Shown here piece by piece: positions 1 through 64,000 of a stretch of 64,000 bases of DNA (the stretch's first letter is position 1; every line of letters starts with the position of its first letter). This DNA is from Poriferisphaera corsica (GTDB taxonomy: Bacteria; Planctomycetota; Phycisphaerae; Phycisphaerales; Phycisphaeraceae). The notes beneath the pieces were generated by a model. The model saw only the letters and a program-made list of their open reading frames with translations. It did not search any database and had not been told where the DNA came from. The DNA lies in assembly GCF_007747445.1 (NCBI RefSeq), contig NZ_CP036425.1, positions 2,216,175 through 2,280,174 on the forward strand. The letters run 5' to 3'. The translations under genes were made by a program, and so were the position numbers.

Positions 1-1
1 G

Positions 2-211
2 GTGGATGATGTATTGGCGAAGATGTCGTTTCCAAGCGAGAAGCATGTGGCGAGTTCGCCGATGCCCCCTGCCCCGAGATTGACACCTGTGATTGTGCAG
101 TCATCGCCGCCGCCGCCGCGGATGAATCGTGGTAGTGAGAAAAGTGGTGCACCTGAGCCTCGTTTTGTCGATGCAAGGGAACGGGACGAGGAAGATGTGA
201 CGCTGTTGTAA
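2..211 (+). CDS. C-terminal end of an unidentified protein (partial)
   Basis: An open frame enters from the left edge and stops at 209-211. The visible 69 residues are rich in Pro and Ser (a run of four prolines near the middle) and end in an acidic stretch (RERDEEDVTLL). No domain is recognisable and no ribosome binding site is visible for the GTG at position 2, so this is probably the disordered tail of a gene whose body lies upstream. It runs in the same direction as ispE, 66 bp ahead of its preferred start. It could also be a chance open frame. Confidence 0.4.
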   Translation: MDDVLAKMSFPSEKHVASSPMPPAPRLTPVIVQSSPPPPRMNRGSEKSGAPEPRFVDARERDEEDVTLL

Positions 212-277
212 TACCTGAGTTGTGAAGCAGTGGGAAGTGGATATCAATCATGTGGGGTGAGAAGCCGGAGCAAGCTG

Positions 278-1213
278 ATGACAAGCAGATTGACGCATGT
301 TGAGCCATATGCTGAGGCGGAGATGTTGTGCCCTGCGAAAGTAAATTTGGCGTTGTCGGTTGGCGCGGCACAGGAGAATGGTTATCACCCGATTGTAAGC
401 TGGATGGTTGCGGTGGATTTTTGGGATCAGTTATCGGTGCAGTGTATCGAGGGGATTGAGGATCGGTACCACATTAGTTTCTCTGAGGATGCTTCGGTAC
501 GACAGGCGGTGGACTGGGATGTTGAGAAAGATCTAGTTTATAAGGCGCATCAGTTGATGAAACGGCGGGTTGAAAAGAAGATACCGCCGGTTGAGGTGAC
601 TCTTAAAAAATATATTCCGGCGGGTGCTGGATTGGGAGGCGGATCGAGTGATGCGGCTGGCATGCTGGTGGGACTAAATGAACTGTTTGAACTGGGGATT
701 GGGGATGACGATTTGATTGCGATGGGCGCAGAATTAGGGTGCGATGTGGGGTTTGCTGTATCAGCATTTTTGGGGAAGCCGAGCGCGATGGCGACTGGGT
801 ATGGGGAAGTGATTGAGGCGATGACGCATTTGGAGCCTGTGCATTTAGCGCTGATTATGCCGAATGTTGGGTGCGCGACGGCAGAGGTGTATAACGCATT
901 TGATGAAATGTCTGAAGACCATAAAGATGTAGATCACGATGGGGTTTGGTCGCTGATTAAGGGTGGAAAATTGAAGGCGGATGGGCCATTCAATGATTTG
1001 GCAGAAGCGGCAGAGAAGGTACAGCCGAGATTGGGTGAGTTGAGAGGCCGGATTTACGAAGCGGTGCACAAACCAGTCCATGTGACAGGTTCGGGGTCAG
1101 CAATGTTTGTGATCGGTGAATCGAAAGAAGATGCCCGTAAGATGATGGATATTATTGTCGAGAGGTGTGATGTAGCTTGTATTGATGTGCAAACGCTGAA
1201 AATTAATCCGTAG
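278..1213 (+). CDS. ispE: 4-diphosphocytidyl-2-C-methyl-D-erythritol kinase
   Basis: GHMP-family kinase of the MEP isoprenoid pathway; phosphorylates CDP-methylerythritol at the 2-hydroxyl using ATP, in the cytosol. The N-terminal substrate motif (CPAKVNLALSV, about residues 18-28) and the glycine/serine-rich ATP loop PAGAGLGGGSSDAAGML (about 114-130, with the expected Asp in SSDAA) are clear; the C-terminal GHMP motif is VTGSGSAMF. I chose ATG 278 because GGAG at 267-270 lies 7 nt upstream; the frame is open back to a GTG at 230 with no good site. With this start the protein is 311 aa, slightly longer than usual, with extra residues around 55-85. A strong terminator follows at once. Confidence 0.95.
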   Translation: MTSRLTHVEPYAEAEMLCPAKVNLALSVGAAQENGYHPIVSWMVAVDFWDQLSVQCIEGIEDRYHISFSEDASVRQAVDWDVEKDLVYKAHQLMKRRVEKKIPPVEVTLKKYIPAGAGLGGGSSDAAGMLVGLNELFELGIGDDDLIAMGAELGCDVGFAVSAFLGKPSAMATGYGEVIEAMTHLEPVHLALIMPNVGCATAEVYNAFDEMSEDHKDVDHDGVWSLIKGGKLKADGPFNDLAEAAEKVQPRLGELRGRIYEAVHKPVHVTGSGSAMFVIGESKEDARKMMDIIVERCDVACIDVQTLKINP

Positions 1214-1241
1214 ATTAAAGAATGAAAATTGAAATATTAGA

Positions 1242-1267
1242 ACGGCGCTTTGTGCGTCGTTTTTTTA
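1242..1267 (+). terminator. Rho-independent terminator of ispE
   Basis: ACGGCGC and GCGTCGT pair (7 bp with one G-U) around a TTTGT loop, followed by a run of seven T. The T run overlaps the stop codon of the convergent ligase gene. Confidence 0.75.
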
Positions 1268-3535
1268 TTGTTCGAGTGGGGTGAATTGAAGACGGCTGTT
1301 GACTAACTCAAGTTGATTGGAAGTGAGTTGCTTACCGGGATCAAGATAGAGTTGATCGTTGAGCGAAAGTATGTGCCGATAGATATTTTGTGCTTCAGTA
1401 CGATCGCCAAGTTGGTATTGGATATCGGCGAGTTTGAGGTAATCGGGCAGACTGTAGGGGCTACGATTGACGGCTTCTGTTGCGGGGTGGAGCGAGTCAT
1501 TTAATGCGTTTGGCAAGAGGTTCTCACGGTTGGCGAGTTCATAAAGTTGGATGAGGTAGCGGTAGGGCGCGGCGCCGCCGGGGGCGTGAATGATGTAGTT
1601 TTGAGCGTTATTAATGGCCTGATTTAGATATTTGATTGCGGATGGTTTGTTGTTACGTTGCGTATAGAGGAGGACAATATTGCTGCGGACGAGGATGCGG
1701 GATTTTTGTGCGGTGTTAGCGGTGGGCTGTTCGGCGGCAGCCTTGTCGAGCAGATCGAGTGCGCGTGAGTAACTGCGCTGATGTAGGGCTGATTCTGCGT
1801 TTACAAGGAGGGTTTGGTATTGATTGATGGGACGGGTGATCAGGGTGAAGGTTGCGATTGCGGTTATTGCGAGAAGTATGGTGGTGATAAGGGCAATGCG
1901 CGTATTAGACTTGGGCCGCGAGGCTTTGGATGGTTTGATGGTTGAGGCGAATGCGGCGGTGATGATGAGCCAGGCGATCGGAGCTGAGGTGAATTGGAAA
2001 AAGGTCATTTCGATTTGACTATGGGCGAGAATCACGACGGCTGCTGTTATGAGTGCGATTGATTGAATTCGAGTTGGAATGGCGAGTGCATGAGTGATGA
2101 TGAAGAAAGTGGCGATGAAGGCGATGAGTGAGATAAGCCAAAGAATGGCGGTGTCTGCATATTGCTCTGGTTGTGTGATGTAGAATTGCAAGCCGAGGGT
2201 TAAGGCGGCGATGAAAGTTGCGAGCGCGAGTGTGATGCGAGGTGTGAAAGGGTTGGAAGTTTGAGATTCTTCTGGAGTGTTGAGTACTTGCGTGAAATTG
2301 ATGATGGATTTAATGATGAGTGAAAGTGCGGCAATGGTGAGTAGGATACCGGCGAGGCCGAGGGTTGCGATATAGTCGATGAAGATGCTGTGGGCGCTGA
2401 TGACGTCTTCAGGGTTGGCTGGGAGTTTATGGATGAGGTATTGGAAACGGAAGTTGTCCGGGCCGGTTCCGAGGAGGATGTTTGTGATGGAATCGGTATA
2501 GATGTTCCATGAGCCAAGCCAATATTGATAGCGGAACAGAAGTGAACGTTCGCCTTCATGGGTTTCTGGAGCGCCGAGTAGACCGCGGGCGATGACGAGT
2601 AGGAATGGGAAGAGTACGATCGCCAAAGCAAGGCATGTGAGGAGATACTTACTGGATTTGAAGGGTTTTTTTGATGTAATGAAAAACGCGATGAGCAGAA
2701 GGAAACCGAGTGGAAGGACACCGAGTGCGCCTTTGGAGTGGGTGTAGTAAAGTGTGAAGAGACCTGCAAGGGTGATGATGGCAAGTGGTATGATGCGAGC
2801 TAACTTGCGATTAGATTGGGCGAGCGCATGGAGCGTGAGGGTTGTGGTGATGAGAATGATGGTGACGAGGATGGAGCCAAAAACATTGGAAAGGCCAAAG
2901 GAGCCAAGTGCATCGGGTGATTGCATACGGCGGAGGAAGAGTTGGTGTTGTGTGGAGCCGGCTTCCCATCCGCGTGCGAGGAGTTCGGCTTGCTCATTTT
3001 CAATAAAAGTGCGAACCGTGAGCGGTTGTTCCACAAAAAGGTACCAGATTGAATCTAGTAGGTACGGAATTAGTAATGCAGCGAAGGCGGCAATGATGAT
3101 CTTTTGTACTTGTTGAAATTGTGCGAGGTAGAGTGTGGCGAGGGCTGTGGTGAGCGCGGCGATCCATGAGGAGGCGAGGAGTGCGTTGTCGTAAGATTGG
3201 GTTGCATGGTAAAGCAGGCAGGCGATAGGAATGAGGATGAATACGTTTAGCAGTGGGAACGATTTTGCACCGCTACGATTGGCAAGCGGGATTGAGAAAA
3301 CGGCAATGATGATCGCGATGAGGTTAAGAAAGACAATGGCGGACGGGCCAAAGGCGGGTATGGTGATGAGTGGCGTGTTAGGATCGGGAAGTGTATCAAG
3401 GTAGAGTGAAGCATAGAAAGGTGCGACAGCGGGGAGAAGAGCAGTGATGAGAAGCGAGGCAGATGCGATGATGGGAAGCCTAGGGGTTGCTTGTTCGATT
3501 GTTGGTTGCGGTTGATTTTGCAAGATATGCCTCAT
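1265..3535 (-). CDS. O-antigen ligase/polymerase-like membrane protein with C-terminal TPR region
   Basis: A 756-residue polytopic inner-membrane protein of the Wzy_C (O-antigen ligase, WaaL/Wzy) family, which joins or polymerises lipid-linked glycans at the periplasmic face. About 12 hydrophobic segments lie between residues 20 and 560. Family landmarks are THSKGALG (about 265-272), an Arg-containing LLFRYQYW (about 332-339), and the periplasmic loop GTGPDNFRF followed by AHSIFIDYIATLG with the conserved His near residue 382. From about 590 a soluble region with TPR-like helices (ALDLLDKAAAEQPTA, LADIQYQLGDRTEAQNIYRH) follows, as in many planctomycete and Gram-positive members. The acceptor cannot be read from sequence. 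The promoter region carries an inverted repeat at 3550-3587. Confidence 0.8.
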   Translation of the reverse strand: MRHILQNQPQPTIEQATPRLPIIASASLLITALLPAVAPFYASLYLDTLPDPNTPLITIPAFGPSAIVFLNLIAIIIAVFSIPLANRSGAKSFPLLNVFILIPIACLLYHATQSYDNALLASSWIAALTTALATLYLAQFQQVQKIIIAAFAALLIPYLLDSIWYLFVEQPLTVRTFIENEQAELLARGWEAGSTQHQLFLRRMQSPDALGSFGLSNVFGSILVTIILITTTLTLHALAQSNRKLARIIPLAIITLAGLFTLYYTHSKGALGVLPLGFLLLIAFFITSKKPFKSSKYLLTCLALAIVLFPFLLVIARGLLGAPETHEGERSLLFRYQYWLGSWNIYTDSITNILLGTGPDNFRFQYLIHKLPANPEDVISAHSIFIDYIATLGLAGILLTIAALSLIIKSIINFTQVLNTPEESQTSNPFTPRITLALATFIAALTLGLQFYITQPEQYADTAILWLISLIAFIATFFIITHALAIPTRIQSIALITAAVVILAHSQIEMTFFQFTSAPIAWLIITAAFASTIKPSKASRPKSNTRIALITTILLAITAIATFTLITRPINQYQTLLVNAESALHQRSYSRALDLLDKAAAEQPTANTAQKSRILVRSNIVLLYTQRNNKPSAIKYLNQAINNAQNYIIHAPGGAAPYRYLIQLYELANRENLLPNALNDSLHPATEAVNRSPYSLPDYLKLADIQYQLGDRTEAQNIYRHILSLNDQLYLDPGKQLTSNQLELVNSRLQFTPLEQ

Positions 3536-3549
3536 GCGAAATGGATAGA

Positions 3550-3587
3550 AAATACCTTCATATATTGGACATTATACGAAGGTATTT
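3550..3587 (-). promoter_or_regulatory. Perfect 10-bp inverted repeat bracketing a TATAAT box
   Basis: AAATACCTTC (3550-3559) and its exact reverse complement GAAGGTATTT (3578-3587) flank an 18-nt loop that, on the minus strand, contains a consensus TATAAT (3571-3576) about 36 bp upstream of the ligase start codon. This fits an operator over a promoter; a hairpin ending araB transcription does not fit because araB lies downstream of the ligase 5' end on the other side. No good -35 was found (TTCAAA at 19 bp). Confidence 0.35.
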
Positions 3588-3686
3588 AGAAATTGTTTGA
3601 AGTTGTTCTGATTTGAGCTTTTGCGTGAAGACTTGCTGCGTTGCTCTGCCAATCATTGTCATAAAAGTTTTCTAAGCCAGTCTGCT

Positions 3687-5291
3687 TCAACGTAGTGAAT
3701 TGGCGAAAGCGCGGTAGTCTTTGTAGATAGGCTGATATTGTTTGTGATTATCTGGGATTGGATTGATGCGGGTGAGTGGGGGTTGCTGAGCGGACATTGC
3801 GGTGATGGTTTCCTGCATGTTTTTGAAGCCTGTGACGGAAGATGGGGCGGCGTTGGCGCCGAGCATGGCTGCACCGACGGCTGGGCCTTGGGTTGAGGGA
3901 TGAACTTCGATCGATTTGCCGGAGACATCGGCGTAGATCTGCATGAGCAGCGGATTGTGATGTGGGAGGCCTCCGGTGGCGATGAGGCGGTTGATTGCGA
4001 TGTCGCGAGAGGTCAGGCAGTCGAGGATCCAGTTGAAGCCGAATGCTGAGGATTCGAGTAGTGATCGGAAAATGTGGCCGGGGTTGTGGTGGAGTGCGAG
4101 GCCTTTAAAAGCGCCGGTAAGGGAGCCGTCCATGAGTGGGGTGCGGCAGCCATTGAACCAGTCCATGCAGAGAACACCATCGGAACCGATGCCTGCCTGT
4201 TCAGCAAGCAAGGTGAGTTTGTCGAAATCGGTGTTGAGTGTGCTTCGAAGCCAGGCGAAAGCATCACCTACAGCAGCTTGGCCAGTTTCGTAACCGAAGT
4301 ATCCGGGGAGTATGCCGCCTTCTACGACTCCTGCGATACCGGGGATGTCAACTTCGTTGGTGCTGTTGAGCATGTGGCAGGAAGATGTGCCCATGACCAT
4401 GACGAGTATGCCGGGGTCAGCGGCTCCGACGCCGGGTACGCCAGCATGTGCATCGATGATGGCAGAGGAGACGGGTATGCCGGGAACGAGTCCAAGGGTT
4501 TTGGCCATGCGCTCGGAGAGTTCGCCGACTTTCTCGCCGGGAGGTTTGAGTTTGCCGGGCATTTTATCGGTGACGATGTTGGCCATGCGTGGATCGAGTG
4601 CTTTGAAAAAATCAGTGGAGGGGTAGCCGGAGTGAGAATTCCAGAGTGCTTTGTAGCCAGCTTGGCAGGTTGAGCGAGGGATGTGTTTTTTGTTGAATGA
4701 CGATGATGCGCCGACGAGTTGCCAGACGAACCAGTCTCCTGCTTCAATCCAGACGTCAGCGGCATTGTAGATATCTGAATCACATTCGAGTGTTTCGAGA
4801 ACTTTTGGGAAGAACCATTCGAGACCGACGATATTGCCGTAGCGTGAGAGCCAGGGTTCGTTGCGTTCGATCGCAACCCTGTTAATACGTTCAGTTTGAG
4901 TTATGGCGCCATGATGCTTCCATAGTTTTGGCCATGCAAAAATATTTGAAGCGTAATCGTTGATTAGACATAAGGGGGTGCCGTCGGCTTTAGTGGGAAG
5001 CATGGTGCAACTGGTAAAGTCGACGCCGATGCCAACGATGTCTGCTGGATTGATGCCAGCAATCGAAACGGCTTTTTTAACGGCTTCAGCGGTTTGATCG
5101 ATCCAGTCTTGTGGGTGCTGAAGAGCGAAATTGTGGGGCAACTTTTCGCCGGTTGTCGGAAGAGATTCAGTGATTTGTCCGTGCTTATAGTTTGCTGTTG
5201 CAACACCAACTTCATTGCCTTGAAGATCGACGAGGATGGCGCGTACGGATTCTGTTCCAAAATCAAGACCAAGTGCTGCTTTGTTTGCCAT
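3687..5291 (-). CDS. araB: Ribulokinase (FGGY carbohydrate kinase)
   Basis: FGGY-family sugar kinase, 534 aa, most like AraB, which phosphorylates L-ribulose (and related ketopentoses) with ATP. The N-terminal phosphate-1 motif GLDFGTESVRAI (residues 8-19), GVDFTSCTMLP, the DAHAGVPGVG segment and the second-domain ATP motif IATGGLPHHNPLLMQIYADV are present. It stands alone: no araA, araD or transporter gene is next to it, so the rest of a pentose pathway must be elsewhere. Ribulokinase versus another ketose kinase (for example a rhamnulose or fuculose kinase serving the microcompartment at 43-52 kb) cannot be fully settled, though length and motifs fit AraB. Confidence 0.85.
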   Translation of the reverse strand: MANKAALGLDFGTESVRAILVDLQGNEVGVATANYKHGQITESLPTTGEKLPHNFALQHPQDWIDQTAEAVKKAVSIAGINPADIVGIGVDFTSCTMLPTKADGTPLCLINDYASNIFAWPKLWKHHGAITQTERINRVAIERNEPWLSRYGNIVGLEWFFPKVLETLECDSDIYNAADVWIEAGDWFVWQLVGASSSFNKKHIPRSTCQAGYKALWNSHSGYPSTDFFKALDPRMANIVTDKMPGKLKPPGEKVGELSERMAKTLGLVPGIPVSSAIIDAHAGVPGVGAADPGILVMVMGTSSCHMLNSTNEVDIPGIAGVVEGGILPGYFGYETGQAAVGDAFAWLRSTLNTDFDKLTLLAEQAGIGSDGVLCMDWFNGCRTPLMDGSLTGAFKGLALHHNPGHIFRSLLESSAFGFNWILDCLTSRDIAINRLIATGGLPHHNPLLMQIYADVSGKSIEVHPSTQGPAVGAAMLGANAAPSSVTGFKNMQETITAMSAQQPPLTRINPIPDNHKQYQPIYKDYRAFANSLR

Positions 5292-5374
5292 TTTCTGCGT
5301 TCTCTTACTGTTGAGTCGAACTTGTGATGATCGACGAATCTGCCACAGATTGTATGTATGAAAGGTATGAAAAA

Positions 5375-5415
5375 AACAGCCTCTCGGTCTTAAAAACCGT
5401 GAGGCTGTTTTGTTT
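5375..5415 (-). terminator. Rho-independent terminator of nrdJ
   Basis: AAACAGCCTCTCGGT pairs with ACCGTGAGGCTGTTT with one mismatch across a short A-rich loop, and both sides carry A/T runs. Reading leftwards it lies just after the nrdJ stop and before araB, so it ends nrdJ transcription; it may work in both directions. Confidence 0.75.
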
Positions 5416-5463
5416 GTATCAATGCTCGGTTATGGCTAAATGGAGATCATAAGTTATCTGGTC

Positions 5464-8400
5464 TTAGCTACAGCCCATTGAAGCGCCACAGTTCATGCAT
5501 TTGTAGCAGGTGCCGTTACGAACGGTGATTGTGCCACAAACATCACATGCAGGTGCATCGGCTTGCATTTCACGCATGGCTGCTGCAAGTGCTGAGTTTT
5601 GCGTGCCATCGGCGTTGGTTTCGGCCTTGGGGGTTACTGCGGCGGTGACTGGTTCTGCCGTTGTGGTGATGCGTTTTGCGGGATCTGTGACGAGAGAATC
5701 GCCGTTGGTTGTGCTTACTTTGATACGGTCGGAGCTGGCGAGTGATTTGGCTTTCGCTTCGCTGGCCTTGGCTTCCTTTTTCTTGTCTTCGTTGGGACGC
5801 TTAGGTGCATTGGCTGCACGGTAGCCTGGAATGAATTCCATGCCGAGCCAACGGAAGATGTAATCGACGAGAGATTTGGCGAATGGGATGTCGCGGTTAT
5901 GGGTCATTCCGGCGGGTTCGAAACGCTGGTGCGTAAACTTGTTGACGAGCGATTCGATTGGAACGCCGTATTGGAGTGCGACAGAGATCGCTGTGCCGAG
6001 TGAGTCCATGAGGCCACCAATGGTTGAACCTTCTTTAGCCATAGTGATGAAGAGTTCACCGGGGTTACCATCTTCATAGAGGCCGACGGTGAGGTAGCCT
6101 TCATGGCCTGCGACGTTGAACTTGTGAGTCTTGCTGGCTCGTGTATCGGGGAGACGGCGACGCAATGGTCGTTCGACGATACGCTCCACGATTTTCTCGA
6201 CAGGTTCATTTGTCGTTGCGATGGAAGCGACTTCGGCGGCGACTTCTTCTTGAGCGGCTTCGATTGCTTCTTCATCTTCGACCTCGTCGTCGGCATCAAC
6301 CTTGTTGTTGAGCACTTGGGAGAGTTTACACCCATCGCGGTAGAGGGCGTTGGCTTTGAGGCCAAGCTCCCATGAGAGGCGGTAGGACTCTTTGATGTTT
6401 TCAACGGAGGCTGAGTTGGGGAGGTTGATGGTTTTGCTAATCGCGCCACTGATGAATGGTTGTGCTGCAGCCATCATGCGGATGTGACCTTCGGCGAGGA
6501 TGTAGCGTTTGCCATCCGGGCCACAGGTGTTTGCACAGTCAAAGACAGGGAGGTGCTCTTCTTTGAGACCAGGTGCGCCTTCGATCATTTGCGTGCCGCA
6601 GACGATTTTGTTGAGTTGTTTGATTTGCTTATCAGTAAGGCCGAGAGATTCGAGGAGGTTGAAGGTTGGTGACGTTGCTTGATCGGTGAGACCTAAACGT
6701 TCGATTGCATCCTCGCCGAGCGTCCATGCGTTGAGTGCGTGTGGGAGTTCGAAGATGGTTGGGAGGGCATCAATGGCTTTGTCGATGTCATCCTTAATCA
6801 GACCATGTTCAATGAGGAACTCGGAGAGCATACGTTGCTGATCGTCTTCGGGGATTGGGACGTCGAGATTGAGCGTGCCCATAACGTACTTCATGATGTT
6901 GATGATTTCATCATCGTCGTAGCCGAGCGATTGGAGGGAAGGCCTGAGTGATTGGTTGGCAATTTTGAAGTAGCCACCACCTGAGAGTTTTTTGAATTTA
7001 ACGAGTGCGAAGTCGGGTTCCACGCCGGTGGTGTCGCAGTCCATGAGAAGACCGATGGTGCCGGTTGGTGCGATGACGGTTGTCTGGGCGTTGCGGTATC
7101 CGAACTGTTCGCCGAGTGCGAGTGCGTCATCCCATGCACGTTTTGCGTGATGGTAGAGGGCATCGCTGTTACCGAGCGTGCCGATGATGTCGCCTTCTTG
7201 AGCATCGAGGAGATCGGGATTGATTGAGACTGGAGAAATCTTGATATCTTCGTAGTCGCGGAGTTGATGTTGTGCGGCTTCGGAAGCATCGCGTGAGACG
7301 CCGTAGGCTGCGCGGCGGTGATTGCGGATGACGCGGAGCATGTGTTTTTTGTTTTTGTGGTAGCCGGGGAATGGGCCGAGTTCGCCGGCCATCTCGGCGG
7401 AGGTTGCGTATGAGACGCCGGTGAGAACAGAGGTGATGCAACCACAGAGTGCGCGGCCACGTTCTGAGTCGTATGGGATGCCAGCTTGCATGAGCATGGC
7501 GCCGAGGTTGGCATAGCCGAGGCCGAGAGTGCGGTATTCGTAGGAAAGACGCGCGATATCCTCGGAAGGATATTGAGCCATGAGGACTGAGATTTCGAGG
7601 ACGATGGTCCAGAGTCGGATGGCGTGTTCGAAGCCATCAACGTCGAAGGTGTGATCGTAGTTGTTGTAGAAGGTGAGGAGGTTGAGGGATGCAAGGTTGC
7701 ATGCGGTGTTATCGAGGAACATGTACTCGGAGCATGGGTTGGATGCGTTGATGCGGCCTGACTCTGGGCAAGTGTGCCAGTCGTTGATTGAGCCGTCATA
7801 TTGGAGACCGGGGTCGGCACATTGCCATGCGGCTTTGCCGATTTTGTCCCAAAGATCGCGTGCTTTGACGGTTTTTGCGATGGTATCGGAATTACGGTTC
7901 TTCAGTACCCAATCGTCGTCTGCGTCAACTGCTTCGAAAAACTCATGCGAAAGACGGACTGAGTTATTGGAGTTCTGGCCGGAGACGGTGGCGTATGCTT
8001 CCCCGTTGAAGTCGTAGTCGAGGGTGAGGCCGAGTTCTTCGGCGGCTTCGCGCTGCGGCTTGGACATATGCTTCATGCCAGCTGCCATTGCGGCGACTTT
8101 GAGTTCTTCACGCACTTTCCATGTCACGAACTCTTCGATGTCGGGGTGGCTGACGTCTAGACAGACCATTTTGGCTGCGCGTCGTGTTGTGCCGCCGGAT
8201 TTGATTGCACCTGCTGCACGGTCACCGATACGAAGGAAAGACATGAGGCCGGAGGACTTGCCGCCACCTGAGAGGGCTTCACCTTCACCACGGATATTTG
8301 AGAAGTTTGTGCCTGTACCTGATCCGTATTTGAAGAGGCGTGCTTCACGGATCCAGAGGTCCATGATCCCGCCGGGGTTGACGAGATCGTCTTCGATGGA

Positions 8401-8967
8401 TTGGATGAAACATGCGTGGGGTTGTGGGTGAGAGTATGCGTCTTCGGATTGAACGGTTTGGCCGGTTTTTGGATCGGTGTAATAGTGGCCTTGCGCGGGG
8501 CCGTTGATGCCGTAGGAAGAATAGAGACCGGTGTTGAACCACTGTGGGCTGTTGGGAGCACACATCTGGTTAATGAGCATGTAAGCGAGTTCGTCGTAGA
8601 AGGCTTGTGCGTCACCTGCGGTATCGAAGTAGCCGTGCTGTTCACCCCAACGGCGCCAGCAGTCAGCGAGACGGTCGATGACCTGTCGAGCAGATCGCTC
8701 TGGGCCGGTGATGACGTTGCCTTGCTCATCTTTTTGAACGTTTCCGGATTCGTCGAGTTGCGGAACACCCGCTTTGCGGAAGTACTTGCTGACCATGATA
8801 TCGGTAGCGAGCTGAGACCAACTTGATGGTACTTCTGCGTCGTTCATTTCGAAGACAACAGAGCCATCAAGGTTGGAGATTTTGCTTGATCGCTTGGCCC
8901 ACTCAATAGCTGAATAGACGTCCTGTCCGGGTTGTGTGAAACGGCGTGTAATCCTCATTGTGCGCAA
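5464..8967 (-). CDS. nrdJ: Adenosylcobalamin-dependent (class II) ribonucleotide reductase
   Basis: A 1167-aa class II ribonucleotide reductase, reducing ribonucleotides to deoxyribonucleotides with a B12-derived radical and without oxygen. Catalytic landmarks are PHACFIQS with Cys186, the radical site NPCSE (Cys412, Glu414) and Cys423 in NTACNLASLNLL. After the barrel comes an extension with Ala/Glu-rich linkers and a TSCPD-type domain (GGLMDSLGTAISVALQYG). The last 27 residues contain three CxxC-like pairs (CDVC, CYKC, then C and GCS), the usual zinc-binding, swinging redox tail. Genes for dCTP deaminase (dcd) and an unknown protein lie directly upstream on the same strand. ATGs at 8967 and 8958 are both possible starts. 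Confidence 0.95.
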   Translation of the reverse strand: MRTMRITRRFTQPGQDVYSAIEWAKRSSKISNLDGSVVFEMNDAEVPSSWSQLATDIMVSKYFRKAGVPQLDESGNVQKDEQGNVITGPERSARQVIDRLADCWRRWGEQHGYFDTAGDAQAFYDELAYMLINQMCAPNSPQWFNTGLYSSYGINGPAQGHYYTDPKTGQTVQSEDAYSHPQPHACFIQSIEDDLVNPGGIMDLWIREARLFKYGSGTGTNFSNIRGEGEALSGGGKSSGLMSFLRIGDRAAGAIKSGGTTRRAAKMVCLDVSHPDIEEFVTWKVREELKVAAMAAGMKHMSKPQREAAEELGLTLDYDFNGEAYATVSGQNSNNSVRLSHEFFEAVDADDDWVLKNRNSDTIAKTVKARDLWDKIGKAAWQCADPGLQYDGSINDWHTCPESGRINASNPCSEYMFLDNTACNLASLNLLTFYNNYDHTFDVDGFEHAIRLWTIVLEISVLMAQYPSEDIARLSYEYRTLGLGYANLGAMLMQAGIPYDSERGRALCGCITSVLTGVSYATSAEMAGELGPFPGYHKNKKHMLRVIRNHRRAAYGVSRDASEAAQHQLRDYEDIKISPVSINPDLLDAQEGDIIGTLGNSDALYHHAKRAWDDALALGEQFGYRNAQTTVIAPTGTIGLLMDCDTTGVEPDFALVKFKKLSGGGYFKIANQSLRPSLQSLGYDDDEIINIMKYVMGTLNLDVPIPEDDQQRMLSEFLIEHGLIKDDIDKAIDALPTIFELPHALNAWTLGEDAIERLGLTDQATSPTFNLLESLGLTDKQIKQLNKIVCGTQMIEGAPGLKEEHLPVFDCANTCGPDGKRYILAEGHIRMMAAAQPFISGAISKTINLPNSASVENIKESYRLSWELGLKANALYRDGCKLSQVLNNKVDADDEVEDEEAIEAAQEEVAAEVASIATTNEPVEKIVERIVERPLRRRLPDTRASKTHKFNVAGHEGYLTVGLYEDGNPGELFITMAKEGSTIGGLMDSLGTAISVALQYGVPIESLVNKFTHQRFEPAGMTHNRDIPFAKSLVDYIFRWLGMEFIPGYRAANAPKRPNEDKKKEAKASEAKAKSLASSDRIKVSTTNGDSLVTDPAKRITTTAEPVTAAVTPKAETNADGTQNSALAAAMREMQADAPACDVCGTITVRNGTCYKCMNCGASMGCS

Positions 8968-9169
8968 ACCCCTGCGTATGATCTTGTCTTACGAATCAGT
9001 GGCGTCCGTACCGCTGACTGGTGGATGATTTTTAACTAACTGATCGACTGCAAATTCCATCTTGCAAGCCGATGACCCCGCCCGCCCCCACTGATTTTGG
9101 GCAGACTAGCTGCCGATCCCTTTCCCTGTTGGTTGATCCGCCCTCTTGTCACCGAAATGAACTTGCACG

Positions 9170-9688
9170 CTAAATATTAGGTATGCGTTTTAGCAAGATC
9201 TCGGAAATTTCACGGAAGGCTGTGACATGGCACATGGCTGTGGCGCAAGCGGCGAGCTTTCCGTTGATACTGAGCCCCCAAGTTTTTTGCCATCCGATGG
9301 TGTCGATAACCCGGATGTTGATGAGGCATTGTGGATTTGAGCCGCCGGAAGCTTTCTCCCCTCCGACTGTGTCCAACGCAGCCTCGTATTGTTCGATAAT
9401 GTCCGCATGGTTAGCGAGTTGCGGATCGGTCGCGAGTTCGATGACAAATCGTGCGGCAATAGCATGCGGATTGAGGTCGGTGAGTGCGGTGAGTTCATAT
9501 TCGAAGAGTTCTAGTGGCGGTGTGGTGTGAGTTTTAATGAGACGTAGGCCGCAATCTCGGAGTGGAGTGATGGTGTGGATTTGGATGAGTGAGGCATGTG
9601 CTGCACCAGGCGTGCGATAGATCGCCCAACCGCCTGCTGTGAGGCGAGGCTTGGGGATTGATATCGCAGATGAATGCTTAAGGTGCAT
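9170..9688 (-). CDS. Conserved-looking protein of unknown function between dcd and nrdJ
   Basis: A 172-residue protein that I do not recognise. It has no signal peptide or membrane segment. Composition is ordinary, with a short Gly/Ser stretch (GGEKASGGSNPQ, about 113-124) separating an alpha/beta N-terminal part from a C-terminal part with IRVIDTIGWQKTWGLSINGK and a Cys/His cluster (CATAMCHV, about 150-157). It is 29 bp downstream of dcd in the same direction and about 200 bp upstream of nrdJ, so it may be co-transcribed with dcd. The nucleotide-metabolism neighbourhood is suggestive only. Confidence 0.7.
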   Translation of the reverse strand: MHLKHSSAISIPKPRLTAGGWAIYRTPGAAHASLIQIHTITPLRDCGLRLIKTHTTPPLELFEYELTALTDLNPHAIAARFVIELATDPQLANHADIIEQYEAALDTVGGEKASGGSNPQCLINIRVIDTIGWQKTWGLSINGKLAACATAMCHVTAFREISEILLKRIPNI

Positions 9689-9717
9689 GGTGTTACCTGT
9701 GTAATTTAATGTTCGTT

Positions 9718-10290
9718 TTAGTCAACGCGTGGGAGAACGAGTCCGGTTTGGTCTTGGTATTTGCCGACTTTGTCGGCGTAACTGCGTTCGCAAGGCTGTT
9801 CGGCTTTGAGAAAGACCATTTGTGCAATGCCTTCGTTGGCATAGATTTTTGCGGGGAGTGGTGTGGTGTTTGAGATTTCGATGGTGATTTTGCCACGCCA
9901 TTCGGGTTCGAGTGGTGTGACGTTGACGATGATGCCGCAACGAGCGTATGTGGATTTACCAACGCATATGGCGAGGACATCACGTGGAATTTCAAATGTT
10001 TCAACGGTTTCGCACAATGCGAAGCTGTTGGGAGGAATAATGACGTGGTCACGGCCGGTGTCTTGGGTGTCGACAGTGACGAAGTTGTCATCGCTGAAAT
10101 TTTTCGGATCGACGATGGACTGCTCGCCCGTTGGTGAGACATCGGTGAAAATTTTGAAAAGTGTACCTACACGAACATCGTAGCCGTAGCTGGAGACGCC
10201 ATAGGAAATAGTGCCGGAGCGTTTGATGTTCTCTTCGAACGGCTCGATGGTGACGTATTCCCTGATTTGCGCATCAGATAGCACTGGCAT
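9718..10290 (-). CDS. dcd: dCTP deaminase
   Basis: Trimeric dCTP deaminase, 190 aa, converting dCTP to dUTP for dTTP synthesis. Recognised from [14 protein letters not shown] (about 28-41), the nucleotide-binding [21 protein letters not shown] (family signature, about 112-132) and the segment GKITIEISN with the catalytic Glu; the C-terminal [13 protein letters not shown] is the flexible lid. Length is typical. It could be the bifunctional deaminase/dUTPase type, which sequence alone does not settle. The ATG at 10290 follows a long upstream region without genes. Clustering with nrdJ fits a shared role in deoxynucleotide supply. Confidence 0.93.
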
Positions 10291-10853
10291 CCGTGTTTGA
10301 CCTTTCCAAATGTGTTTATTGGCGTGAAACTAAAAGTTGTTTACTCGGTGTTGACTGATGAGTGTCCTTACTCGACAGATTCCGAAATTCGTTCGGCCAA
10401 GGGTAAGTTCGATTCCGTGCCGAACATTTGATTTTAGGTGATTGTTAGGCACCTTTCAACATGTATGAACCATGGATCACAATCCTTTGTGTCTTATGTG
10501 GCTCAGGAACAATATTACCCCCATATATTGTGTCTGCAACCGTTATATTTCCCAATTATTGTGTATTTATCCTGATTAATGTTGTAAATGTCATTGTTGT
10601 ATGGGTTTATTGAATATCGTGTGGCATATGGGTATTTTTTCTCTCCACAATACCGACAAGACAAAGACAGGTTTTCCACTAAGATGCCAATATATTCGCG
10701 CAAACGGGCATATGGCATATCTTTGTAATTGTTTAATTAGCAATTAGTTACGGTACTATCGGCATAAGATTGACGTTAAATTCATGTTAAAGCTGCCCTG
10801 CTGGGAGAGCTGGGGCATGTGGGATATTTCATGTCTATATGTCGTGGTCGAGT
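10291..10853. other. 563-bp AT-rich intergenic region without a supported gene
   Basis: Nothing here reads as a convincing gene. The middle part (about 10500-10780) is clearly more A+T rich than the flanks. A 67-codon minus-strand frame (10515-10718) with one CxxC was judged spurious. GGCATATGG occurs near 10622 and again near 10709. A G/C-rich potential hairpin (GCCCTGCT...AGCTGGGGC) lies at about 10795-10815 with no T run. The dcd promoter must be in the right-flank-proximal left part of this region. Confidence 0.5.
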
Positions 10854-11897
10854 TTATTGCTCAAGGGCTTGGATGAGCGTTTCGCGTACGTTTAGAATAT
10901 TTTGATGGGCTGTGCCTGAAACTTTTGCACCGGCAGCACGAGCGTGGCCTCCGCCACCAAAGTGTGATGCGATGTGGGCAACGTCGATTGCATTAGGCCC
11001 GGATTTGCTGCGGAAACTCATACGGCAAATAGTTTGAGAAATGCCATTTTTTTCGATTAATTTTTCGCTAATTAACACGACAAGCTGTACTGTGCCGACT
11101 TTCTGTGGGATGTCGACGAGCCGCTCGGTTTCTTCTTCATAAGCACCGGTTTCTTCGAAGTCGCTGAGCGTGAGCGTCATAACAGCAATTCGTTCATCTG
11201 CAAGCAGCTCCAGGCTAGCGATCGCTCGGACAAGTAATTTGAGCTTTTCAGGACGCTCTTGTTGTTCGAGGATGTGAAAGAGTTCGGAGTGATTGACACC
11301 TTCCTCGATGAGCTGTGCAGCTAGCGTATGCGTTATAGGGCGGGTATTTGAGAAGCGGAACCAGCCCGTATCAGACACGATGCCAACAAAGATGGCTTCG
11401 CGAATTGTTTGACTTAGAAAATCCTGTCCAAGTGGTTCATCAAGCAGGTGGTTGACCAATTGCCAGACAATTTCGCAGACAGCGCCAGCTTTTGAATCGA
11501 TGTATTTGAATTTCGCAGCAATGTCGCCAGACAAATGGTGATCCACGATCATGATATTGTCTGATTTGGATTGCAAGAATTCATCAAGAAAACCAACTTG
11601 AGCTCTTGCACCTGTATCAACAATGAGAAAGAAATCATGTTGATTGATTTCTTCGGATGATTGAATCGTTGAAACAAGGTCAGCACCTTTTAGTTCTTTG
11701 AAATTATTCGGGACTGGGGGGACGAGGTAGCCGTGAGCATTTATATCTTGCTTATTGAGTGCTGAAACAACTGCGACGACAGCACCGAACGCGTCTCCGT
11801 CTGGCTTAGCATGCGTTAGAACTGCGATTGAACCGCTCTGATTTTTAAGTAATGCTGCGGCTTGCTCGATGGAAATATTTGAAACGTATTCGCTCAC
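10854..11897 (-). CDS. nrnA: DHH-family nanoRNase / pAp phosphatase
   Basis: 347-aa DHH/DHHA1 phosphoesterase like NrnA, which degrades 2-5-nt RNAs and often dephosphorylates pAp. Motifs: LTHAKPDGDAFGAV (metal-binding Asp residues, about 27-40), VDTGA (about 93-97), the signature VDHHLSG (about 118-124), SDTGWFRFSNT (about 175-185), and the DHHA1 substrate motif HFGGGGHARAAGA (about 312-324). Length fits. It lies 23 bp downstream of ribF, so the two are probably co-transcribed. In several bacteria nrnA, rbfA, truB and ribF are neighbours, which supports the call. Confidence 0.9.
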   Translation of the reverse strand: MSEYVSNISIEQAAALLKNQSGSIAVLTHAKPDGDAFGAVVAVVSALNKQDINAHGYLVPPVPNNFKELKGADLVSTIQSSEEINQHDFFLIVDTGARAQVGFLDEFLQSKSDNIMIVDHHLSGDIAAKFKYIDSKAGAVCEIVWQLVNHLLDEPLGQDFLSQTIREAIFVGIVSDTGWFRFSNTRPITHTLAAQLIEEGVNHSELFHILEQQERPEKLKLLVRAIASLELLADERIAVMTLTLSDFEETGAYEEETERLVDIPQKVGTVQLVVLISEKLIEKNGISQTICRMSFRSKSGPNAIDVAHIASHFGGGGHARAAGAKVSGTAHQNILNVRETLIQALEQ

Positions 11898-11920
11898 GTC
11901 GTTGACTTTCTAATAATTCG

Positions 11921-12889
11921 TTAGGCATTCATGCCTGAGGGTTGTTTGAGTATCTCAGCGATCATGGGCTGATCATGTTGAGCTTTGCTTAGATTGCGTA
12001 TTTGCTGAACATCTCGCTTAAGCTGAGCTTTTAGGTGTTGAATTGAGGGGAAGGGGTATTGATCGCGGATCCATTGATGAAATTCGAGTTGAACTTGTTG
12101 GCTGTATAGATCTTTATTGCAATCAAGCAAATGCGCCTCAATGCATAGCTGCTTAATACCGAAAGTCGGCTTGATGCCGATACTTATCGCAGCAGCGTAT
12201 GATCCTGAATTTTGGAATGTCGCTCTGCCAGAATAAACACCCAGTTTGGGAATTTGATGATCTTTGAGTAGTTCCAAATCAAGATTGATGGTTGGGAAAC
12301 CGATTGTGCGGCCAACCTTTTCACCTTGTACAACGACAGATTCAAAAGTGAAAGGTCGCTGCATTACGATTCGAGCGTCTGCGACCCTGCCCTGTTCGAT
12401 AAGCCAACGGATAATGGAGCTACTGGCCCGAACAATGTGGCAGTTGGTCAGAGTGACATCGCAAGTCGGAACAATATCAACCTCGAATTGATGTTGCTGG
12501 CCGAGTTCTTGAAGGAGTTGAATATTGCCACGTCGATTTTTACCAAAATGGAAGTCATCACCTTCAATCCATACTGCTGGATTGTAGCGTTCCACCATCT
12601 GCACCACGAAATCTTCGGGCTCAAGTTGAAGCAGCTGTTTTTCTGGCTTGTAAAAATGGACTTCATCTGCACCGAGATCCTTAAGGATCGCTTCCCGTCG
12701 ATTTGCGTTGCATAGCCGTTGAGGGGCAAGTTCGGGCTTGAGCACTGACATTGGGTGTGGGTCGAAAGTGATAACGATGATTTGAGCATCGTTGTTTTTT
12801 GCCCAATGCGAAGCGCGCGACAGAATTTGTCGATGTCCACAGTGAACGCCGTCAAAGTTGCCGATTGTGATGATGCTTCGCGGAGTCAT
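11921..12889 (-). CDS. ribF: Bifunctional riboflavin kinase / FAD synthetase
   Basis: 322-aa enzyme making FMN and then FAD from riboflavin. The N-terminal nucleotidyltransferase half has GNFDGVHCGHRQIL (about 7-20), TFDPHP (about 42-47) and WIEGDDFHFGKNRRG (about 107-121), with SSSIIRWLIEQG following. The C-terminal riboflavin kinase half starts at about 178 with the flavin/ATP loop GEKVGRTIGFPTINL and has GVYSG and a KPTFG segment. Length and domain order are normal. nrnA follows within 25 bp. Confidence 0.95.
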   Translation of the reverse strand: MTPRSIITIGNFDGVHCGHRQILSRASHWAKNNDAQIIVITFDPHPMSVLKPELAPQRLCNANRREAILKDLGADEVHFYKPEKQLLQLEPEDFVVQMVERYNPAVWIEGDDFHFGKNRRGNIQLLQELGQQHQFEVDIVPTCDVTLTNCHIVRASSSIIRWLIEQGRVADARIVMQRPFTFESVVVQGEKVGRTIGFPTINLDLELLKDHQIPKLGVYSGRATFQNSGSYAAAISIGIKPTFGIKQLCIEAHLLDCNKDLYSQQVQLEFHQWIRDQYPFPSIQHLKAQLKRDVQQIRNLSKAQHDQPMIAEILKQPSGMNA

Positions 12890-13026
12890 AATACGTTATG
12901 ATACTCATATTTACATTGTTTGCCCGAAATATCGCATTGTTTTATAGCTTCTTGAGTATCGGCAATGCGGGGCCATGAAATCGTTAAAAGCACCGAAAAA
13001 TTCGGACTCTGGAAGGGTGATTCGCA

Positions 13027-13554
13027 ATGGGTAAGAAAAAAGCAACAAAGAAGAAGGCAAGTACCAAAAAGAATGCGGATTTAGGCTTGATTGAGATTGG
13101 GGCTAAAGCACCTGCTATCGCTCTGAAAGATCAGAACGGCAAACTTAGAAGATTATCCGAGTTCAAGGGGCAGAATATCGTGCTGTATTTCTACCCGAGA
13201 GACAATACATCCGGCTGTACAAAGCAGGCGTGTGCGTTCCGTGATGAAATCGAGTCATTTGGTGAGCTCAATGCGGTCGTGATTGGCGTGTCTCCTGATG
13301 ACGAAACTTCTCATACTAAATTCATCACCAAGTACGAACTCCCATTCATCCTTCTAGCTGATCCTGAACGCAAGGCACTCGAAAAATATGGAGTGTGGCA
13401 AGAAAAGAATATGTATGGCCGCAAGGTAATGGGCGTCGTGCGAACAACATATATCATTGATTCTTCTGGAAAAATCGCGGCACGATTTGATAAGGTGCGT
13501 GTCGCCGATCATATTCCGAAAGTCATCGAAACATTACAGTCATTAACGGATTAA
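13027..13554 (+). CDS. bcp: Thioredoxin-dependent peroxiredoxin (Bcp/PrxQ type)
   Basis: 175-aa atypical 2-Cys peroxiredoxin that reduces hydroperoxides. The core motif YFYPRDNTSGCTKQACAF gives peroxidatic Cys64 and resolving Cys69 in the CxxxxC spacing typical of Bcp. The first 17 residues (GKKKATKKKASTKK) are lysine-rich and not part of the fold, about 20 aa more than E. coli Bcp. The same kind of Lys-rich tail opens Rho at 56.5 kb. The gene converges on rnc with only 16 bp between stops and no visible terminator. Confidence 0.92.
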   Translation: MGKKKATKKKASTKKNADLGLIEIGAKAPAIALKDQNGKLRRLSEFKGQNIVLYFYPRDNTSGCTKQACAFRDEIESFGELNAVVIGVSPDDETSHTKFITKYELPFILLADPERKALEKYGVWQEKNMYGRKVMGVVRTTYIIDSSGKIAARFDKVRVADHIPKVIETLQSLTD

Positions 13555-13570
13555 TATCTGTATTAGAAGG

Positions 13571-14377
13571 CTATTCTGCGTTTTCTTCATCATTACTAGA
13601 AGCCACAATATCTGGGCCTTTAATCTTCTCAAGCAATGTAACGTGCCCTTGCTCACTCACTTCGGCAAGGCCTAACTCAACGAGAGCGTGAAGCGCTGCT
13701 TTTTGTTCCGCTTCTTTCTTTGAGTTGGCCCAAGATGACGTAAATTTTCGGCCATCAATATCAACAGCGACTTCAAAGCACTTTGCATGATCAGGCCCCT
13801 TCTCATCAAGCAGCACGTAGATGGGATTGAAAGGCATATGCTTTTGTGCGTATTGTTGTAGCACACTTTTGAAGTTTTCCTGATGCGAGGACGCTTCCGC
13901 TTCCTCGATGATGGGGGTCATATCACGCAAGATATATTGACGTGCGGCCTCCATGCCGCCGTCGAGATAAATCGCAGCGATGACTGATTCGTACACCGCA
14001 GCAGCAACACTGCTGGGTAATGACGGGCGACCGATCATGCCCTTGCCGAGTTCGAGCAACTTCACAAGACCTGTTTGTTCGCTGATCAAGGCACAGGTCC
14101 GCCGGCTGACCACTGCACTTTTGATTTTGGTCAATTCACCTTCCAATAACTCGGGGTAATTCGCATAGAGGTATTCACATACAACGAAGCCGAGTATGGC
14201 ATCCCCGAGAAATTCCATGCGTTCATTGCTGTTGAGCCGACTATCTGCATAAGAGGCATGTGTGAGGGCTTCTTGTAAGATTTCAGGCTGTTTGAAGGTG
14301 TATTGGAGAAGACTCCGCGTAACGTCATTCATGGGGCGTCTCATCTGGTCGAGCCGGGCATTGCGACTTATTCTCAA
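13571..14377 (-). CDS. rnc: Ribonuclease III
   Basis: 268-aa double-strand-specific endoribonuclease for rRNA and mRNA processing. The catalytic signature NERMEFLGDAILGFVVCEYLY begins near residue 51, with a second metal-binding region in VAAAVYESVIAAIYLDGG (about 139-156). A double-stranded-RNA-binding domain follows (about 175-245: CFEVAVDIDGRKFTSSWANSKKEAEQ region, with KKEAEQKAALHAL). Starts at 14377, 14344 or 14332 (MNDVTRS) are all possible; the last would give a more usual length. The C-terminus has an extra acidic tail. Confidence 0.93.
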   Translation of the reverse strand: MRISRNARLDQMRRPMNDVTRSLLQYTFKQPEILQEALTHASYADSRLNSNERMEFLGDAILGFVVCEYLYANYPELLEGELTKIKSAVVSRRTCALISEQTGLVKLLELGKGMIGRPSLPSSVAAAVYESVIAAIYLDGGMEAARQYILRDMTPIIEEAEASSHQENFKSVLQQYAQKHMPFNPIYVLLDEKGPDHAKCFEVAVDIDGRKFTSSWANSKKEAEQKAALHALVELGLAEVSEQGHVTLLEKIKGPDIVASSNDEENAE

Positions 14378-14532
14378 ATCGGAATAATAGCATTTAATGT
14401 CTAGTTATGACCGGTGACGCTGCGGGACGACGGCTCGACCTTCGCGCCGCTACGTCAGCGGTACTTCGTTCATATTGTCAAGAACGAATAATCATTGTCA
14501 ATACAATCCTATAAGGATATGTTGTCAGCATC

Positions 14533-16578
14533 ATGGATGATCACATTAAAAAGCACAATTATACGATTTTCACTATATTTCTTTGTACTTTTCTCCTTTT
14601 GAGCGGGGTGTTCACCTCGAATACGTTTGGGCAATCAACGGAAGCGACACAAAATACGCCTCCGCCGGATGCTTTAATCCGTGTTCCCGCCAAATCACAG
14701 GCAATTATGCCATTGGATGAAGTACGCATCGGCATGCGCGGATATGGCATGACTGTTTTTAAGGGAACAAAGATTGAGCCATTCCCAGTTGAGGTTTTAT
14801 CGATCATTCCAGACTCGCAGCCAAAGACGGCTTCGATCTGGATTAAAAGCGATGACCCGAGGCTTGCTCAGTCTGGCCCAGTCCAAGGCATGTCCGGGTC
14901 GCCGATCTATTTGTGGGATGAGGGCGAAGAGCAAGTTATGGGCAAAGGCGGCCGCCTGATCGGCGCCTTTGCGTTTGGGTACTCAGAAGTCAAATATTGT
15001 CTGGCTGGCGTACAACCGATTGAATACATGCGTGCCGTCGGCGGACGAATTGATGAAGACCAGATGCAAGAAGAAAGCAAGTTGGCTTCTGGTATAGAAC
15101 AGAGTTACAGAACGATTCGCACTCTGAGTCAACTGGCTGATGCCAGACAATTGCCTGCATCCCATCTAACGACTTTTGATGCGATAAGCGAAATCACTAA
15201 ATCCATGTTGCCTGATAGCTTGGATGATAACACAGCTCTAACATCAACATCTCAAATTGAATCTTTTGGTTCAAAGCTCAACCCACAAATGATGATCCCG
15301 GTGTCAGTCGGTAGCATGCAAAATGCGAAAGTGTTTAGACCACTTCTTGAGCCACTTGGATTGATGGCTGTCGCCTCTTCTTCTGGTTCAATGATAAATT
15401 CAAAACCACCGCCGAGCATCAACCCCGCTGACGCAATCATGCAACCGGGCTCAACACTTTCTGTATCGCTCGCTTTTGGTGATATGGATATGTCCGGCAC
15501 TGGCACTTGCACAGATGTGCTGGCTGATGGTACGGTGCTTGGCTTTGGGCATGCGATGTTTGGGCAAGGTGCACTTGCTTTGCCCATGTCTACAGGCTAT
15601 GTGCACTTTATTGTGCCACGCCAATCGGTGTCGTTTAAACAAGCATCCTCACTGCAAATCGCAGGTACATTAGGCAACGATGAAAATTCTGCCGTTGCTG
15701 GGATTCAAGCAAGTTATTACACGACATCGCCTGTCAATGTTTCTGTGAAACTGCCGAATCAGCCAGAACGGCAATACAGCTATCAAGTGGCTGACCATCC
15801 CGCACTCACACCTACACTGGCATTAATCACAACGCTGAACAGTATCAACGCGGTACAAATGTTACCGATCGAAAATACGATGTATGCCGATGTGAGAATG
15901 GTTTTTGAAGGCAATCGTGATTTAGAAGTGAGCTTAATGCTACCATCAGCACAAGCGATGAGCATGGTCTTTGGCGTGCTCCCTGCTTTGAGCAATATGA
16001 TGCAAAATCCGTTCGATCAATTAAGACTTGAATCAATGGATGTCAAGATTAATGTAGTTGATGAAATCTTAGCGGGCCGTATGCTTTCAGCGAGAATTAG
16101 CAAGGCTGAGGTCGCTCCTGGCGAAGAGATTACGGTCAACTTTGAATTGCAGCCGTATGCAGAATCACCTCGTTCGTATTCGGCTAAGTTAATGGTGCCA
16201 ATCGATACCCCTGAAGGGAATTATCAGGTCGCGATCACCAATCCAAGATCTTATCTCTCTCAAAAATTAGCAACACGTCCTCACCTCATGAAGATCAACA
16301 ATGTTGATGAACTGTATGAGATGATGAAACAAACACTAGATGTTCAGCAGAACGCTGTTTATATCGTTATGAATCTTGCAGACAAAGGCATTGCGATTGG
16401 CCGTGAAGAATTACCGAATCTTCCCTCATCCAAACGAACAATGTTGATGAGCAAGACGAATACGTATGCTACTCCATACAAAGAGTTTGTTGATACAAAA
16501 ATCGATACTGAGTTTGTACCTTCTGGCGAATTTCGTTTCCAAGTGAAAGTACAAAAGAAACCAAACGAACAGCCTTGA
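14533..16578 (+). CDS. Exported protein with SpoIVB-type (S55) serine peptidase domain
   Basis: 681 aa. Residues 11-34 form a signal peptide or anchor. The S55 family is recognised from VRIGMRGYGMTVFKG (about 64-78), VQGMSGSPIYLWD (about 117-129, candidate nucleophile Ser121), and a second block with LGFGHAMFGQG (His340) and SFKQASSLQIAGTLGNDENSAVAG. The Ser motif comes before the His motif, the reverse of Bacillus SpoIVB but as in S55-domain proteins of other phyla. There is no PDZ domain that I can see. Residues about 530-680 are beta-rich and unassigned. Its stop overlaps the upstream open frame of the next gene, so the two secreted proteins are likely an operon. Substrate unknown. Confidence 0.75.
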   Translation: MDDHIKKHNYTIFTIFLCTFLLLSGVFTSNTFGQSTEATQNTPPPDALIRVPAKSQAIMPLDEVRIGMRGYGMTVFKGTKIEPFPVEVLSIIPDSQPKTASIWIKSDDPRLAQSGPVQGMSGSPIYLWDEGEEQVMGKGGRLIGAFAFGYSEVKYCLAGVQPIEYMRAVGGRIDEDQMQEESKLASGIEQSYRTIRTLSQLADARQLPASHLTTFDAISEITKSMLPDSLDDNTALTSTSQIESFGSKLNPQMMIPVSVGSMQNAKVFRPLLEPLGLMAVASSSGSMINSKPPPSINPADAIMQPGSTLSVSLAFGDMDMSGTGTCTDVLADGTVLGFGHAMFGQGALALPMSTGYVHFIVPRQSVSFKQASSLQIAGTLGNDENSAVAGIQASYYTTSPVNVSVKLPNQPERQYSYQVADHPALTPTLALITTLNSINAVQMLPIENTMYADVRMVFEGNRDLEVSLMLPSAQAMSMVFGVLPALSNMMQNPFDQLRLESMDVKINVVDEILAGRMLSARISKAEVAPGEEITVNFELQPYAESPRSYSAKLMVPIDTPEGNYQVAITNPRSYLSQKLATRPHLMKINNVDELYEMMKQTLDVQQNAVYIVMNLADKGIAIGREELPNLPSSKRTMLMSKTNTYATPYKEFVDTKIDTEFVPSGEFRFQVKVQKKPNEQP

Positions 16579-16628
16579 ACACCGAACATTTAATGACATA
16601 CAAAGCACGTTCAGCGAAGGAACGCAAT

Positions 16629-19193
16629 ATGATATTTAAGAAAAAAGGGCAATGCATCGCACTGACAATCGCATGCTCATTATTCACAACCGCATCATTG
16701 GTAAACGCAATTCAACCAGAAACATTTTTGCAATCTACCGAAGCTGACTTCAGCAAAGGTGAAAATGAGAACACGGTTGTCACAAATCTTGGTGACATCA
16801 AACTCTCAGCTTCTACGACCATCATTGATAAGATTTCTGATGAAGCGAGTATCATCTACGATCTACAAAAAATTGGCGACCGCACTTATCTTGCTGCTGG
16901 CCCAGAAGCGAAATTGCTTGAACTCGTTGGTGAGGAAGTCAAAGAGATTTCATCTCTTGAGAATGAACAAATTTTTTCGCTAGCGTTATACAAAGGCAAA
17001 TTGCTTTTAGGAATATCCGGGGCTAACTCAAGATTAGCCACACTCGAGGATGATGGCTCGATTAAAACGCTAGTTGAGTTATCAGAAACACGCTATATCT
17101 GGGATATGATCCCAAACGGACATGGCATCATTCTGGCAACAGGCATTGAAGGCCAAATCATTTCCGTAAACCCTGAAACATTTGATGCCGAAGCCGAAGA
17201 AAACCCTGGTATGCAAGTTGTTTTGGATGTTGAGCAGGCGAATGTTCTATGCTTGGCAATGGATTCGCAGAGCCGCATTTATGCAGGTACAGATACAGAT
17301 GGTTTAGTCTTCCGTATCACACCCAAAGACGATGGCAGCTACGAGGCCTTTGTCATCCTTGATGCGAATGAACCTGAAATCGGTGCGCTTCTCGTCACGA
17401 ATCAAGATATTGTTTACGTCGGTACAGCTGATGCAAAGCAAGCAAAACCCGGCCGCATCTCGGAAGTCATCGGCCAAGAAAAAGGACGGCCAGATGAAAT
17501 TGAGAGCGTCAATGTCGAGCCCGCCTCCCCGTCAGACATCCCTGATGTTCCACCGGCACCTGAACCTGTAGACCAAACAGACACTGACATTGAACCGCTC
17601 GAAGCACCTGCTGAAACACAAGCCGATGATTCAGCCGATCTAGAGAATGCTCAAGAGGGTGTTGATACTGAACCACAAGCCATCATGTTGGCCATACAAG
17701 ATCAAGACGATGATCTTCAGCCGATGCAATCAGATCTTGCTGAGCAAACAGAAGCAGAAATTAATACTGAACCCACAGCAGAACAACGTGATCGCCTACG
17801 CGAGTTAGTGCGCCAAAAACTATTGTCAGCTAGAAATTCTGGCACACTTCAAGCACCTGCGGGTTCACCATCTGAAGGTGGGCGTAAAGCAGCTCCTTCC
17901 GTCGCTCGCGCAAAATCATCTGGCAAGCAAGGCCCTCAGCAAGGCAACGCGATCTATCGCATCGACAAAGATGGTTTTGTTTCTCAGGTCTTCCGTGAAT
18001 CAGTCATGATCCTCAAATTAATCGATGATAATGGGGACTTGCTCGTTGGTACTGGCAATGAAGGTCAAATATTCCGTATCGATCCCTCGCTTGGCGAAAC
18101 GACAATTGTCGCAGACTTAGAAGCAGAGCAGATTCCTGCCATGCAAGTCGTAGACGGATCTGTCCTCATTGGGACAGCCAATCCAGCTGAAATCGTTAAC
18201 CTCACGGAAGCAGGCAAGTCCGTTCGTGGTACATACCTGTCACCAATTCTTGACGCCGGCCAAGTTTCGCTTTGGGGCACATTACGCGTCACCGCCGATA
18301 TCGCTGAAGAAACATCCGTCACCGTTGAAACTCGATCTGGCAATGTTGATAACCCCGAATTGGCTCCATGGTCAACCTGGTCACAAGCCAAAGTCTTTAT
18401 GCCGCTTGAAGAGAATCATTCTCCTCTACAGCCTCGCGAAATGCTCGTCAGTTCCCCGCCTGCACGCTACATCCAATACCGCTTAACCCTCATGGGCCAA
18501 GCCGATAAAACGCCTGTCATCGGTCGTGTGGCAACAGCCTACGTGACACCAAATCTTCGCCCAAGTGTCACGTCAGTCACAGCAACCTATCCTGAGCCTC
18601 CCAAAAACCAACCTCAGAATATAAACAAATTGGGCCAGCCCAATCCCAACATGAATATCAAATGGGAAGCATTCGACCCCAACGGCGACACGCTTCTTTA
18701 TACCCTTCAATTCCAGCCCTCAGGCACTTCACGCTGGATCAATATTGTCGAAGACCACGCTCAGCCTAGCTTTGAGTGGAACACTGCTTTAAGAGCTCCA
18801 GACGGCTGGTACTACATCAGAATCATCGCAACCGACAAACTCGACAATCCCGGCGATATGGCCCTCTCGTATAGCCGCCGCTCTGAGCCGGTGCTCGTGG
18901 ATAACTCGCCTCCAAAAGCCGAGGATCTTCAGATCAAAATATCCGGTCGCTCTGCCGTGCTTTTTGGAACAGCCATCGACAAATACTCACCGATTCATAC
19001 AATTGGCTATTTGCTCGATGATGAGGCATTTTTCCACCCAATTCTCCCCGATGACCTTATCTTCGATTCGACAACGGAGACATTCTCCGTTACACTACCC
19101 GACCTCACCGCTGGTCAGCATGTGGTTACTGTCAAGGTTAATGATGACCGAGGTAATTTCGTCCTCCAGCGTAAACTATTTGAAATCAAGTGA
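16629..19193 (+). CDS. Secreted beta-propeller-like protein with FN3-like C-terminus
   Basis: 854 aa from ATG 16629, chosen because GAAGG (16616-16620) is 8 nt upstream and the product then begins with a clean signal peptide (about 1-27, ending SLVNA); the frame is open back to a TTG at 16575 overlapping the previous stop. Repeated blades of the form GTxxxGxIFRI/xP occur (ILATGIEGQIISVNP, IYAGTDTDGLVFRITP, LLVGTGNEGQIFRIDP). The propeller is split by an acidic, Pro-rich insertion (about 280-420). The C-terminal third has a beta-sandwich region and an FN3-like segment (WEAFDPNGDTLLYTLQF; WYYIRIIATDKLDNPGD). Similar architecture is seen in WD40/NHL-like exported proteins; function unknown. Coupled to the S55 protein. 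Confidence 0.7.
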   Translation: MIFKKKGQCIALTIACSLFTTASLVNAIQPETFLQSTEADFSKGENENTVVTNLGDIKLSASTTIIDKISDEASIIYDLQKIGDRTYLAAGPEAKLLELVGEEVKEISSLENEQIFSLALYKGKLLLGISGANSRLATLEDDGSIKTLVELSETRYIWDMIPNGHGIILATGIEGQIISVNPETFDAEAEENPGMQVVLDVEQANVLCLAMDSQSRIYAGTDTDGLVFRITPKDDGSYEAFVILDANEPEIGALLVTNQDIVYVGTADAKQAKPGRISEVIGQEKGRPDEIESVNVEPASPSDIPDVPPAPEPVDQTDTDIEPLEAPAETQADDSADLENAQEGVDTEPQAIMLAIQDQDDDLQPMQSDLAEQTEAEINTEPTAEQRDRLRELVRQKLLSARNSGTLQAPAGSPSEGGRKAAPSVARAKSSGKQGPQQGNAIYRIDKDGFVSQVFRESVMILKLIDDNGDLLVGTGNEGQIFRIDPSLGETTIVADLEAEQIPAMQVVDGSVLIGTANPAEIVNLTEAGKSVRGTYLSPILDAGQVSLWGTLRVTADIAEETSVTVETRSGNVDNPELAPWSTWSQAKVFMPLEENHSPLQPREMLVSSPPARYIQYRLTLMGQADKTPVIGRVATAYVTPNLRPSVTSVTATYPEPPKNQPQNINKLGQPNPNMNIKWEAFDPNGDTLLYTLQFQPSGTSRWINIVEDHAQPSFEWNTALRAPDGWYYIRIIATDKLDNPGDMALSYSRRSEPVLVDNSPPKAEDLQIKISGRSAVLFGTAIDKYSPIHTIGYLLDDEAFFHPILPDDLIFDSTTETFSVTLPDLTAGQHVVTVKVNDDRGNFVLQRKLFEIK

Positions 19194-19241
19194 TTTACAG
19201 TCGGGTTAATGGATTACAGCCCCGGCATCACGGAGTTTAAA

Positions 19242-19391
19242 ATGGCTACTCACTATCCAAAACGTCGTAGTTTAATCAAGCGTGCTCGTAAATTTGGCTT
19301 CCGTGCCCGTATGCGTACAAAGCTCGGTCGCAAAATGGTTAATCGTAAACGCAGCGCAGGTCGCAGCGTTAATGTTCGCTCAAGCTTCTAG
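19242..19391 (+). CDS. rpmH: Large ribosomal subunit protein bL34
   Basis: 49 aa from ATG 19242 with CGGAG 7 nt upstream. The core GFRARMRTKLGRKMVNRKRS followed by AGR is the bL34 signature, in a very basic protein. The N-terminus (MATHYPKRRSLIKRARK) differs from the common MKRTYQPS form. The gene is not next to rnpA/dnaA but sits between an exported protein gene and eno, with its own terminator. Confidence 0.88.
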   Translation: MATHYPKRRSLIKRARKFGFRARMRTKLGRKMVNRKRSAGRSVNVRSSF

Positions 19392-19430
19392 TCTTGAGTT
19401 AGCACCGCTTGATCCTTAGTTGATCACCCA

Positions 19431-19459
19431 AGCAGGAACCCATTGGTTCCTGCTTTTTT
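19431..19459 (+). terminator. Rho-independent terminator of rpmH
   Basis: Perfect 10-bp stem AGCAGGAACC / GGTTCCTGCT around CATT, followed by six T. Confidence 0.9.
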
Positions 19460-19531
19460 CTGCGCATACGTAATCCCAGAGCTTTTTTGGCCCAAATTGC
19501 GATCCAAACCCACAATTTTTGATCTTAATAA

Positions 19532-20947
<1,416 letters not shown>

Positions 20948-20995
20948 TCCCTTCCAGATCTCGGAAAATCAAATAACTTCCGATCAAAGTAAAAC

Positions 20996-21027
20996 TAAAA
21001 CCCGCTCTCATAGAGCGGGTTTTTTAA
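20996..21027 (+). terminator. Rho-independent terminator of eno
   Basis: AACCCGCTCT / AGAGCGGGTT with a CAT loop and a following T run. Confidence 0.9.
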
Positions 21028-21106
21028 TACACCCTAGCCCTCACCGCTCACAACAAAATAAGTTATAATTAACCTAGACTCTCAAACTAAAAACGCAGGA
21101 CATACT

Positions 21107-21406
21107 ATGCAAAAAGCAGCCATAACAACATTGATCCTGACCGCCCTCACCGCTTGCGTCACCAACGAAACAGGTATCACCTATCGCTCAGCTAGCGAAC
21201 AAAATATCAAAATCCAAACCCTCAATTCGCAATCAACTAAATCCAATAGCCAACAGGCCCAAGAATTCTTTGAGCTCGCACTTCAATACGAGCAAGGCAA
21301 TGGCGTAGCCAAAGACGAAATCCTCGCCATACAGCTATACAAAAATGCAACCTCACTTGGCCACCTTGAAGCTCAAGAGCACCTCAACAGACTCGTAAAG
21401 GAATAA
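21107..21406 (+). CDS. Small lipoprotein with one Sel1-like repeat
   Basis: 99 aa. A lipoprotein signal peptide with lipobox LTAC places the modified Cys at residue 17. Residues about 48-95 match one Sel1-type repeat (YEQGNGVAKDEILAIQLYKNAT then GHLEAQEHL): the G-GV-KD spacing and the A-x-x-x-Y-x-x-A pattern are typical. Sel1 repeats mediate protein contacts; the partner is unknown. Followed 48 bp later by another envelope protein gene on the same strand. Confidence 0.72.
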   Translation: MQKAAITTLILTALTACVTNETGITYRSASEQNIKIQTLNSQSTKSNSQQAQEFFELALQYEQGNGVAKDEILAIQLYKNATSLGHLEAQEHLNRLVKE

Positions 21407-21454
21407 TCTTCTTTATCTCTTTCCACCGCAACAACACTCACATAAAATCGACGC

Positions 21455-23296
21455 ATGACAGCGCCCAAAACCAATCCAAAACAAAAACCGCTGTTTAACA
21501 TCAAAGCGATCCGATTCACTTTTGTTTTCTGTCTTTTATTTATCGCACTCGCTATCCCACTCTCATACGTCATTATCCCCAAATACGCACATCACAAATA
21601 CGCCAATCTCCTCACAGCAACCGAATACGCTCAAAGAAAACAAGCACACGCTTACATCATCAAATCTGTAAAAAAAAGCCCAAGCAGCCTCTCAACATTC
21701 CCACTTAGCAAGCTCACTGATTCACAGTTCTTAGAACTTTATGCCGCTCTCAACACCGCATATCTTTGGGATCCCGACACACTCCCACCCAACATCTATC
21801 TCCGTTGGCTGCGCATTCAACTGAAAAGTAGCGAGCCAAACAGCCAGATCTTCGCACTCGAGCTCATTTCTCAATCTGATAATGCAAACAATTTCAATCA
21901 GCTATTACCAGACATTTTGACATTGGTCGCATCTAACGACGTCAATACCCAGTATGCAACCCTCATGACCCTTTCACGCTTCTACACACAAACATCCGAA
22001 CTCAGTGCACGCTCAATCGAAAACGCCGTTGCAAAATTAACGCAATCACCGCATCTCCAAACAGCACGCCATGCTTGGATTACACTCGCACTACTGCCTC
22101 AGCTAAACGCGAATGCTGAATATTTACTTGACGACCATCCTACAATCAACACACATTCAGACCCTCATGTTATTGAAGCTGCAATCTGGGCGATCAGTCA
22201 ATCTGGTAGCAATCTTGATCAACTTCTCGAGTATGCTTATACGCCTGAAACACAAATACACACAATCTTCCCGCTAAATAAATTTCTTTATAAGCCACAA
22301 GCACTCAACCTGCTCACAGTCATCGCCAGCACACCTAATTTGCAAATCACACCCAAAAACCAAGTCGCTGTTTGGCGTGCCGTCCTGTCTCTCCCAAAAC
22401 CGGATTTTATGAACAATCCAAGCACCCTGTACGCCCTTGCCAATGCGGAGCACGCTCAAGACCCCGGCAACAATCAACTTCTTCAGCCCTTGACCGCCGC
22501 CGCTACCTATAAAGCAGGCATTGCCGTCACCCGATCACGACCGTTCTCTGACCCATTTGGCGCTCTCATTCGCCTAGCGACCGTTGAAGGCCAAACTCAC
22601 CCCTATATGATTTGGACGGTTACAGAAAACACCCCCCCACTCTTACAAGTCATCACGCAGCGGTATAACGCCTCCCCTACCCCCGCCGCCTTCCTCCCAG
22701 CCCTCACCTCTGATACTCCCCCTCAACACGCCCTCGCAAGCCATATCGCGTCTCAAACGTTAACCGACAAACAGATCGCACTCCTCATTTCTAAGCTCAA
22801 GCAAAACTCGTCTCCCCATGCCCCACAAGCCATAGCCCTGCTCCACGCATTCACCGGCCTTGCCCCCAGCGACCTCATCAACCAATACATCCAAAACGAC
22901 GATAACTACACATTGAGCAAAACCGCCGAAATCGCTCGCTGGCTTCAAACCCCCAATGCTCCACTCTCCACCGATCCCAATTTTCTACTGCTAAGCAATC
23001 ATTACCCTCGAAGTACGATCCTTGCACTACTCTTGCATGCTCCAAAGCATTTCAAGCAAATCGCACTTGACTATCTGCTACTAAATCCTCAAACGACCAA
23101 TGCTGATCTACTCGAACTTCTAGATTCATATCGTTTTTATTACATTCTGTATGACAACTTGCCTTCATCAGCGCCCCCACTTTGGCTCTGGGCTGATCCT
23201 CAGCTCCAAAACTTGCAACTCGATACCCTGCACAGCTGGTATCTACTTTCACGCCACAAAATCACAGATAAAACAGCCCCTTCAAATGATTCATAA
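21455..23296 (+). CDS. Membrane-anchored helical-repeat protein, unknown function
   Basis: 613 aa that I cannot assign. A positively charged N-terminus (KTNPKQKP) leads into one membrane segment at about 22-45 (FTFVFCLLFIALAIPLSYVI), so the rest is probably periplasmic. The remainder is alpha-helical with HEAT-like units (e.g. DPHVIEAAIWAISQSG, NTQYATLMTLSRF). Composition is heavy in Pro, Thr, His, Asn and Gln, which follows the strong C/A bias of the plus strand here. It lies 36 bp upstream of a nitroreductase gene. Confidence 0.6.
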   Translation: MTAPKTNPKQKPLFNIKAIRFTFVFCLLFIALAIPLSYVIIPKYAHHKYANLLTATEYAQRKQAHAYIIKSVKKSPSSLSTFPLSKLTDSQFLELYAALNTAYLWDPDTLPPNIYLRWLRIQLKSSEPNSQIFALELISQSDNANNFNQLLPDILTLVASNDVNTQYATLMTLSRFYTQTSELSARSIENAVAKLTQSPHLQTARHAWITLALLPQLNANAEYLLDDHPTINTHSDPHVIEAAIWAISQSGSNLDQLLEYAYTPETQIHTIFPLNKFLYKPQALNLLTVIASTPNLQITPKNQVAVWRAVLSLPKPDFMNNPSTLYALANAEHAQDPGNNQLLQPLTAAATYKAGIAVTRSRPFSDPFGALIRLATVEGQTHPYMIWTVTENTPPLLQVITQRYNASPTPAAFLPALTSDTPPQHALASHIASQTLTDKQIALLISKLKQNSSPHAPQAIALLHAFTGLAPSDLINQYIQNDDNYTLSKTAEIARWLQTPNAPLSTDPNFLLLSNHYPRSTILALLLHAPKHFKQIALDYLLLNPQTTNADLLELLDSYRFYYILYDNLPSSAPPLWLWADPQLQNLQLDTLHSWYLLSRHKITDKTAPSNDS

Positions 23297-23331
23297 CATT
23301 CAATCATTATTGACACACAAGCTAAATAATC

Positions 23332-23940
23332 ATGGAAAAACCAACTGAGAATATATACCCAATCCACTCACTCATTTCTCGCCGCTGGTCTCCTCGTTCT
23401 TTCTCCGAGAAATCAATCGAGCCAAAATTACTTCAATCGATTTTCGAAGCCGCGCGTTGGGCCGCATCCTCATATAACGAACAACCCTGGCGATTCATTA
23501 TCGCGACACGCGATAGCCCCTCAGCCTACCAAACCGCCCTCGCCTGCCTCGTCGAAGCCAATCAAGCATGGGCCCAAACAGCCCCCGTCCTCATTCTCAC
23601 ACTGACTTCCGATCACTTCTCTCACAACGACAATCCTAATCGTTGTGCACTTCACGATCTGGGGCTCGCTACATCCAATTTGACACTTCAAGCCCTCGAG
23701 TATGGAATCTTTGCCCATCACATGGCCGGTATCGATGCAAACAAAATCCAAGTCGCATACAACATCCCTGACAACTACACACCTCAAACAGCTATTGCTC
23801 TAGGTTATCCCGCCAACCCACAATCACTTCCTGAAGAATGGATGCGTGAAGCAGAAACTTCACCCCGTACACGCAAATCGCCCACCGATCTCTTCTTTGA
23901 AAATACCTTCAATAATCCCCATAGCCTATTCGCCAATTAG
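23332..23940 (+). CDS. Nitroreductase-family flavoprotein
   Basis: 202-aa FMN-dependent NAD(P)H oxidoreductase of the nitroreductase superfamily. The N-terminal FMN-phosphate motif is [14 protein letters not shown] (about 16-29), followed by [18 protein letters not shown] (about 40-57), the canonical NxQPW-type segment, and near the C-terminus IALGYPA. The physiological substrate cannot be predicted; members reduce nitroaromatics, quinones or flavins. Its 3' end overlaps that of dinG by 15 bp on the opposite strand. Confidence 0.85.
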
Positions 23941-26049
23941 ATCACTACCCCTCATCACGCCGTCAAACCCATCGATACCATGTGCCTGCGCATCCAGGCC
24001 ACCGCCATTCTGCACAATCGGCACCTTCGGCAATGCATTAATAAACCGCCGCCCATAAGCCTTTGTCATCAATCGGCTATCCAATACAACCACGCACCCA
24101 TGGTCCATTTTCGACCGTACCAAACGACCAAATCCTTGCTTGAATTTCAATATCGCCTCAGGCAATGAATAATCCATAAACGCATTCCCTCCCCGAGCCT
24201 CAATTCGTTCAATTCTCGCCTCAATCAAAGGTCGATCAGGAACCGCAAACGGCAACCTCGTAATAATCACATTTCTTAACCCATCCCCTTTAACATCCAC
24301 ACCCTGCCAAAAACTATCCGTACCTAACAGCACACTATGGCGATCACCTCTAAAACGCTCAAGCAACTCACCTCGCTGCAACCCTTCCCCCTGTGTCAAT
24401 AACGGCATTCCCAATCGCCTACAATGATCTTCTAACCATGCATTAGCACGTTTCAACATTTTATAACTTGTAAATAACACAAACGCCCCGCCATGTGTTC
24501 GCTCCAAGTGCTCCCATATCACCGGCATCATCCGTTCAAAAAATTGACCGTGGCTTGGTTCTGGTATGCGCCTTTCAACAAACAACTCCATCTGCCGCTC
24601 ATAATCAAACGGCGAACCCAGCTTTCTCACCTCTGCATTCCACGCACCCAACCTCGATTGAATATGCTCAAATCCGCTTCGTGCTTTCCCATTCCCTTCA
24701 GCTTCGCGCGTCGTCGTGGCAAGCGTTGCACTCGTTAACACCACTGGCAACTGCTCGCCCTCTGCTGTTTTCGCTTCAAACAATCTTTCTCGCAGCATCA
24801 CGCCCACATCAATCGGCGCACAACATAATTTCACCCTTCTAAACCTGCTTTTTTCATTCACCTCCAACCAATACACGCAATCTGGCAACTTCTGCTCAAC
24901 TAAATGCTCAACCGTTAAACCAATCTGATCAACTTGCTTCGCATAATTCTGGAGTTCAATACGATCATCATCTTCTTTGAGAAAATCTAAGATTTGACGC
25001 AGTGAAACAGCCAATTCCTTCATCACGCCCGACAATTGATTTTCAATGACACCAGATCGTTCTATCCTTCCATTAGATCTGCCACATGCTTCTTGCCATG
25101 TCACCAGATCCTCAAAAAATGCGTCACTGATTTGCTTCGCCTCATCCACTTTGTAAACCGCACGGTTATACAGATCCATCTCAATCTTGTTTTGCAATAT
25201 CCGTAACACACCTCGCCGCTTCCGTGGATGATATAGCCGGCGTAATAAATACCCCACCTGATACTGACTCACTGTTAATCCAAAGTAATCTGCCGCCACA
25301 TCTTCCACCGTATGCCCCTCGTCCAGCACGACAGCATCATAATTTGGCAGTATAGACACGCCCTCTTTTCTCAATGCTAAATCAGCAAAAAACAATGCAT
25401 GATTCGTCACCAACAGATCCGCGTTATCCATCCGTCGACGCGCCTTTTGAAAAAAGCACCGACCATATTCCGGACATTTTTTCCCTAAACAATCCTCGCT
25501 CTCACTTTGTACTTCACTCCACACACTCGCCTGCTCAAGCACCGGCAAACTGGATAATGACCCGTCTTCAGTACGCTCTAACCAATGCATAATTTGCTCA
25601 AGCGAACGAAACCCCTCATCTTTATCAAATAACTGGTTCTCTCTGTCATAAGCCCGTTTCGCCCGCCTAATCGATACATAGTTGCTGCGACCTTTAACCA
25701 ACACTGCACTAAATTCAAACGGCAAAATAGCTTGCAAAAAAGGGATATCCTTTTCTATCAACTGTTCTTGCAATGCAATCGTATGTGTTGAGATCACCAC
25801 CTTCTTGCGAGGCCGCCCTTCCTCCATTTGTTTCGATAAATGGGCAATCGCTGGCAACAAATACGCAAAACTTTTCCCAACCCCCGTACCCGCCTCAATC
25901 ATGAGCGTATCACCTCGATCCAAACACCCGCCCACCGCCTGAACCATCTCCACCTGCTCCTCGCGCATCTCATATCCACCCGCCGCATCTCCCATACGCT
26001 TGGCGATCAACCCGCCCGGCAACAAAACATCTATTGGATCAAAACTCAA
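23926..26049 (-). CDS. dinG: DinG-family ATP-dependent DNA helicase with one Fe-S cysteine replaced
   Basis: 707-aa superfamily 2 XPD/DinG-like 5'-3' helicase acting on damaged or R-loop DNA. Walker A is [15 protein letters not shown] (about 52-66); motif II is [14 protein letters not shown]; motif VI is QGFGRLVRS. Three cysteines of the Fe-S domain are present (Cys187, Cys192, Cys198, C-x4-C-x5-C), but the first ligand position, normally the Cys in KGRxNYxC, reads KGRSNYVS with Ser126 (codon tcg at 25672-25674). Either a Ser-ligated or absent cluster is implied, or another residue serves. No exonuclease domain is fused. The gene shares its 3' end region with the convergent nitroreductase. 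Confidence 0.88.
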
Positions 26050-26101
26050 AACAGCTCCTTAATTCCATGTCTCAAACCCACGAACTTACGCAACATCCCA
26101 C

Positions 26102-26647
26102 TTAATCAAAACGCTTTTCAGCAAACATAGCACCTTCCTCCAAATCATCCCTCAACGTAAACCCCATCCCTTTCAATAGCTTCCTCATCCTCATATTACC
26201 CAGCAATATCTCTGCCTCAATCCCGCGAAGCCCATGTTGCTTCGCGATTTCAACAAGCTCTTCCATCAGCAATCTTCCAAGCCCTTTGCCCTGCCATGCA
26301 TCTAATATCAATACCGCAAATTCAGCCACATCCAAGCCAACCTGATCCTCCAATCGCCCCACCCCAACAATCTCTTGTTCCCTATCATTTGGATCCAGAC
26401 TCACGACCACGATCGCGCATTCCCGCTCCAATCGAGGCTCACAAATCTTCATCAAACGCTCATGCTTCGTCCTCGCCGCCAAAGACATCGTGTCAAAATA
26501 TCGCCGCCGCACAGTCAACGCGCTCAGCCCCTCATGAAACTGCACCATCCGCTCTTCATCATCAAGCCGAATCACGCGCAACAATACCCGCTCCCCGCTC
26601 TTGAGATCAACCTCACGCCTGTATGCCGCTTCGTATGCATGCATCAC
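26102..26647 (-). CDS. GNAT-family N-acetyltransferase
   Basis: 181 aa. The acetyl-CoA-binding motif A is DAWQGKGLGRLLMEELV (about 117-133), preceded by beta strands EIVGVGRLE and AEFAVLILD; the end ILLGNMRMRKLLKGMGF is the usual motif B. The N-terminal GLSALTVRRRYFDTMS resembles the acetyltransferase domain of protein lysine acetylases (Pat-type), but no CoA-ligase domain is attached. Substrate unknown. Confidence 0.8.
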   Translation of the reverse strand: MMHAYEAAYRREVDLKSGERVLLRVIRLDDEERMVQFHEGLSALTVRRRYFDTMSLAARTKHERLMKICEPRLERECAIVVVSLDPNDREQEIVGVGRLEDQVGLDVAEFAVLILDAWQGKGLGRLLMEELVEIAKQHGLRGIEAEILLGNMRMRKLLKGMGFTLRDDLEEGAMFAEKRFD

Positions 26648-26707
26648 AACTCTATTCTACCCGCACATCCACCAAACGTAATACTACACATTACAAACTA
26701 TATAAAT

Positions 26708-26745
26708 AAAAAACCGCACACGTTTTCACGCATGCGGCCTTTTTT
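26708..26745 (-). terminator. Rho-independent terminator of the rplKAJL cluster
   Basis: On the minus strand CCGCATGCG pairs with CGTGTGCGG (two G-U pairs) around TGAAAA and is followed by a T run, 30 bp after the rplL stop. Confidence 0.75.
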
Positions 26746-26775
26746 GCTTTTATCAAGCAGCTTTCAGCAAGTCGA

Positions 26776-27150
26776 TTACTTGACTTCGACTTCGCCGCCA
26801 GCTTCTTTGATCTTCTCGGCCAAAGCTTCTGCTTCGTCCTTTGAGATGCCTTCTTTAAGAGCCTTAGGAGCGCTGTCAACAGCTTCCTTAGCTTCCTTCA
26901 GACCAAGACCAGTTGCTTCGCGAACAACCTTGATGACCTGGATCTTCTTGTCGCCAGCTGCCTTGAGGATGACATCAAATTCTGTCTTCTCTTCAGCTGC
27001 TTCTTCGCCGCCTGCTGGGCCAGCCATAACAACTGCGCCACCTGCTGCTGGCTCAATGCCGTATTCTTCCTTCATGTAGTCAGCCAGATCGACTGCTTCT
27101 TTGAGGGTCAAACCAACAAGCTGATCACCGATTTCTTTAATATCTGCCAT
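26776..27150 (-). CDS. rplL: Large ribosomal subunit protein bL12 (L7/L12)
   Basis: 124 aa from ATG 27150; the frame is open further upstream but [19 protein letters not shown] is the proper start. N-terminal dimerisation domain, an Ala/Gly/Glu-rich hinge (about 35-55) and the C-terminal factor-binding domain ([32 protein letters not shown]) are complete. It forms the ribosomal stalk that recruits elongation factors, bound through L10. The 193-bp gap to rplJ is longer than in most bacteria. Confidence 0.96.
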
Positions 27151-27343
27151 TTTTCTATACCTTATGGTTATACGAAGCACACCATTACTTGCGTTGTCGA
27201 ATGCGCCTCGTTCAACATACATCCAAGAGGTCGCCGCCCTTTGCAACGATTTAACCCCGCAGGGCCAGTCGGATGTCAATGTGATTTAATTTCGTCTCAA
27301 GCAGCAATACACTGCCAGAGCATCCCTTCCCCTCCGCTACAAC

Positions 27344-27895
27344 TTAGCCAACCTTGGCAATCTCTTCGCCCTTTTCGAGCTTCTCTTCGATCGTTTTGAG
27401 GATCGAAGCGATATTCGACGCAGGGCTCTTGATTGCGCCGACCAATGTCTGTGCCGGGCTGAGGATAAGCTGAACAGCCTTCGCATGAGCTTCTTCGCGG
27501 GTTGGGTACTTGCTGAGCTTATCGATTTCATCTGCACCGAAAACGATGCCTTCCATCACTGCGCCCTTGAACTCAAAAGCCTCAAGTTCCTTCGACCACG
27601 TAATCAACTCACGCGCCACGTTCACAACACTTACACTCTCATCCGTTGGGAAAACGAGTGCCGACGGACCGTCGATCACTTCATCCGCCAACGACATATC
27701 CGTGCCTTCAAACACAGCCTTTGCAAGCGTGTTCTTCACCACAGAAACTCGCATCTGCTTTTCACGCAGACCCGAACGCATACGGTTGTTGTCGTTAGAT
27801 TCGATGCCGCGAATATCGACGACCACTGCGCCGGTAAGCCCATCGAAACGCTTCTTATACGATTCTTTAATCAGATTTTTTACTGGCTTACTCAT
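27344..27895 (-). CDS. rplJ: Large ribosomal subunit protein uL10
   Basis: 183 aa, the stalk base that carries bL12 dimers. Recognised from the N-terminal MSKPVKNLIKESYKKRF, VVVDIRGI, VVKNTLAKAVFEG (about 53-65) and the C-terminal helix that binds L12 (TIEEKLEKGEEIAKVG). It begins 4 bp after the rplA stop, so there is no room for the usual L10 leader in front of it. Confidence 0.95.
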   Translation of the reverse strand: MSKPVKNLIKESYKKRFDGLTGAVVVDIRGIESNDNNRMRSGLREKQMRVSVVKNTLAKAVFEGTDMSLADEVIDGPSALVFPTDESVSVVNVARELITWSKELEAFEFKGAVMEGIVFGADEIDKLSKYPTREEAHAKAVQLILSPAQTLVGAIKSPASNIASILKTIEEKLEKGEEIAKVG

Positions 27896-27899
27896 TGCT

Positions 27900-28577
27900 T
27901 TACTCCGCTACTAGGACGCTTGGGGTCATGGTCGCTGAAATTGCGATCTTCTTGACGTAATGACCTTTCGTCGATGCAGGCTTAAGCTTCATGATGTGAC
28001 CGATAAATGCTTCCGCATTCTCCGTCAATTTATCATCATCAAAACTAAACTTACCAACGATGCCGTGAATGTTGCCGTAATCATCATTACGGTACTCAAC
28101 CTTACCAGCCGCGAATTCCTTCACAGTATCCGCAACCTTAGGATTCACAGTCCCCGCCTTAGGCGAAGGCATCAAACCCTTAGGGCCCAGTGTACGACCC
28201 AGCTTCGCGATCACTCGCATCATCGCTGGCTCAGCAACCGCAACATCAAAGTCAAACCAGCCGTCTTCGATCTTCTTAACCAGATCTTCAGCACCAGCTT
28301 CTGTAGCACCAGCCGCTTTCGCTTCTTCCACTTTATCCATGGAGCAGAATGCAATCACGCGCTTCGTAGCACCGATACCGTTTGGCAACGAAATCGCACC
28401 ACGGATCTGCTGGTCTGCCTGACGAGCGTCGATGCCCAAATGCATCACCACTTCAACCGTCTGGTCAAACTTTGTCTTATTGTACTTCTTTAATTCTTTA
28501 ACCGCCTCACCAATCGGAAGCTCGCCTTCATGGCGTTTTTCCAAATCAGCGCGGTAGCGTTTGCCAAACTTTGGCAT
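27900..28577 (-). CDS. rplA: Large ribosomal subunit protein uL1
   Basis: 225 aa, mobile L1 stalk protein that contacts E-site tRNA and commonly represses its own operon. Signatures: MPKFGKRYRADLEK, VEVVMHLGIDARQADQQIRG (about 42-61), the RNA-binding loop LGRTLGPKGLMPSPKAGTV (about 127-145) and KVEYRND. Length is typical. A 160-bp gap separates it from rplK, and 4 bp from rplJ. Confidence 0.96.
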   Translation of the reverse strand: MPKFGKRYRADLEKRHEGELPIGEAVKELKKYNKTKFDQTVEVVMHLGIDARQADQQIRGAISLPNGIGATKRVIAFCSMDKVEEAKAAGATEAGAEDLVKKIEDGWFDFDVAVAEPAMMRVIAKLGRTLGPKGLMPSPKAGTVNPKVADTVKEFAAGKVEYRNDDYGNIHGIVGKFSFDDDKLTENAEAFIGHIMKLKPASTKGHYVKKIAISATMTPSVLVAE

Positions 28578-28737
28578 AACTCTTTCCTTTCGACATTCCC
28601 ACTGTGAAAGCTCTCATTCAGCCGGCCATCACGTGGCCGCCAATTCAAACTTTCGGGGGGGGGTCTCCCACGATTACGCGTTCGTGGTAAACGCAACGTA
28701 ATACTGTCTAATCACAGTCCAGTATCAAAAAGCCGAA
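28578..28737 (-). promoter_or_regulatory. rplK-rplA intergenic region with hairpin and C9 tract
   Basis: On the coding strand this gap contains an uninterrupted run of nine C (28655-28663 read as G on the plus strand) and, nearer rplA, a strong hairpin GGCCATCACGTGGCC (28624-28638). rplK and rplA are normally almost contiguous, so a leader here is unusual. It could be an L1 autoregulatory site or a separate promoter region; I see no clear consensus. Confidence 0.35.
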
Positions 28738-29178
28738 TTACTCGACTTCCATACCCTCAACGACAACGCCCATTGAGCGAGCCGTGCCTGCAATTGTCCG
28801 CATCATGGCTTCAACTGAACCGCCGGTCATTTCCTTGACCTTCTCTTCAGCTATCGCCTTGCACTGCTCAGCAGTGATCTTGCCGACTTTGTCAGTGTGT
28901 GGCACGCCAGAACCCTTCTCGATACCTGCAGCATCCTTAATAAGAACAGCAGCCGGTGGGCTCTTGACTTCAAATTCGAAGGTACGGTCTTTGTAAACCG
29001 TAATCACACAACCAACGACCTTACCGTTCATTGGACGGGTACGCTCGTTGAACTGCGTAATAAACTGCCCAGGGTTCACACCATGAGCACCGAGAGCCGG
29101 GCCGATTGGTGGAGCTGGTGTTGCCTGGCCGCCTGGGGCCTGAATCTTAAACTGTGATGTAATTTCTTTCTTGGCCAT
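28738..29178 (-). CDS. rplK: Large ribosomal subunit protein uL11
   Basis: 146 aa, part of the GTPase-associated centre. Typical features: KLQIPGG-like start (FKIQAPGGQATPAPPIGPAL, about 9-28), ALGAHGVNPGQFITQFNERT, and the rRNA-binding C-terminal domain with KAGIEKGSGxPHTDKVGKIT-like residues (AAGIEKGSGVPHTDKVG). First gene of the ribosomal cluster; nusG and secE, its usual upstream partners, are absent here. Confidence 0.96.
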   Translation of the reverse strand: MAKKEITSQFKIQAPGGQATPAPPIGPALGAHGVNPGQFITQFNERTRPMNGKVVGCVITVYKDRTFEFEVKSPPAAVLIKDAAGIEKGSGVPHTDKVGKITAEQCKAIAEEKVKEMTGGSVEAMMRTIAGTARSMGVVVEGMEVE

Positions 29179-29348
29179 GTCTGGTTTCCAAGTCTTTCTT
29201 TAAAACAAGTGGTAGTCAAAATACCATCACCGTGCAGGGTTATTTGAAGCTCCAAGCACGACTGATCGCGGTAATCTAAAATACCAGGAGTCGAGGTCCA
29301 AAAGCCGCTGCGGAGAGGGCGCAACCCAGCTTCTGAAGCGAGTGGGAT

Positions 29349-29378
29349 ACTATACATACTTTCTCCACATAATGCCAA
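29349..29378 (-). promoter_or_regulatory. Candidate promoter of the rplKAJL cluster
   Basis: Minus strand: -35 TTGGCA (29373-29378) and -10 TATAGT (29349-29354) separated by 18 bp, each one base from consensus. It would give a leader of about 165 nt before rplK. Confidence 0.5.
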
Positions 29379-29395
29379 TTCCACAACGCATCTAT

Positions 29396-29423
29396 TTGAC
29401 ATCACACGTATTAACGATATTCT
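29396..29423 (+). promoter_or_regulatory. Candidate promoter of tRNA-Phe
   Basis: Perfect -35 TTGACA (29396-29401) and -10-like TATTCT (29418-29423) with a 16-bp spacer, about 50 bp ahead of the mature tRNA 5' end. A second TTGACA lies at about 29456 but is too close to the tRNA. Confidence 0.4.
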
Positions 29424-29476
29424 TGTTGCTCCAAATGGTTAGCCAACACTAGCCAATTGACATCTTAGTAAGCAAA

Positions 29477-29549
29477 GGCCAGATAGCTCAGTTGGTAGAG
29501 CACAGCATTGAAAATGCTGGTGTCCCCGGTTCAAGTCCGGGTCTGGCCA
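29477..29549 (+). tRNA. tRNA-Phe (anticodon GAA)
   Basis: A 73-nt cloverleaf: acceptor GGCCAGA/TCTGGCC, D arm GCTC...GAGC, anticodon stem CAGCA/TGCTG with loop TTGAAAA (anticodon GAA), T arm CCCGG TTCAAGT CCGGG and discriminator A. The 3' CCA is not encoded. It diverges from rplK. Confidence 0.97.
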
Positions 29550-29551
29550 TG

Positions 29552-29588
29552 ACCCTAAGTCTTTAATATCAAAGGTTTAGGGTTTTTT
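29552..29588 (+). terminator. Terminator after tRNA-Phe
   Basis: ACCCTAA pairs with TTAGGGT, with an inner CTTT/AAAG pairing, followed by six T. Confidence 0.7.
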
Positions 29589-29701
29589 AATGCGCACACT
29601 TTAAAACCAACCATCCACCAAACAAACTGTCCATTTTGACCACTTTATTTCAGGTTTGGCGCACCTGGCGGCGCACCTCGGCCTATCTCTCGATTAGTCG
29701 C

Positions 29702-29730
29702 AAAAAACCGGCCTAACCAGACCGGCTTTT
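29702..29730 (-). terminator. Terminator of the sugar-acid operon
   Basis: On the minus strand AGCCGGTC pairs with GGCCGGTT (two G-U pairs) and leads into six T, 28 bp after the aldolase stop. Confidence 0.65.
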
Positions 29731-29757
29731 CGAATTCTAGATATTCATCCTCCGCTT

Positions 29758-30396
29758 TCAGCTCGCCGCCATTTCCCCCAGCAAAACACGCATTGCCTTC
29801 CTCGCCTGTCCAGTGATCGTATCCCATTCATGACCTGATATTTGCTCACGCGTCGCCAACCACGACCCGCCCACGCATTCAACAACTGGCATCTCTAAAT
29901 AATCCATCATATTTTCCAGACTCACCCCGCCTGTCGGGCACAACTTAACGCCCGTCTCTCCATACGGCCCTGCAATCGACTTCAACATCTTAATCCCCCC
30001 CGCGGACTCCGCCGGAAAATACTTCATTAGTTTACACCCTAAATCAAGCCCCCACTCAATCTCGCTCGGTGTCATCACACCCGGAATAAATAACACCTCA
30101 GCATCCGCAAATCGCTCAACAATTCTCTCATTCAGTCCCGGCGCAAGCGCAAAATCAACACCGATATCTAAACACTGCTCTGCCTGCTCACCCGTCAATA
30201 CCGTCCCCGCCCCAACAAGCATCTCCGGCAAAGCCTGCTTAATACGCTCAATCGCCCCCGCCGCGGCAGCTGTCCGAAACGTTACCTCCACCACATCCAT
30301 CCCACCTTCGAGCAGCGCCTCACACAACCCCACCGCATCGTCCGCATCATCAATCACAACCACCGGCACAATCTTCCGACCAATACCCTTTTGCAT
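29758..30396 (-). CDS. KDPG/KHG-type aldolase
   Basis: 212 aa from ATG 30396 (GGAG 7 nt upstream; the frame extends to 30429 without a site). Class I 2-keto-3-deoxy-6-phosphogluconate/4-hydroxy-2-oxoglutarate aldolase family: VEVTFRT with Glu37, VGAGTVLT, FIPGVMTPSEI and the Schiff-base Lys125 in KYFPAE; CPTGGV binds the phosphate or carboxylate. It cleaves a 2-keto-3-deoxy sugar acid (phosphate) to pyruvate and an aldehyde. It is the last gene of the operon and gives the pathway a retro-aldol exit. The exact sugar acid cannot be told; the 6-phosphogalactonate analogue is possible. Confidence 0.9.
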   Translation of the reverse strand: MQKGIGRKIVPVVVIDDADDAVGLCEALLEGGMDVVEVTFRTAAAAGAIERIKQALPEMLVGAGTVLTGEQAEQCLDIGVDFALAPGLNERIVERFADAEVLFIPGVMTPSEIEWGLDLGCKLMKYFPAESAGGIKMLKSIAGPYGETGVKLCPTGGVSLENMMDYLEMPVVECVGGSWLATREQISGHEWDTITGQARKAMRVLLGEMAAS

Positions 30397-30520
30397 ATCA
30401 ACACTCCCATCCCCCCCATCAAAAATCATCCACTCTTACTCATACACACGACATTACAAATCAGCGACGTATCACAACACCTAACTCGCGCTATGACACA
30501 CTGCCACTCTCGTATCAACA

Positions 30521-31639
30521 TCAATATTTCAGCCACTCCGGCCTTATCTTTCTCGCATCACCAACCTTCACAGCCTCACCCTTCTCCGAACTTTCAATCG
30601 CCGCAAACGCCATCGCTAAACTCTTCAGATTATCCCGCGCCCCATGCGTCGGCTCACGCTCCTCTTCAACAGCTAACATCAATTCACTCACCGCCCCATT
30701 AAAGCCATCCGGAAACCACGTTCCTTCAAGCTCCGGCCTGGCCTCCCCATCCTCCGTAATCAACGTTACAATTTGCTCCCCCAATCCAGGCCCTTCACTT
30801 CTCAACGCCCCCTTCGTACCAATGATCAACGTCGTATCTCGCGCACCAAATTTCGCATTCCCATCAAATAACATTGTGACCTGCGCCCCCTCATACTCCA
30901 CAATTGCCGTCGCACCTAATGGCGGCTTAGCCTCCTGCCCATAACATTCACACACCCGCCCATAAACCCGTTTCGCCTCGCGGTCGCCCATGTAACAATT
31001 CACCATATCAAACCAATGAATCGCAAAGTCATACAACACCAAATGCGGCATCTCATTAAACGCAGTCCCCACCACCCAGTTATGATCCCACGCCACATTC
31101 ATCGAAATGCTCGTGACATCACCAATCAACCCCGCCTCAATCGCTTTCCGCATGTACGAAACATGCGGCGCCCACCGCCCATTCTGATTGACCGCCAACT
31201 TAACACGCTTCTCTTCAGCCAGCGCCGCCAACTTCTCACCTACCCCCAAATCCAAAACAAACGGTTTCTGACTCAACACATGCTTACCTGCTTTAATCGC
31301 ATCCATAATCAACGTTTCTCTTTCCGCAGGATGCGTTGCAATATCAACGATCTCAACTTCCTCATCTGCCAGCAATTCGTGATGCGTCGCATAAACTTCC
31401 CCTTGCGGGTTGTATGTATCACGTCTCACCACAGCGTTCTCATGTTTTAAATCAGCAAACGCAACCACCTCATACCCACCTTGCTCATACCCCTTCATGT
31501 GCTGCTCAGTAATCCCTCCACACCCAATAAGCCCAAGCTTCATTTTCTTCTCAACCACGCTCGGTCGGTAAGCAAGTTCAGGCGCATCAATCAGTCCTGC
31601 TTCCTTCGCAGCAATCGTATAATCATCCGTACTAGCCAT
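30521..31639 (-). CDS. Gfo/Idh/MocA-family dehydrogenase (second of two)
   Basis: 372 aa from ATG 31639 (AAAGGA 8 nt upstream). NAD(P)-binding fold starts at about residue 34 with LGLIGCGGITEQHMKGYE; the catalytic-lysine motif is SQKPFVLD (EKP type, with Gln for Glu). The C-terminal domain has the open beta-sheet typical of the family. An extra 30-residue N-terminal stretch (TDDYTIAAKEAG...) precedes the Rossmann fold. Family members oxidise sugar hydroxyls or catalyse redox-neutral eliminations. Immediately downstream of a second family member with which it shares little identity. Confidence 0.85.
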   Translation of the reverse strand: MASTDDYTIAAKEAGLIDAPELAYRPSVVEKKMKLGLIGCGGITEQHMKGYEQGGYEVVAFADLKHENAVVRRDTYNPQGEVYATHHELLADEEVEIVDIATHPAERETLIMDAIKAGKHVLSQKPFVLDLGVGEKLAALAEEKRVKLAVNQNGRWAPHVSYMRKAIEAGLIGDVTSISMNVAWDHNWVVGTAFNEMPHLVLYDFAIHWFDMVNCYMGDREAKRVYGRVCECYGQEAKPPLGATAIVEYEGAQVTMLFDGNAKFGARDTTLIIGTKGALRSEGPGLGEQIVTLITEDGEARPELEGTWFPDGFNGAVSELMLAVEEEREPTHGARDNLKSLAMAFAAIESSEKGEAVKVGDARKIRPEWLKY

Positions 31640-31665
31640 AATCAATATCCTTTCCTTATCCCTCA

Positions 31666-32769
31666 TTAAATCGCAGCTACTTCGCGATCAACCAATTTCA
31701 CCGTCTGCTTCAATTCAGCACTCAACACCGCCGAATCAACAATCTGCTGACCAATCCGACATACCTCAACTGACAACGGTCCCTCCACTTCCAGATCTTG
31801 CAATACACAATGCACAAAATAATCAATCGGCCCAGTGTTCGGACTCATCAACTCATCAACTTTCACCTCACTCCCCACCCGATCCTCTTCAGTCTGCAAT
31901 CGCACGACACCCTCATAGTCATAGCTCGCAATCGTCCCTTCTGTACCCACCACAACAAAACCACACTTAGGCTGCGGCTGCATAACCCAAGGATCATTAA
32001 ACGCGCCCCACCTCGTCTCAAACTTCGATAACCCTTCCTCATACCTCACCACTGTTACGGAATGCTCATCTACATCCAGCCCCTCAGGCACGTACATTGC
32101 CGTCGTTACCTCAATCGGTTTTTTCCCACCATTAAACCATGTCCCCAACGTCACCCCATATCCCAAATAATCCTGCAATGATCCGCCCCCTTCTTCCTTC
32201 TTATAAAACCATGACGTTCTCTTCCGTTTCAATTGCTCCTCAGGCGACACATTGATCTTATCCATATCATGCGCCAACGGCCCTCGGTTCCCGTCATAAT
32301 AGTGCACCTCAATCACATCTCCGATTTTCCCCTCATCTATCAATCGCTTAGTCGTGCGATGCGGCGGATACCACGCCAACGGCCAATTAACCGCAAACTT
32401 CTTGCCACGCGTCCCCTCCATCGCAGCAATCATCCGATCCGCCTGCTCCAACGTCTCAGCAAACGGCTTCTCCACCATCACATGCACATCATACTTCGCC
32501 ACTCTCTCCGTATACTCCGCATGTGTCGCCGTTGAAGCACAAATAATCGCAATATCAGGCTTCGCATCACACATGCATTCGTCCATATCCTCATAAATAA
32601 TATCATGGCTCAGCCCCAGCCTGTCCGCCACCATCTCTGGCCGATCACGCTCATGATGCCACATCCCCACGATCTCCACCCGCTCATCTTCACTTGCCTG
32701 TCGCAGCAAATCACCCATATGCATGTGGTCAAAGTTAATCCCTACGATTCTCAATTTATCTTTTGCCAT
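31666..32769 (-). CDS. Gfo/Idh/MocA-family dehydrogenase (first of two)
   Basis: 367 aa; ATG 32769 is preferred to the GTG one codon earlier (AAGGA 8 nt upstream). Rossmann fold begins IVGINFDHMHMGDLLRQA; this is not the canonical GxGxxG, as His and Met replace usual glycines, which is seen in some subfamilies. The motif MVEKPFAETLEQAD (about 123-136) carries the catalytic Lys. Trp- and His-rich C-terminal half (WFYKKEEGGGSLQDYLGYG) forms the substrate pocket. Together with the downstream paralogue it provides two redox steps for the operon. Confidence 0.85.
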   Translation of the reverse strand: MAKDKLRIVGINFDHMHMGDLLRQASEDERVEIVGMWHHERDRPEMVADRLGLSHDIIYEDMDECMCDAKPDIAIICASTATHAEYTERVAKYDVHVMVEKPFAETLEQADRMIAAMEGTRGKKFAVNWPLAWYPPHRTTKRLIDEGKIGDVIEVHYYDGNRGPLAHDMDKINVSPEEQLKRKRTSWFYKKEEGGGSLQDYLGYGVTLGTWFNGGKKPIEVTTAMYVPEGLDVDEHSVTVVRYEEGLSKFETRWGAFNDPWVMQPQPKCGFVVVGTEGTIASYDYEGVVRLQTEEDRVGSEVKVDELMSPNTGPIDYFVHCVLQDLEVEGPLSVEVCRIGQQIVDSAVLSAELKQTVKLVDREVAAI

Positions 32770-32784
32770 CACTCTATTCCTTGA

Positions 32785-33765
32785 TTAGTCTAAATCTGAG
32801 CAGCATATTGCATTTTTTCTAAAACTAAACAATTCAGCCGCATTATCAATTAATATATTTTGAACAATCCCTTCGGCGATACCCCGATCAATCAATATTT
32901 TTTTTAACCCACTCGCCAACCAACTCGCCCCCCACTTCCCGCCATAGCCCGGCCAATACGACCTTCTAGCCAAATCCATTCCCACAACAATCTGTCCCCC
33001 ATACGCCTCACCTAGCTCCTTCATCAATCTTATTGAGCCGCTATCTTCACCCTTTGCCAACTCACGAAAATGATTGTCATACTCAAGTCCAACACCCGTC
33101 TCAAGCATAGCCCTGTGATACCCCACATCATGCACCTTATCGCAATGCGAAAGAACCACATGACCCAAATCCACACCTTCCTCGGCAAATACTTCGATCT
33201 GCTCCATCCCTCCTGCCCCCTGCTCCACATGCGTGATAATCGGACACCCCGTCTCCAACGACACACGACTCGCCGCAACAAACGCTTCACGTTCAAGCGC
33301 ATTCATCACGCCTGCCCCGTCAAGACCACTCGCAACCTTAATCACCCCCGCCTTAGCCCCCACCTGCTCGCCTGTCTTATCATCAATGGCCCCACGCATA
33401 ATTTCATTTTTAAAAAGCGCCGCCAACTCCTCGCATCCCATTCGAAGCATCGCATGATCATCCTGATAATACTTGCTTAAGTGCATCCCTGTAGGGCACA
33501 CGATCGCAACACCGCTCTGTTTCGAAATCGCCTGCAACTTCCGAATATTTCTGCCCGGCCCAGTTGGCATCGTATCAATGATCCATCCACCACCAAACCT
33601 CCGGAATGTCCTCAAGTTCTCTGCAATCACATCAACATCATCCAGCAAAAATGACGGATATTTTGCCTTGATAAACGCGCCATCAATACACACATGTTCA
33701 TGCGCATCACAAATCCCCAGCCCTGCCGCTTCAATATCACCTATTATCGTTCGTACAAAACCCAT
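32785..33765 (-). CDS. Phosphotriesterase-family metal hydrolase, probable sugar lactonase
   Basis: 326-aa amidohydrolase-fold protein of the phosphotriesterase family. All metal ligands are visible: HEH (His22, His24), the carbamylated Lys143 in GVIKVASG, His179 in THVEQG, His207 in LSHCDK and Asp264 in GMDLARRSYW. Characterised members include phosphotriesterases, N-acyl-homoserine lactonases and sugar (phosphate) lactonases; inside an operon of sugar dehydrogenases the last activity is most likely. The RBS AAGGG is well placed before ATG 33765. Annotation as a resiniferatoxin-binding or PHP protein is the same family. Confidence 0.82.
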   Translation of the reverse strand: MGFVRTIIGDIEAAGLGICDAHEHVCIDGAFIKAKYPSFLLDDVDVIAENLRTFRRFGGGWIIDTMPTGPGRNIRKLQAISKQSGVAIVCPTGMHLSKYYQDDHAMLRMGCEELAALFKNEIMRGAIDDKTGEQVGAKAGVIKVASGLDGAGVMNALEREAFVAASRVSLETGCPIITHVEQGAGGMEQIEVFAEEGVDLGHVVLSHCDKVHDVGYHRAMLETGVGLEYDNHFRELAKGEDSGSIRLMKELGEAYGGQIVVGMDLARRSYWPGYGGKWGASWLASGLKKILIDRGIAEGIVQNILIDNAAELFSFRKNAICCSDLD

Positions 33766-33779
33766 CGTCTAACCCTTGC

Positions 33780-35183
33780 TTAGTTTTTCTGTCGCCTACA
33801 CCCATCACCCACTGCATTCATCCCCCACTCATCCCGCCCGACCGCCGCACGTACACGAGGTACATCAATCACCACCCCTCTCAAATACAACATCTCACGC
33901 AACATCCCCACATCAACATCACACGCTCCAATACCATTCTCTAAACTCAAAATCGCTGCGTAACCCGCCGCCTGCCCCATACTCATCGTCTGCCCCATAC
34001 TCCGACAACTCGCATGCGCATCATGCGACGCACTAAAGCACCGCCCCACCACCCAAATCTCTTCACGCCCCTTCGGCACAAGCGTCCCATATGGCACACC
34101 ATACACACCCTCACCTTTCACATACCCCCACACCGTTTCATCCTCACCCTCATCATTCTTTCGATGATCTTCAATCGGCGCACCGCACAACAACACCGCA
34201 TCATCAAACATTCGCCCCTCAATACAATCTTCCTTCGTCAACCGATATTCACCATACACCCGCCTCGTCTCTCTCACTCCAACATGATGCGATAACCCCA
34301 CAATCTTCGCACGCTCATACCCCGGCACTTCCGCCCTCAAAAAATCCTCATACATAAACGCCTGCCGTCTCCCAATTTTTTCCGCTTCACCCAACTGCTC
34401 AAAATCAGTCGCATCAACATCCGCAATGCGGCTCGCTACCGTCGCAACACACCCACCCTGCACCATCTCATGAACACTCCCCCTCTTACGTGGTAAATCC
34501 CAACGCCCAGTCTCAACACCCGCCGTCATTTTCGCCATCAGCATCTTCTTGCCACCCGCCTGCTCATACTGCTTCCCGTCAACACCACTCATTCGGAAAG
34601 TAGTTGTCAATGTCTGAGCCGGATCAATCTCTCCCGCCATCTCGTAAGCAGCCCCAGATAGATGACACACATCCGCATCGCCACTAGCATCTATCACGCG
34701 ACTAGCTCGAATCTTATAAAACCCTTTCTTCGTCCAGATCACCACACCCACAACCCGATCCCCTTCCTTCATCACATCCACCAACACCGCATGAAGCCAC
34801 ACCTTAACGCCCGCTTCATCCAAAAGCTCATCCCACACCAACTTCAACCGTTCCGGATTATAAGTCACCCCCGTCCCCGCCCCATACGTATTCGGCCTCA
34901 AAAACATATCCCCCGTCCCATACATCCGATTCACCACCATATCAGGCACACCGCCCACAACCTTCCTCACTCGATCTCCCGGCGTAAAGAACCCATAAAA
35001 CGTATCCAATATCTGTGTGCTCGAACCACCCAAAAAACCATACCGCTCAATCAGCCCCACCTTAACTCCCATCTCGCCCGCCGCAATCGCCGCGCAGCAC
35101 CCCGCGCTGCCACCTCCAACAACCATCACATCAACCTCGCCCAAGACTGCAATTTTGTCCTTTACCAAACACTCAAACGACAT
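33780..35183 (-). CDS. FAD-dependent oxidoreductase (FAD_oxidored family)
   Basis: 467 aa from ATG 35183 (GGGAGG 6 nt upstream; a GTG precedes it). Dinucleotide-binding motif VMVVGGGSAGCCAAIAAGEMG (within about 18-38) and ERYGFLGGSST typical of the FAD_oxidored group common in Planctomycetes and other sugar degraders; RASRVIDASGDADVCHLSGA carries the second FAD contact, and the C-terminal SMGQAAGYAAIL completes the site. No signal peptide, so it is cytosolic, unlike many homologues in these phyla. The gene overlaps the upstream SIS gene by 11 bp. Substrate unknown. Confidence 0.82.
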   Translation of the reverse strand: MSFECLVKDKIAVLGEVDVMVVGGGSAGCCAAIAAGEMGVKVGLIERYGFLGGSSTQILDTFYGFFTPGDRVRKVVGGVPDMVVNRMYGTGDMFLRPNTYGAGTGVTYNPERLKLVWDELLDEAGVKVWLHAVLVDVMKEGDRVVGVVIWTKKGFYKIRASRVIDASGDADVCHLSGAAYEMAGEIDPAQTLTTTFRMSGVDGKQYEQAGGKKMLMAKMTAGVETGRWDLPRKRGSVHEMVQGGCVATVASRIADVDATDFEQLGEAEKIGRRQAFMYEDFLRAEVPGYERAKIVGLSHHVGVRETRRVYGEYRLTKEDCIEGRMFDDAVLLCGAPIEDHRKNDEGEDETVWGYVKGEGVYGVPYGTLVPKGREEIWVVGRCFSASHDAHASCRSMGQTMSMGQAAGYAAILSLENGIGACDVDVGMLREMLYLRGVVIDVPRVRAAVGRDEWGMNAVGDGCRRQKN

Positions 35184-35970
35184 CACACGCCTCCCTGTTC
35201 AATTCCGCATACAGCTTCGCCATCCGCCGACCATGCTCGTCATACGCCGCCTCAAATATCTCAGCCGCTCGATCCCCTCCCACAACTGCGCCTGCCGCAA
35301 GCGCTCGCGGCGGCTGCCCCGCTTCCGTCAATAACTTCGCCACCTCAGCTTTAATCGTATTCACAATCAAACACCCACCCACCGTACTACCCGGTGCAAC
35401 CGGCTGCTCCATCCCCTCAATCTGTACCATCGCATCACCCACCGGTGCTCCCGTATCCAATACCACATCCGCAAAATCTGACAGCTTCTTCCCGTCTTCA
35501 CGTTTGCTCAAACTCGCATCACTATGCGCCATACTCACCAAGGCCGCCACATACACGCCCCGCTTCCGAAATCCTTCCGCCAATTCCATCGGCACAACAT
35601 TACACCCACTGCTACTCACCACTAAAGCGCTATCCACCGCTTCAAAGTCATAGTTCCGCAAAATGCGATCTGCAAACCCTTCAACGTTCTCCAAAAACAT
35701 CGCCTGCCGTTGTCCATTCGAGCCCACCACTGGGTGATGAAAACTCAGTGACAACTCCACCATCGGATTAAACCCGGGAAAGCTCCCATACCGCGGCCAC
35801 ATCTCCTCCACCATCATCCGACTATGCCCACTACCAAATACATGCACGCATCGACCCGCCAAAATTGTCTCCGCAAATCGCGCCGCCACTTCACGCACCG
35901 CGCCCAACTGCCGCTCAACAGCATCCACAATCTCACGTGATTTTTTCAAATATTCTTCAGCCGGATTCAT
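35173..35970 (-). CDS. SIS-domain sugar-phosphate-binding protein (UPF0309-like)
   Basis: 265 aa from ATG 35970 with AAGGAG 7 nt upstream; the frame is open to 36003. A single SIS domain: VHVFGSGHSRMMVEEMWPR (about 43-61) supplies the Gly/Ser phosphate-binding loop and VVSSSGCNVVPMELAEGF (about 115-132) the second Ser-rich loop. This arrangement and the sequence GSGHS match the UPF0309 group, thought to bind amino-sugar or ketose phosphates. It is directly upstream of the FAD oxidoreductase and downstream of a ROK kinase, hinting at a phosphorylated sugar intermediate. Confidence 0.8.
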   Translation of the reverse strand: MNPAEEYLKKSREIVDAVERQLGAVREVAARFAETILAGRCVHVFGSGHSRMMVEEMWPRYGSFPGFNPMVELSLSFHHPVVGSNGQRQAMFLENVEGFADRILRNYDFEAVDSALVVSSSGCNVVPMELAEGFRKRGVYVAALVSMAHSDASLSKREDGKKLSDFADVVLDTGAPVGDAMVQIEGMEQPVAPGSTVGGCLIVNTIKAEVAKLLTEAGQPPRALAAGAVVGGDRAAEIFEAAYDEHGRRMAKLYAELNREACDVV

Positions 35971-36015
35971 CCACATTCTCCTTATCGCACACCATAACTT
36001 CAATCTATGCTTTGA

Positions 36016-36960
36016 TTAGCTCTTCTTCTCAACCTGACAACACTGCAACATCGCAAACCGCGCCACGCCTACAGCTCCCGCCATATCCCCCAACTCAGCC
36101 GCCATAATCTCAACACAACTTCCCCCGTTCATCTCTGCTTTCTCGTCTTCCAGCGGCCGCCACTCAACCTCATCCATCTGTTCCGCCAAGCCATCAAACA
36201 ATAACCGCCCTGCCTTTGAGATCCCCCCACCTATCACAACAACCTCTGGATCAAACACATTAATCAGTGATGCAACACCACACGCCAACACCTTCAGCCA
36301 CCGCTCCCAATGCTCGCACGCACCGCGTTCACCCGACTCCACAGCAGTCACAAGCGCCGCCGTCGATACATATCCCGTCCTAACCTCAACTGTGTGATCA
36401 CCAATCAGATCCTCAAAACTCCCCCGCATCTTCACGATGTCTCTCTCACCATCTACATCCATACAGATGTGTCCCAGATGCCCTGCCCGCCCAATCGCCC
36501 CTTCAAGCAACCTCCCGTTCATGATCACGCCCCCACCCACACCCGTCCCCAATGTCAACAGCACCACATCATCACGATCCGACGCTGCACCAACCCACGC
36601 CTCACCCATCGTCGCCGCATGTGCGTCATTCAAAACAAACACATCGCGTCCCAGCACCTCAGACCAATCCAGCCCTTCAACCGCTTCCAATCTGCCCCGC
36701 ATCCAGCGAATAGAACGATGATCTCGCGCCACCAATCCCGGCGAAGAGATCCCGACCGATACCCGCCTCACACCGTCATCCGATTCCCCTCTCTCATCCA
36801 ATCGGTTCACAATATCTATCACACGCTTAGTCAATTGATCAACATCGTCACAACTTGGTGCATTCAACCGCTCCAACACCACACCCGCATCATCAACACA
36901 CACCGCCTTAATATTCGTCCCACCAATATCAATCCCGATACTCACAACTTCACTTTTCAC
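36016..36960 (-). CDS. ROK-family sugar kinase without the zinc motif
   Basis: 314 aa. I take GTG 36960 because AGGGGG lies 6 nt upstream; ATG 36978 would add six residues but has a poor site. The ATP-phosphate motif is GIDIGGTNIKAV, and LTLGTGVGGGVIMNGRLL with GRAGHLGHICMD provides the conserved Glu/His region. The CxCGxxGCxE zinc motif of most bacterial ROK kinases is missing: after GHICMDVDG the chain goes to ERDIVKMRGS. Such variants exist among glucokinase-like ROK proteins. It overlaps the SDR gene by 11 bp. Probably phosphorylates the operon sugar or a derived keto acid. Confidence 0.8.
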   Translation of the reverse strand: MKSEVVSIGIDIGGTNIKAVCVDDAGVVLERLNAPSCDDVDQLTKRVIDIVNRLDERGESDDGVRRVSVGISSPGLVARDHRSIRWMRGRLEAVEGLDWSEVLGRDVFVLNDAHAATMGEAWVGAASDRDDVVLLTLGTGVGGGVIMNGRLLEGAIGRAGHLGHICMDVDGERDIVKMRGSFEDLIGDHTVEVRTGYVSTAALVTAVESGERGACEHWERWLKVLACGVASLINVFDPEVVVIGGGISKAGRLLFDGLAEQMDEVEWRPLEDEKAEMNGGSCVEIMAAELGDMAGAVGVARFAMLQCCQVEKKS

Positions 36961-37840
36961 AACATACCCCCTTCTCATCTACCGCCATGACGCGCTGCGG
37001 AATCTGACCTTCACTCACCGACCACCCACCATCAATCGCGATCACTTGTCCCGTCATATATTTCGCCCCATCACTCAACATAAACACCACCGCCTCATCC
37101 AAGTCACTCGCCAGGCCAATCCGTCCCCCGTCTAATGGCTGCTTAGATTTAATAAAATCGATAATCACATCATCCTCCGCCGCACGTTTCGCCATCGGCG
37201 TCTCAACCAACGCCGGGGCAATCACATTGCACCGTATATCCTCCCCCGCATAATACGCAGCAATACTTTTGGTAAATCCAATAATCGCGCTCTTGGTTGC
37301 CGCATAAACATGGGTCGCGAAATACTTCGCACTCGGACTGTAACCTAACACACTGCCCATATTGACGATCGCGCCACACCCGCCCTGTTTCCGAAATTGA
37401 ATCACTGCTTCACGATTACTGATGATCATCGATTTCAGATTTAAACCCAGCGTAAAATCAATCCCATCATCAGTCACTTCATGCAATGCACCATCGCCAT
37501 ATCGGCGGCCGCTGCCGCCAGCAACGTGATATAAACCGTTTAGTTGGCCGCCGATACGCACAGCTTCAGCAATCGCGCGGCGTGTTGTTTCAACATCCAT
37601 CGCATCACCCACAACAGCAGTTGCTGAAATACAATGAACGGTGCGAGCATCATAATCATTGCCTTGCTCATGACTTAACGCCAACAGATCAACCTCCGCT
37701 TGCATCGCTGATTCTTTATTTCGGCCAACGACAACCACACGGCCGCCTTCACAAATAATGGCTTTTGCAGCAGATAAACCGAGCCCGGTTGTGCCGCCAA
37801 CAATGACGATGGTTTTGCCTTCTAATCGCTTATTAGACAT
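36950..37840 (-). CDS. Short-chain dehydrogenase/reductase
   Basis: 296 aa from ATG 37840 (a GTG three codons earlier is possible; neither has a clear site). Classical SDR: cofactor loop VGGTTGLGLSAAK (about 15-27), RVVVVGRN (NADP or NAD acidic/basic switch), VAGGSG for the NAG motif, the catalytic Ser-Tyr-Lys as GSVLGYSPSAKYFATHVYAATKSA (Tyr and Lys in YAATK), then APALVETPM and the C-terminal MTGQVIAIDGGWS. First gene of the operon, so likely the entry oxidation (sugar to lactone or ketone). Divergent from the regulator. Confidence 0.87.
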   Translation of the reverse strand: MSNKRLEGKTIVIVGGTTGLGLSAAKAIICEGGRVVVVGRNKESAMQAEVDLLALSHEQGNDYDARTVHCISATAVVGDAMDVETTRRAIAEAVRIGGQLNGLYHVAGGSGRRYGDGALHEVTDDGIDFTLGLNLKSMIISNREAVIQFRKQGGCGAIVNMGSVLGYSPSAKYFATHVYAATKSAIIGFTKSIAAYYAGEDIRCNVIAPALVETPMAKRAAEDDVIIDFIKSKQPLDGGRIGLASDLDEAVVFMLSDGAKYMTGQVIAIDGGWSVSEGQIPQRVMAVDEKGVCCEK

Positions 37841-37941
37841 CTGTAACACGTACTCACAATTCTGCCTATCTATTGAGTAGGCTACGATTTACAAATTTAA
37901 AAGACATGCGAATGGGAAAGTGAAATGCTGCCTGCCCAAAT

Positions 37942-37971
37942 GCTGTGAGGTCTATACTTCACCTCAACAGC
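37942..37971. promoter_or_regulatory. Candidate operator between the sugar-acid operon and its regulator
   Basis: GCTGTGAGGT (37942-37951) and ACCTCAACAGC (37961-37971) form an inverted repeat with a single extra A, around a 9-nt centre. The centre holds TATAGA on the minus strand, a possible -10. It sits in the 186-bp divergent region and is the only good dyad there. Confidence 0.4.
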
Positions 37972-38026
37972 AACAAGATTATCGATGCGATAAATCAGTT
38001 ACAACACTATTGAGAAACTATCTGAT

Positions 38027-39043
38027 ATGATGATCCATATGAGCAAGGGCAGCCATACAGAGCGTGTTTCGTGGGTTTTTAAGACTCTTAAAGAGAATAT
38101 TGACAAAGGCTTATATTCACCCGGAGCGCGTTTTCTATCGGCCCGCGATCTGTCTCATCGCTACGAACTGAGTTACCAAACGGCCGATCGACTGCTGACT
38201 GAACTTGCCAAAGAAGGCAGATTGATACGACGCCCCAAGTCAGGAACCTATGTCGCGGGCAAAGCCCTGACATATCAAGGCTTACAGTTGCTGCTTCCCA
38301 AACGCGCAAACGAGATTGGCACGTTTTCTCATGAGATGCGCAGGCATCTTGAGCCTATGTTGCAGGCTATTGATGGGTATGATTTGAAGGTTGAAGCGGC
38401 GCAACTTCATAAATTACATGATGATATGCTGCCCATTATGTGGATGGCTGATCGTGCAGCGGCTCGATGCATTGCGGCGGGGAGACGGGGCATCTTAATC
38501 AATGAACATCCAAGAGTTATGATCGCGGATCTGTTTGATGCGGTCGGTTTGGATAATGCGGTAGGTGGTGCGATTGCTGCGGATGCACTGGTGCGCATGT
38601 TTGGGAGACGATCCAAATTGATGGTTTTGGCTGGGCCGAAGCATGATGAGCGAAGCCTGGCCCGGGCGCACGGATTCAGCGCGCGAGCTGGTTGGGCGAC
38701 CGTGATTCATGCGGGCGGCTGGTTATCATCACACGGCGAACGATGGGCGGCTCGTATTGCGCGCGAAGAAGTCGATGGATTGTTCTGTGCAAATGATCGG
38801 CTGGCTGAGGGCGTGATCACATGGCTACAGAAGCAAAAGCGGCGCGTCCCGGCCGTGATTGGCTTTGATAACGCACCTATTGCCAAGCGTTTGGGGTTAT
38901 CAACGGTGGCGATCCCGTGGCAATCATTTGCTGAAGAAGTACGTTTGATGGCGGAGCGTCGATTGAATGATCCGGGCTCACCAAGGCGGCGTGTTGATCT
39001 CGTACCTCAACTTGTTGTGAGGAAATTAGCGGCCAGCGAGTAG
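38027..39043 (+). CDS. GntR-type HTH / LacI-type ligand-domain transcriptional regulator
   Basis: 338 aa. A GntR winged helix fills about residues 12-78 (SARDLSHRYELSYQTADRLL then LAKEGRLIRRPKSGTYVAG). The rest resembles a LacI/periplasmic-binding-protein sugar sensor, as in AraR: VDGLFCANDRLAEGVITWLQ (about 249-268) and VIGFDNAPIAKRLGLSTVAI (about 276-295) are the family blocks. It is divergent from the sugar-acid operon and is the obvious candidate to control it, with a sugar or sugar acid as effector. ATG at 38027, 38030 and 38039 are possible; RBS weak. Confidence 0.85.
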   Translation: MMIHMSKGSHTERVSWVFKTLKENIDKGLYSPGARFLSARDLSHRYELSYQTADRLLTELAKEGRLIRRPKSGTYVAGKALTYQGLQLLLPKRANEIGTFSHEMRRHLEPMLQAIDGYDLKVEAAQLHKLHDDMLPIMWMADRAAARCIAAGRRGILINEHPRVMIADLFDAVGLDNAVGGAIAADALVRMFGRRSKLMVLAGPKHDERSLARAHGFSARAGWATVIHAGGWLSSHGERWAARIAREEVDGLFCANDRLAEGVITWLQKQKRRVPAVIGFDNAPIAKRLGLSTVAIPWQSFAEEVRLMAERRLNDPGSPRRRVDLVPQLVVRKLAASE

Positions 39044-39471
39044 GGTAAACACATGCCCGCAGAAACATTATTCTCTCGGCATGTGCGCCAAGTTTTAATC
39101 GTTATCAAACAGAATTGACGGATAGGTTTTGTGCGCACGTTTGGCTGTCGAAATGCACCTAGAAATTTTGATTATTTCGCTCAATTTGCTTTAAGTGTCG
39201 TAATCATTTGTGGTTGCGTTAAAAACATGCTTTTACGGAAAAAACGTAAAGAATCGTGAACTTTGAATAGAAACAATTAAGAAAACTCAAACAATGGCGC
39301 GTTTTGGGCATAGAATCCGCAGTTCAAAATTTTTGTGCGATGTCGGCCCTTGGCAAATAAGCGTAATTGCCAAATAAACTGACAATCACTCATGGTTACT
39401 TGATCAGATATTTCCGAAATGCCCAGTGATTGATCTGTACGGTTTTAGGCTGGGTTGTTAGGATGTGCGCT
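39044..39471. other. 428-bp intergenic region with two inverted repeats
   Basis: No gene seen. Two short dyads are present: TTTACG...CGTAAA with a GAAAAAA centre (about 39233-39251), and a perfect 7-bp TTGGCAA (39350-39356) / TTGCCAA (39367-39373) with a 10-bp spacer, of operator size, about 100 bp before the NamZ-like gene. Confidence 0.4.
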
Positions 39472-40716
39472 ATGAGTGAGCAACCAATTATGCGTACCGG
39501 TACGAGTTCAGAATCGCTAGCTGGCAAGATCCGATTTGGGGTTGATGTTGTTCTGACGGACTGCCCGGAGGAATTGAAAACAAAGCGTGTGGGCTTGTTG
39601 ACGAATGATGCAGCGACAACGGCGGTGTTACCGTGCCCGTATACGGTTGCGCGTAAGGCGCTTGCGGATTCGGAGATGAATGTTACGGCGTTGTTTTCGC
39701 CGGAACATGGGATTGGAGCGTCGGCGGCGGACGGGGCAAACATCGGTGACGTGAAGGATGGCTTGACTGGATTGCCGGTGTACTCGTTGTACGGGAAAAA
39801 TTTCGCGCCGACAGATGAGATGATGGAAGCGGTGGATGTATTTGTGGTGGACGTACCAGACATTGGTTCGAGGTTTTACACGTATATTTGGACGATGTCG
39901 TATATCCTTGAGAAGTGTGCCAAAATGGGCAAGCCTATCTATATATTAGACAGGCCGAATCCTGTGAGTGGTTTACTTGAACTCGCGGAAGGCCCGTTAT
40001 TGGATGAGAGTACATTTAATAGTTTGGTAGGCCGATGGGATATCCCGGTACGGCATTGCTTGACGATGGGTGAGCTTGCTCAGTTATGGAACTCGGAAAA
40101 AGAGATCGGAGCTGACTTGCATGTGATTGGTATGCAGGGTTGGGAACGTGGGATGTTCTGGGAGGATACGGGCTTGTCGTTCGTACCAACAAGCCCTGCG
40201 ATGAACAGCGGTGAGGAAGCGTTGATTTATACAGGTACCACGTTGTTTGAAGGTTTGAATATCTCGGAAAGCCGGGGTACGAGTTTTCCGTTCAGGGCTG
40301 TTGGCGCACCGTGGATTGATGGTATCCGATTATCTGACGCGTTTAATGCGCTGTGTTTGGATGGCGTTGTTGCGAGGCCGATTACATATGTGCCTAGTGA
40401 TAGTTGGTACAAGGGTGAATCCTGCGAAGGGGTTATGATGCATGTGACTGATCGCATGTCATTTAGGCCGGTGGGTTCGATGATTCATCTTGTGAATCTG
40501 ATATGGATGAATCATAGGGATGATGTGAAATGGGCCGAGTATCCGACAGCCAATAACTATACGGGTGCTGATCACTTTGATCGACTGATTGGTGATACTC
40601 GTGTACGTGAAACGATTGAAGCTGGCGTGAGCAGCGAGACGCTGTGTGGTCATATCATGGAATGGACGAGTGTTGGCAACTGGTCTGAGCGTGTGAAAGA
40701 ACACTTGCTGTACTAG
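39472..40716 (+). CDS. DUF1343 / NamZ-like exo-beta-N-acetylmuramidase
   Basis: 414 aa from ATG 39472 (AGGA 8 nt upstream; an open frame extends to 39430). DUF1343 family landmarks: RVGLLTNDAA, LFSPEHGIGASAADG (PEHG motif), VYSLYGKNFAPT, VDVPDIGSRFYTYIWTM and YILDRPNPVSG, with SRGTSFPFRAVGAPWIDG later. A characterised member, Bacillus NamZ, releases N-acetylmuramic acid from peptidoglycan fragments. No signal peptide is visible at the chosen start, suggesting a cytosolic recycling role or a missed N-terminus. aat follows in the same direction. Confidence 0.82.
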   Translation: MSEQPIMRTGTSSESLAGKIRFGVDVVLTDCPEELKTKRVGLLTNDAATTAVLPCPYTVARKALADSEMNVTALFSPEHGIGASAADGANIGDVKDGLTGLPVYSLYGKNFAPTDEMMEAVDVFVVDVPDIGSRFYTYIWTMSYILEKCAKMGKPIYILDRPNPVSGLLELAEGPLLDESTFNSLVGRWDIPVRHCLTMGELAQLWNSEKEIGADLHVIGMQGWERGMFWEDTGLSFVPTSPAMNSGEEALIYTGTTLFEGLNISESRGTSFPFRAVGAPWIDGIRLSDAFNALCLDGVVARPITYVPSDSWYKGESCEGVMMHVTDRMSFRPVGSMIHLVNLIWMNHRDDVKWAEYPTANNYTGADHFDRLIGDTRVRETIEAGVSSETLCGHIMEWTSVGNWSERVKEHLLY

Positions 40717-40757
40717 ATCTATAATGAATTGATTGAAGATTTGTTTTTAAGGGTGGG

Positions 40758-41435
40758 ATGGTTATGGTATGGGTGATGGATGAGGAAGTAATCACATCTG
40801 ATTTGCTGTTACATGCGTATTGCGCGGGTGCGTTTCCGATGGGTGACCCGGAGACGGGCGAGGTGCATTGGTACTCACCAGATCCGAGGGCTATTCAGCC
40901 AATAGATGAGGGCTTTTATATTCCACGTAGGCTTGGCCGAACGGTACGGAGTGGAAAATTTGAAGTGAGTTACGATCGGGCATTTCGACTGGTAATGGAG
41001 CAATGCGCATTACCACGTGAAGGTCGAGAGGAGACTTGGATCACTGAGCCGATCTTGGAGGTGTATGGGGATCTATTTTCGAGGGGATTTGCACATAGTG
41101 TTGAGGTTTGGTTGCCGGTTGAAGATAGTGATATTGTTGATGCTTGTCTGAAGGATGTCGAGGGGCATCGCTGGCTTGCTGGTGGGTTATATGGGGTGGC
41201 CATCGGTCGCGCTTTTTTTGGTGAATCGATGTTTAGTAATGCGCGTGATGGTTCCAAGGTGGCGCTGGTAGAAACAGTCGAGCATTTAAGACGGCGAGGG
41301 TTTGAACTTTTTGATGTGCAGTTTGTCAATCCGCATATTGAGCAGTTTGGTGTGCGTGAGATTGGCCGGGACGATTACATGAAGCAGTTACAAGAGGCGA
41401 TTGTGAAGCCGGGGTATTGGCGAGACGTATCATGA
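40758..41435 (+). CDS. aat: Leucyl/phenylalanyl-tRNA-protein transferase
   Basis: 225 aa. Transfers Leu or Phe from aminoacyl-tRNA to proteins with N-terminal Arg or Lys (N-end rule). Signatures: YCAGAFPMGDPETGEVHWYSPDPRAI region (about 21-45), AGGLYGVAIGRAFFGESMFS (about 141-160), then SKVALVETVEHLRRRGFELFD and DVQFVNPHIEQFG. Length is typical. ATG 40758 or 40764 are both usable. It follows the NamZ-like gene by 41 bp. Confidence 0.95.
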   Translation: MVMVWVMDEEVITSDLLLHAYCAGAFPMGDPETGEVHWYSPDPRAIQPIDEGFYIPRRLGRTVRSGKFEVSYDRAFRLVMEQCALPREGREETWITEPILEVYGDLFSRGFAHSVEVWLPVEDSDIVDACLKDVEGHRWLAGGLYGVAIGRAFFGESMFSNARDGSKVALVETVEHLRRRGFELFDVQFVNPHIEQFGVREIGRDDYMKQLQEAIVKPGYWRDVS

Positions 41436-41486
41436 TATTGGTATTCTGATGAGGATATGAGTATTGATATTTTGTGTGAGGTATGA

Positions 41487-42230
41487 TCAAACGGTGGCGT
41501 CGCTATGCTTTTTTCTTCTTAGTAGAAGTGCGGATAGTAGTAAGAAGCCGGCCGCAGCGGCGCTTGGCGTTGGTACCGTTTGCGAGGCAAGATATTCGTC
41601 ATAATTGATGAGTTGGCCGTATGCATTGAAGTTGATTGTTGTTCCTGCAAGACCGGTCGTAAATATTTGATCAATATCGTCTGATGATGTTCCAAAGCCG
41701 AGGTATTGCAGGACATATTCATCGCCATCAATTTCTAGAATTGTGTTTTCATTGACGGGGCTATCTGGGATGATGAATGTATCGGCTGAACCGTTTTCAC
41801 CATTTTCTATGGTGAAGAATGAAGTGAATCGACTGATTTGCTCTCCCTCTGGTTGAATTTGAACAACGTTTCTGAAGATCGAAGGTGTCGTTCCATCAAT
41901 CACACCAAGTCCATTGGTGTATGTGAAATTACCGATTTGGAATGCTTCATTTTCTTGCACATCCGTGAAGAAATTAAATGTATTTTCACTGGTTAAAATA
42001 TCGGCATCTGCGCGGTCGCCGGAAATGGTTTCGCCAAGCCAGAGGTTGCGATAATTTTCCCGCTCATAGGTTAAGCCGCTGTTTGGGCCTGCGTCACGGC
42101 TGGGATCAATGGAACTGGTGAAGGAGCCGCCGGAGACCGACAAGGCTGATACATTCGCAGCTGATAGGAAACATAAAGTGACAGCGGCAACCATTGGCAA
42201 CCAAATCATTCGATAGCAGTACGGATTCAT
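41487..42230 (-). CDS. Exported PEP-CTERM-type sorted protein
   Basis: 247 aa from ATG 42230 with GGAG 6 nt upstream. Signal peptide about residues 8-30 (PMVAAVTLCFLSAANVSA). The middle is a beta-rich, Asn/Thr/Ser-rich domain without known motif (TFNFFTDVQENEAFQIGNF). The C-terminus is the sorting signal: VPTPSAAAAGFLLLSALLL followed by RRKKHSD, a PEP-CTERM tripartite tail with PTP in place of the common PEP. Such proteins are cut by exosortase and often linked to exopolysaccharide. The exosortase is not in the window. Confidence 0.8.
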   Translation of the reverse strand: MNPYCYRMIWLPMVAAVTLCFLSAANVSALSVSGGSFTSSIDPSRDAGPNSGLTYERENYRNLWLGETISGDRADADILTSENTFNFFTDVQENEAFQIGNFTYTNGLGVIDGTTPSIFRNVVQIQPEGEQISRFTSFFTIENGENGSADTFIIPDSPVNENTILEIDGDEYVLQYLGFGTSSDDIDQIFTTGLAGTTINFNAYGQLINYDEYLASQTVPTPSAAAAGFLLLSALLLRRKKHSDATV

Positions 42231-42331
42231 AAAAACTCCGATTGTTAAATTATTCAATCTGATTTTTTACCGACTGCCTCAATGTTGATGCGTTGTTTTA
42301 TGTGTGTTCATATTTAACTTTTTGATGGAGA

Positions 42332-42360
42332 ATGATATTATTCTGCCAGACATATATCAA
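42332..42360 (-). promoter_or_regulatory. Candidate promoter of the PEP-CTERM gene
   Basis: Minus strand -35 TTGATA (42355-42360), 17-bp spacer, -10 TATCAT (42332-42337). Each box is one base from consensus. Leader about 95 nt. Confidence 0.4.
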
Positions 42361-42427
42361 GTAGCATTTCAAGCGCAAGAAGGCTGATTAAAACTGTCAA
42401 ATGCGACATATTTGATTTTGGACAAAT

Positions 42428-42457
42428 AAAAAACGGCCACAATTTTGTGACCGTTTT
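42428..42457 (-). terminator. Terminator of the LysM lipoprotein gene
   Basis: AAACGGTCACAA pairs with TTGTGGCCGTTT (one G-U) on the minus strand, followed by T run. Confidence 0.85.
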
Positions 42458-42479
42458 GAGCTATTTGCGTAGTTCAATA

Positions 42480-42890
42480 CTAAGGCAGTCTGATTTCTTT
42501 GCCAACGTACATGCGTTTTTCTTTGAGACCGGGGTTTGCATCCATGATGTCGACCCATTTGAGGCCGTTACCGTAGTGCTTATTGGCGATGGACCAAAGT
42601 GTATCGCCTTTCTTGATGACGTAGGTAGAAGGTCGGCGTGCTGGCTCGGGTTGTGGAGCGGGCTCAACAAAACTCTGAGCAGGAGTCGGTGCGGTTTGTG
42701 TGAACTCGACTTCGAGTTTGGAGTTGGCTGAAGCGGCAGGTTCTTCAACCTGAACAGGGACAATGATTTCGGTTTCAGGCTGAATAGTCGGAGGCGGTGG
42801 CGGGGCTTGCGCGACTTGCGGTGGGTTGGTGTTGCAGCCAATGGTTGTGGCAGCGATTGCGGTGGTGATCAGGGCCCAATGGAATTTCAT
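42480..42890 (-). CDS. LysM-domain lipoprotein
   Basis: 136 aa. Lipoprotein signal peptide with lipobox TIGC (Cys19). A Pro/Glu/Gln-rich linker (about 22-85, several PPP and PEPA runs) precedes one LysM domain at about 88-136 (YVIKKGDTLWSIANKHYG, WVDIMDANPGLKE, VGKEIRLP). LysM binds N-acetylglucosamine polymers, so this is likely an outer-membrane or inner-membrane lipoprotein touching peptidoglycan. It has its own terminator. Confidence 0.88.
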   Translation of the reverse strand: MKFHWALITTAIAATTIGCNTNPPQVAQAPPPPPTIQPETEIIVPVQVEEPAASANSKLEVEFTQTAPTPAQSFVEPAPQPEPARRPSTYVIKKGDTLWSIANKHYGNGLKWVDIMDANPGLKEKRMYVGKEIRLP

Positions 42891-43004
42891 GACAACCTCT
42901 CCTTAGGTCGAAGTTATGAAGGATGATGTGTGCAGCGTGTACTGCGGTATTGTGTTTTGTACAGGATGTTAGCGAGATTGGCAATGATGTTAAGGCGTGA
43001 CTGG

Positions 43005-43769
43005 TTATTTAGCGATTAGCAATTTCTTGCCAAGCTTGTTTTTCCAATCGTTAGAGATGCCGGGATCGGTGATGATGAGGTCGAGTTGATCGATATCGCA
43101 GACTTTGGCGAGTGATTTGCGTCCAAACTTTGAAGAATCCATGAGGCCGATTTTTTGTGTGGCTTGCTGCATCATTTGCTGCTCGACTTCGGCCATACTC
43201 ATGTTGATATTAAACAGTGCGTTGTCGTAGAGACCAGCAAGAGAGAAGAAAAGGATATCGGCGTGAAGTTGTTTGAGGGCGTTAGTTGCGATCGGGCCAA
43301 GCGTGACTTCGGTCCGTGGGTAAAGGACACCACCGATTGAGACGAGCTCGATCTGATCATCGTCTTTGAATTGGTTCGCGATCGATAGACTATTAGTAAC
43401 GATCTGGAGCGGTCGGACTGCGATTTCCTGAGCGGTGTAGATGACGGTAGAGCCGCCGTCGAGGAGAACGGTCATGCCAGGCGAAATGAGCTGAGCGGCG
43501 GTTCGCGCGATGGCTTTTTTCGCAGTGACAGATTCCGTCATGCGTGAGGCGAGTGCGTAGGTGGGCTGAGTGTCGTTTTGGGCATCAATACCTGTGTAGA
43601 TAGCACCAGCTCGTGTTCGCTGAAGATGCCCCTCCTTTTCAAGGGATTCGAGATCACGACGCACGGTGGATGAAGAAACATCGAGTTGCGCGGCGAGATC
43701 GTCAAGCTGCATCGTCTTGTTGCGTCGCAAGAGATCGAGAAGTTTTTGCTGGCGTTCGACAATAAGCAT
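43005..43769 (-). CDS. DeoR-family regulator of the microcompartment operon
   Basis: 254 aa from ATG 43769. N-terminal DeoR winged helix (RQQKLLDLLRRNKTMQLDDL; STVRRDLESLEKEGHLQRTRAGAI, about 6-60) and a DeoRC sugar-phosphate-sensing domain (LLDGGSTVIYTAQEI, IVTNSLSIANQF, SIGGVLYPRTEVTLGP, GLMDSSKFGRKSL). Regulators of this kind answer to phosphorylated sugars. It is the last gene of the microcompartment operon, 92 bp after the dehydrogenase, and a DeoR gene is a regular member of PVM-type loci. Directly repeated CAAAACAT boxes lie just upstream. Confidence 0.88.
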   Translation of the reverse strand: MLIVERQQKLLDLLRRNKTMQLDDLAAQLDVSSSTVRRDLESLEKEGHLQRTRAGAIYTGIDAQNDTQPTYALASRMTESVTAKKAIARTAAQLISPGMTVLLDGGSTVIYTAQEIAVRPLQIVTNSLSIANQFKDDDQIELVSIGGVLYPRTEVTLGPIATNALKQLHADILFFSLAGLYDNALFNINMSMAEVEQQMMQQATQKIGLMDSSKFGRKSLAKVCDIDQLDLIITDPGISNDWKNKLGKKLLIAK

Positions 43770-43829
43770 GGTCTGAACCTTTGATGAGGTGTGCAATGAA
43801 TTAGATTCAAATCATAACATAAAATTGGT

Positions 43830-43847
43830 CAAAACATTGCAAAACAT
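43830..43847. promoter_or_regulatory. Direct repeat CAAAACAT with 10-bp period upstream of deoR-type gene
   Basis: CAAAACAT at 43830-43837 and again at 43840-43847, one helical turn apart. DeoR-family proteins often bind repeated sites on one DNA face, so this is a candidate autoregulatory site. I found no exact copy upstream of pduL. Confidence 0.3.
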
Positions 43848-43888
43848 GTCATAAAAAGCAAGCACTGCAGGATCAAGATCATTGGTGA

Positions 43889-44812
43889 TCAGGTGATTTT
43901 TGACCATGTCTCATCGAGTGCTCGTGCGGAGGCTTGCAGTGCGGCGGTTTCCTTGGGCCAAAGTTCGACTTCGTGAGTACGAATGATGCCTGAGCGACCA
44001 ATGGTTGTGGGAATAGAGAAGCAAGTATCACGAACAGTGTATGGGCCATTGATCTGTGAACTAACTGGGAGAATGGCGTGAGAGTTGAGTGCAATCGCGT
44101 GAATGACCTCGGCAATGGATGCGCCAACGGCATAGCCTGCTCCGCCCTTACGTTTAATGACTTCTGCTCCAGAACCTTTGGTTCGAGTAAAAAGTTCGTT
44201 TTGCTTGTTGGGAGAGAGGATTGAGGTCAGTGAGCATCCAGCAACGGTGGCGGACGACCAGATTGGAACCATTGAATCACCATGCTCGCCGAGTATGAGA
44301 GCTTTGACCTGTTGGGGCGGAAGTTGCTGATCTGCGGCAATCATGGAACGAAAACGTGCTGTATCGAGAACAGTACCGAGGCCTATGACCTGATTAGATG
44401 GCCAATCAAGATAATCGAGCACAAGGCGGGTCAGTATATCAACAGGATTTGAGACAACGAAAATGATCGCGTCATGACGAAGCTTATTGGCGCGAAGGTC
44501 ATCAAGGATAGACTTGAAAATTGACACATTTCGATTAATGAGGTCAAGGCGAGATTCATCTGGCTTGCGGCGCGAGCCAGCGGTGATACATATGACATCA
44601 GCATCTGAGGCGGTATCGGGCGTGCCAGATGTGATGATCTGATTGCCGAGGATTGATGAACCATGAAGAAGGTCAAGGGCTTCACCTGCAGCGAGATCTG
44701 GGTTCGCGTCGATGAGTGAGATTTCACGAACTATTCCTGCGCATTGGAGGGCGAAAGCTGCGTTTGAACCGACACGACCACCTCCGCCGATGATGGATAC
44801 TTTGATTGACAT
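43889..44812 (-). CDS. Lactate/malate dehydrogenase-family NAD enzyme of the microcompartment locus
   Basis: 307 aa. NAD-binding GGGGRVGSNAAFAL (about 9-22), catalytic His177 in GEHGDSMVP, substrate Arg in GTVLDTARFR, and SNPVDILTRL. At the substrate-specificity site (LDH Gln102) the sequence is TAGSRRKPDESRLD, with Arg82 in the Gln position; Arg there is typical of malate dehydrogenases. Enzymes at this place in PVM loci are named lactate dehydrogenase and proposed to recycle NAD inside or beside the shell; the Arg makes a larger or dicarboxylic substrate worth considering. No encapsulation peptide is evident at either end. Confidence 0.85.
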   Translation of the reverse strand: MSIKVSIIGGGGRVGSNAAFALQCAGIVREISLIDANPDLAAGEALDLLHGSSILGNQIITSGTPDTASDADVICITAGSRRKPDESRLDLINRNVSIFKSILDDLRANKLRHDAIIFVVSNPVDILTRLVLDYLDWPSNQVIGLGTVLDTARFRSMIAADQQLPPQQVKALILGEHGDSMVPIWSSATVAGCSLTSILSPNKQNELFTRTKGSGAEVIKRKGGAGYAVGASIAEVIHAIALNSHAILPVSSQINGPYTVRDTCFSIPTTIGRSGIIRTHEVELWPKETAALQASARALDETWSKIT

Positions 44813-44844
44813 ATGGAATCCTCGTACGAATTGAGATAGGCGGA

Positions 44845-45726
44845 TCAGGTATTTTGTAAAGATTTAATTATTTGATCGGTGATGGTTTGAACAAGTGTTT
44901 CCATCTGCTCAGGATCTAACTGCACATTAGGTGATTCTGTGTTCGTGTTGAGAACATTACCGCTGGATTGGTCGCAGACGGCCGTGGCAGGTTGGATACC
45001 AAAGGTTGTTAGGAATTGATCGTTTTCAGCGCCAATGCAGCCGTCGTCTGCACAAGCCACACGATCATCTGCAAAACCGAAGTTCGCTTTAACTTGCAAA
45101 AGATCTTTCATTTCCTGCTGGGAGAGGATATTAATTTTTCCGATCTGCTTGGTGAGCAGGAGCATTCTGCAGTATGCGTCAAGAATTTCGAGGCGGTAGT
45201 AAGCGTCGGTGAGGTCATGGGAGAAAGTGACCGAGCCATGATTCCCCATCAGAACGGTGCTGTTGTTTTCGGTAATGAGCGGTAGAATGCTCTCGGGGAG
45301 TTCCTTGGTGGATGGGAGTGCGTACTTTGCGGTTGGTACTTTTCCAAGAAAAACTTCAGCTTCGGGATGCACACTCTCGGGGAGAGGGACACCGGCGATG
45401 GCAAAAGCGGTTGCATGCGGGGGATGTGAATGGATGACAGCATTGACATCTGGTCGTTTCTTATAGATAGCAAGATGAACTTTGATCTCACTGCTTGGTC
45501 GCCGATCATTTTGATTAGCCTCGACAAGCTTACCATTATCGTCTGTCAGACAGATATCACCGGGTTCAAGAAAACCTTTACTGATTCCGGTGGGCGTAAC
45601 GAGGAAGCGGTTGTCTGAGATTTTGACGGAGTGGTTACCTTCGTTGCCGGCACAGTATTGCCGAGTCCAGATCCTGCGACCTATCTCACAAATATCCTGC
45701 TTTAACTGCCAAACTGACTTGTCCAT
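44845..45726 (-). CDS. Class II aldolase (L-fuculose/rhamnulose-1-phosphate type) with encapsulation peptide
   Basis: 293 aa. The catalytic domain (about 1-215) is a zinc-dependent class II aldolase: GNEGNHSVKI and TPTGISKG phosphate loops, catalytic Glu in PSSEIKVH, zinc His residues in VIHSHPPHATAFA and a distal GNHGSVTFS. The extra 75 residues include a Cys-bearing linker (CADDGCIG) and end in an amphipathic helix DPEQMETLVQTITDQI (about 270-285) that fits a cargo-targeting peptide. In the PVM model it splits fuculose- or rhamnulose-1-phosphate into DHAP and lactaldehyde within the compartment. Confidence 0.9.
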   Translation of the reverse strand: MDKSVWQLKQDICEIGRRIWTRQYCAGNEGNHSVKISDNRFLVTPTGISKGFLEPGDICLTDDNGKLVEANQNDRRPSSEIKVHLAIYKKRPDVNAVIHSHPPHATAFAIAGVPLPESVHPEAEVFLGKVPTAKYALPSTKELPESILPLITENNSTVLMGNHGSVTFSHDLTDAYYRLEILDAYCRMLLLTKQIGKINILSQQEMKDLLQVKANFGFADDRVACADDGCIGAENDQFLTTFGIQPATAVCDQSSGNVLNTNTESPNVQLDPEQMETLVQTITDQIIKSLQNT

Positions 45727-45783
45727 GAGATTCTTCCTGTTCCAATATCTTTCTGTGAACTAATGCTTTTAACTAATCATTGA

Positions 45784-46089
45784 TTAGTTAATGTGCAGTT
45801 CTATTTGATCAAGTATTGCACTTGCGTAGGCATCAACGGGGACGCGCTCTGGATAAAAGGGCATGGTGGCCTCAGCGCCTTCACTAATGGCGATAATTGA
45901 GCCAATACCTGCACCGAGTTCATCATAAACGACGAGCGATTGAGGCATGGGTAATTTTCGAGGCATATGGCTCTCATGATTGTGCAAAGCGTGATTATCA
46001 AAAACATCGACGAGTAAAAGGCGACCAGCTGCCAGTGATGGAAGCTTGCGATCTAGGACACAATGACCGATGACTCTGCCGATACGCAT
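45784..46089 (-). CDS. Microcompartment pentameric vertex protein (BMC-P, EutN/CcmL) 3
   Basis: 101 aa of the EutN/CcmL family that caps shell vertices. MRIGRVIGHCVLDRKLPSL, LLLVDVFD, LVVYDELGAGIGSIIAISEG (about 51-70) and PVDAYASAILDQIEL are the family blocks. A long loop (HALHNHESHMPRKLPMP) follows the second strand. It starts 2 bp after the RpiB-like gene. Third of three distinct BMC-P genes in the operon. Confidence 0.9.
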   Translation of the reverse strand: MRIGRVIGHCVLDRKLPSLAAGRLLLVDVFDNHALHNHESHMPRKLPMPQSLVVYDELGAGIGSIIAISEGAEATMPFYPERVPVDAYASAILDQIELHIN

Positions 46090-46091
46090 GG

Positions 46092-46916
46092 TTATTTATT
46101 GCACCTGCATGGGTGCGATAATTCCTTAAATTTTGATTCAATGGCGTTACTGTTTGGTGTGGTATGCGTGGCCATGTAACGGGTGAGTGATTCAATTTGA
46201 TCAGCTTTGGTATGAGGATACTCGATGATGAGGAGATTAAGTGCTAGATCACGATGTGCTGTTATAAACGATTGAGAGCAGCGTGACACGGCGGCGCGGA
46301 TATTTGCACATTTATTGGCTAAAAGTGCGGCGCTAATGGCGTCTGGCAGAAAGAGGATTGCGTTTTTAATGTCGCCATGTGCAAGTTGCTGCGAAATTTG
46401 TTTAATGAGCTCTGGGAGCTGTGCTGCGGTTTTGGATGGTGCAATAAGTGTGAGCTGGGTACGTAGCTTGGATGTCAATTGTTGCACAACGGGGCAGAAT
46501 CCGTCGATCCAAATGGCGGTCGGCTTCGCAATCGGACTGTTGTCTGTGGATTTGATTTGTTTGGTTTGTCCTGTAGAAGCTGCTGTGAAATTGAGTTGTT
46601 TTTCTTTGATGAAATCTTGTGCAAGGGGGGTGAGCTGCGCATTCGGTGCGAGCTTAATCAAGCGGTTGGGGTACAGTTTAATAAACTGCGCGAGGTTATC
46701 TGCTGTTACGAAACCTGTAAGTTCGGGCTCAGTGATATGTTGTTTAATTTCTTCGTTCGCTCGATGTAGAGGTTGCTGCTTAAACTTTGAAAAATCACCG
46801 GTGCATGTTCCAGCCGGTGGGCTAATTGGTGCATTGACTTGTGACATGCGATCGCTGAGCGCGATCATAACTTGATCAGCGATGAGTTTGACGAGTTGTG
46901 GATCAAAATTACTCAT
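46092..46916 (-). CDS. Microcompartment-associated degenerate RpiB-like protein
   Basis: 274 aa, the least understood gene here. The N-terminal FDPQLVKLIADQVMIAL (about 4-20) looks like a cargo-targeting helix, similar to that of the aldehyde dehydrogenase. A middle segment (about 60-110: FVTADNLAQFIKLYP; LTPLAQDFIKEKQL) resembles a small domain found in other microcompartment accessory proteins. The C-terminal half (about 130-234) matches ribose-5-phosphate isomerase B in LANKCANIRAAV (199-210) and in AHRDLALNLLII, but the RpiB catalytic CGTGIG stretch reads FLPDAIS, so isomerase activity is unlikely. Probably a shell/cargo adaptor or ligand-binding protein. Domain assignment is by eye. Confidence 0.7.
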   Translation of the reverse strand: MSNFDPQLVKLIADQVMIALSDRMSQVNAPISPPAGTCTGDFSKFKQQPLHRANEEIKQHITEPELTGFVTADNLAQFIKLYPNRLIKLAPNAQLTPLAQDFIKEKQLNFTAASTGQTKQIKSTDNSPIAKPTAIWIDGFCPVVQQLTSKLRTQLTLIAPSKTAAQLPELIKQISQQLAHGDIKNAILFLPDAISAALLANKCANIRAAVSRCSQSFITAHRDLALNLLIIEYPHTKADQIESLTRYMATHTTPNSNAIESKFKELSHPCRCNK

Positions 46917-46931
46917 AATGTTTACTCGAAA

Positions 46932-47186
46932 TTAGTCAACGATGCCGATGGTCCACCATCTTGCCGGGCTATGTTTGTCGTGGAGAACTTGCCGAAGACC
47001 GAGACCATCACTGCTGATGATAACGGTGTCGCCGCGACCAGCCCCGAGATAATCAAGAATGAGTACGGGATCGCCTACAGGCTGATTTTTATTGTTGAGT
47101 ATGTCTGCTATCAAAAGCTTTTGTCCATGAAAGGACTCATGTTTGACGGTACTTGTGGCTCGACCTGTGATTCTAGCTAACTGCAT
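46932..47186 (-). CDS. Microcompartment pentameric vertex protein (BMC-P, EutN/CcmL) 2
   Basis: 84 aa, the shortest of the three vertex proteins. MQLARITGRATSTVKHESFHG, GQKLLIADI, LILDYLGAGRGDTVIISSDG and the closing TIGIVD are the EutN pattern. It lies between the aldehyde dehydrogenase and RpiB-like genes. Confidence 0.92.
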   Translation of the reverse strand: MQLARITGRATSTVKHESFHGQKLLIADILNNKNQPVGDPVLILDYLGAGRGDTVIISSDGLGLRQVLHDKHSPARWWTIGIVD

Positions 47187-47207
47187 GTTTAACCCTGTTT
47201 CATAACA

Positions 47208-48626
47208 TCAAACGATGCGTAATGCATTGCTGACACTAAAGCGACGGAATCGAGTAAAGGTAAGTGGATTGGTGATACCTTCCCCTGTTGGTGTAGCGAT
47301 CGAATAACTGGGATAGCCCTCACCACCTACGCCTAGCCCGGCTGTACACGGTCCATTAGCAACGAAAATGGTTGTGTTCATGACACGCCCCATACGAGTA
47401 ATGCGTTGTAGATTATTTGAATGGATGATGGCAGTGTGGCCAAATCCATGCTCGTGTTTAACCGCTAATTGGAGGGCTTGCTCGAAATCTCGAACTCTTA
47501 CGAACGGAACAAAGGGCATCATCTGCTCTTCACAAACGAATGGGCTATCTTCGAGAGTCTCGCCAAACAGAAGTTCAACACTGGGTGGTACATTGAAACC
47601 TGCAAGTTTGCCGAGGATTTGAGGATCCTTGCCAACACATTCTTTGGTCACGGCATGATGATCTTTGACCCAATTAAATGCTACTTTAGTTAGCGTATCG
47701 ATTTCTTTATTATTCAACCGCAGCGCACCGTTTTTCTCCATTGCTTTCATCATTGGATCAAACACTGAATCGACGACAAATACTTCCTTTTCCCCGATAC
47801 ATAGGAGGTTATTGTCGAATGCTGCACCGGCGATGATTGACTTTGCCGCGTTGTTCAGATCCGCTGTTTCGTCGATAACAACAGGCGGATTACCCGGACC
47901 TGCAACGATGGCTCGTTTGGGCTGTTTCATGGCAGCACGCGCAACGGCAGGACCACCAGTCGCAACAAGCATTGGGATGCGAGGATGCTGAAAAACTTCT
48001 TCAGCGGTACGTAGCGTTGGCGGATTGATCACACAGACAAGTGGCTCGATTTGATACTCATCATACACCGCTTTGTTGATTGCAGCGGCAGCAATCGCTG
48101 CTGATTTGGCTCCAGAGGGATGGGCGTTGACAATCATAGAGTTACCGGCAGCGATCATATTTATGGCATTGGCGAGCATGGTTGGGATGGAGTGAGTGAC
48201 GGGCGTGATGACTCCAATGATACCCCAAGGAGCAGCTTCGTCGAGCCCGATACCCTCATCACCACTATGTGCAATCGTTTTGAGAAACTCAGTTGCGGGA
48301 ACATCTGATACCAACTTGAGCTTATCGATTTTGTGAACCAAACGGCCAACTTTGGTTTCTTCTAGTTCGAAGCGACCCCAATTTTCAGCATTTTTGTTGG
48401 CAAGCTTTTTAATGAGATCGCAAATATCGCCGCGTATAACTAAACCTGCTTTAACAAGCTGTTGTTGTGATCGAGCGGCAACATCTACAGCCTCGTCGAC
48501 TGTTGTAAAATGGCCTAAAGAAGCATCTTCCGTTTGCAGCGATTGATTAGATTGCGTCGTGCCATTCAGTCGGTTCATCACCTCTGAAACAACTGTTTGA
48601 ATAAGCTGTGCATCAAGCGTAGCCAT
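47208..48626 (-). CDS. CoA-acylating aldehyde dehydrogenase (PduP/EutE-like) with N-terminal targeting peptide
   Basis: 472 aa. Converts an aldehyde, CoA and NAD to acyl-CoA. N-terminal helix DAQLIQTVVSEVMNRLN (about 5-21) and a linker precede the ALDH fold. Catalytic Cys276 is in FDNNLLCIGEK; AGPGNPPVVID, APWGIIGVITPVTH and the C-terminal TAGLGVGGEGYPSYSIATPT are family features of PduP/EutE enzymes. Within this operon it would oxidise lactaldehyde to lactyl-CoA. Flanked on both sides by BMC-P genes. Confidence 0.94.
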   Translation of the reverse strand: MATLDAQLIQTVVSEVMNRLNGTTQSNQSLQTEDASLGHFTTVDEAVDVAARSQQQLVKAGLVIRGDICDLIKKLANKNAENWGRFELEETKVGRLVHKIDKLKLVSDVPATEFLKTIAHSGDEGIGLDEAAPWGIIGVITPVTHSIPTMLANAINMIAAGNSMIVNAHPSGAKSAAIAAAAINKAVYDEYQIEPLVCVINPPTLRTAEEVFQHPRIPMLVATGGPAVARAAMKQPKRAIVAGPGNPPVVIDETADLNNAAKSIIAGAAFDNNLLCIGEKEVFVVDSVFDPMMKAMEKNGALRLNNKEIDTLTKVAFNWVKDHHAVTKECVGKDPQILGKLAGFNVPPSVELLFGETLEDSPFVCEEQMMPFVPFVRVRDFEQALQLAVKHEHGFGHTAIIHSNNLQRITRMGRVMNTTIFVANGPCTAGLGVGGEGYPSYSIATPTGEGITNPLTFTRFRRFSVSNALRIV

Positions 48627-48656
48627 AGATTATTTCCCGATTAATAGCGGCTTAAA

Positions 48657-48971
48657 CTAAGCCAATTTACAACCTGCCACAACAGCCTCGTCAACAATAC
48701 CCACAACAACAGCATCAGTGGGAAGATTACGACAGCCTTCGGCGAGACGTGCACTGGAGCCTTGCGTGATTAGAACGATTTGCCCTTCCCCTGCACCGAT
48801 ACTGTCCAACGCGACTATGGCCCGTCCTGTCACAGAGAAGCCGGATGCTGTATTGGTTGCTGAAGTGGCGTAATCTACTCTCAAAGGCTCAACAACCAAA
48901 AGCTTTTGCCCGGAGATTGAGGGGTCTTTGGCAGTAGCGATGACGTGCCCTTTTACTTTGCCTAAAAACAT
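48657..48971 (-). CDS. Microcompartment pentameric vertex protein (BMC-P, EutN/CcmL) 1
   Basis: 104 aa from ATG 48971 (GAG 7 nt upstream; a GTG four codons earlier is in frame). MFLGKVKGHVIATAKDPSIS, GQKLLVVEPL, IVALDSIGAGEGQIVLITQG and VVVGIVDEA are classical EutN/CcmL blocks. It is the closest of the three to canonical EutN. Confidence 0.93.
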   Translation of the reverse strand: MFLGKVKGHVIATAKDPSISGQKLLVVEPLRVDYATSATNTASGFSVTGRAIVALDSIGAGEGQIVLITQGSSARLAEGCRNLPTDAVVVGIVDEAVVAGCKLA

Positions 48972-49039
48972 GACTTGTCTCACTTATGCTATTTGCACAG
49001 GATGCAAGGTAAACCCACCGACAAGTGCGCGGCTGTTAA

Positions 49040-49303
49040 TCACATTTTGCCAACGTCTTCGTTGGGACGTGCGATAACATGGACACTGACGACTTCACCT
49101 ACTCGACGTGCAGCCTCAGCACCAGCATCAATGGCGGCTTTAACGGCTGCAACATCACCTTCAAGTGAAATTGCGCAGAGTCCGCTGCCAACTTTATCCT
49201 GACGAACGAATTTGACATCAGCAGCTTTAAGCGCGGCGTCGGTCGCTTCTATTGCGGGGATAAGTCCTTTCGTTTCGATCATTCCGAGAGCTTTGGAAGC
49301 CAT
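49040..49303 (-). CDS. Microcompartment hexameric shell protein (BMC-H) C
   Basis: 87 aa from ATG 49303 (GGAG 7 nt upstream). Single Pf00936-type BMC domain: [20 protein letters not shown], pore loop [35 protein letters not shown] and VIARPNEDV. The pore carries a Cys right after the GSGL, which differs from the two other hexamers. It forms facets of the shell. Confidence 0.95.
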
Positions 49304-49322
49304 AAAATACTCCAATCAATGA

Positions 49323-50513
49323 TTAGGTAGTTTGTTTGTTCAATACTTGCACGGTTTGCCGCGCTACGATCAATTCTTCGTTTGTTGGTAAAACCCATAG
49401 CTGCGTTTGGCTGTTTGGCGAATCTATTCGAGATTCATGCTGACCATGAGTTTGCTCATTCTTATTGACATCGATATGTATATTCAAGAAATCAAGGTTT
49501 TTGAGAATGAGCTTACGTATGTACGAGCTGTACTGACCGATACCCGCAGTGAATGTGATTGCATCGACACCGCCAAGATTGAGTATGTAAGCTCCTAAAT
49601 AATGACGGCAAGATTCTACGAATGCATCCACAGCCAATTGAGAGCGTTCATGCCCATGCTCTGCCTGTTGAAGCACATCACGCAAGTCTGAGCTGATACC
49701 ACTAATGCCAAGCAGCCCACCATTCTTACTAAGATCATGGTAGATCTCTTTCTCAGTAAATCCTTGCTGCTTAAGAGCCAAGACGGCGTAAGGATCAAAA
49801 TCACCCACACGATTATTATGGAAGACGCCTGTCTGTGGCGTTGTTCCAAAGCTATTGGCAACACTTTTTCCATTCTCTATAGCACAAATAGAACAGGAGC
49901 CACCAAGATGCAGATTAATGATCTTTCGGTTTTTTGGATCAATCTGTTGCATGCGTGAAGCGATATAAGCATGACTCGCGCCATGAAAACCATAGCGTTT
50001 AATCCCAAATTTCTCATACCATACATATGGAACTGCATATATTTGGCGAGCTAATGGGATCGTTTGATGAAAGGCTGTCTCAAAAGCTGCGACCTGCTGT
50101 GCATTGGGCAAGCTTAGTTGAAACGACTTCATTGCTGCGATATACGGTGGATTGTGGGCAGGTGCAAGTGGACTGACCTGCTGCATAATATCATGTACGT
50201 GTTGATCAACTTCAACAGCCCTGTTGATCGAACCGCCATGCACAGCTTTGAAGCCTATTGCACTAATATCTTCTATCGAATTGATAATACCCAACTCGAT
50301 GAGTTGATCTAAATGCAGGTCAACCGCAACAGAGTGATCATCCAAATTTGCCTTGCCCGACAGATCGTGATGGTTAGCTTTCACAGTCCACGTACAACCG
50401 CCCTGCCCGATACGATCCGCATCGCCCGTTGCAAGGACACTTTCATTACGGCTCATGTCAAAGAGCTTGTACTTGAAACTGGTTGAGCCAAGATTGACTA
50501 CCAAAACGATCAT
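49323..50513 (-). CDS. ackA: Acetate kinase-family enzyme
   Basis: 396 aa. ASKHA acetate/propionate kinase: LVVNLGSTSFKYKLFD (about 3-18), FETAFHQTIP (catalytic Asp/Glu region), RYGFHGASHAYI (about 174-185), NLHLGGSCSICAIENGKSV, and ITFTAGIGQYSSYIRK. It makes ATP from the acyl phosphate supplied by PduL, here probably lactyl or acetyl phosphate. Unlike PduL, the aldehyde dehydrogenase and aldolase it has no visible targeting peptide, so it may act outside the shell. Lies between two BMC-H genes. Confidence 0.93.
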   Translation of the reverse strand: MIVLVVNLGSTSFKYKLFDMSRNESVLATGDADRIGQGGCTWTVKANHHDLSGKANLDDHSVAVDLHLDQLIELGIINSIEDISAIGFKAVHGGSINRAVEVDQHVHDIMQQVSPLAPAHNPPYIAAMKSFQLSLPNAQQVAAFETAFHQTIPLARQIYAVPYVWYEKFGIKRYGFHGASHAYIASRMQQIDPKNRKIINLHLGGSCSICAIENGKSVANSFGTTPQTGVFHNNRVGDFDPYAVLALKQQGFTEKEIYHDLSKNGGLLGISGISSDLRDVLQQAEHGHERSQLAVDAFVESCRHYLGAYILNLGGVDAITFTAGIGQYSSYIRKLILKNLDFLNIHIDVNKNEQTHGQHESRIDSPNSQTQLWVLPTNEELIVARQTVQVLNKQTT

Positions 50514-50541
50514 GCTTCTATCTTCCTAAACTATTGGCTAC

Positions 50542-50802
50542 TTAGAAGCTAGCGACGAGTGCATCGTGTGGACGAGCAATCACGTGAGCTGCGACTAATT
50601 CGCCTACTCGGCCTGCTGCAGCAGCACCTGCATCGACAGCAGCCTTAACAGAGCCAACATCACCCTTAACAATGACTGTGACGAAGGCGCCACCAATTGC
50701 GATTGTTTTCTCAAGCTTGACGTCAGCTGCTTTAAGCATGGCATCGGTCGCCTCAACAAGGCCAGTCTGCCCTTTAGTTTCAATCATGCCGAGAGCATTC
50801 AT
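50542..50802 (-). CDS. Microcompartment hexameric shell protein (BMC-H) B
   Basis: 86 aa from ATG 50802 (GGAG 7 nt upstream). BMC domain with [20 protein letters not shown], pore loop [35 protein letters not shown] and [10 protein letters not shown]. The pore loop IGGAF lacks the KVGSG of the other two hexamers, so its pore is probably different in size or charge. Confidence 0.95.
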
Positions 50803-50850
50803 GATAATTCTCCAATTAATCACTTGTATTTAAGTGTTTTGTATGATTAT

Positions 50851-51147
50851 TTACTTAGATGCGGTCGCTTTTCTTGGCTTAGGCATGATGGCAACAAGCT
50901 CATCGTGTGGGCGTGGGATGACGTGAATACCAACGACTTCACCGATCTTACCGGCCGCTGATGCTCCCGCATCAACCGCTGCCTTCACAGCGGCAACATC
51001 TCCACTCACGAAGCCTGTCACAAGGCCTGAGCCAACTTTATCCCATCCGATCATGTCGACGTTAGCTGCTTTGAGCATCGCGTCACAAGCTTCGATAAGG
51101 GGGACGATGCCCTTTGTTTCGATCATGCCTATTGCTGGTTGAGCCAT
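50851..51147 (-). CDS. Microcompartment hexameric shell protein (BMC-H) A with basic tail
   Basis: 98 aa. BMC domain with [20 protein letters not shown], pore loop [35 protein letters not shown] and [10 protein letters not shown], followed by an extra Lys/Arg-rich tail ([11 protein letters not shown]). The pore loop is close to that of hexamer C. A second gene of this pore type suggests a duplication. Confidence 0.95.
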
Positions 51148-51200
51148 GTTAGAATCTCCATTAACGCATAGATAAAAATCACGAACGATTAATTCGTGTG

Positions 51201-51878
51201 TTATTTCAATAGCTCGATACGTGATGCAGAAGGTAAATGACAGGCATTACCTTCATCGGTATCGATATGTACTTCCAGTTTGACTTTCGGGTGCTGCCTG
51301 ACCAGAACACGATCAAAGACAACCCCGCAAGGGCCATCTATTTTTAGTTGCATGTAATCACCATCATGCACACCATAGTGATCACAGTCTGATTGGTGCA
51401 TGTGAACATGTCGCTCAGCTCGAATGACACCACGATCCATGTTCAATGCGCCATGTGGGCCAACAAGAACACATCCTGGCGTGCCATCATGATCACCACT
51501 GGTACGTAAAGGAAGATCAATTCCCATATAAACACCGTCTGTGTATGAAAGCTCGACCTGCGAATAATTTCGTGTCGGCCCCAGAATGCGAATACCGGGA
51601 ATAAGTCGATTGCGTGGACCGATGAGATTCACCACTTGCTCAGAAGCAAACTCACCATCCTGATACAGATCTTTGAATTTGGTCAACTGCGATCCGGGAC
51701 CGAAGAGAATTTCCAAATCTTGTTGACTGACATGAACGTGGCGAGCCGAAACATTGACAACGAGTGGGTTCGGGCCACCGTTATGTGAAAGAGGCCTGAT
51801 GATCACAGGAGAATTACCAGTAAATCTTTCCTGTAAGGATTTTCTGACCATCTGCTCGATGACAGCTCTATCAACCAT
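51201..51878 (-). CDS. pduL: PduL-type phosphate acyltransferase with N-terminal targeting peptide
   Basis: 225 aa from ATG 51878 (GGGA 7 nt upstream, and a plausible promoter start near 51947 leaves a normal leader); ATG 51938 would add 20 residues. The first helix [19 protein letters not shown] is a likely encapsulation peptide. Two zinc-binding repeats follow: [18 protein letters not shown] and [20 protein letters not shown], with [17 protein letters not shown] and [11 protein letters not shown]. It converts acyl-CoA and phosphate to acyl phosphate and CoA, recycling CoA inside the compartment. First gene of the operon. Confidence 0.94.
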
Positions 51879-51953
51879 TTCCGAATCCCGTCTGTTTACG
51901 GCCTGACTAGCAGTAAAACTATAAGGCCTAGCACCCATTTTTCTTGTCGTCTA

Positions 51954-51982
51954 ATATTACACTTTGAATCATATTATTTCAA
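51954..51982 (-). promoter_or_regulatory. Candidate promoter of the microcompartment operon
   Basis: Minus strand -35 TTGAAA (51977-51982), 17-bp spacer, -10 TAATAT (51954-51959). It supports the ATG at 51878 for pduL rather than 51938. Confidence 0.4.
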
Positions 51983-52041
51983 TACTTTCCAAAATTATCC
52001 ATATTGCTTCATTTATATGCCACTATTATTATCTAAATTAC

Positions 52042-52059
52042 CTAAGTCGCATTACTTAG
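52042..52059. promoter_or_regulatory. 18-bp dyad in the pduL/hydrolase divergent region
   Basis: CTAAGT (52042-52047) and ACTTAG (52054-52059) form a perfect 6-bp inverted repeat with a 6-bp centre, upstream of the candidate operon promoter and just before the hydrolase gene. Possible regulator site. Confidence 0.3.
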
Positions 52060-52063
52060 AACC

Positions 52064-52939
52064 ATGCGAGTGCTTACTTCATGTTTCCGAAATCAATTAT
52101 TTACCAAGAGTTTGCAAATAAATGTAGGCTACACCGATACTATTGGCATGGAACACCACATGATCCCCAGCGGCGACAGGCATTTGTCTACGTCGATTGA
52201 TTTTCCTGCTGAACACGGGCAGACCGAACTGCGATACCCCGTAGTCATCATTACTCACGGCCTCACAGGCCAACGGATCGGCAAATCCTACCACTTGGTC
52301 GAATTTGCTCGTCGTCTTAATCAAATCGGCATTGCCTGTGTTCGTTTCGATCAATCTGGATGCGGTGAATCTACAGGTGATTTCATTGATCTCACCATCC
52401 CCCGTATGAAAAATGATTTGCTGGCCATTCGTAACTGGGTTCGCGATCAAGCATGGTGCGATACCAAGCGTATGGGCTATGTCGGAATCTCTCTCGGAGC
52501 CTTACCTACAATCGCGGTTGACGCTGATCACACCTCAAGCGGAGTTGTGCTTTGGGCCCCGGTCTACAATATGCCTCGCGTTTTCCAACAAACCGCCAAA
52601 TCTGGTCTCAGAGCTATTATGGATATGCAAGGCTGGGTGCCGTTTCGAGGCCTACGAATCGGTAAAGGTTTTATTGATCATCTCAACACCATCAATCCTG
52701 ACGCGCTCATTAGTAAAAGCTCAGCCCCAATCCTGCTCATTCATTCCCGCGCGGATGACACTTCACCCATTATCGAGAGTTTTAATTACCGTGATACTTG
52801 CAAGAAAGTGTCCCGATTATGTGAGCTAATTGAATTTCAAACCGCGGATCATGATTTTTCTGATTACAACGACCGAGGCAAACTTCTCTCTCACACGCTT
52901 GATTTCTTTCAACGGCAGCTTGCACCGATCATCAAATAA
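52064..52939 (+). CDS. Alpha/beta hydrolase
   Basis: 291 aa, or 263 aa if the start is ATG 52148; neither has a convincing ribosome binding site. Alpha/beta hydrolase fold: VVIITHGLTGQRIG (oxyanion HG, about 62-75), RFDQSGCGESTGD, nucleophile Ser in GYVGISLGALP, acid Asp in ILLIHSRADDTSP and a terminal His in TADHDFSDYND. It resembles esterase or acyl-peptidase-like hydrolases used on organic esters; substrate unknown. It diverges from the microcompartment operon and precedes a sodium symporter gene. Confidence 0.8.
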   Translation: MRVLTSCFRNQLFTKSLQINVGYTDTIGMEHHMIPSGDRHLSTSIDFPAEHGQTELRYPVVIITHGLTGQRIGKSYHLVEFARRLNQIGIACVRFDQSGCGESTGDFIDLTIPRMKNDLLAIRNWVRDQAWCDTKRMGYVGISLGALPTIAVDADHTSSGVVLWAPVYNMPRVFQQTAKSGLRAIMDMQGWVPFRGLRIGKGFIDHLNTINPDALISKSSAPILLIHSRADDTSPIIESFNYRDTCKKVSRLCELIEFQTADHDFSDYNDRGKLLSHTLDFFQRQLAPIIK

Positions 52940-53020
52940 CCAATACCTTGAATTCAATACAAGCATGTAAAGGTTACTCCTCAGTTGTATATATGATCTA
53001 TCCAATCATATCCTCTATGC

Positions 53021-54817
53021 ATGCAACTCATCGCGATCGACTGGTTAATCATCGTTAGTTTTCTAGCACTCTCTTTGGCCATTGGCTTCGCCGTCGCGAA
53101 ACGATCCGGCAAAAACACCACTGAATACTTCCTATCTGGCCGCTCTATGCCGTGGTGGATGCTCGGTATGTCGATGGTAGCCACAACCTTTTCAACCGAT
53201 ACACCTAACCTGGTCACTGATCTTGTCAGGCAAAAGGGCGTGGCAAACAATTGGCAATGGTGGGCTTTTCTCATCACAGGTATGTTGACAGTTTTCGTCT
53301 ACGCCAAGCTTTGGCGACGCTCAAAAGTACTGACAGATATGGAGTTTTATGAGTTGCGGTATTCAGGCAAAGCGGCCTCATTTCTGCGCGGATTTCGCGC
53401 ACTTTATCTCGGCCTTGCCTTTAACGTCCTCGCGATGTCTGCGGTTACGCTTGCTGCGATCAAAATCGGGCAAGTGATGTTCAACTTCCACCCGATCACG
53501 ATCGTTGTTGTTGCCGGGCTTGTTACCGTAATCTTTTCCGCACTCGGCGGCTTCCGAGGCGTCATCATCACAGACTGCATCCTCTTCGTCACAGCAATCG
53601 GCGGTGCGCTTATAGCCGCCTATTTCGCGCTTAGCCATCCAGCTGTCGGATCGTTCGACAACCTCATTTCACACCCAAACGTTGTCGACAAACTACAGCT
53701 CATCCCAACACTAGAGGATCGCGAACTGTTCATCACAGTACTCATCATCCCTATTGCGGTACAGTGGTGGAGTGTATGGTATCCCGGCTCAGAGCCCGGT
53801 GGTGGAGGCTACGTCGCACAACGTATGCTCGCTGCTAAAGATGAAAAGCATGCCATTGGTGCGACCTTCTTTTTCAATGTCACCCATTACGCACTGAGAC
53901 CTTGGCCATGGATTCTAGTCGCACTTGCATCTTTGATCGTCTACCCCGACCTCAATAGTCTTCGTGAAGCGTTCCCCAACATCACAGAAAACAAAATCGG
54001 TCACGACCTTGGCTATCCGGCCATGCTCACGCACGTCCCCGCCGGTTGGCTTGGACTTATCATGGCCTCGCTCATTGCGGCTTATATGTCCACCATTTCA
54101 ACACACCTCAACTGGGGCGCATCCTACGTCGTACACGATTGTTATCACCGGTTTTTCAGACCTAAAGCGAGTGACCGTGAATTGATTTGGATCAGCCGTT
54201 TGGTCACCGTTGGCTTGATGATCTTCGCTGCACTCATCGCGTTATCGATTCAAAATGCGAAGCAAGTTTTTGATCTCATCATCCTCTTCGGCGCAGGCAC
54301 CGGCTTGATCTTTCTACTTCGCTGGTTCTGGTGGCGTATCAACGCATGGGCTGAGCTTGTTGCCATGATCGGCTCCGGCTTCATCTCGCTCATCCTCATC
54401 AATATTCTGCCTGATGCGCATGATTTATCTTACCTTCGTATCCCAATCTCAGTCGCACTTACCACTGTGCTTTGGATCACCACCATGTACCTCACACCCG
54501 CCACATCTGAAGCCAAACTTCGCAGTTTTTATACACTCATCAAACCCGCTGGCCCCGGCTGGAACGCGGTCCTCAAACGTTCACAAACGACTGGCCAACC
54601 ACTTGAACCGTCTAACGATCGCCAATCCATCACCTACGGCATCATCTGCACTTTCCTGGGCACCCTGATGGTCTACACCGCTCTCTTCGCAACAGGCTAC
54701 GCAATCTACCAACACTACATCACTGCATCCATCCTCCTCTCCATCACCCTCATCTGTGCTCTGCTCATCTTTTTCCTCTGGCCAAAAGTTGCTATCACCG
54801 AAACCGTAATCGAATAA
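53021..54817 (+). CDS. Sodium:solute symporter (SSS family)
   Basis: 598 aa with about 13-15 membrane segments from residue 5 to 590. SSS family features: FLSGRSMPWWMLGMSMVATTFSTDTPN (about 38-64), the sodium-site region, ALGGFRGVIITDCILF (about 186-201), and LGLIMASLIAAYMSTISTHLNWGASYVVHD (about 347-376). It takes up a solute with sodium; the family covers sugars, amino acids and organic acids. Being next to the microcompartment operon it could import the deoxysugar substrate, but it is on the other strand and this is an inference. A shared terminator lies after it. Confidence 0.9.
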   Translation: MQLIAIDWLIIVSFLALSLAIGFAVAKRSGKNTTEYFLSGRSMPWWMLGMSMVATTFSTDTPNLVTDLVRQKGVANNWQWWAFLITGMLTVFVYAKLWRRSKVLTDMEFYELRYSGKAASFLRGFRALYLGLAFNVLAMSAVTLAAIKIGQVMFNFHPITIVVVAGLVTVIFSALGGFRGVIITDCILFVTAIGGALIAAYFALSHPAVGSFDNLISHPNVVDKLQLIPTLEDRELFITVLIIPIAVQWWSVWYPGSEPGGGGYVAQRMLAAKDEKHAIGATFFFNVTHYALRPWPWILVALASLIVYPDLNSLREAFPNITENKIGHDLGYPAMLTHVPAGWLGLIMASLIAAYMSTISTHLNWGASYVVHDCYHRFFRPKASDRELIWISRLVTVGLMIFAALIALSIQNAKQVFDLIILFGAGTGLIFLLRWFWWRINAWAELVAMIGSGFISLILINILPDAHDLSYLRIPISVALTTVLWITTMYLTPATSEAKLRSFYTLIKPAGPGWNAVLKRSQTTGQPLEPSNDRQSITYGIICTFLGTLMVYTALFATGYAIYQHYITASILLSITLICALLIFFLWPKVAITETVIE

Positions 54818-54831
54818 TCCAACAGCGCAAT

Positions 54832-54860
54832 AAAAAAGCCCCGATAGTGATCGGGGCGTA
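54832..54860 (-). terminator. Terminator of rho
   Basis: Perfect 8-bp stem GCCCCGAT/ATCGGGGC with AGTG loop (54838-54857); the minus-strand side is followed by six T, so it ends rho, and it probably also slows plus-strand transcription of the symporter gene. Confidence 0.85.
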
Positions 54861-54882
54861 AAATCTTATTTCTATTGCTCGA

Positions 54883-56520
54883 TTAGTCGAGGCTCATCGT
54901 CATTAAGAATTCAGCATTTGTACGAACCTTGCCCAATCGCGACTTCAACAATTCCATCGCTTCAACAACGTTCATGTCAGCCAACACCTTACGCAGGCGG
55001 TAGACTAATTGAATTTCCTGCTGATCCATCAGAAGCTCTTCACGACGTGTGCCTGATGCTGCAATATCAATCGCAGGATAAACACGCTTCTCAACCAAGC
55101 GACGGTCAAGGTGAAGCTCTGAGTTACCAGTACCTTTGAATTCCTCAAAGATGATGTCGTCCATCTTCGAACCTGTATCAACGAGTGCCGTACCGAGAAT
55201 GGTGAGTGAACCACCGTTTTCGATCGCACGAGCAGAACCGAAGAATTTCTTAGGACGCTGCAACGCATTTGAGTCCAAACCACCGGTCAAGATCTTGCCG
55301 GAGTGTGGCATCTCAGCGTTGTATGCACGAGCCATACGTGTAATCGAGTCCATCAGGATCACGACATGCTCACCGAACTCAACCATGCGGCGAGACTTCT
55401 CGATAACCATATCACAGACCTGCACGTGACGTGTGGACTGCTCATCAAACGTCGAAGCAACAACTTCAACATCGTCAGGCGTATTGTTCTTGAAGTCCGT
55501 CACTTCCTCAGGACGCTCGTCAATCAGCAACACAATGACCTTAACTTCTGGGAAGTTTTTGATAATTGAGTTGGCGATCTTCTGCATCAGCACCGTCTTA
55601 CCAGTACGAGGCGGAGCAACAATCAAGCCACGCTGACCACGACCAATCGGTGTGACCAAGTCCATAATACGCATCTCAATATTGCTTGGATCTTCCGGCG
55701 TTTCAAGCACATATCTTTGATATGGATGAAGCGGCGTCATGTCTTCGTAGTTCGGGATATCGTTCAGCTTATCTGGAGCCAAACCATTGACCGCATCTAC
55801 GCGAAGCAATGCAAAGTATTTCTCAGATTCCTTCGGCGGACGAATCGTGCCTTGCACAATATGACCTGGCTTCAAGCCAAAGCGACGAATCTGTGATGGC
55901 GATACATAAATATCATCCGGACATGCAAGGTATGAGTATTCAGGTGATCGCAGGAACCCAAAACCGTCCGGCAGGATTTCCAATACACCTTCACCAAACA
56001 TCAAACCCTGTGCTGTGATGTGCTTTTGAAGAATCTTAAAAATAAGATCCTGGCGTTTCAGACCAGCATAATTATGAATGCCGTCTTTCTTCGCAATCTC
56101 ATGCAGTTGGTCAATGTCCATCTTCTGCAGATCGTGAATCGAAAAGTCAGACTTTTTCGCCTGCTCATATCGTTCTTGTGTTTCTGCATCAAGCTGATCA
56201 TCATTCGAAGCCATCCGTCGTTGTTTCACAGGTGCGGGTTTCGCAACGACTTCTTCAACTTCTTCAACTTCGGTTTCAGCTTCGACTTCAACCTCTTCTT
56301 CTACTTCCACTTCCTCAACCGGCTCTTCTATGACTTCAACTGGAGCCTTCTTAGCTGCAGCCTTCTTTGAAGCCTTTTTGCGAGTCACCTTTTTTTTCTT
56401 TTTAGGTTTCACTTTTGTGCTTTCTTCTGTTTCTTCAATTGTTGCGTCTGCGGCAGATACAGCCTTCTTGCGACGTGTACGCTTGGTCACTTTTTTACGA
56501 CTTGTTGTTCCGACAGCCAT
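54883..56520 (-). CDS. rho: Transcription termination factor Rho with long charged N-terminal extension
   Basis: 545 aa, about 125 more than E. coli Rho. Residues 1-115 are low complexity: a Lys/Arg/Ala part ([19 protein letters not shown]) then a Glu/Val part ([18 protein letters not shown]). The Rho_N domain follows at about 128-165 ([20 protein letters not shown]), then the S1-like RNA-binding domain ([20 protein letters not shown]) and the RecA-like core with Walker [38 protein letters not shown] and the secondary RNA loop [11 protein letters not shown]. Charged N-terminal insertions occur in Rho of high-GC Gram-positives and some other phyla. A 260-bp leader with several dyads precedes the gene. 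Confidence 0.95.
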
Positions 56521-56581
56521 AGAAATGGCTCTCCTTACGAAGTTGTGGTTGCAACCGATCTAGATACCGGCCGCGGCAGGT

Positions 56582-56598
56582 CCCATGATGTTCATGGG
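56582..56598 (-). promoter_or_regulatory. Hairpin in the rho leader
   Basis: CCCATGA and TCATGGG form a perfect 7-bp stem with a TGT loop, 60 bp upstream of the rho start. Other dyads in the leader are CTGGCT/AGCCAG (about 56698-56717) and TGCCG/CGGCA (56749-56763). rho is autoregulated in other bacteria; no specific motif is recognised. Confidence 0.3.
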
Positions 56599-56781
56599 CA
56601 ATTCGTCCCTCATTCAGGCAGATTTCACTCCGTTGATCAATCTCACCTATTCCATGCGTTGAACAGTTGAAAGAACTGAACACCAAAAGCGGCGATCTGG
56701 CTACAAAAACAGCCAGACAACCTGATTCTACAGTCTCGTAACAGGGGATGCCGCCTATCGGCAGCTCAGAACAATGAACTG

Positions 56782-57423
56782 TTATACAGGAAAAATCAGG
56801 GAAGCAAATCTGCGAACTTCAGCCTCAGTATCGGCCAAACCCGCATCATTACTTATAACATAATCGGCACGCCGTCGCTTCGTGTCAAGCGAACCTTGAT
56901 TTTTCTCCCTTTTCCGCAATTCCGCTTCATCCCAGCCCCGGTTCTCCTGAACACGTTTTAGCCGCGATTCCCAGCTCGCATCCACATAAATCAGCACATC
57001 ACACTCCACATCCAAACCCACTTCTAGCAGCAATGGGCAATCTTCCACCACAGCCTTCACCCCCTCATCCGCAAACGCTTCTTCTCTCGCCGCCTCGCGT
57101 AATTGCCCCACAACAGGATGTACAACCCCCTCTAATCGCCCCAGGTTAGCCTTATCCCCAAAAACTCGCTTAGCTACAAATGCACGGTCGACCAACCCGT
57201 CATCTCCAATCACATCGTCACCCCACCACGCCTTCAGTTCTTCTTGTACACGCTGCTCATTGATCGCATCTTTCGCTAACTGGTCCGCATCAATCACACA
57301 ACACCCTAACTCCGCTAACACATGCGCAACCACACTCTTCCCAGAACCCGGGGCACCCATCATCCCAATCACTGGCTTCTTATATTTCCAAGCTTTTTTC
57401 ATCAAAACTTGATACCCCAACAT
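56782..57423 (-). CDS. coaE: Dephospho-CoA kinase
   Basis: 213 aa. Last step of CoA synthesis. P-loop GMMGAPGSGKSVVAHVLAELG (about 20-40), CCVIDADQLAKD (about 41-52), VVHPVVG, DCPLLLEVG (lid and catalytic region) and VLIYVDASWESRLKRVQENRG. Length is normal. Start at 57423 or 57402 (second would remove MLGYQVL). rho lies about 260 bp downstream on the same strand, a frequent pairing in bacteria. Confidence 0.93.
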   Translation of the reverse strand: MLGYQVLMKKAWKYKKPVIGMMGAPGSGKSVVAHVLAELGCCVIDADQLAKDAINEQRVQEELKAWWGDDVIGDDGLVDRAFVAKRVFGDKANLGRLEGVVHPVVGQLREAAREEAFADEGVKAVVEDCPLLLEVGLDVECDVLIYVDASWESRLKRVQENRGWDEAELRKREKNQGSLDTKRRRADYVISNDAGLADTEAEVRRFASLIFPV

Positions 57424-57498
57424 ACAAACTCAATAACAGCGATCTAATCAACGATTCGATTCATTTTCGTCTCGCGCTAACAAATCACCTTGACCTTA

Positions 57499-58878
57499 TT
57501 ACTCCGATGCAGAATCATACGCCTTTAACCCTTGCACCCCAAACGACAAACCAAAACTCTCAACCAAGACTTGCTCATCCACGCCGTAATAATCCTTCAG
57601 TGCGACCCGCCACTCGACCCCCGACTTGAGTGAATTAATAAAATTCACATACCGCTTCTTACTCTGTGAAATCATGAACTGTGTTAGCTTTGAAGCAATC
57701 CCATACTGAAAGCCTTGAATCTGTGGCGCCTTAAAAAACGTTCCCCCCAAATGCCCATTGCTTTTCATATACGCTTCGGCTCGTTGTTGTCTTCCTCGCA
57801 GCAGATTACCCTGCGGCAAGAGCATATCGGCAATCGTATCCGCTAACCCTTCATTCCAACACGACGGCACATGCACTCTTGAACGATACCTGAACAAAAA
57901 ACCATGTGACGCTTCATGCACCAAAATTTTTGCAAACTGCATATCATCCGCCTGCCTGTAAAACAGCACATGCACATCACCATTTCCTTTTTGGAAACAC
58001 CATCCTGCCGCATTTTTTAGCGGATTATTCTCAATTTGATATATTTCTGTTTCGCACCGACGAAAATCTTTTTCGCGTTTAAAAACATAGATCAACGCCT
58101 TCCCCCGCCATATATTCTTATCTTTTGGCACATCAAACAGCTCCGCCAACTTCACATACATCCGATCCAATTCACCTGCCCAACGCTTCGCCTCAGGCTT
58201 CTTTAAATCCGTATAAAACAAAAAAAACTTCGTCTCATGTAACTGCAATTTTATCCCCAGTCGAGCTTGTGTTGATTCTGCTTCATGCTTCAGGGATTTA
58301 ATCGCATCTTCCGGAACAGTCTTCACTAACGCATCCCAACGCAACGCCATGGGTACCGCCGGTGCCATCTTCATCTCATCTACATCTTGTCCCCCATTGC
58401 CAACACCTGCATTCACCTCACGACGACGATTCTTTTTCTCATCCCACATCTGCTTCGCCACCACACGCGGCTCTTGTCCATCAAATTCTTCCGCAAATAC
58501 TTCCGCATCAATCGCTACCGCTTTCTCAAACGCTAATTTCGCAAACCGAACCCCCTGCCCCATCTCACTCATCAAACGCCCCAATTTCACCCAGCTCTCA
58601 TATGAATCATCTTCAATAAAATGCTTGTTATGCAGATTGTAAACCAACCCCGCTGGCATTGCCGTCCAAGGAATATCCAAGCTCTCAGCACTACGCTTTA
58701 ATTCCACCTTCACACCCTGCTCATCTCGCGAAACAATCTTCCCAGCAATCAGCCGCTTCTGCCCCACAATCTTCGTCTTGATAGTGATCGGCGGGTCAAT
58801 GTCGATCACCTCCGCATAACCCTCACCAGCCATGCAAAAACACAAAATCAACAACACAATCCCGGATATATATTTCAT
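57499..58878 (-). CDS. Secreted HExxH protein, probable zinc metallopeptidase-like
   Basis: 459 aa from ATG 58878, where the product opens with a signal peptide (MKYISGIVLLILCFCMAGEGYA); the frame is open upstream to 59073, which would bury the signal, so I reject the longer form. After a beta-rich N-terminal part (about 25-85) and a helical middle, residues 321-325 read HEASH with a downstream Glu in NEGLADTIAD (HExxH-x17-E), the gluzincin metal-site pattern, as in DUF1570-like proteins common in planctomycetes. Substrate unknown, and catalysis is not proven. No partner gene is evident; coaE is downstream. Confidence 0.65.
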   Translation of the reverse strand: MKYISGIVLLILCFCMAGEGYAEVIDIDPPITIKTKIVGQKRLIAGKIVSRDEQGVKVELKRSAESLDIPWTAMPAGLVYNLHNKHFIEDDSYESWVKLGRLMSEMGQGVRFAKLAFEKAVAIDAEVFAEEFDGQEPRVVAKQMWDEKKNRRREVNAGVGNGGQDVDEMKMAPAVPMALRWDALVKTVPEDAIKSLKHEAESTQARLGIKLQLHETKFFLFYTDLKKPEAKRWAGELDRMYVKLAELFDVPKDKNIWRGKALIYVFKREKDFRRCETEIYQIENNPLKNAAGWCFQKGNGDVHVLFYRQADDMQFAKILVHEASHGFLFRYRSRVHVPSCWNEGLADTIADMLLPQGNLLRGRQQRAEAYMKSNGHLGGTFFKAPQIQGFQYGIASKLTQFMISQSKKRYVNFINSLKSGVEWRVALKDYYGVDEQVLVESFGLSFGVQGLKAYDSASE

Positions 58879-59093
58879 GTCAATTGCTCGCATACACACT
58901 TTCTGCCTATCCAATCGTTCACGTTTTGCACATCCACCTAATTTTTCTCCGCCCTTCATCTGTACAGTTTCAGCCCGCAAAACCACTGCATTCCGTACAA
59001 ATGTCACAGACATCCTTAATTTACTGTCCGATATAACCGATTTTCTCCTTGACGAGGATGAAATACAAGACAAAATCCTAGTCTGAACCTTGT

Positions 59094-59208
59094 TGTGCTT
59101 AAACCAGTATTAAAAAGGTATTTGCGTATTTGGGCCTATGCCCGCATAATTGACGTATACACCCACACCGGCTCGACTTATCGCCGCCCTCCGTGGGGTT
59201 TAAGCACA
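59094..59208. repeat. 12-bp perfect inverted repeat enclosing 91 bp upstream of pilB
   Basis: TGTGCTTAAACC (59094-59105) and its exact reverse complement GGTTTAAGCACA (59197-59208) end about 40 bp before the pilB start. The enclosed sequence holds a small GGGC-CTAT-GCCC hairpin and a TTGACG box. It may be a structured leader RNA or a MITE-like element with terminal inverted repeats; no target-site duplication was seen, and no second copy in the window. Confidence 0.5.
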
Positions 59209-59247
59209 CTTTGATATCCCACTACGCTTTTTGTGACGAGGTATGTA

Positions 59248-61029
59248 ATGGCCCGCAAGCGACGCCAAATCGGCGAGATCCTTAAACGATGGGGACTGGT
59301 CGATGATCAGCAAATCGAAGAAGCAGCAAAGATCGCTCAGGGTTCGCGAAAGCGTATCGGCGACGTGCTGAATGAACTCGGTTATGCACAGCAAAACGAT
59401 GTTGCAAAAGCACTTGCATCTCAATTCGACATGGAATTCGTCGACCTCGACCAGCCCAATGTTGTCTCAAAAGACAACTTATCGCTGATCCCAATCGACA
59501 TGATCAAAAAGTATATCGTCCTCCCACTCGGGAAAGATGGCGATACGCTCAAAGTCCTCGTTCATGACCCTATGGACCTTGATCTGATCGACGACTTACA
59601 GTTCCGTCTCGGTGGCAAAGTCGAGCTCGCACTCGGCGCAAAAGCAAAAATCAAAGAATATATCGACTCCATGCTCTCTGAGACGCGTGAGAGTATCGAC
59701 CAAACTGTCCGCGAACTCTCCATGGACCAATCGATGGACCGTGGCGCCTCACTCGACATCCAATTCACCGGCGATGACAGCCAGGACGAGGATGAAGACG
59801 ACGGCGGTGACGATGACACACCAATCATCAAACTCGTCAATCAGGTGATCGCTGAAGCCGTCCTCGCACGTTCTTCCGATATCCATATCGAACCCTTTGA
59901 AAATCGCGTCCGTCTCCGATACCGCATCGACGGTGTCTGCCACGAACGTAACGTCATCCCCAAACGTGTGCAGTCTGCTGTAACCGCACGTATGAAGATT
60001 CTCGCCGGCATGAAAGTTGAAGAACGCCGCATCCCGCAAGACGGCCGAATCAAGATGAAAATCGCCGGCGACCCAATCGACTTCCGTGTTTCATGCTGTC
60101 CTGTTTACCATGGCGAATCGATTGTTCTCCGTGTTCTACGCCCCGACGCCGCAAACATCGGCCTCGATCAGCTCGGCATGCAACCCGACACACTCGAAAT
60201 CTTCAATGATATCATCACACGGCCCACCGGCATCTTCCTTGTCACAGGCCCCACCGGCTCGGGTAAAACCACAACGCTCTACTCCGCGCTCGCCAAGCTC
60301 AACCGACCTGACCTCAAGATCATCACTGCTGAAGACCCGATCGAGTACAACTTCAAGGGTATTAATCAGTGCCAGGTCAGCGAAGCCACTGGTATGACCT
60401 TCCAGATCATTCTCAAGGCCATGCTCCGTCAAGCTCCAAACATCATTCTCGTCGGTGAAATTCGTGACAAAGAGGTCGGCGAAGTCGCGGTCCAAGCCGC
60501 TCTGACCGGCCACCTCGTCTTCTCAACACTCCACACCAACGATGCACCTTCCGCCATCACACGTATGCTCGACATGGGCCTCAAACCCTTCCTCGTCGCT
60601 TCATCCGTGCAAGCCATCCTCGCACAGCGTCTGATCCGTATGCTCTGCCAACACTGCAAAGAGCCTGACGAAAATCCTGACGAACGCATGATGGCTCTCT
60701 GTGGATTCTCCAAAGACGACCTTGCAGGCAAAACCGTCTACAAAGCTTGCGGCTGCAAACGCTGCTCCGGCACCGGTTACCGCGGCCGTCGTGGTATCTA
60801 CGAGATCCTCGTCATGAATTCCGAGATCCGTGACCTCGCATTCAACCGCGAACCCGTCAGCAAAATCCGTGAAGCCGCCGCCCTTTCAGGCATGCGTAAC
60901 TTGCTCGGCGACGGTAAGCTCAAAATCCTCTCCGGCGAAACCACCCTCGAGGAAATCAGCCGCATCACTCAGGTCGAAGGCCTCGTCGATGACGAAATCC
61001 ACGAAGATGAAGACGCCATCGTTGCCTGA
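59248..61029 (+). CDS. pilB: Type IV pilus / type II secretion assembly ATPase
   Basis: 593 aa from ATG 59248 (GAGG 6 nt upstream; frame open to a GTG at 59233). GspE/PilB family: the N-terminal MshEN-type domain (about 5-150, GEILKRWGLVDDQQIEEA, LGYAQQNDVAKALASQF), an acidic linker (QDEDEDDGGDDD), then the core with Walker A GPTGSGKTTTLYSAL (about 334-348), Asp box TAEDPIEYN, Walker B IILVGEIRDKEV and His box GHLVFSTLHTND. The C-terminal zinc fingers are CQHC and CKRC. Hexameric motor for pilin polymerisation. A pilT gene follows 119 bp later. The acidic linker between domains is longer than usual. Confidence 0.94.
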   Translation: MARKRRQIGEILKRWGLVDDQQIEEAAKIAQGSRKRIGDVLNELGYAQQNDVAKALASQFDMEFVDLDQPNVVSKDNLSLIPIDMIKKYIVLPLGKDGDTLKVLVHDPMDLDLIDDLQFRLGGKVELALGAKAKIKEYIDSMLSETRESIDQTVRELSMDQSMDRGASLDIQFTGDDSQDEDEDDGGDDDTPIIKLVNQVIAEAVLARSSDIHIEPFENRVRLRYRIDGVCHERNVIPKRVQSAVTARMKILAGMKVEERRIPQDGRIKMKIAGDPIDFRVSCCPVYHGESIVLRVLRPDAANIGLDQLGMQPDTLEIFNDIITRPTGIFLVTGPTGSGKTTTLYSALAKLNRPDLKIITAEDPIEYNFKGINQCQVSEATGMTFQIILKAMLRQAPNIILVGEIRDKEVGEVAVQAALTGHLVFSTLHTNDAPSAITRMLDMGLKPFLVASSVQAILAQRLIRMLCQHCKEPDENPDERMMALCGFSKDDLAGKTVYKACGCKRCSGTGYRGRRGIYEILVMNSEIRDLAFNREPVSKIREAAALSGMRNLLGDGKLKILSGETTLEEISRITQVEGLVDDEIHEDEDAIVA

Positions 61030-61148
61030 TATCATGATTCAAACCGAACCGATCCTCACGAACGCACCCACTCACACAACAAACGCTATTTACACTAAGT
61101 ACAACAACAGCCCCGACAATCGGGCTGAAGCATTACTGGGAGTTGTGA

Positions 61149-62267
61149 ATGTCAACCATCCATATTGACCGCCTTCTTGACACAGTCGTCAGACAGAACG
61201 CCTCCGACCTCCACCTCTCCGTCGGTAAGCCCCCGACCCTGCGTATGCGTGGTCGGCTTGTCGAACTTCGCACCAAAGTCCTTGAGCCAGCCGACACCGT
61301 CGCGCTCATGAAAGCCATCACACCTGAACGTTCTCAAAACGAACTTCAGGAAGAAGGCGGCTCCGACTTCGGCTTCGCTTATGGCGACGCGGCTCGTTTC
61401 CGTGTCTCCATCTTCAAGCAAAAAGGCAACGTCTCACTCGTCCTGCGTCAGATTCCTAACCGTCTCTTAGGCATGGATGAAATCGGCTTGCCCGGCATCG
61501 TCTCAGACCTCATCCGTCGCCCGCAAGGCCTCTTCCTCGTCACCGGGCCAACCGGTTCTGGTAAGACGACCACCCTCGCTTCGATGATTAACAACATCAA
61601 CGAAACGCAGGACAAGCACCTGATCACCATTGAAGACCCCGTAGAGTATTACCACCCGCACAAGAAATCGATCGTCAACCAGCGTGAAGTTGGTAACGAC
61701 GTACCTTCCTTCTCCGAAGCACTCCGTCGTGCCCTGCGTCAGGACCCTGACTGCATCCTCGTCGGCGAAATGCGTGACCTCGAAACCATCGAGGCCGCCA
61801 TCACCGCTTCCGAAACAGGCCACCTCGTTTTCGGCACTCTGCACACCACCGGTGCTTCTGGCACCATCAACCGTGTGATCGACGCCTTCCCTGTTTCACA
61901 GCAGGCTCAGATCCGCGTGCAGCTCTCTGTCTCACTCATGGCCGTCCTCTCACAGCAACTCCTTCGCCGTATCGACAAAAACGGCATGGTCGCTGCTTAC
62001 GAGTTCATGGTCGTCACCCCAGCCATCGCGAACCTCGTCCGTGAAGGCAAAACCTTCCGTATCGACTCCGCCATCCAGACCGGTAAAAAATTCGGCATGC
62101 AGTTGCTAGACGACCACCTCTGGGATCTTTACGAAAAAGGCTGGATCGATGCAGGCGATATGATCGACCGCGGCAAAAACGCTTCCTCACTCATCGAGAA
62201 AGTTCACCGTGCAGGCGGAACCGTCGGCCGCGTCGAACTCGACGAAGCAGAAGAAGCAACCGCATAG
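61149..62267 (+). CDS. pilT: Type IV pilus retraction ATPase
   Basis: 372 aa. PilT family: LLDTVVRQNASDLHLSVGKPPTLRMRG (about 9-35), Walker A GPTGSGKTTTLASMI (about 133-147), Asp box TIEDPVEYYHPHK, Walker B CILVGEMRDLETI, His box GHLVFGTLHTTGA, and an AIRNLIRE-type retraction motif that reads PAIANLVREGK. It powers pilus disassembly and twitching or DNA uptake. GGGAG 6 nt before ATG 61149. Its end has an acidic tail (DEAEEATA). Terminator directly downstream. Confidence 0.94.
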   Translation: MSTIHIDRLLDTVVRQNASDLHLSVGKPPTLRMRGRLVELRTKVLEPADTVALMKAITPERSQNELQEEGGSDFGFAYGDAARFRVSIFKQKGNVSLVLRQIPNRLLGMDEIGLPGIVSDLIRRPQGLFLVTGPTGSGKTTTLASMINNINETQDKHLITIEDPVEYYHPHKKSIVNQREVGNDVPSFSEALRRALRQDPDCILVGEMRDLETIEAAITASETGHLVFGTLHTTGASGTINRVIDAFPVSQQAQIRVQLSVSLMAVLSQQLLRRIDKNGMVAAYEFMVVTPAIANLVREGKTFRIDSAIQTGKKFGMQLLDDHLWDLYEKGWIDAGDMIDRGKNASSLIEKVHRAGGTVGRVELDEAEEATA

Positions 62268-62293
62268 GTTCCTTCCAAAATCAAAACCAAAAA

Positions 62294-62326
62294 AAACGCT
62301 GACCTTCATGGCCAGCGTTTTTTATT
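62294..62326 (+). terminator. Bidirectional terminator after pilT and the SGNH-like gene
   Basis: AACGCTG pairs with CAGCGTT with an inner CC/GG pairing around TTCAT; A run on the left and T run on the right, so it serves both converging genes. Confidence 0.8.
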
Positions 62327-63464
62327 CTTTCGTCTTATGCTTGCGTTTTTCCCATCGTTCATATTCACCCCTGACCCGCATCATCTGTGAATCCAGCTTG
62401 GCTTGCGAATCAATCCGAACTCCCGCAACACCCTTAGAATCTAAACTTTGATCATGAATCCTTGCAAGCAGCATATCACCCAAATCACCTGTCATATGCA
62501 GCGGATCCCAAAAATACTTCATACGAGTTTCGCGATCCTCGTAGGCTGGCACACGTTCCGTTGTGTACTCATTCACTCCAGCAAAATCCCAGATCTCGAC
62601 GTCCCAATTTTCTTGCTCTTCTGCCAAATCTTGAACCATCTCAACCAATCGTCTTTTGCCAGCTTCCCAGATCGGCCACAAACCATCCTCATCCATCATC
62701 TCAAAATATGACACATGCACTGGCGACAAAACAATCTTCACCGAGATACCTTGCTCACGACAAATGCTTAAAAAATCCTTTAAATAAGCCAAGCTCTCTG
62801 CCTGCAATCGATAGGATTCTTCCTCCGGCCTGTCGTAATGCACCCGCGCAAAAGCATTCGCTTGCGATCGCCCCTCACTCACGATCGGCTTAACTCGTTG
62901 ACCACCCGCATTGTAAGCAGGCGCCCCGTCATCCAACCAGCGCTGTACCACATTATTACTATTCTCAATCGATCCAAAACCCAGTATATTCGAAGCATGG
63001 TAATCAACCCACGAATAATCCGGATTCAATAACGATTCGCGGTAACCACGAGGCTGATCCTTGTGGAACCAAAACCAATGATTGTCATAATTCAAGACAA
63101 CACGCTTGACCGGATGCCCCATATCAATCAAGTATTTTAAAGCCTGTGTTACCTCAAACATCGCATTACCATTCAGCGCAACATTCGCAGCATTCTGCCC
63201 ATCCAATGACGCATGCCCCGCATCATAGCCCACCTCCATAATCGACGAACCCATCAACAATGTTTCCCAGCGATTTCGCTGATAGGATTCCACCCGCCCG
63301 CGCACATAAGCCAACGAATGTCTCGCATCATTCAACGCACTCAAATGCACCGCAGGATATGCATTGTAAGGATCAACAAGCATGTTATACCCACCAACCA
63401 ATCCCGCCAGCAGCGCCGTGATTACCAAGAGTCCTATCAGATATTTTTTACCGAATCGATCCAT
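62322..63464 (-). CDS. Membrane-anchored SGNH-hydrolase-like partner of an MBOAT acyltransferase
   Basis: 380 aa from ATG 63464. One N-terminal membrane segment (about 8-27). The fold resembles DltD/AlgJ/AlgX-type SGNH proteins: TLLMGSSIMEVGYD (GxS block, about 68-81), an Asn-containing LNYDNHWFWF and a C-terminal DPLHMTGDLGDML with a DxxH-type catalytic pair. Such proteins finish the transfer of acyl groups delivered by an MBOAT protein to an extracellular glycan. The MBOAT gene is 9 bp upstream on the same strand. The glycan is not known. Function by analogy. Confidence 0.72.
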   Translation of the reverse strand: MDRFGKKYLIGLLVITALLAGLVGGYNMLVDPYNAYPAVHLSALNDARHSLAYVRGRVESYQRNRWETLLMGSSIMEVGYDAGHASLDGQNAANVALNGNAMFEVTQALKYLIDMGHPVKRVVLNYDNHWFWFHKDQPRGYRESLLNPDYSWVDYHASNILGFGSIENSNNVVQRWLDDGAPAYNAGGQRVKPIVSEGRSQANAFARVHYDRPEEESYRLQAESLAYLKDFLSICREQGISVKIVLSPVHVSYFEMMDEDGLWPIWEAGKRRLVEMVQDLAEEQENWDVEIWDFAGVNEYTTERVPAYEDRETRMKYFWDPLHMTGDLGDMLLARIHDQSLDSKGVAGVRIDSQAKLDSQMMRVRGEYERWEKRKHKTKE

Positions 63465-63473
63465 TAGCAATAC

Positions 63474-64000
63474 CTAAAAGCGGTAGTAAATAAACTCGCC
63501 ACCGCGTGAGATCTGCACAAGACACACCACAAATAATGCGCCCTGCACAACCATCCAGAACATTTCTGGTCGCCATCGCCAAGTTCCCAACCCCCGAATG
63601 CCATCCCATCCCAATCGCTTCCCAAACTGCGGCCGATACTTCCGCATCATCACCTGTACATTCGGCAACACAAACACAACACCTAACAACACCACAATCA
63701 AGATCACTTGAAGCGGCTTGTAAATATGTTCACCCCCATCCAAACCATTCATTCCACTCATCGCCGTTAAGAACCGCCCTGCCTCCCCCAAATCAGCAGC
63801 CCTAAACAGTACCCATGCAATCACAACCGCCACAAAGGTGATCCCCCTGCATGTAATCAATCCCGTAAGCCCCATATCTCGTTTCCCAAACACCGCCCGC
63901 CACGCATGGTTCACCATCAAATAAAATCCGTGCATCCCTCCCCAAAGCACAAACACCCATGACGCGCCATGCCACATCCCACCCAGCAGCATGGTCATAA
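63474..64000 (-). CDS. MBOAT-family membrane O-acyltransferase (partial, 5' end outside window)
   Basis: The visible C-terminal 175 residues belong to a polytopic membrane-bound O-acyltransferase of the AlgI/DltB type. The active-site motif MLLGGMWHGASWVFVLWGG with the catalytic His is at the start of the visible part, followed by VAVVIAWVLFRAADLGEAG and three more hydrophobic segments. It would carry acyl groups across the membrane for an exopolysaccharide or cell-wall polymer, together with the SGNH-like protein downstream. The gene continues beyond the right edge. Confidence 0.85.
   Translation of the reverse strand, partial: MTMLLGGMWHGASWVFVLWGGMHGFYLMVNHAWRAVFGKRDMGLTGLITCRGITFVAVVIAWVLFRAADLGEAGRFLTAMSGMNGLDGGEHIYKPLQVILIVVLLGVVFVLPNVQVMMRKYRPQFGKRLGWDGIRGLGTWRWRPEMFWMVVQGALFVVCLVQISRGGEFIYYRF

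Follow-up and report, generated by a model that had tools for sequence, protein, structure and literature searches.

The protein termed X here (274 amino acids, ATG start), which is encoded at positions 46092..46916 on the minus strand of the analysed 64,000-nucleotide stretch of DNA (the window), probably acts as a dedicated linker between shell and cargo of the PVM microcompartment. The probability of this reading, which is drawn from sequence comparison, a structural model and analogy to known linkers, is put at roughly 0.6. X is composed of a putative encapsulation peptide (EP) helix, a docking module and a pseudo-RpiB domain. An isomerase shape without the active site, in combination with a module of known linkers, indicates that X is probably an assembly linker and not an enzyme. 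The scaffold role considered in the preliminary description of this gene is made more likely by the module, which is common to EutQ, EutT and PduM.

Gene context and distribution of X

The X gene is situated between two genes for BMC-P (EutN/CcmL), separated by 15 bases from the upstream gene (46932..47186, E 1.8e-21) and by 2 bases from the downstream gene (45784..46089, E 7e-17). All genes of the operon (43005-51938) lie on the minus strand. It starts with a PduL phosphotransacylase (51201..51938), followed by two BMC-H genes (50851-51147 and 50542-50823), an acetate kinase (49323-50513), a further BMC-H gene (49040-49315), a third BMC-P gene (48657..48983), a CoA-acylating-type aldehyde dehydrogenase (ALDH, 47208..48626) with an EP-like N-terminus and the BMC-P gene directly upstream of X; the three BMC-H genes were recognised by eye. 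Behind X, the downstream BMC-P gene is followed by a class II aldolase (44845..45726), a lactate/malate dehydrogenase (LDH, 43889..44812) and a DeoR-family regulator (43005..43796). PVM loci are defined in PMC4207490, the accessible text of which gives the class II aldolase as their signature enzyme. With BMC-H, BMC-P, aldolase, ALDH, PduL, LDH, acetate kinase and DeoR all present, the locus is a PVM-type (fucose/rhamnose) microcompartment operon. Two ordinary RpiBs, encoded elsewhere in the genome, score 175.7 and 175.4 bits, versus 22.9 for X.

A first scan of genome contigs gave little, and the profile version performed better. X was found in 27 of 101 relatives (E <= 1.2e-12) and BMC-P in 34, among them all 27 with X. 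Of the seven relatives with BMC-P and without X, four have an SPU-type locus containing DeoC, and in one the contig breaks off at the slot. The remaining two (G038 and G043, genus g19) have a PVM locus in which the two BMC-P genes adjoin and X is missing. Weak matches (E >= 8e-4) in eight genomes were set aside, being probably ordinary RpiBs. Two of these matches (L045 and L047) and a second weak match in genome G006 (L046) are all ordinary RpiBs. In each of the 23 loci with both flanks visible (the window and 22 others) X is flanked by BMC-P on both sides. Three more X loci, cut by contig ends, fall outside this count, and the partial sequences L042, L043, L077, L078 and L084 fall outside some of the counts given here.

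For a draw across the phylum, comprising 392 planctomycetal genomes, a genome was taken as PVM-bearing if it contained an ALDH at E <= 1e-148, a threshold picked after viewing the list. By this measure 43 of the 392 genomes have a PVM-like ALDH, and X is present in 41 of these 43 if deep homologues are counted, 26 being found by the first profile and another 15 when a deeper profile was run on the slot. In one locus (L222) X measures only 118 amino acids, and in genome G201 the module lies in a 300-amino acid frame elsewhere in the genome (G201:C1:727280), which is a candidate X. The PVM genome G449 yielded no X or module better than E 0.03.

In genus g150, X (G184:C7, L129) or at least the module (G201) is retained far from the PVM ALDH gene. 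A sub-group of the Phycisphaerae has 11 PVM loci (L051, L052, L054, L056, L059, L064, L066, L072, L073, L076 and L078) with no BMC-P found in the stretch; 10 of the 11 genomes have BMC-P genes elsewhere. In four stretches of the same sub-group (L200-L203) three BMC-P genes lie together, with no PVM enzyme matches in the stretch.

The pseudo-RpiB domain

In the preliminary description X was taken for a degenerate RpiB-like protein, a view that fits both the domain matches within the family and the leading structural matches. X of the window matches PF02502 with E 2e-4 and 21.7 bits, below the curated cut-off of 24.7 bits, and 20 of 24 family members match this domain at E <= 0.1 (best 3.5e-7). 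A single-sequence search of the PDB with X gave a best E of 0.39, and a profile of the X family reached E. coli RpiB in the PDB with E 0.0011. The AF2 model, built from 34 sequences with a mean pLDDT of 84, displays a helix at residues 6-26, a small domain of mixed secondary structure at 66-112, a Rossmann-like part at about 130-250 and a C-terminal helix. The pseudo-RpiB domain (aa 130-250, 46167..46529, minus strand) and the C-terminal helix (aa 257-267, 46116..46148, minus strand) are delimited from this model. Comparison of the predicted structure with RpiB, a check named in the preliminary description, found the RpiB fold with both Foldseek and VIA. In the Foldseek search against the PDB, RpiB/LacAB-type isomerases occupy the first 44 rows (best E 1.1e-8). 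With VIA, Giardia RpiB aligned over 121 residues at Z 15.4 and rmsd 2.3; outside the RpiB/LacAB-type group the highest Z was 9.1. The resemblance of X to RpiB thus exceeds chance. A cupin domain had no match in X in the domain scan; the RpiB fold is found instead.

Despite having the same fold as the RpiB/LacAB isomerases (PF02502), X is without their active site. This was seen in an alignment of 37 Phycisphaerae-type X rows, 18 deeper X rows, 21 SPU-type RpiBs and 4 ordinary RpiBs. Throughout the 37 Phycisphaerae rows the catalytic Cys is replaced by Val, Leu or Ala (in the window by Leu190), nothing aligns with the Asp-His pair, and the His of HND as well as the His of GRH are replaced. In the loop of the CGTGIG type the first Gly is gone in all 37 rows, and the two further Gly persist in 3 and 2 rows. 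Two phosphate-site Arg, which all ordinary and SPU rows share, are each kept in 1 of 37 rows, and a less conserved neighbouring Arg in 25. X of the window contains none of these elements, neither Cys/Asp nor Asp-His pair, His of HND, glycine loop or the two Arg. Moreover, its C-terminal helix occupies the position of the RpiB stretch GRHxxRR without containing it (A258, I259, S261, K262). Kept in all 37 rows are N201, R207 and N227.

For the Phycisphaerae members, model and alignment hence bear out the earlier view of an isomerase fold devoid of the isomerase active site. The RpiB signature LANKCANIRAAV is present in the C-terminal half as quoted, and the reported change of CGTGIG to FLPDAIS agrees with the alignment, which places L190-P-D-A-I-S195 at the CGTGIG position. 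The AHRDLALNLL block, however, can not be upheld as a retained RpiB signature, since D223-L224-A225 stand at the HND positions and, of ANVL, N227 alone is retained.

Terminal helix, docking module and origin

The N-terminal helix of the AF2 model (aa 6-26, 46839..46901, minus strand) is a putative EP resembling that of the ALDH. When residues 2-26 of X were compared with the N-terminus of the cognate ALDH, the score was reached by 2 of 5000 shuffles; comparisons with the termini of PduL and aldolase were not significant (978 and 780 of 5000 shuffles). Judged by its hydrophobic moment, the helix is not separated from control segments, and its amphipathicity is not distinctive. When a helix profile, built from 47 members, was searched against 455 ORFs of five stretches (EUT, PDU and GRM), its best match was the N-terminus of K-12 EutE, a weak one (E 0.029). 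For Salmonella EutE, the accessible part of PMC12487888 reports that deletion of residues 2-21 abolishes its targeting. The helix region is present in 47 of 52 full-length X members and missing in five (L079-L083). The N-terminal cargo peptide claimed earlier is therefore supported in its likeness to the ALDH helix and has to be qualified as usual, not universal. Behind the helix follow a linker motif, PPAGTCTGDFSKF (aa 33-45, 46782..46820, minus strand), and a linker of low pLDDT (46-60) in the model. The motif, PPxGxCTGDYSKF, occurs in many Phycisphaerae X proteins and not in the deeper ones; its form C-T/D-G-D/T-Y/F is found in 23 of 52 members. A predicted terminal helix like a cargo EP, carried on a flexible linker, marks X as a putative EP-bearing lumen protein. 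An equation of this helix with H3/H4 of EutQ was tried and found unsupported (312 of 3000 shuffles reach the score).

Residues 66-112 (46581..46721, minus strand) constitute a separate unit within X, a docking module of about 47 residues with the order beta-alpha-beta-beta-alpha-beta. The preliminary description missed this module as well as the linker motif. Forty X module segments were scanned against 18,950 NCBIfam models and against Pfam. In NCBIfam, eut_hyp was matched by 23 of the 40 segments (best 1.6e-6), EutT by 7 (best 0.0038), two PduM models by 5 and 1 (E <= 1) and seven further families by at most 3 each. In Pfam, PDU_like was matched by 4 segments and eight other families by at most 2 each. 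The link to PduM derives from these NCBIfam and Pfam models, not from individual PduM proteins; full-length X gave no match to PduM (TIGR04493) at E <= 0.1 among 24 members. Searched against the 455 ORFs, the module profile had its six best matches in BMC accessory proteins throughout: a GRM and a PDU flavoprotein (at the C-terminus), an EutQ-family cupin, two proteins of the EutT type and an 88-residue stand-alone protein. The EutQ-family cupin of Enterococcus reached 2.6e-5. K-12 EutQ matched weakly (E 0.024 among the 455 ORFs, hhalign probability 52%, EutQ 2-45 aligned), which counts against the linker reading.

NCBIfam scans located the module at about 160-206 of eut_hyp in the flavoproteins, EutT, the EutQ-type cupin and a deep X member, and the module region of a PDU flavoprotein matches the C-terminal part of the PduM models. 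By these profile comparisons the module is homologous to that in EutT, EutQ-type cupins, PduM, BMC flavoproteins and the RpiB of SPU loci. In its own genome X is the only strong match of the module (next E 0.24), and among 61 relatives the module occurs in 21 genomes, always in X, with one extra weak match (E 0.004). The module alone had no significant Foldseek match in the PDB (best E 0.43).

An X-like protein with intact RpiB layout emerged from the phylum search in an SPU-type locus (L133:8470-9183, G104). A further search yielded many ordinary RpiBs, and from its matches twenty more SPU loci (L180-L199) were chosen, those reaching into the N-terminal part. BMC-P lies beside RpiB in 16 of these 20 loci and DeoC downstream of it in 19, the exception (L199) ending there; 19 of the 20 RpiBs match the module, one only at E 0.03. 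In all 21 SPU RpiBs the loop Cys is replaced by Asp, possibly a different general base, and the Asp-His pair, the HND-type His and the arginines are kept. Like X, the SPU RpiB combines the module with an RpiB-fold domain; often it also has a helix-like stretch at the N-terminus, and it is usually found beside BMC-P genes and upstream of an aldolase. It retains Asp-His pair, HND-type His, glycine loop and arginines, of which X has almost none. Due to the shared architecture and gene slot, X most likely descends from an SPU-type lumen RpiB by loss of catalysis, a direction of change argued by parsimony, not by a tree, since a tree of three groups (X, SPU and ordinary RpiB) with so long a branch for X would leave the direction undisclosed.

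Linker function and alternatives

As a linker, X would join the enzyme core with its N-terminal helix and dock with its module on the shell from the inside, in the manner of EutQ H1/H2, and the pseudo-isomerase domain would oligomerise. RpiB is a dimer. Oligomerisation would render each X multivalent, and we propose that core and shell are bridged in this way. The closest precedent is EutQ of Salmonella, for which the accessible text of PMC12487888 describes residues 1-99 as linking shell and cargo: residues 9-41 attach to the shell, cargo peptides such as EutC 1-20 (Kd about 6-8 uM) attach to residues 62-99, and the cupin at the C-terminus forms dimers. Equating the module with the shell-binding region of EutQ presupposes the same numbering in Salmonella and K-12 EutQ. 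EutQ shares with X the module and a helical region and has a dimerising C-terminal domain of its own, a cupin with reported acetate kinase activity, in which it differs from X. The order of parts differs as well, since in EutQ the module comes first, at the N-terminus, and the cargo-binding helices follow. According to the same text, EutQs of Gram-positive EUT loci are without the first three helices, hence EutQ-type linking is not universal. PduM resembles X in its N-terminal helix, which targets PduM to the core (PMC12108088, accessible text), and the module segments of X match PduM models; unlike X, PduM has no RpiB domain. Loss of PduM partly separates core and shell, as stated in the accessible portions of PMC9132943 and PMC12108088. 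Non-functional enzyme domains as scaffolds were proposed earlier for the second ALDH in GRM1 loci (PMC4207490, accessible text). In the PVM loci of G038, G043 and G449 X is missing, so that it can not be indispensable.

It is unlikely that X is instead a non-catalytic metabolite sensor, whose remodelled RpiB pocket binds a sugar phosphate of the pathway or an acyl compound and thereby influences assembly or the activity of enzymes. The domain is constrained, with N201 and N227 invariant in all 52 X members and W136, C141, R207 and E232 in all 34 Phycisphaerae members. The invariance of W136, C141 and E232 leaves room for a ligand, and the ancestor of X presumably bound a sugar phosphate. However, most deep members do not share W136, C141 and E232, and the glycine loop as well as the two conserved Arg are largely lost. 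That X has acquired a new enzymatic activity on its RpiB fold, with lactaldehyde or a ketose phosphate as substrate in the lumen, appears rather improbable. The low substrate specificity reported for a number of RpiBs (PMC4207490, accessible text) and the motifs WWxDGxC and AxCxANRC, conserved in Phycisphaerae members, would be in line with such an activity, but both motifs differ in the deep members, and with aldolase, acylating ALDH, PduL, LDH and acetate kinase already in the locus there is no obvious missing step.

That X is mere cargo or a remnant of the SPU-type lumen RpiB, devoid of an important role, is very improbable. X evolves fast (24-46% identity to relatives, its neighbours mostly having more than 50% in the same loci), has been lost in three PVM genomes and is shortened to 118 residues in L222. 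Yet seven of eight close pairs have a dN/dS of 0.10-0.21; the remaining pair, in which changes are few, has 0.52. By these values purifying selection acts on X, and a pseudogene was rejected. Moreover, X is present in 41 of 43 PVM genomes and is kept in G184, where it has no PVM gene as neighbour and the ALDH lies on a different contig. Least probable of all is a function of X as chaperone or partner of the vertex protein BMC-P. It would agree with the BMC-P genes on both sides in 23 of 23 loci and with module proteins of other BMC loci, some of which also adjoin an EutN/BMC-P gene, but in the 11 sub-group loci with no BMC-P in the stretch X is still accompanied by the enzymes.

Beyond the linker reading for X itself, it is conceivable, though we would tend to bet against it, that the module of about 47 residues marks shell-cargo linkers of several metabolosome types on unrelated carriers, and that such linkers arise repeatedly from carrier enzymes that become inactive, RpiB having yielded X in PVM and a flavoprotein perhaps PduM and eut_hyp. 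Equally tentative is the set of carriers in such a scheme: cupin (EutQ), adenosyltransferase (EutT), flavoprotein (PDU/GRM) and RpiB (SPU). The eut_hyp family (TIGR02536) and the BMC flavoproteins of PDU and GRM loci carry the module like X, in their case at the C-terminus. The carrier is a flavoprotein in the latter and perhaps a diverged one in eut_hyp, as opposed to the RpiB fold in X. Since the eut_hyp model covers residues 61-231 of the Ilyobacter flavoprotein, eut_hyp and perhaps PduM may be diverged flavoproteins. Against the linker reading of X it also counts that EutT, which has the module, is an annotated enzyme; the module may thus signify no more than an association with lumen or shell.

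In the accessible literature on PVM, EutQ, EutT, PduM, RpiB and pseudoenzymes no description of X or of the shared module was found, nor one of cargo loading in PVM; the linkers described there belong to carboxysomes, PDU and EUT. The accessible text of a 2025 paper presents PduM as being without known sequence homology outside Pdu organelles. If X is a linker, assembly of the PVM compartment becomes testable with one gene, and a shared module would unite EutQ and PduM, which have so far been treated separately. Such a module would also permit prediction of the linker from sequence alone in PDU, GRM, EUT, SPU and PVM loci and provide a small tag for building synthetic compartments.

The module was also seen in other surroundings. 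Flavoproteins encoded between PduL and BMC-P in PDU/GRM loci carry it at the C-terminus (L138:9567-10262, L140:12628-13335, L139:9780-10376), and that of L140 has a weakly EP-like N-terminal stretch (E 0.069). The 88-residue stand-alone module protein (L139:10633-10899) is encoded directly 3' of BMC-P in a Cetobacterium eut locus, the cupin protein of which had no module match. In another BMC locus, of genome G154, a 205-residue protein adjoining BMC-P (L234:2615-3232, minus strand) contains an N-terminal module (E 1.4e-8), followed by a helix-like stretch and, as judged by eye, an ACT-like domain.
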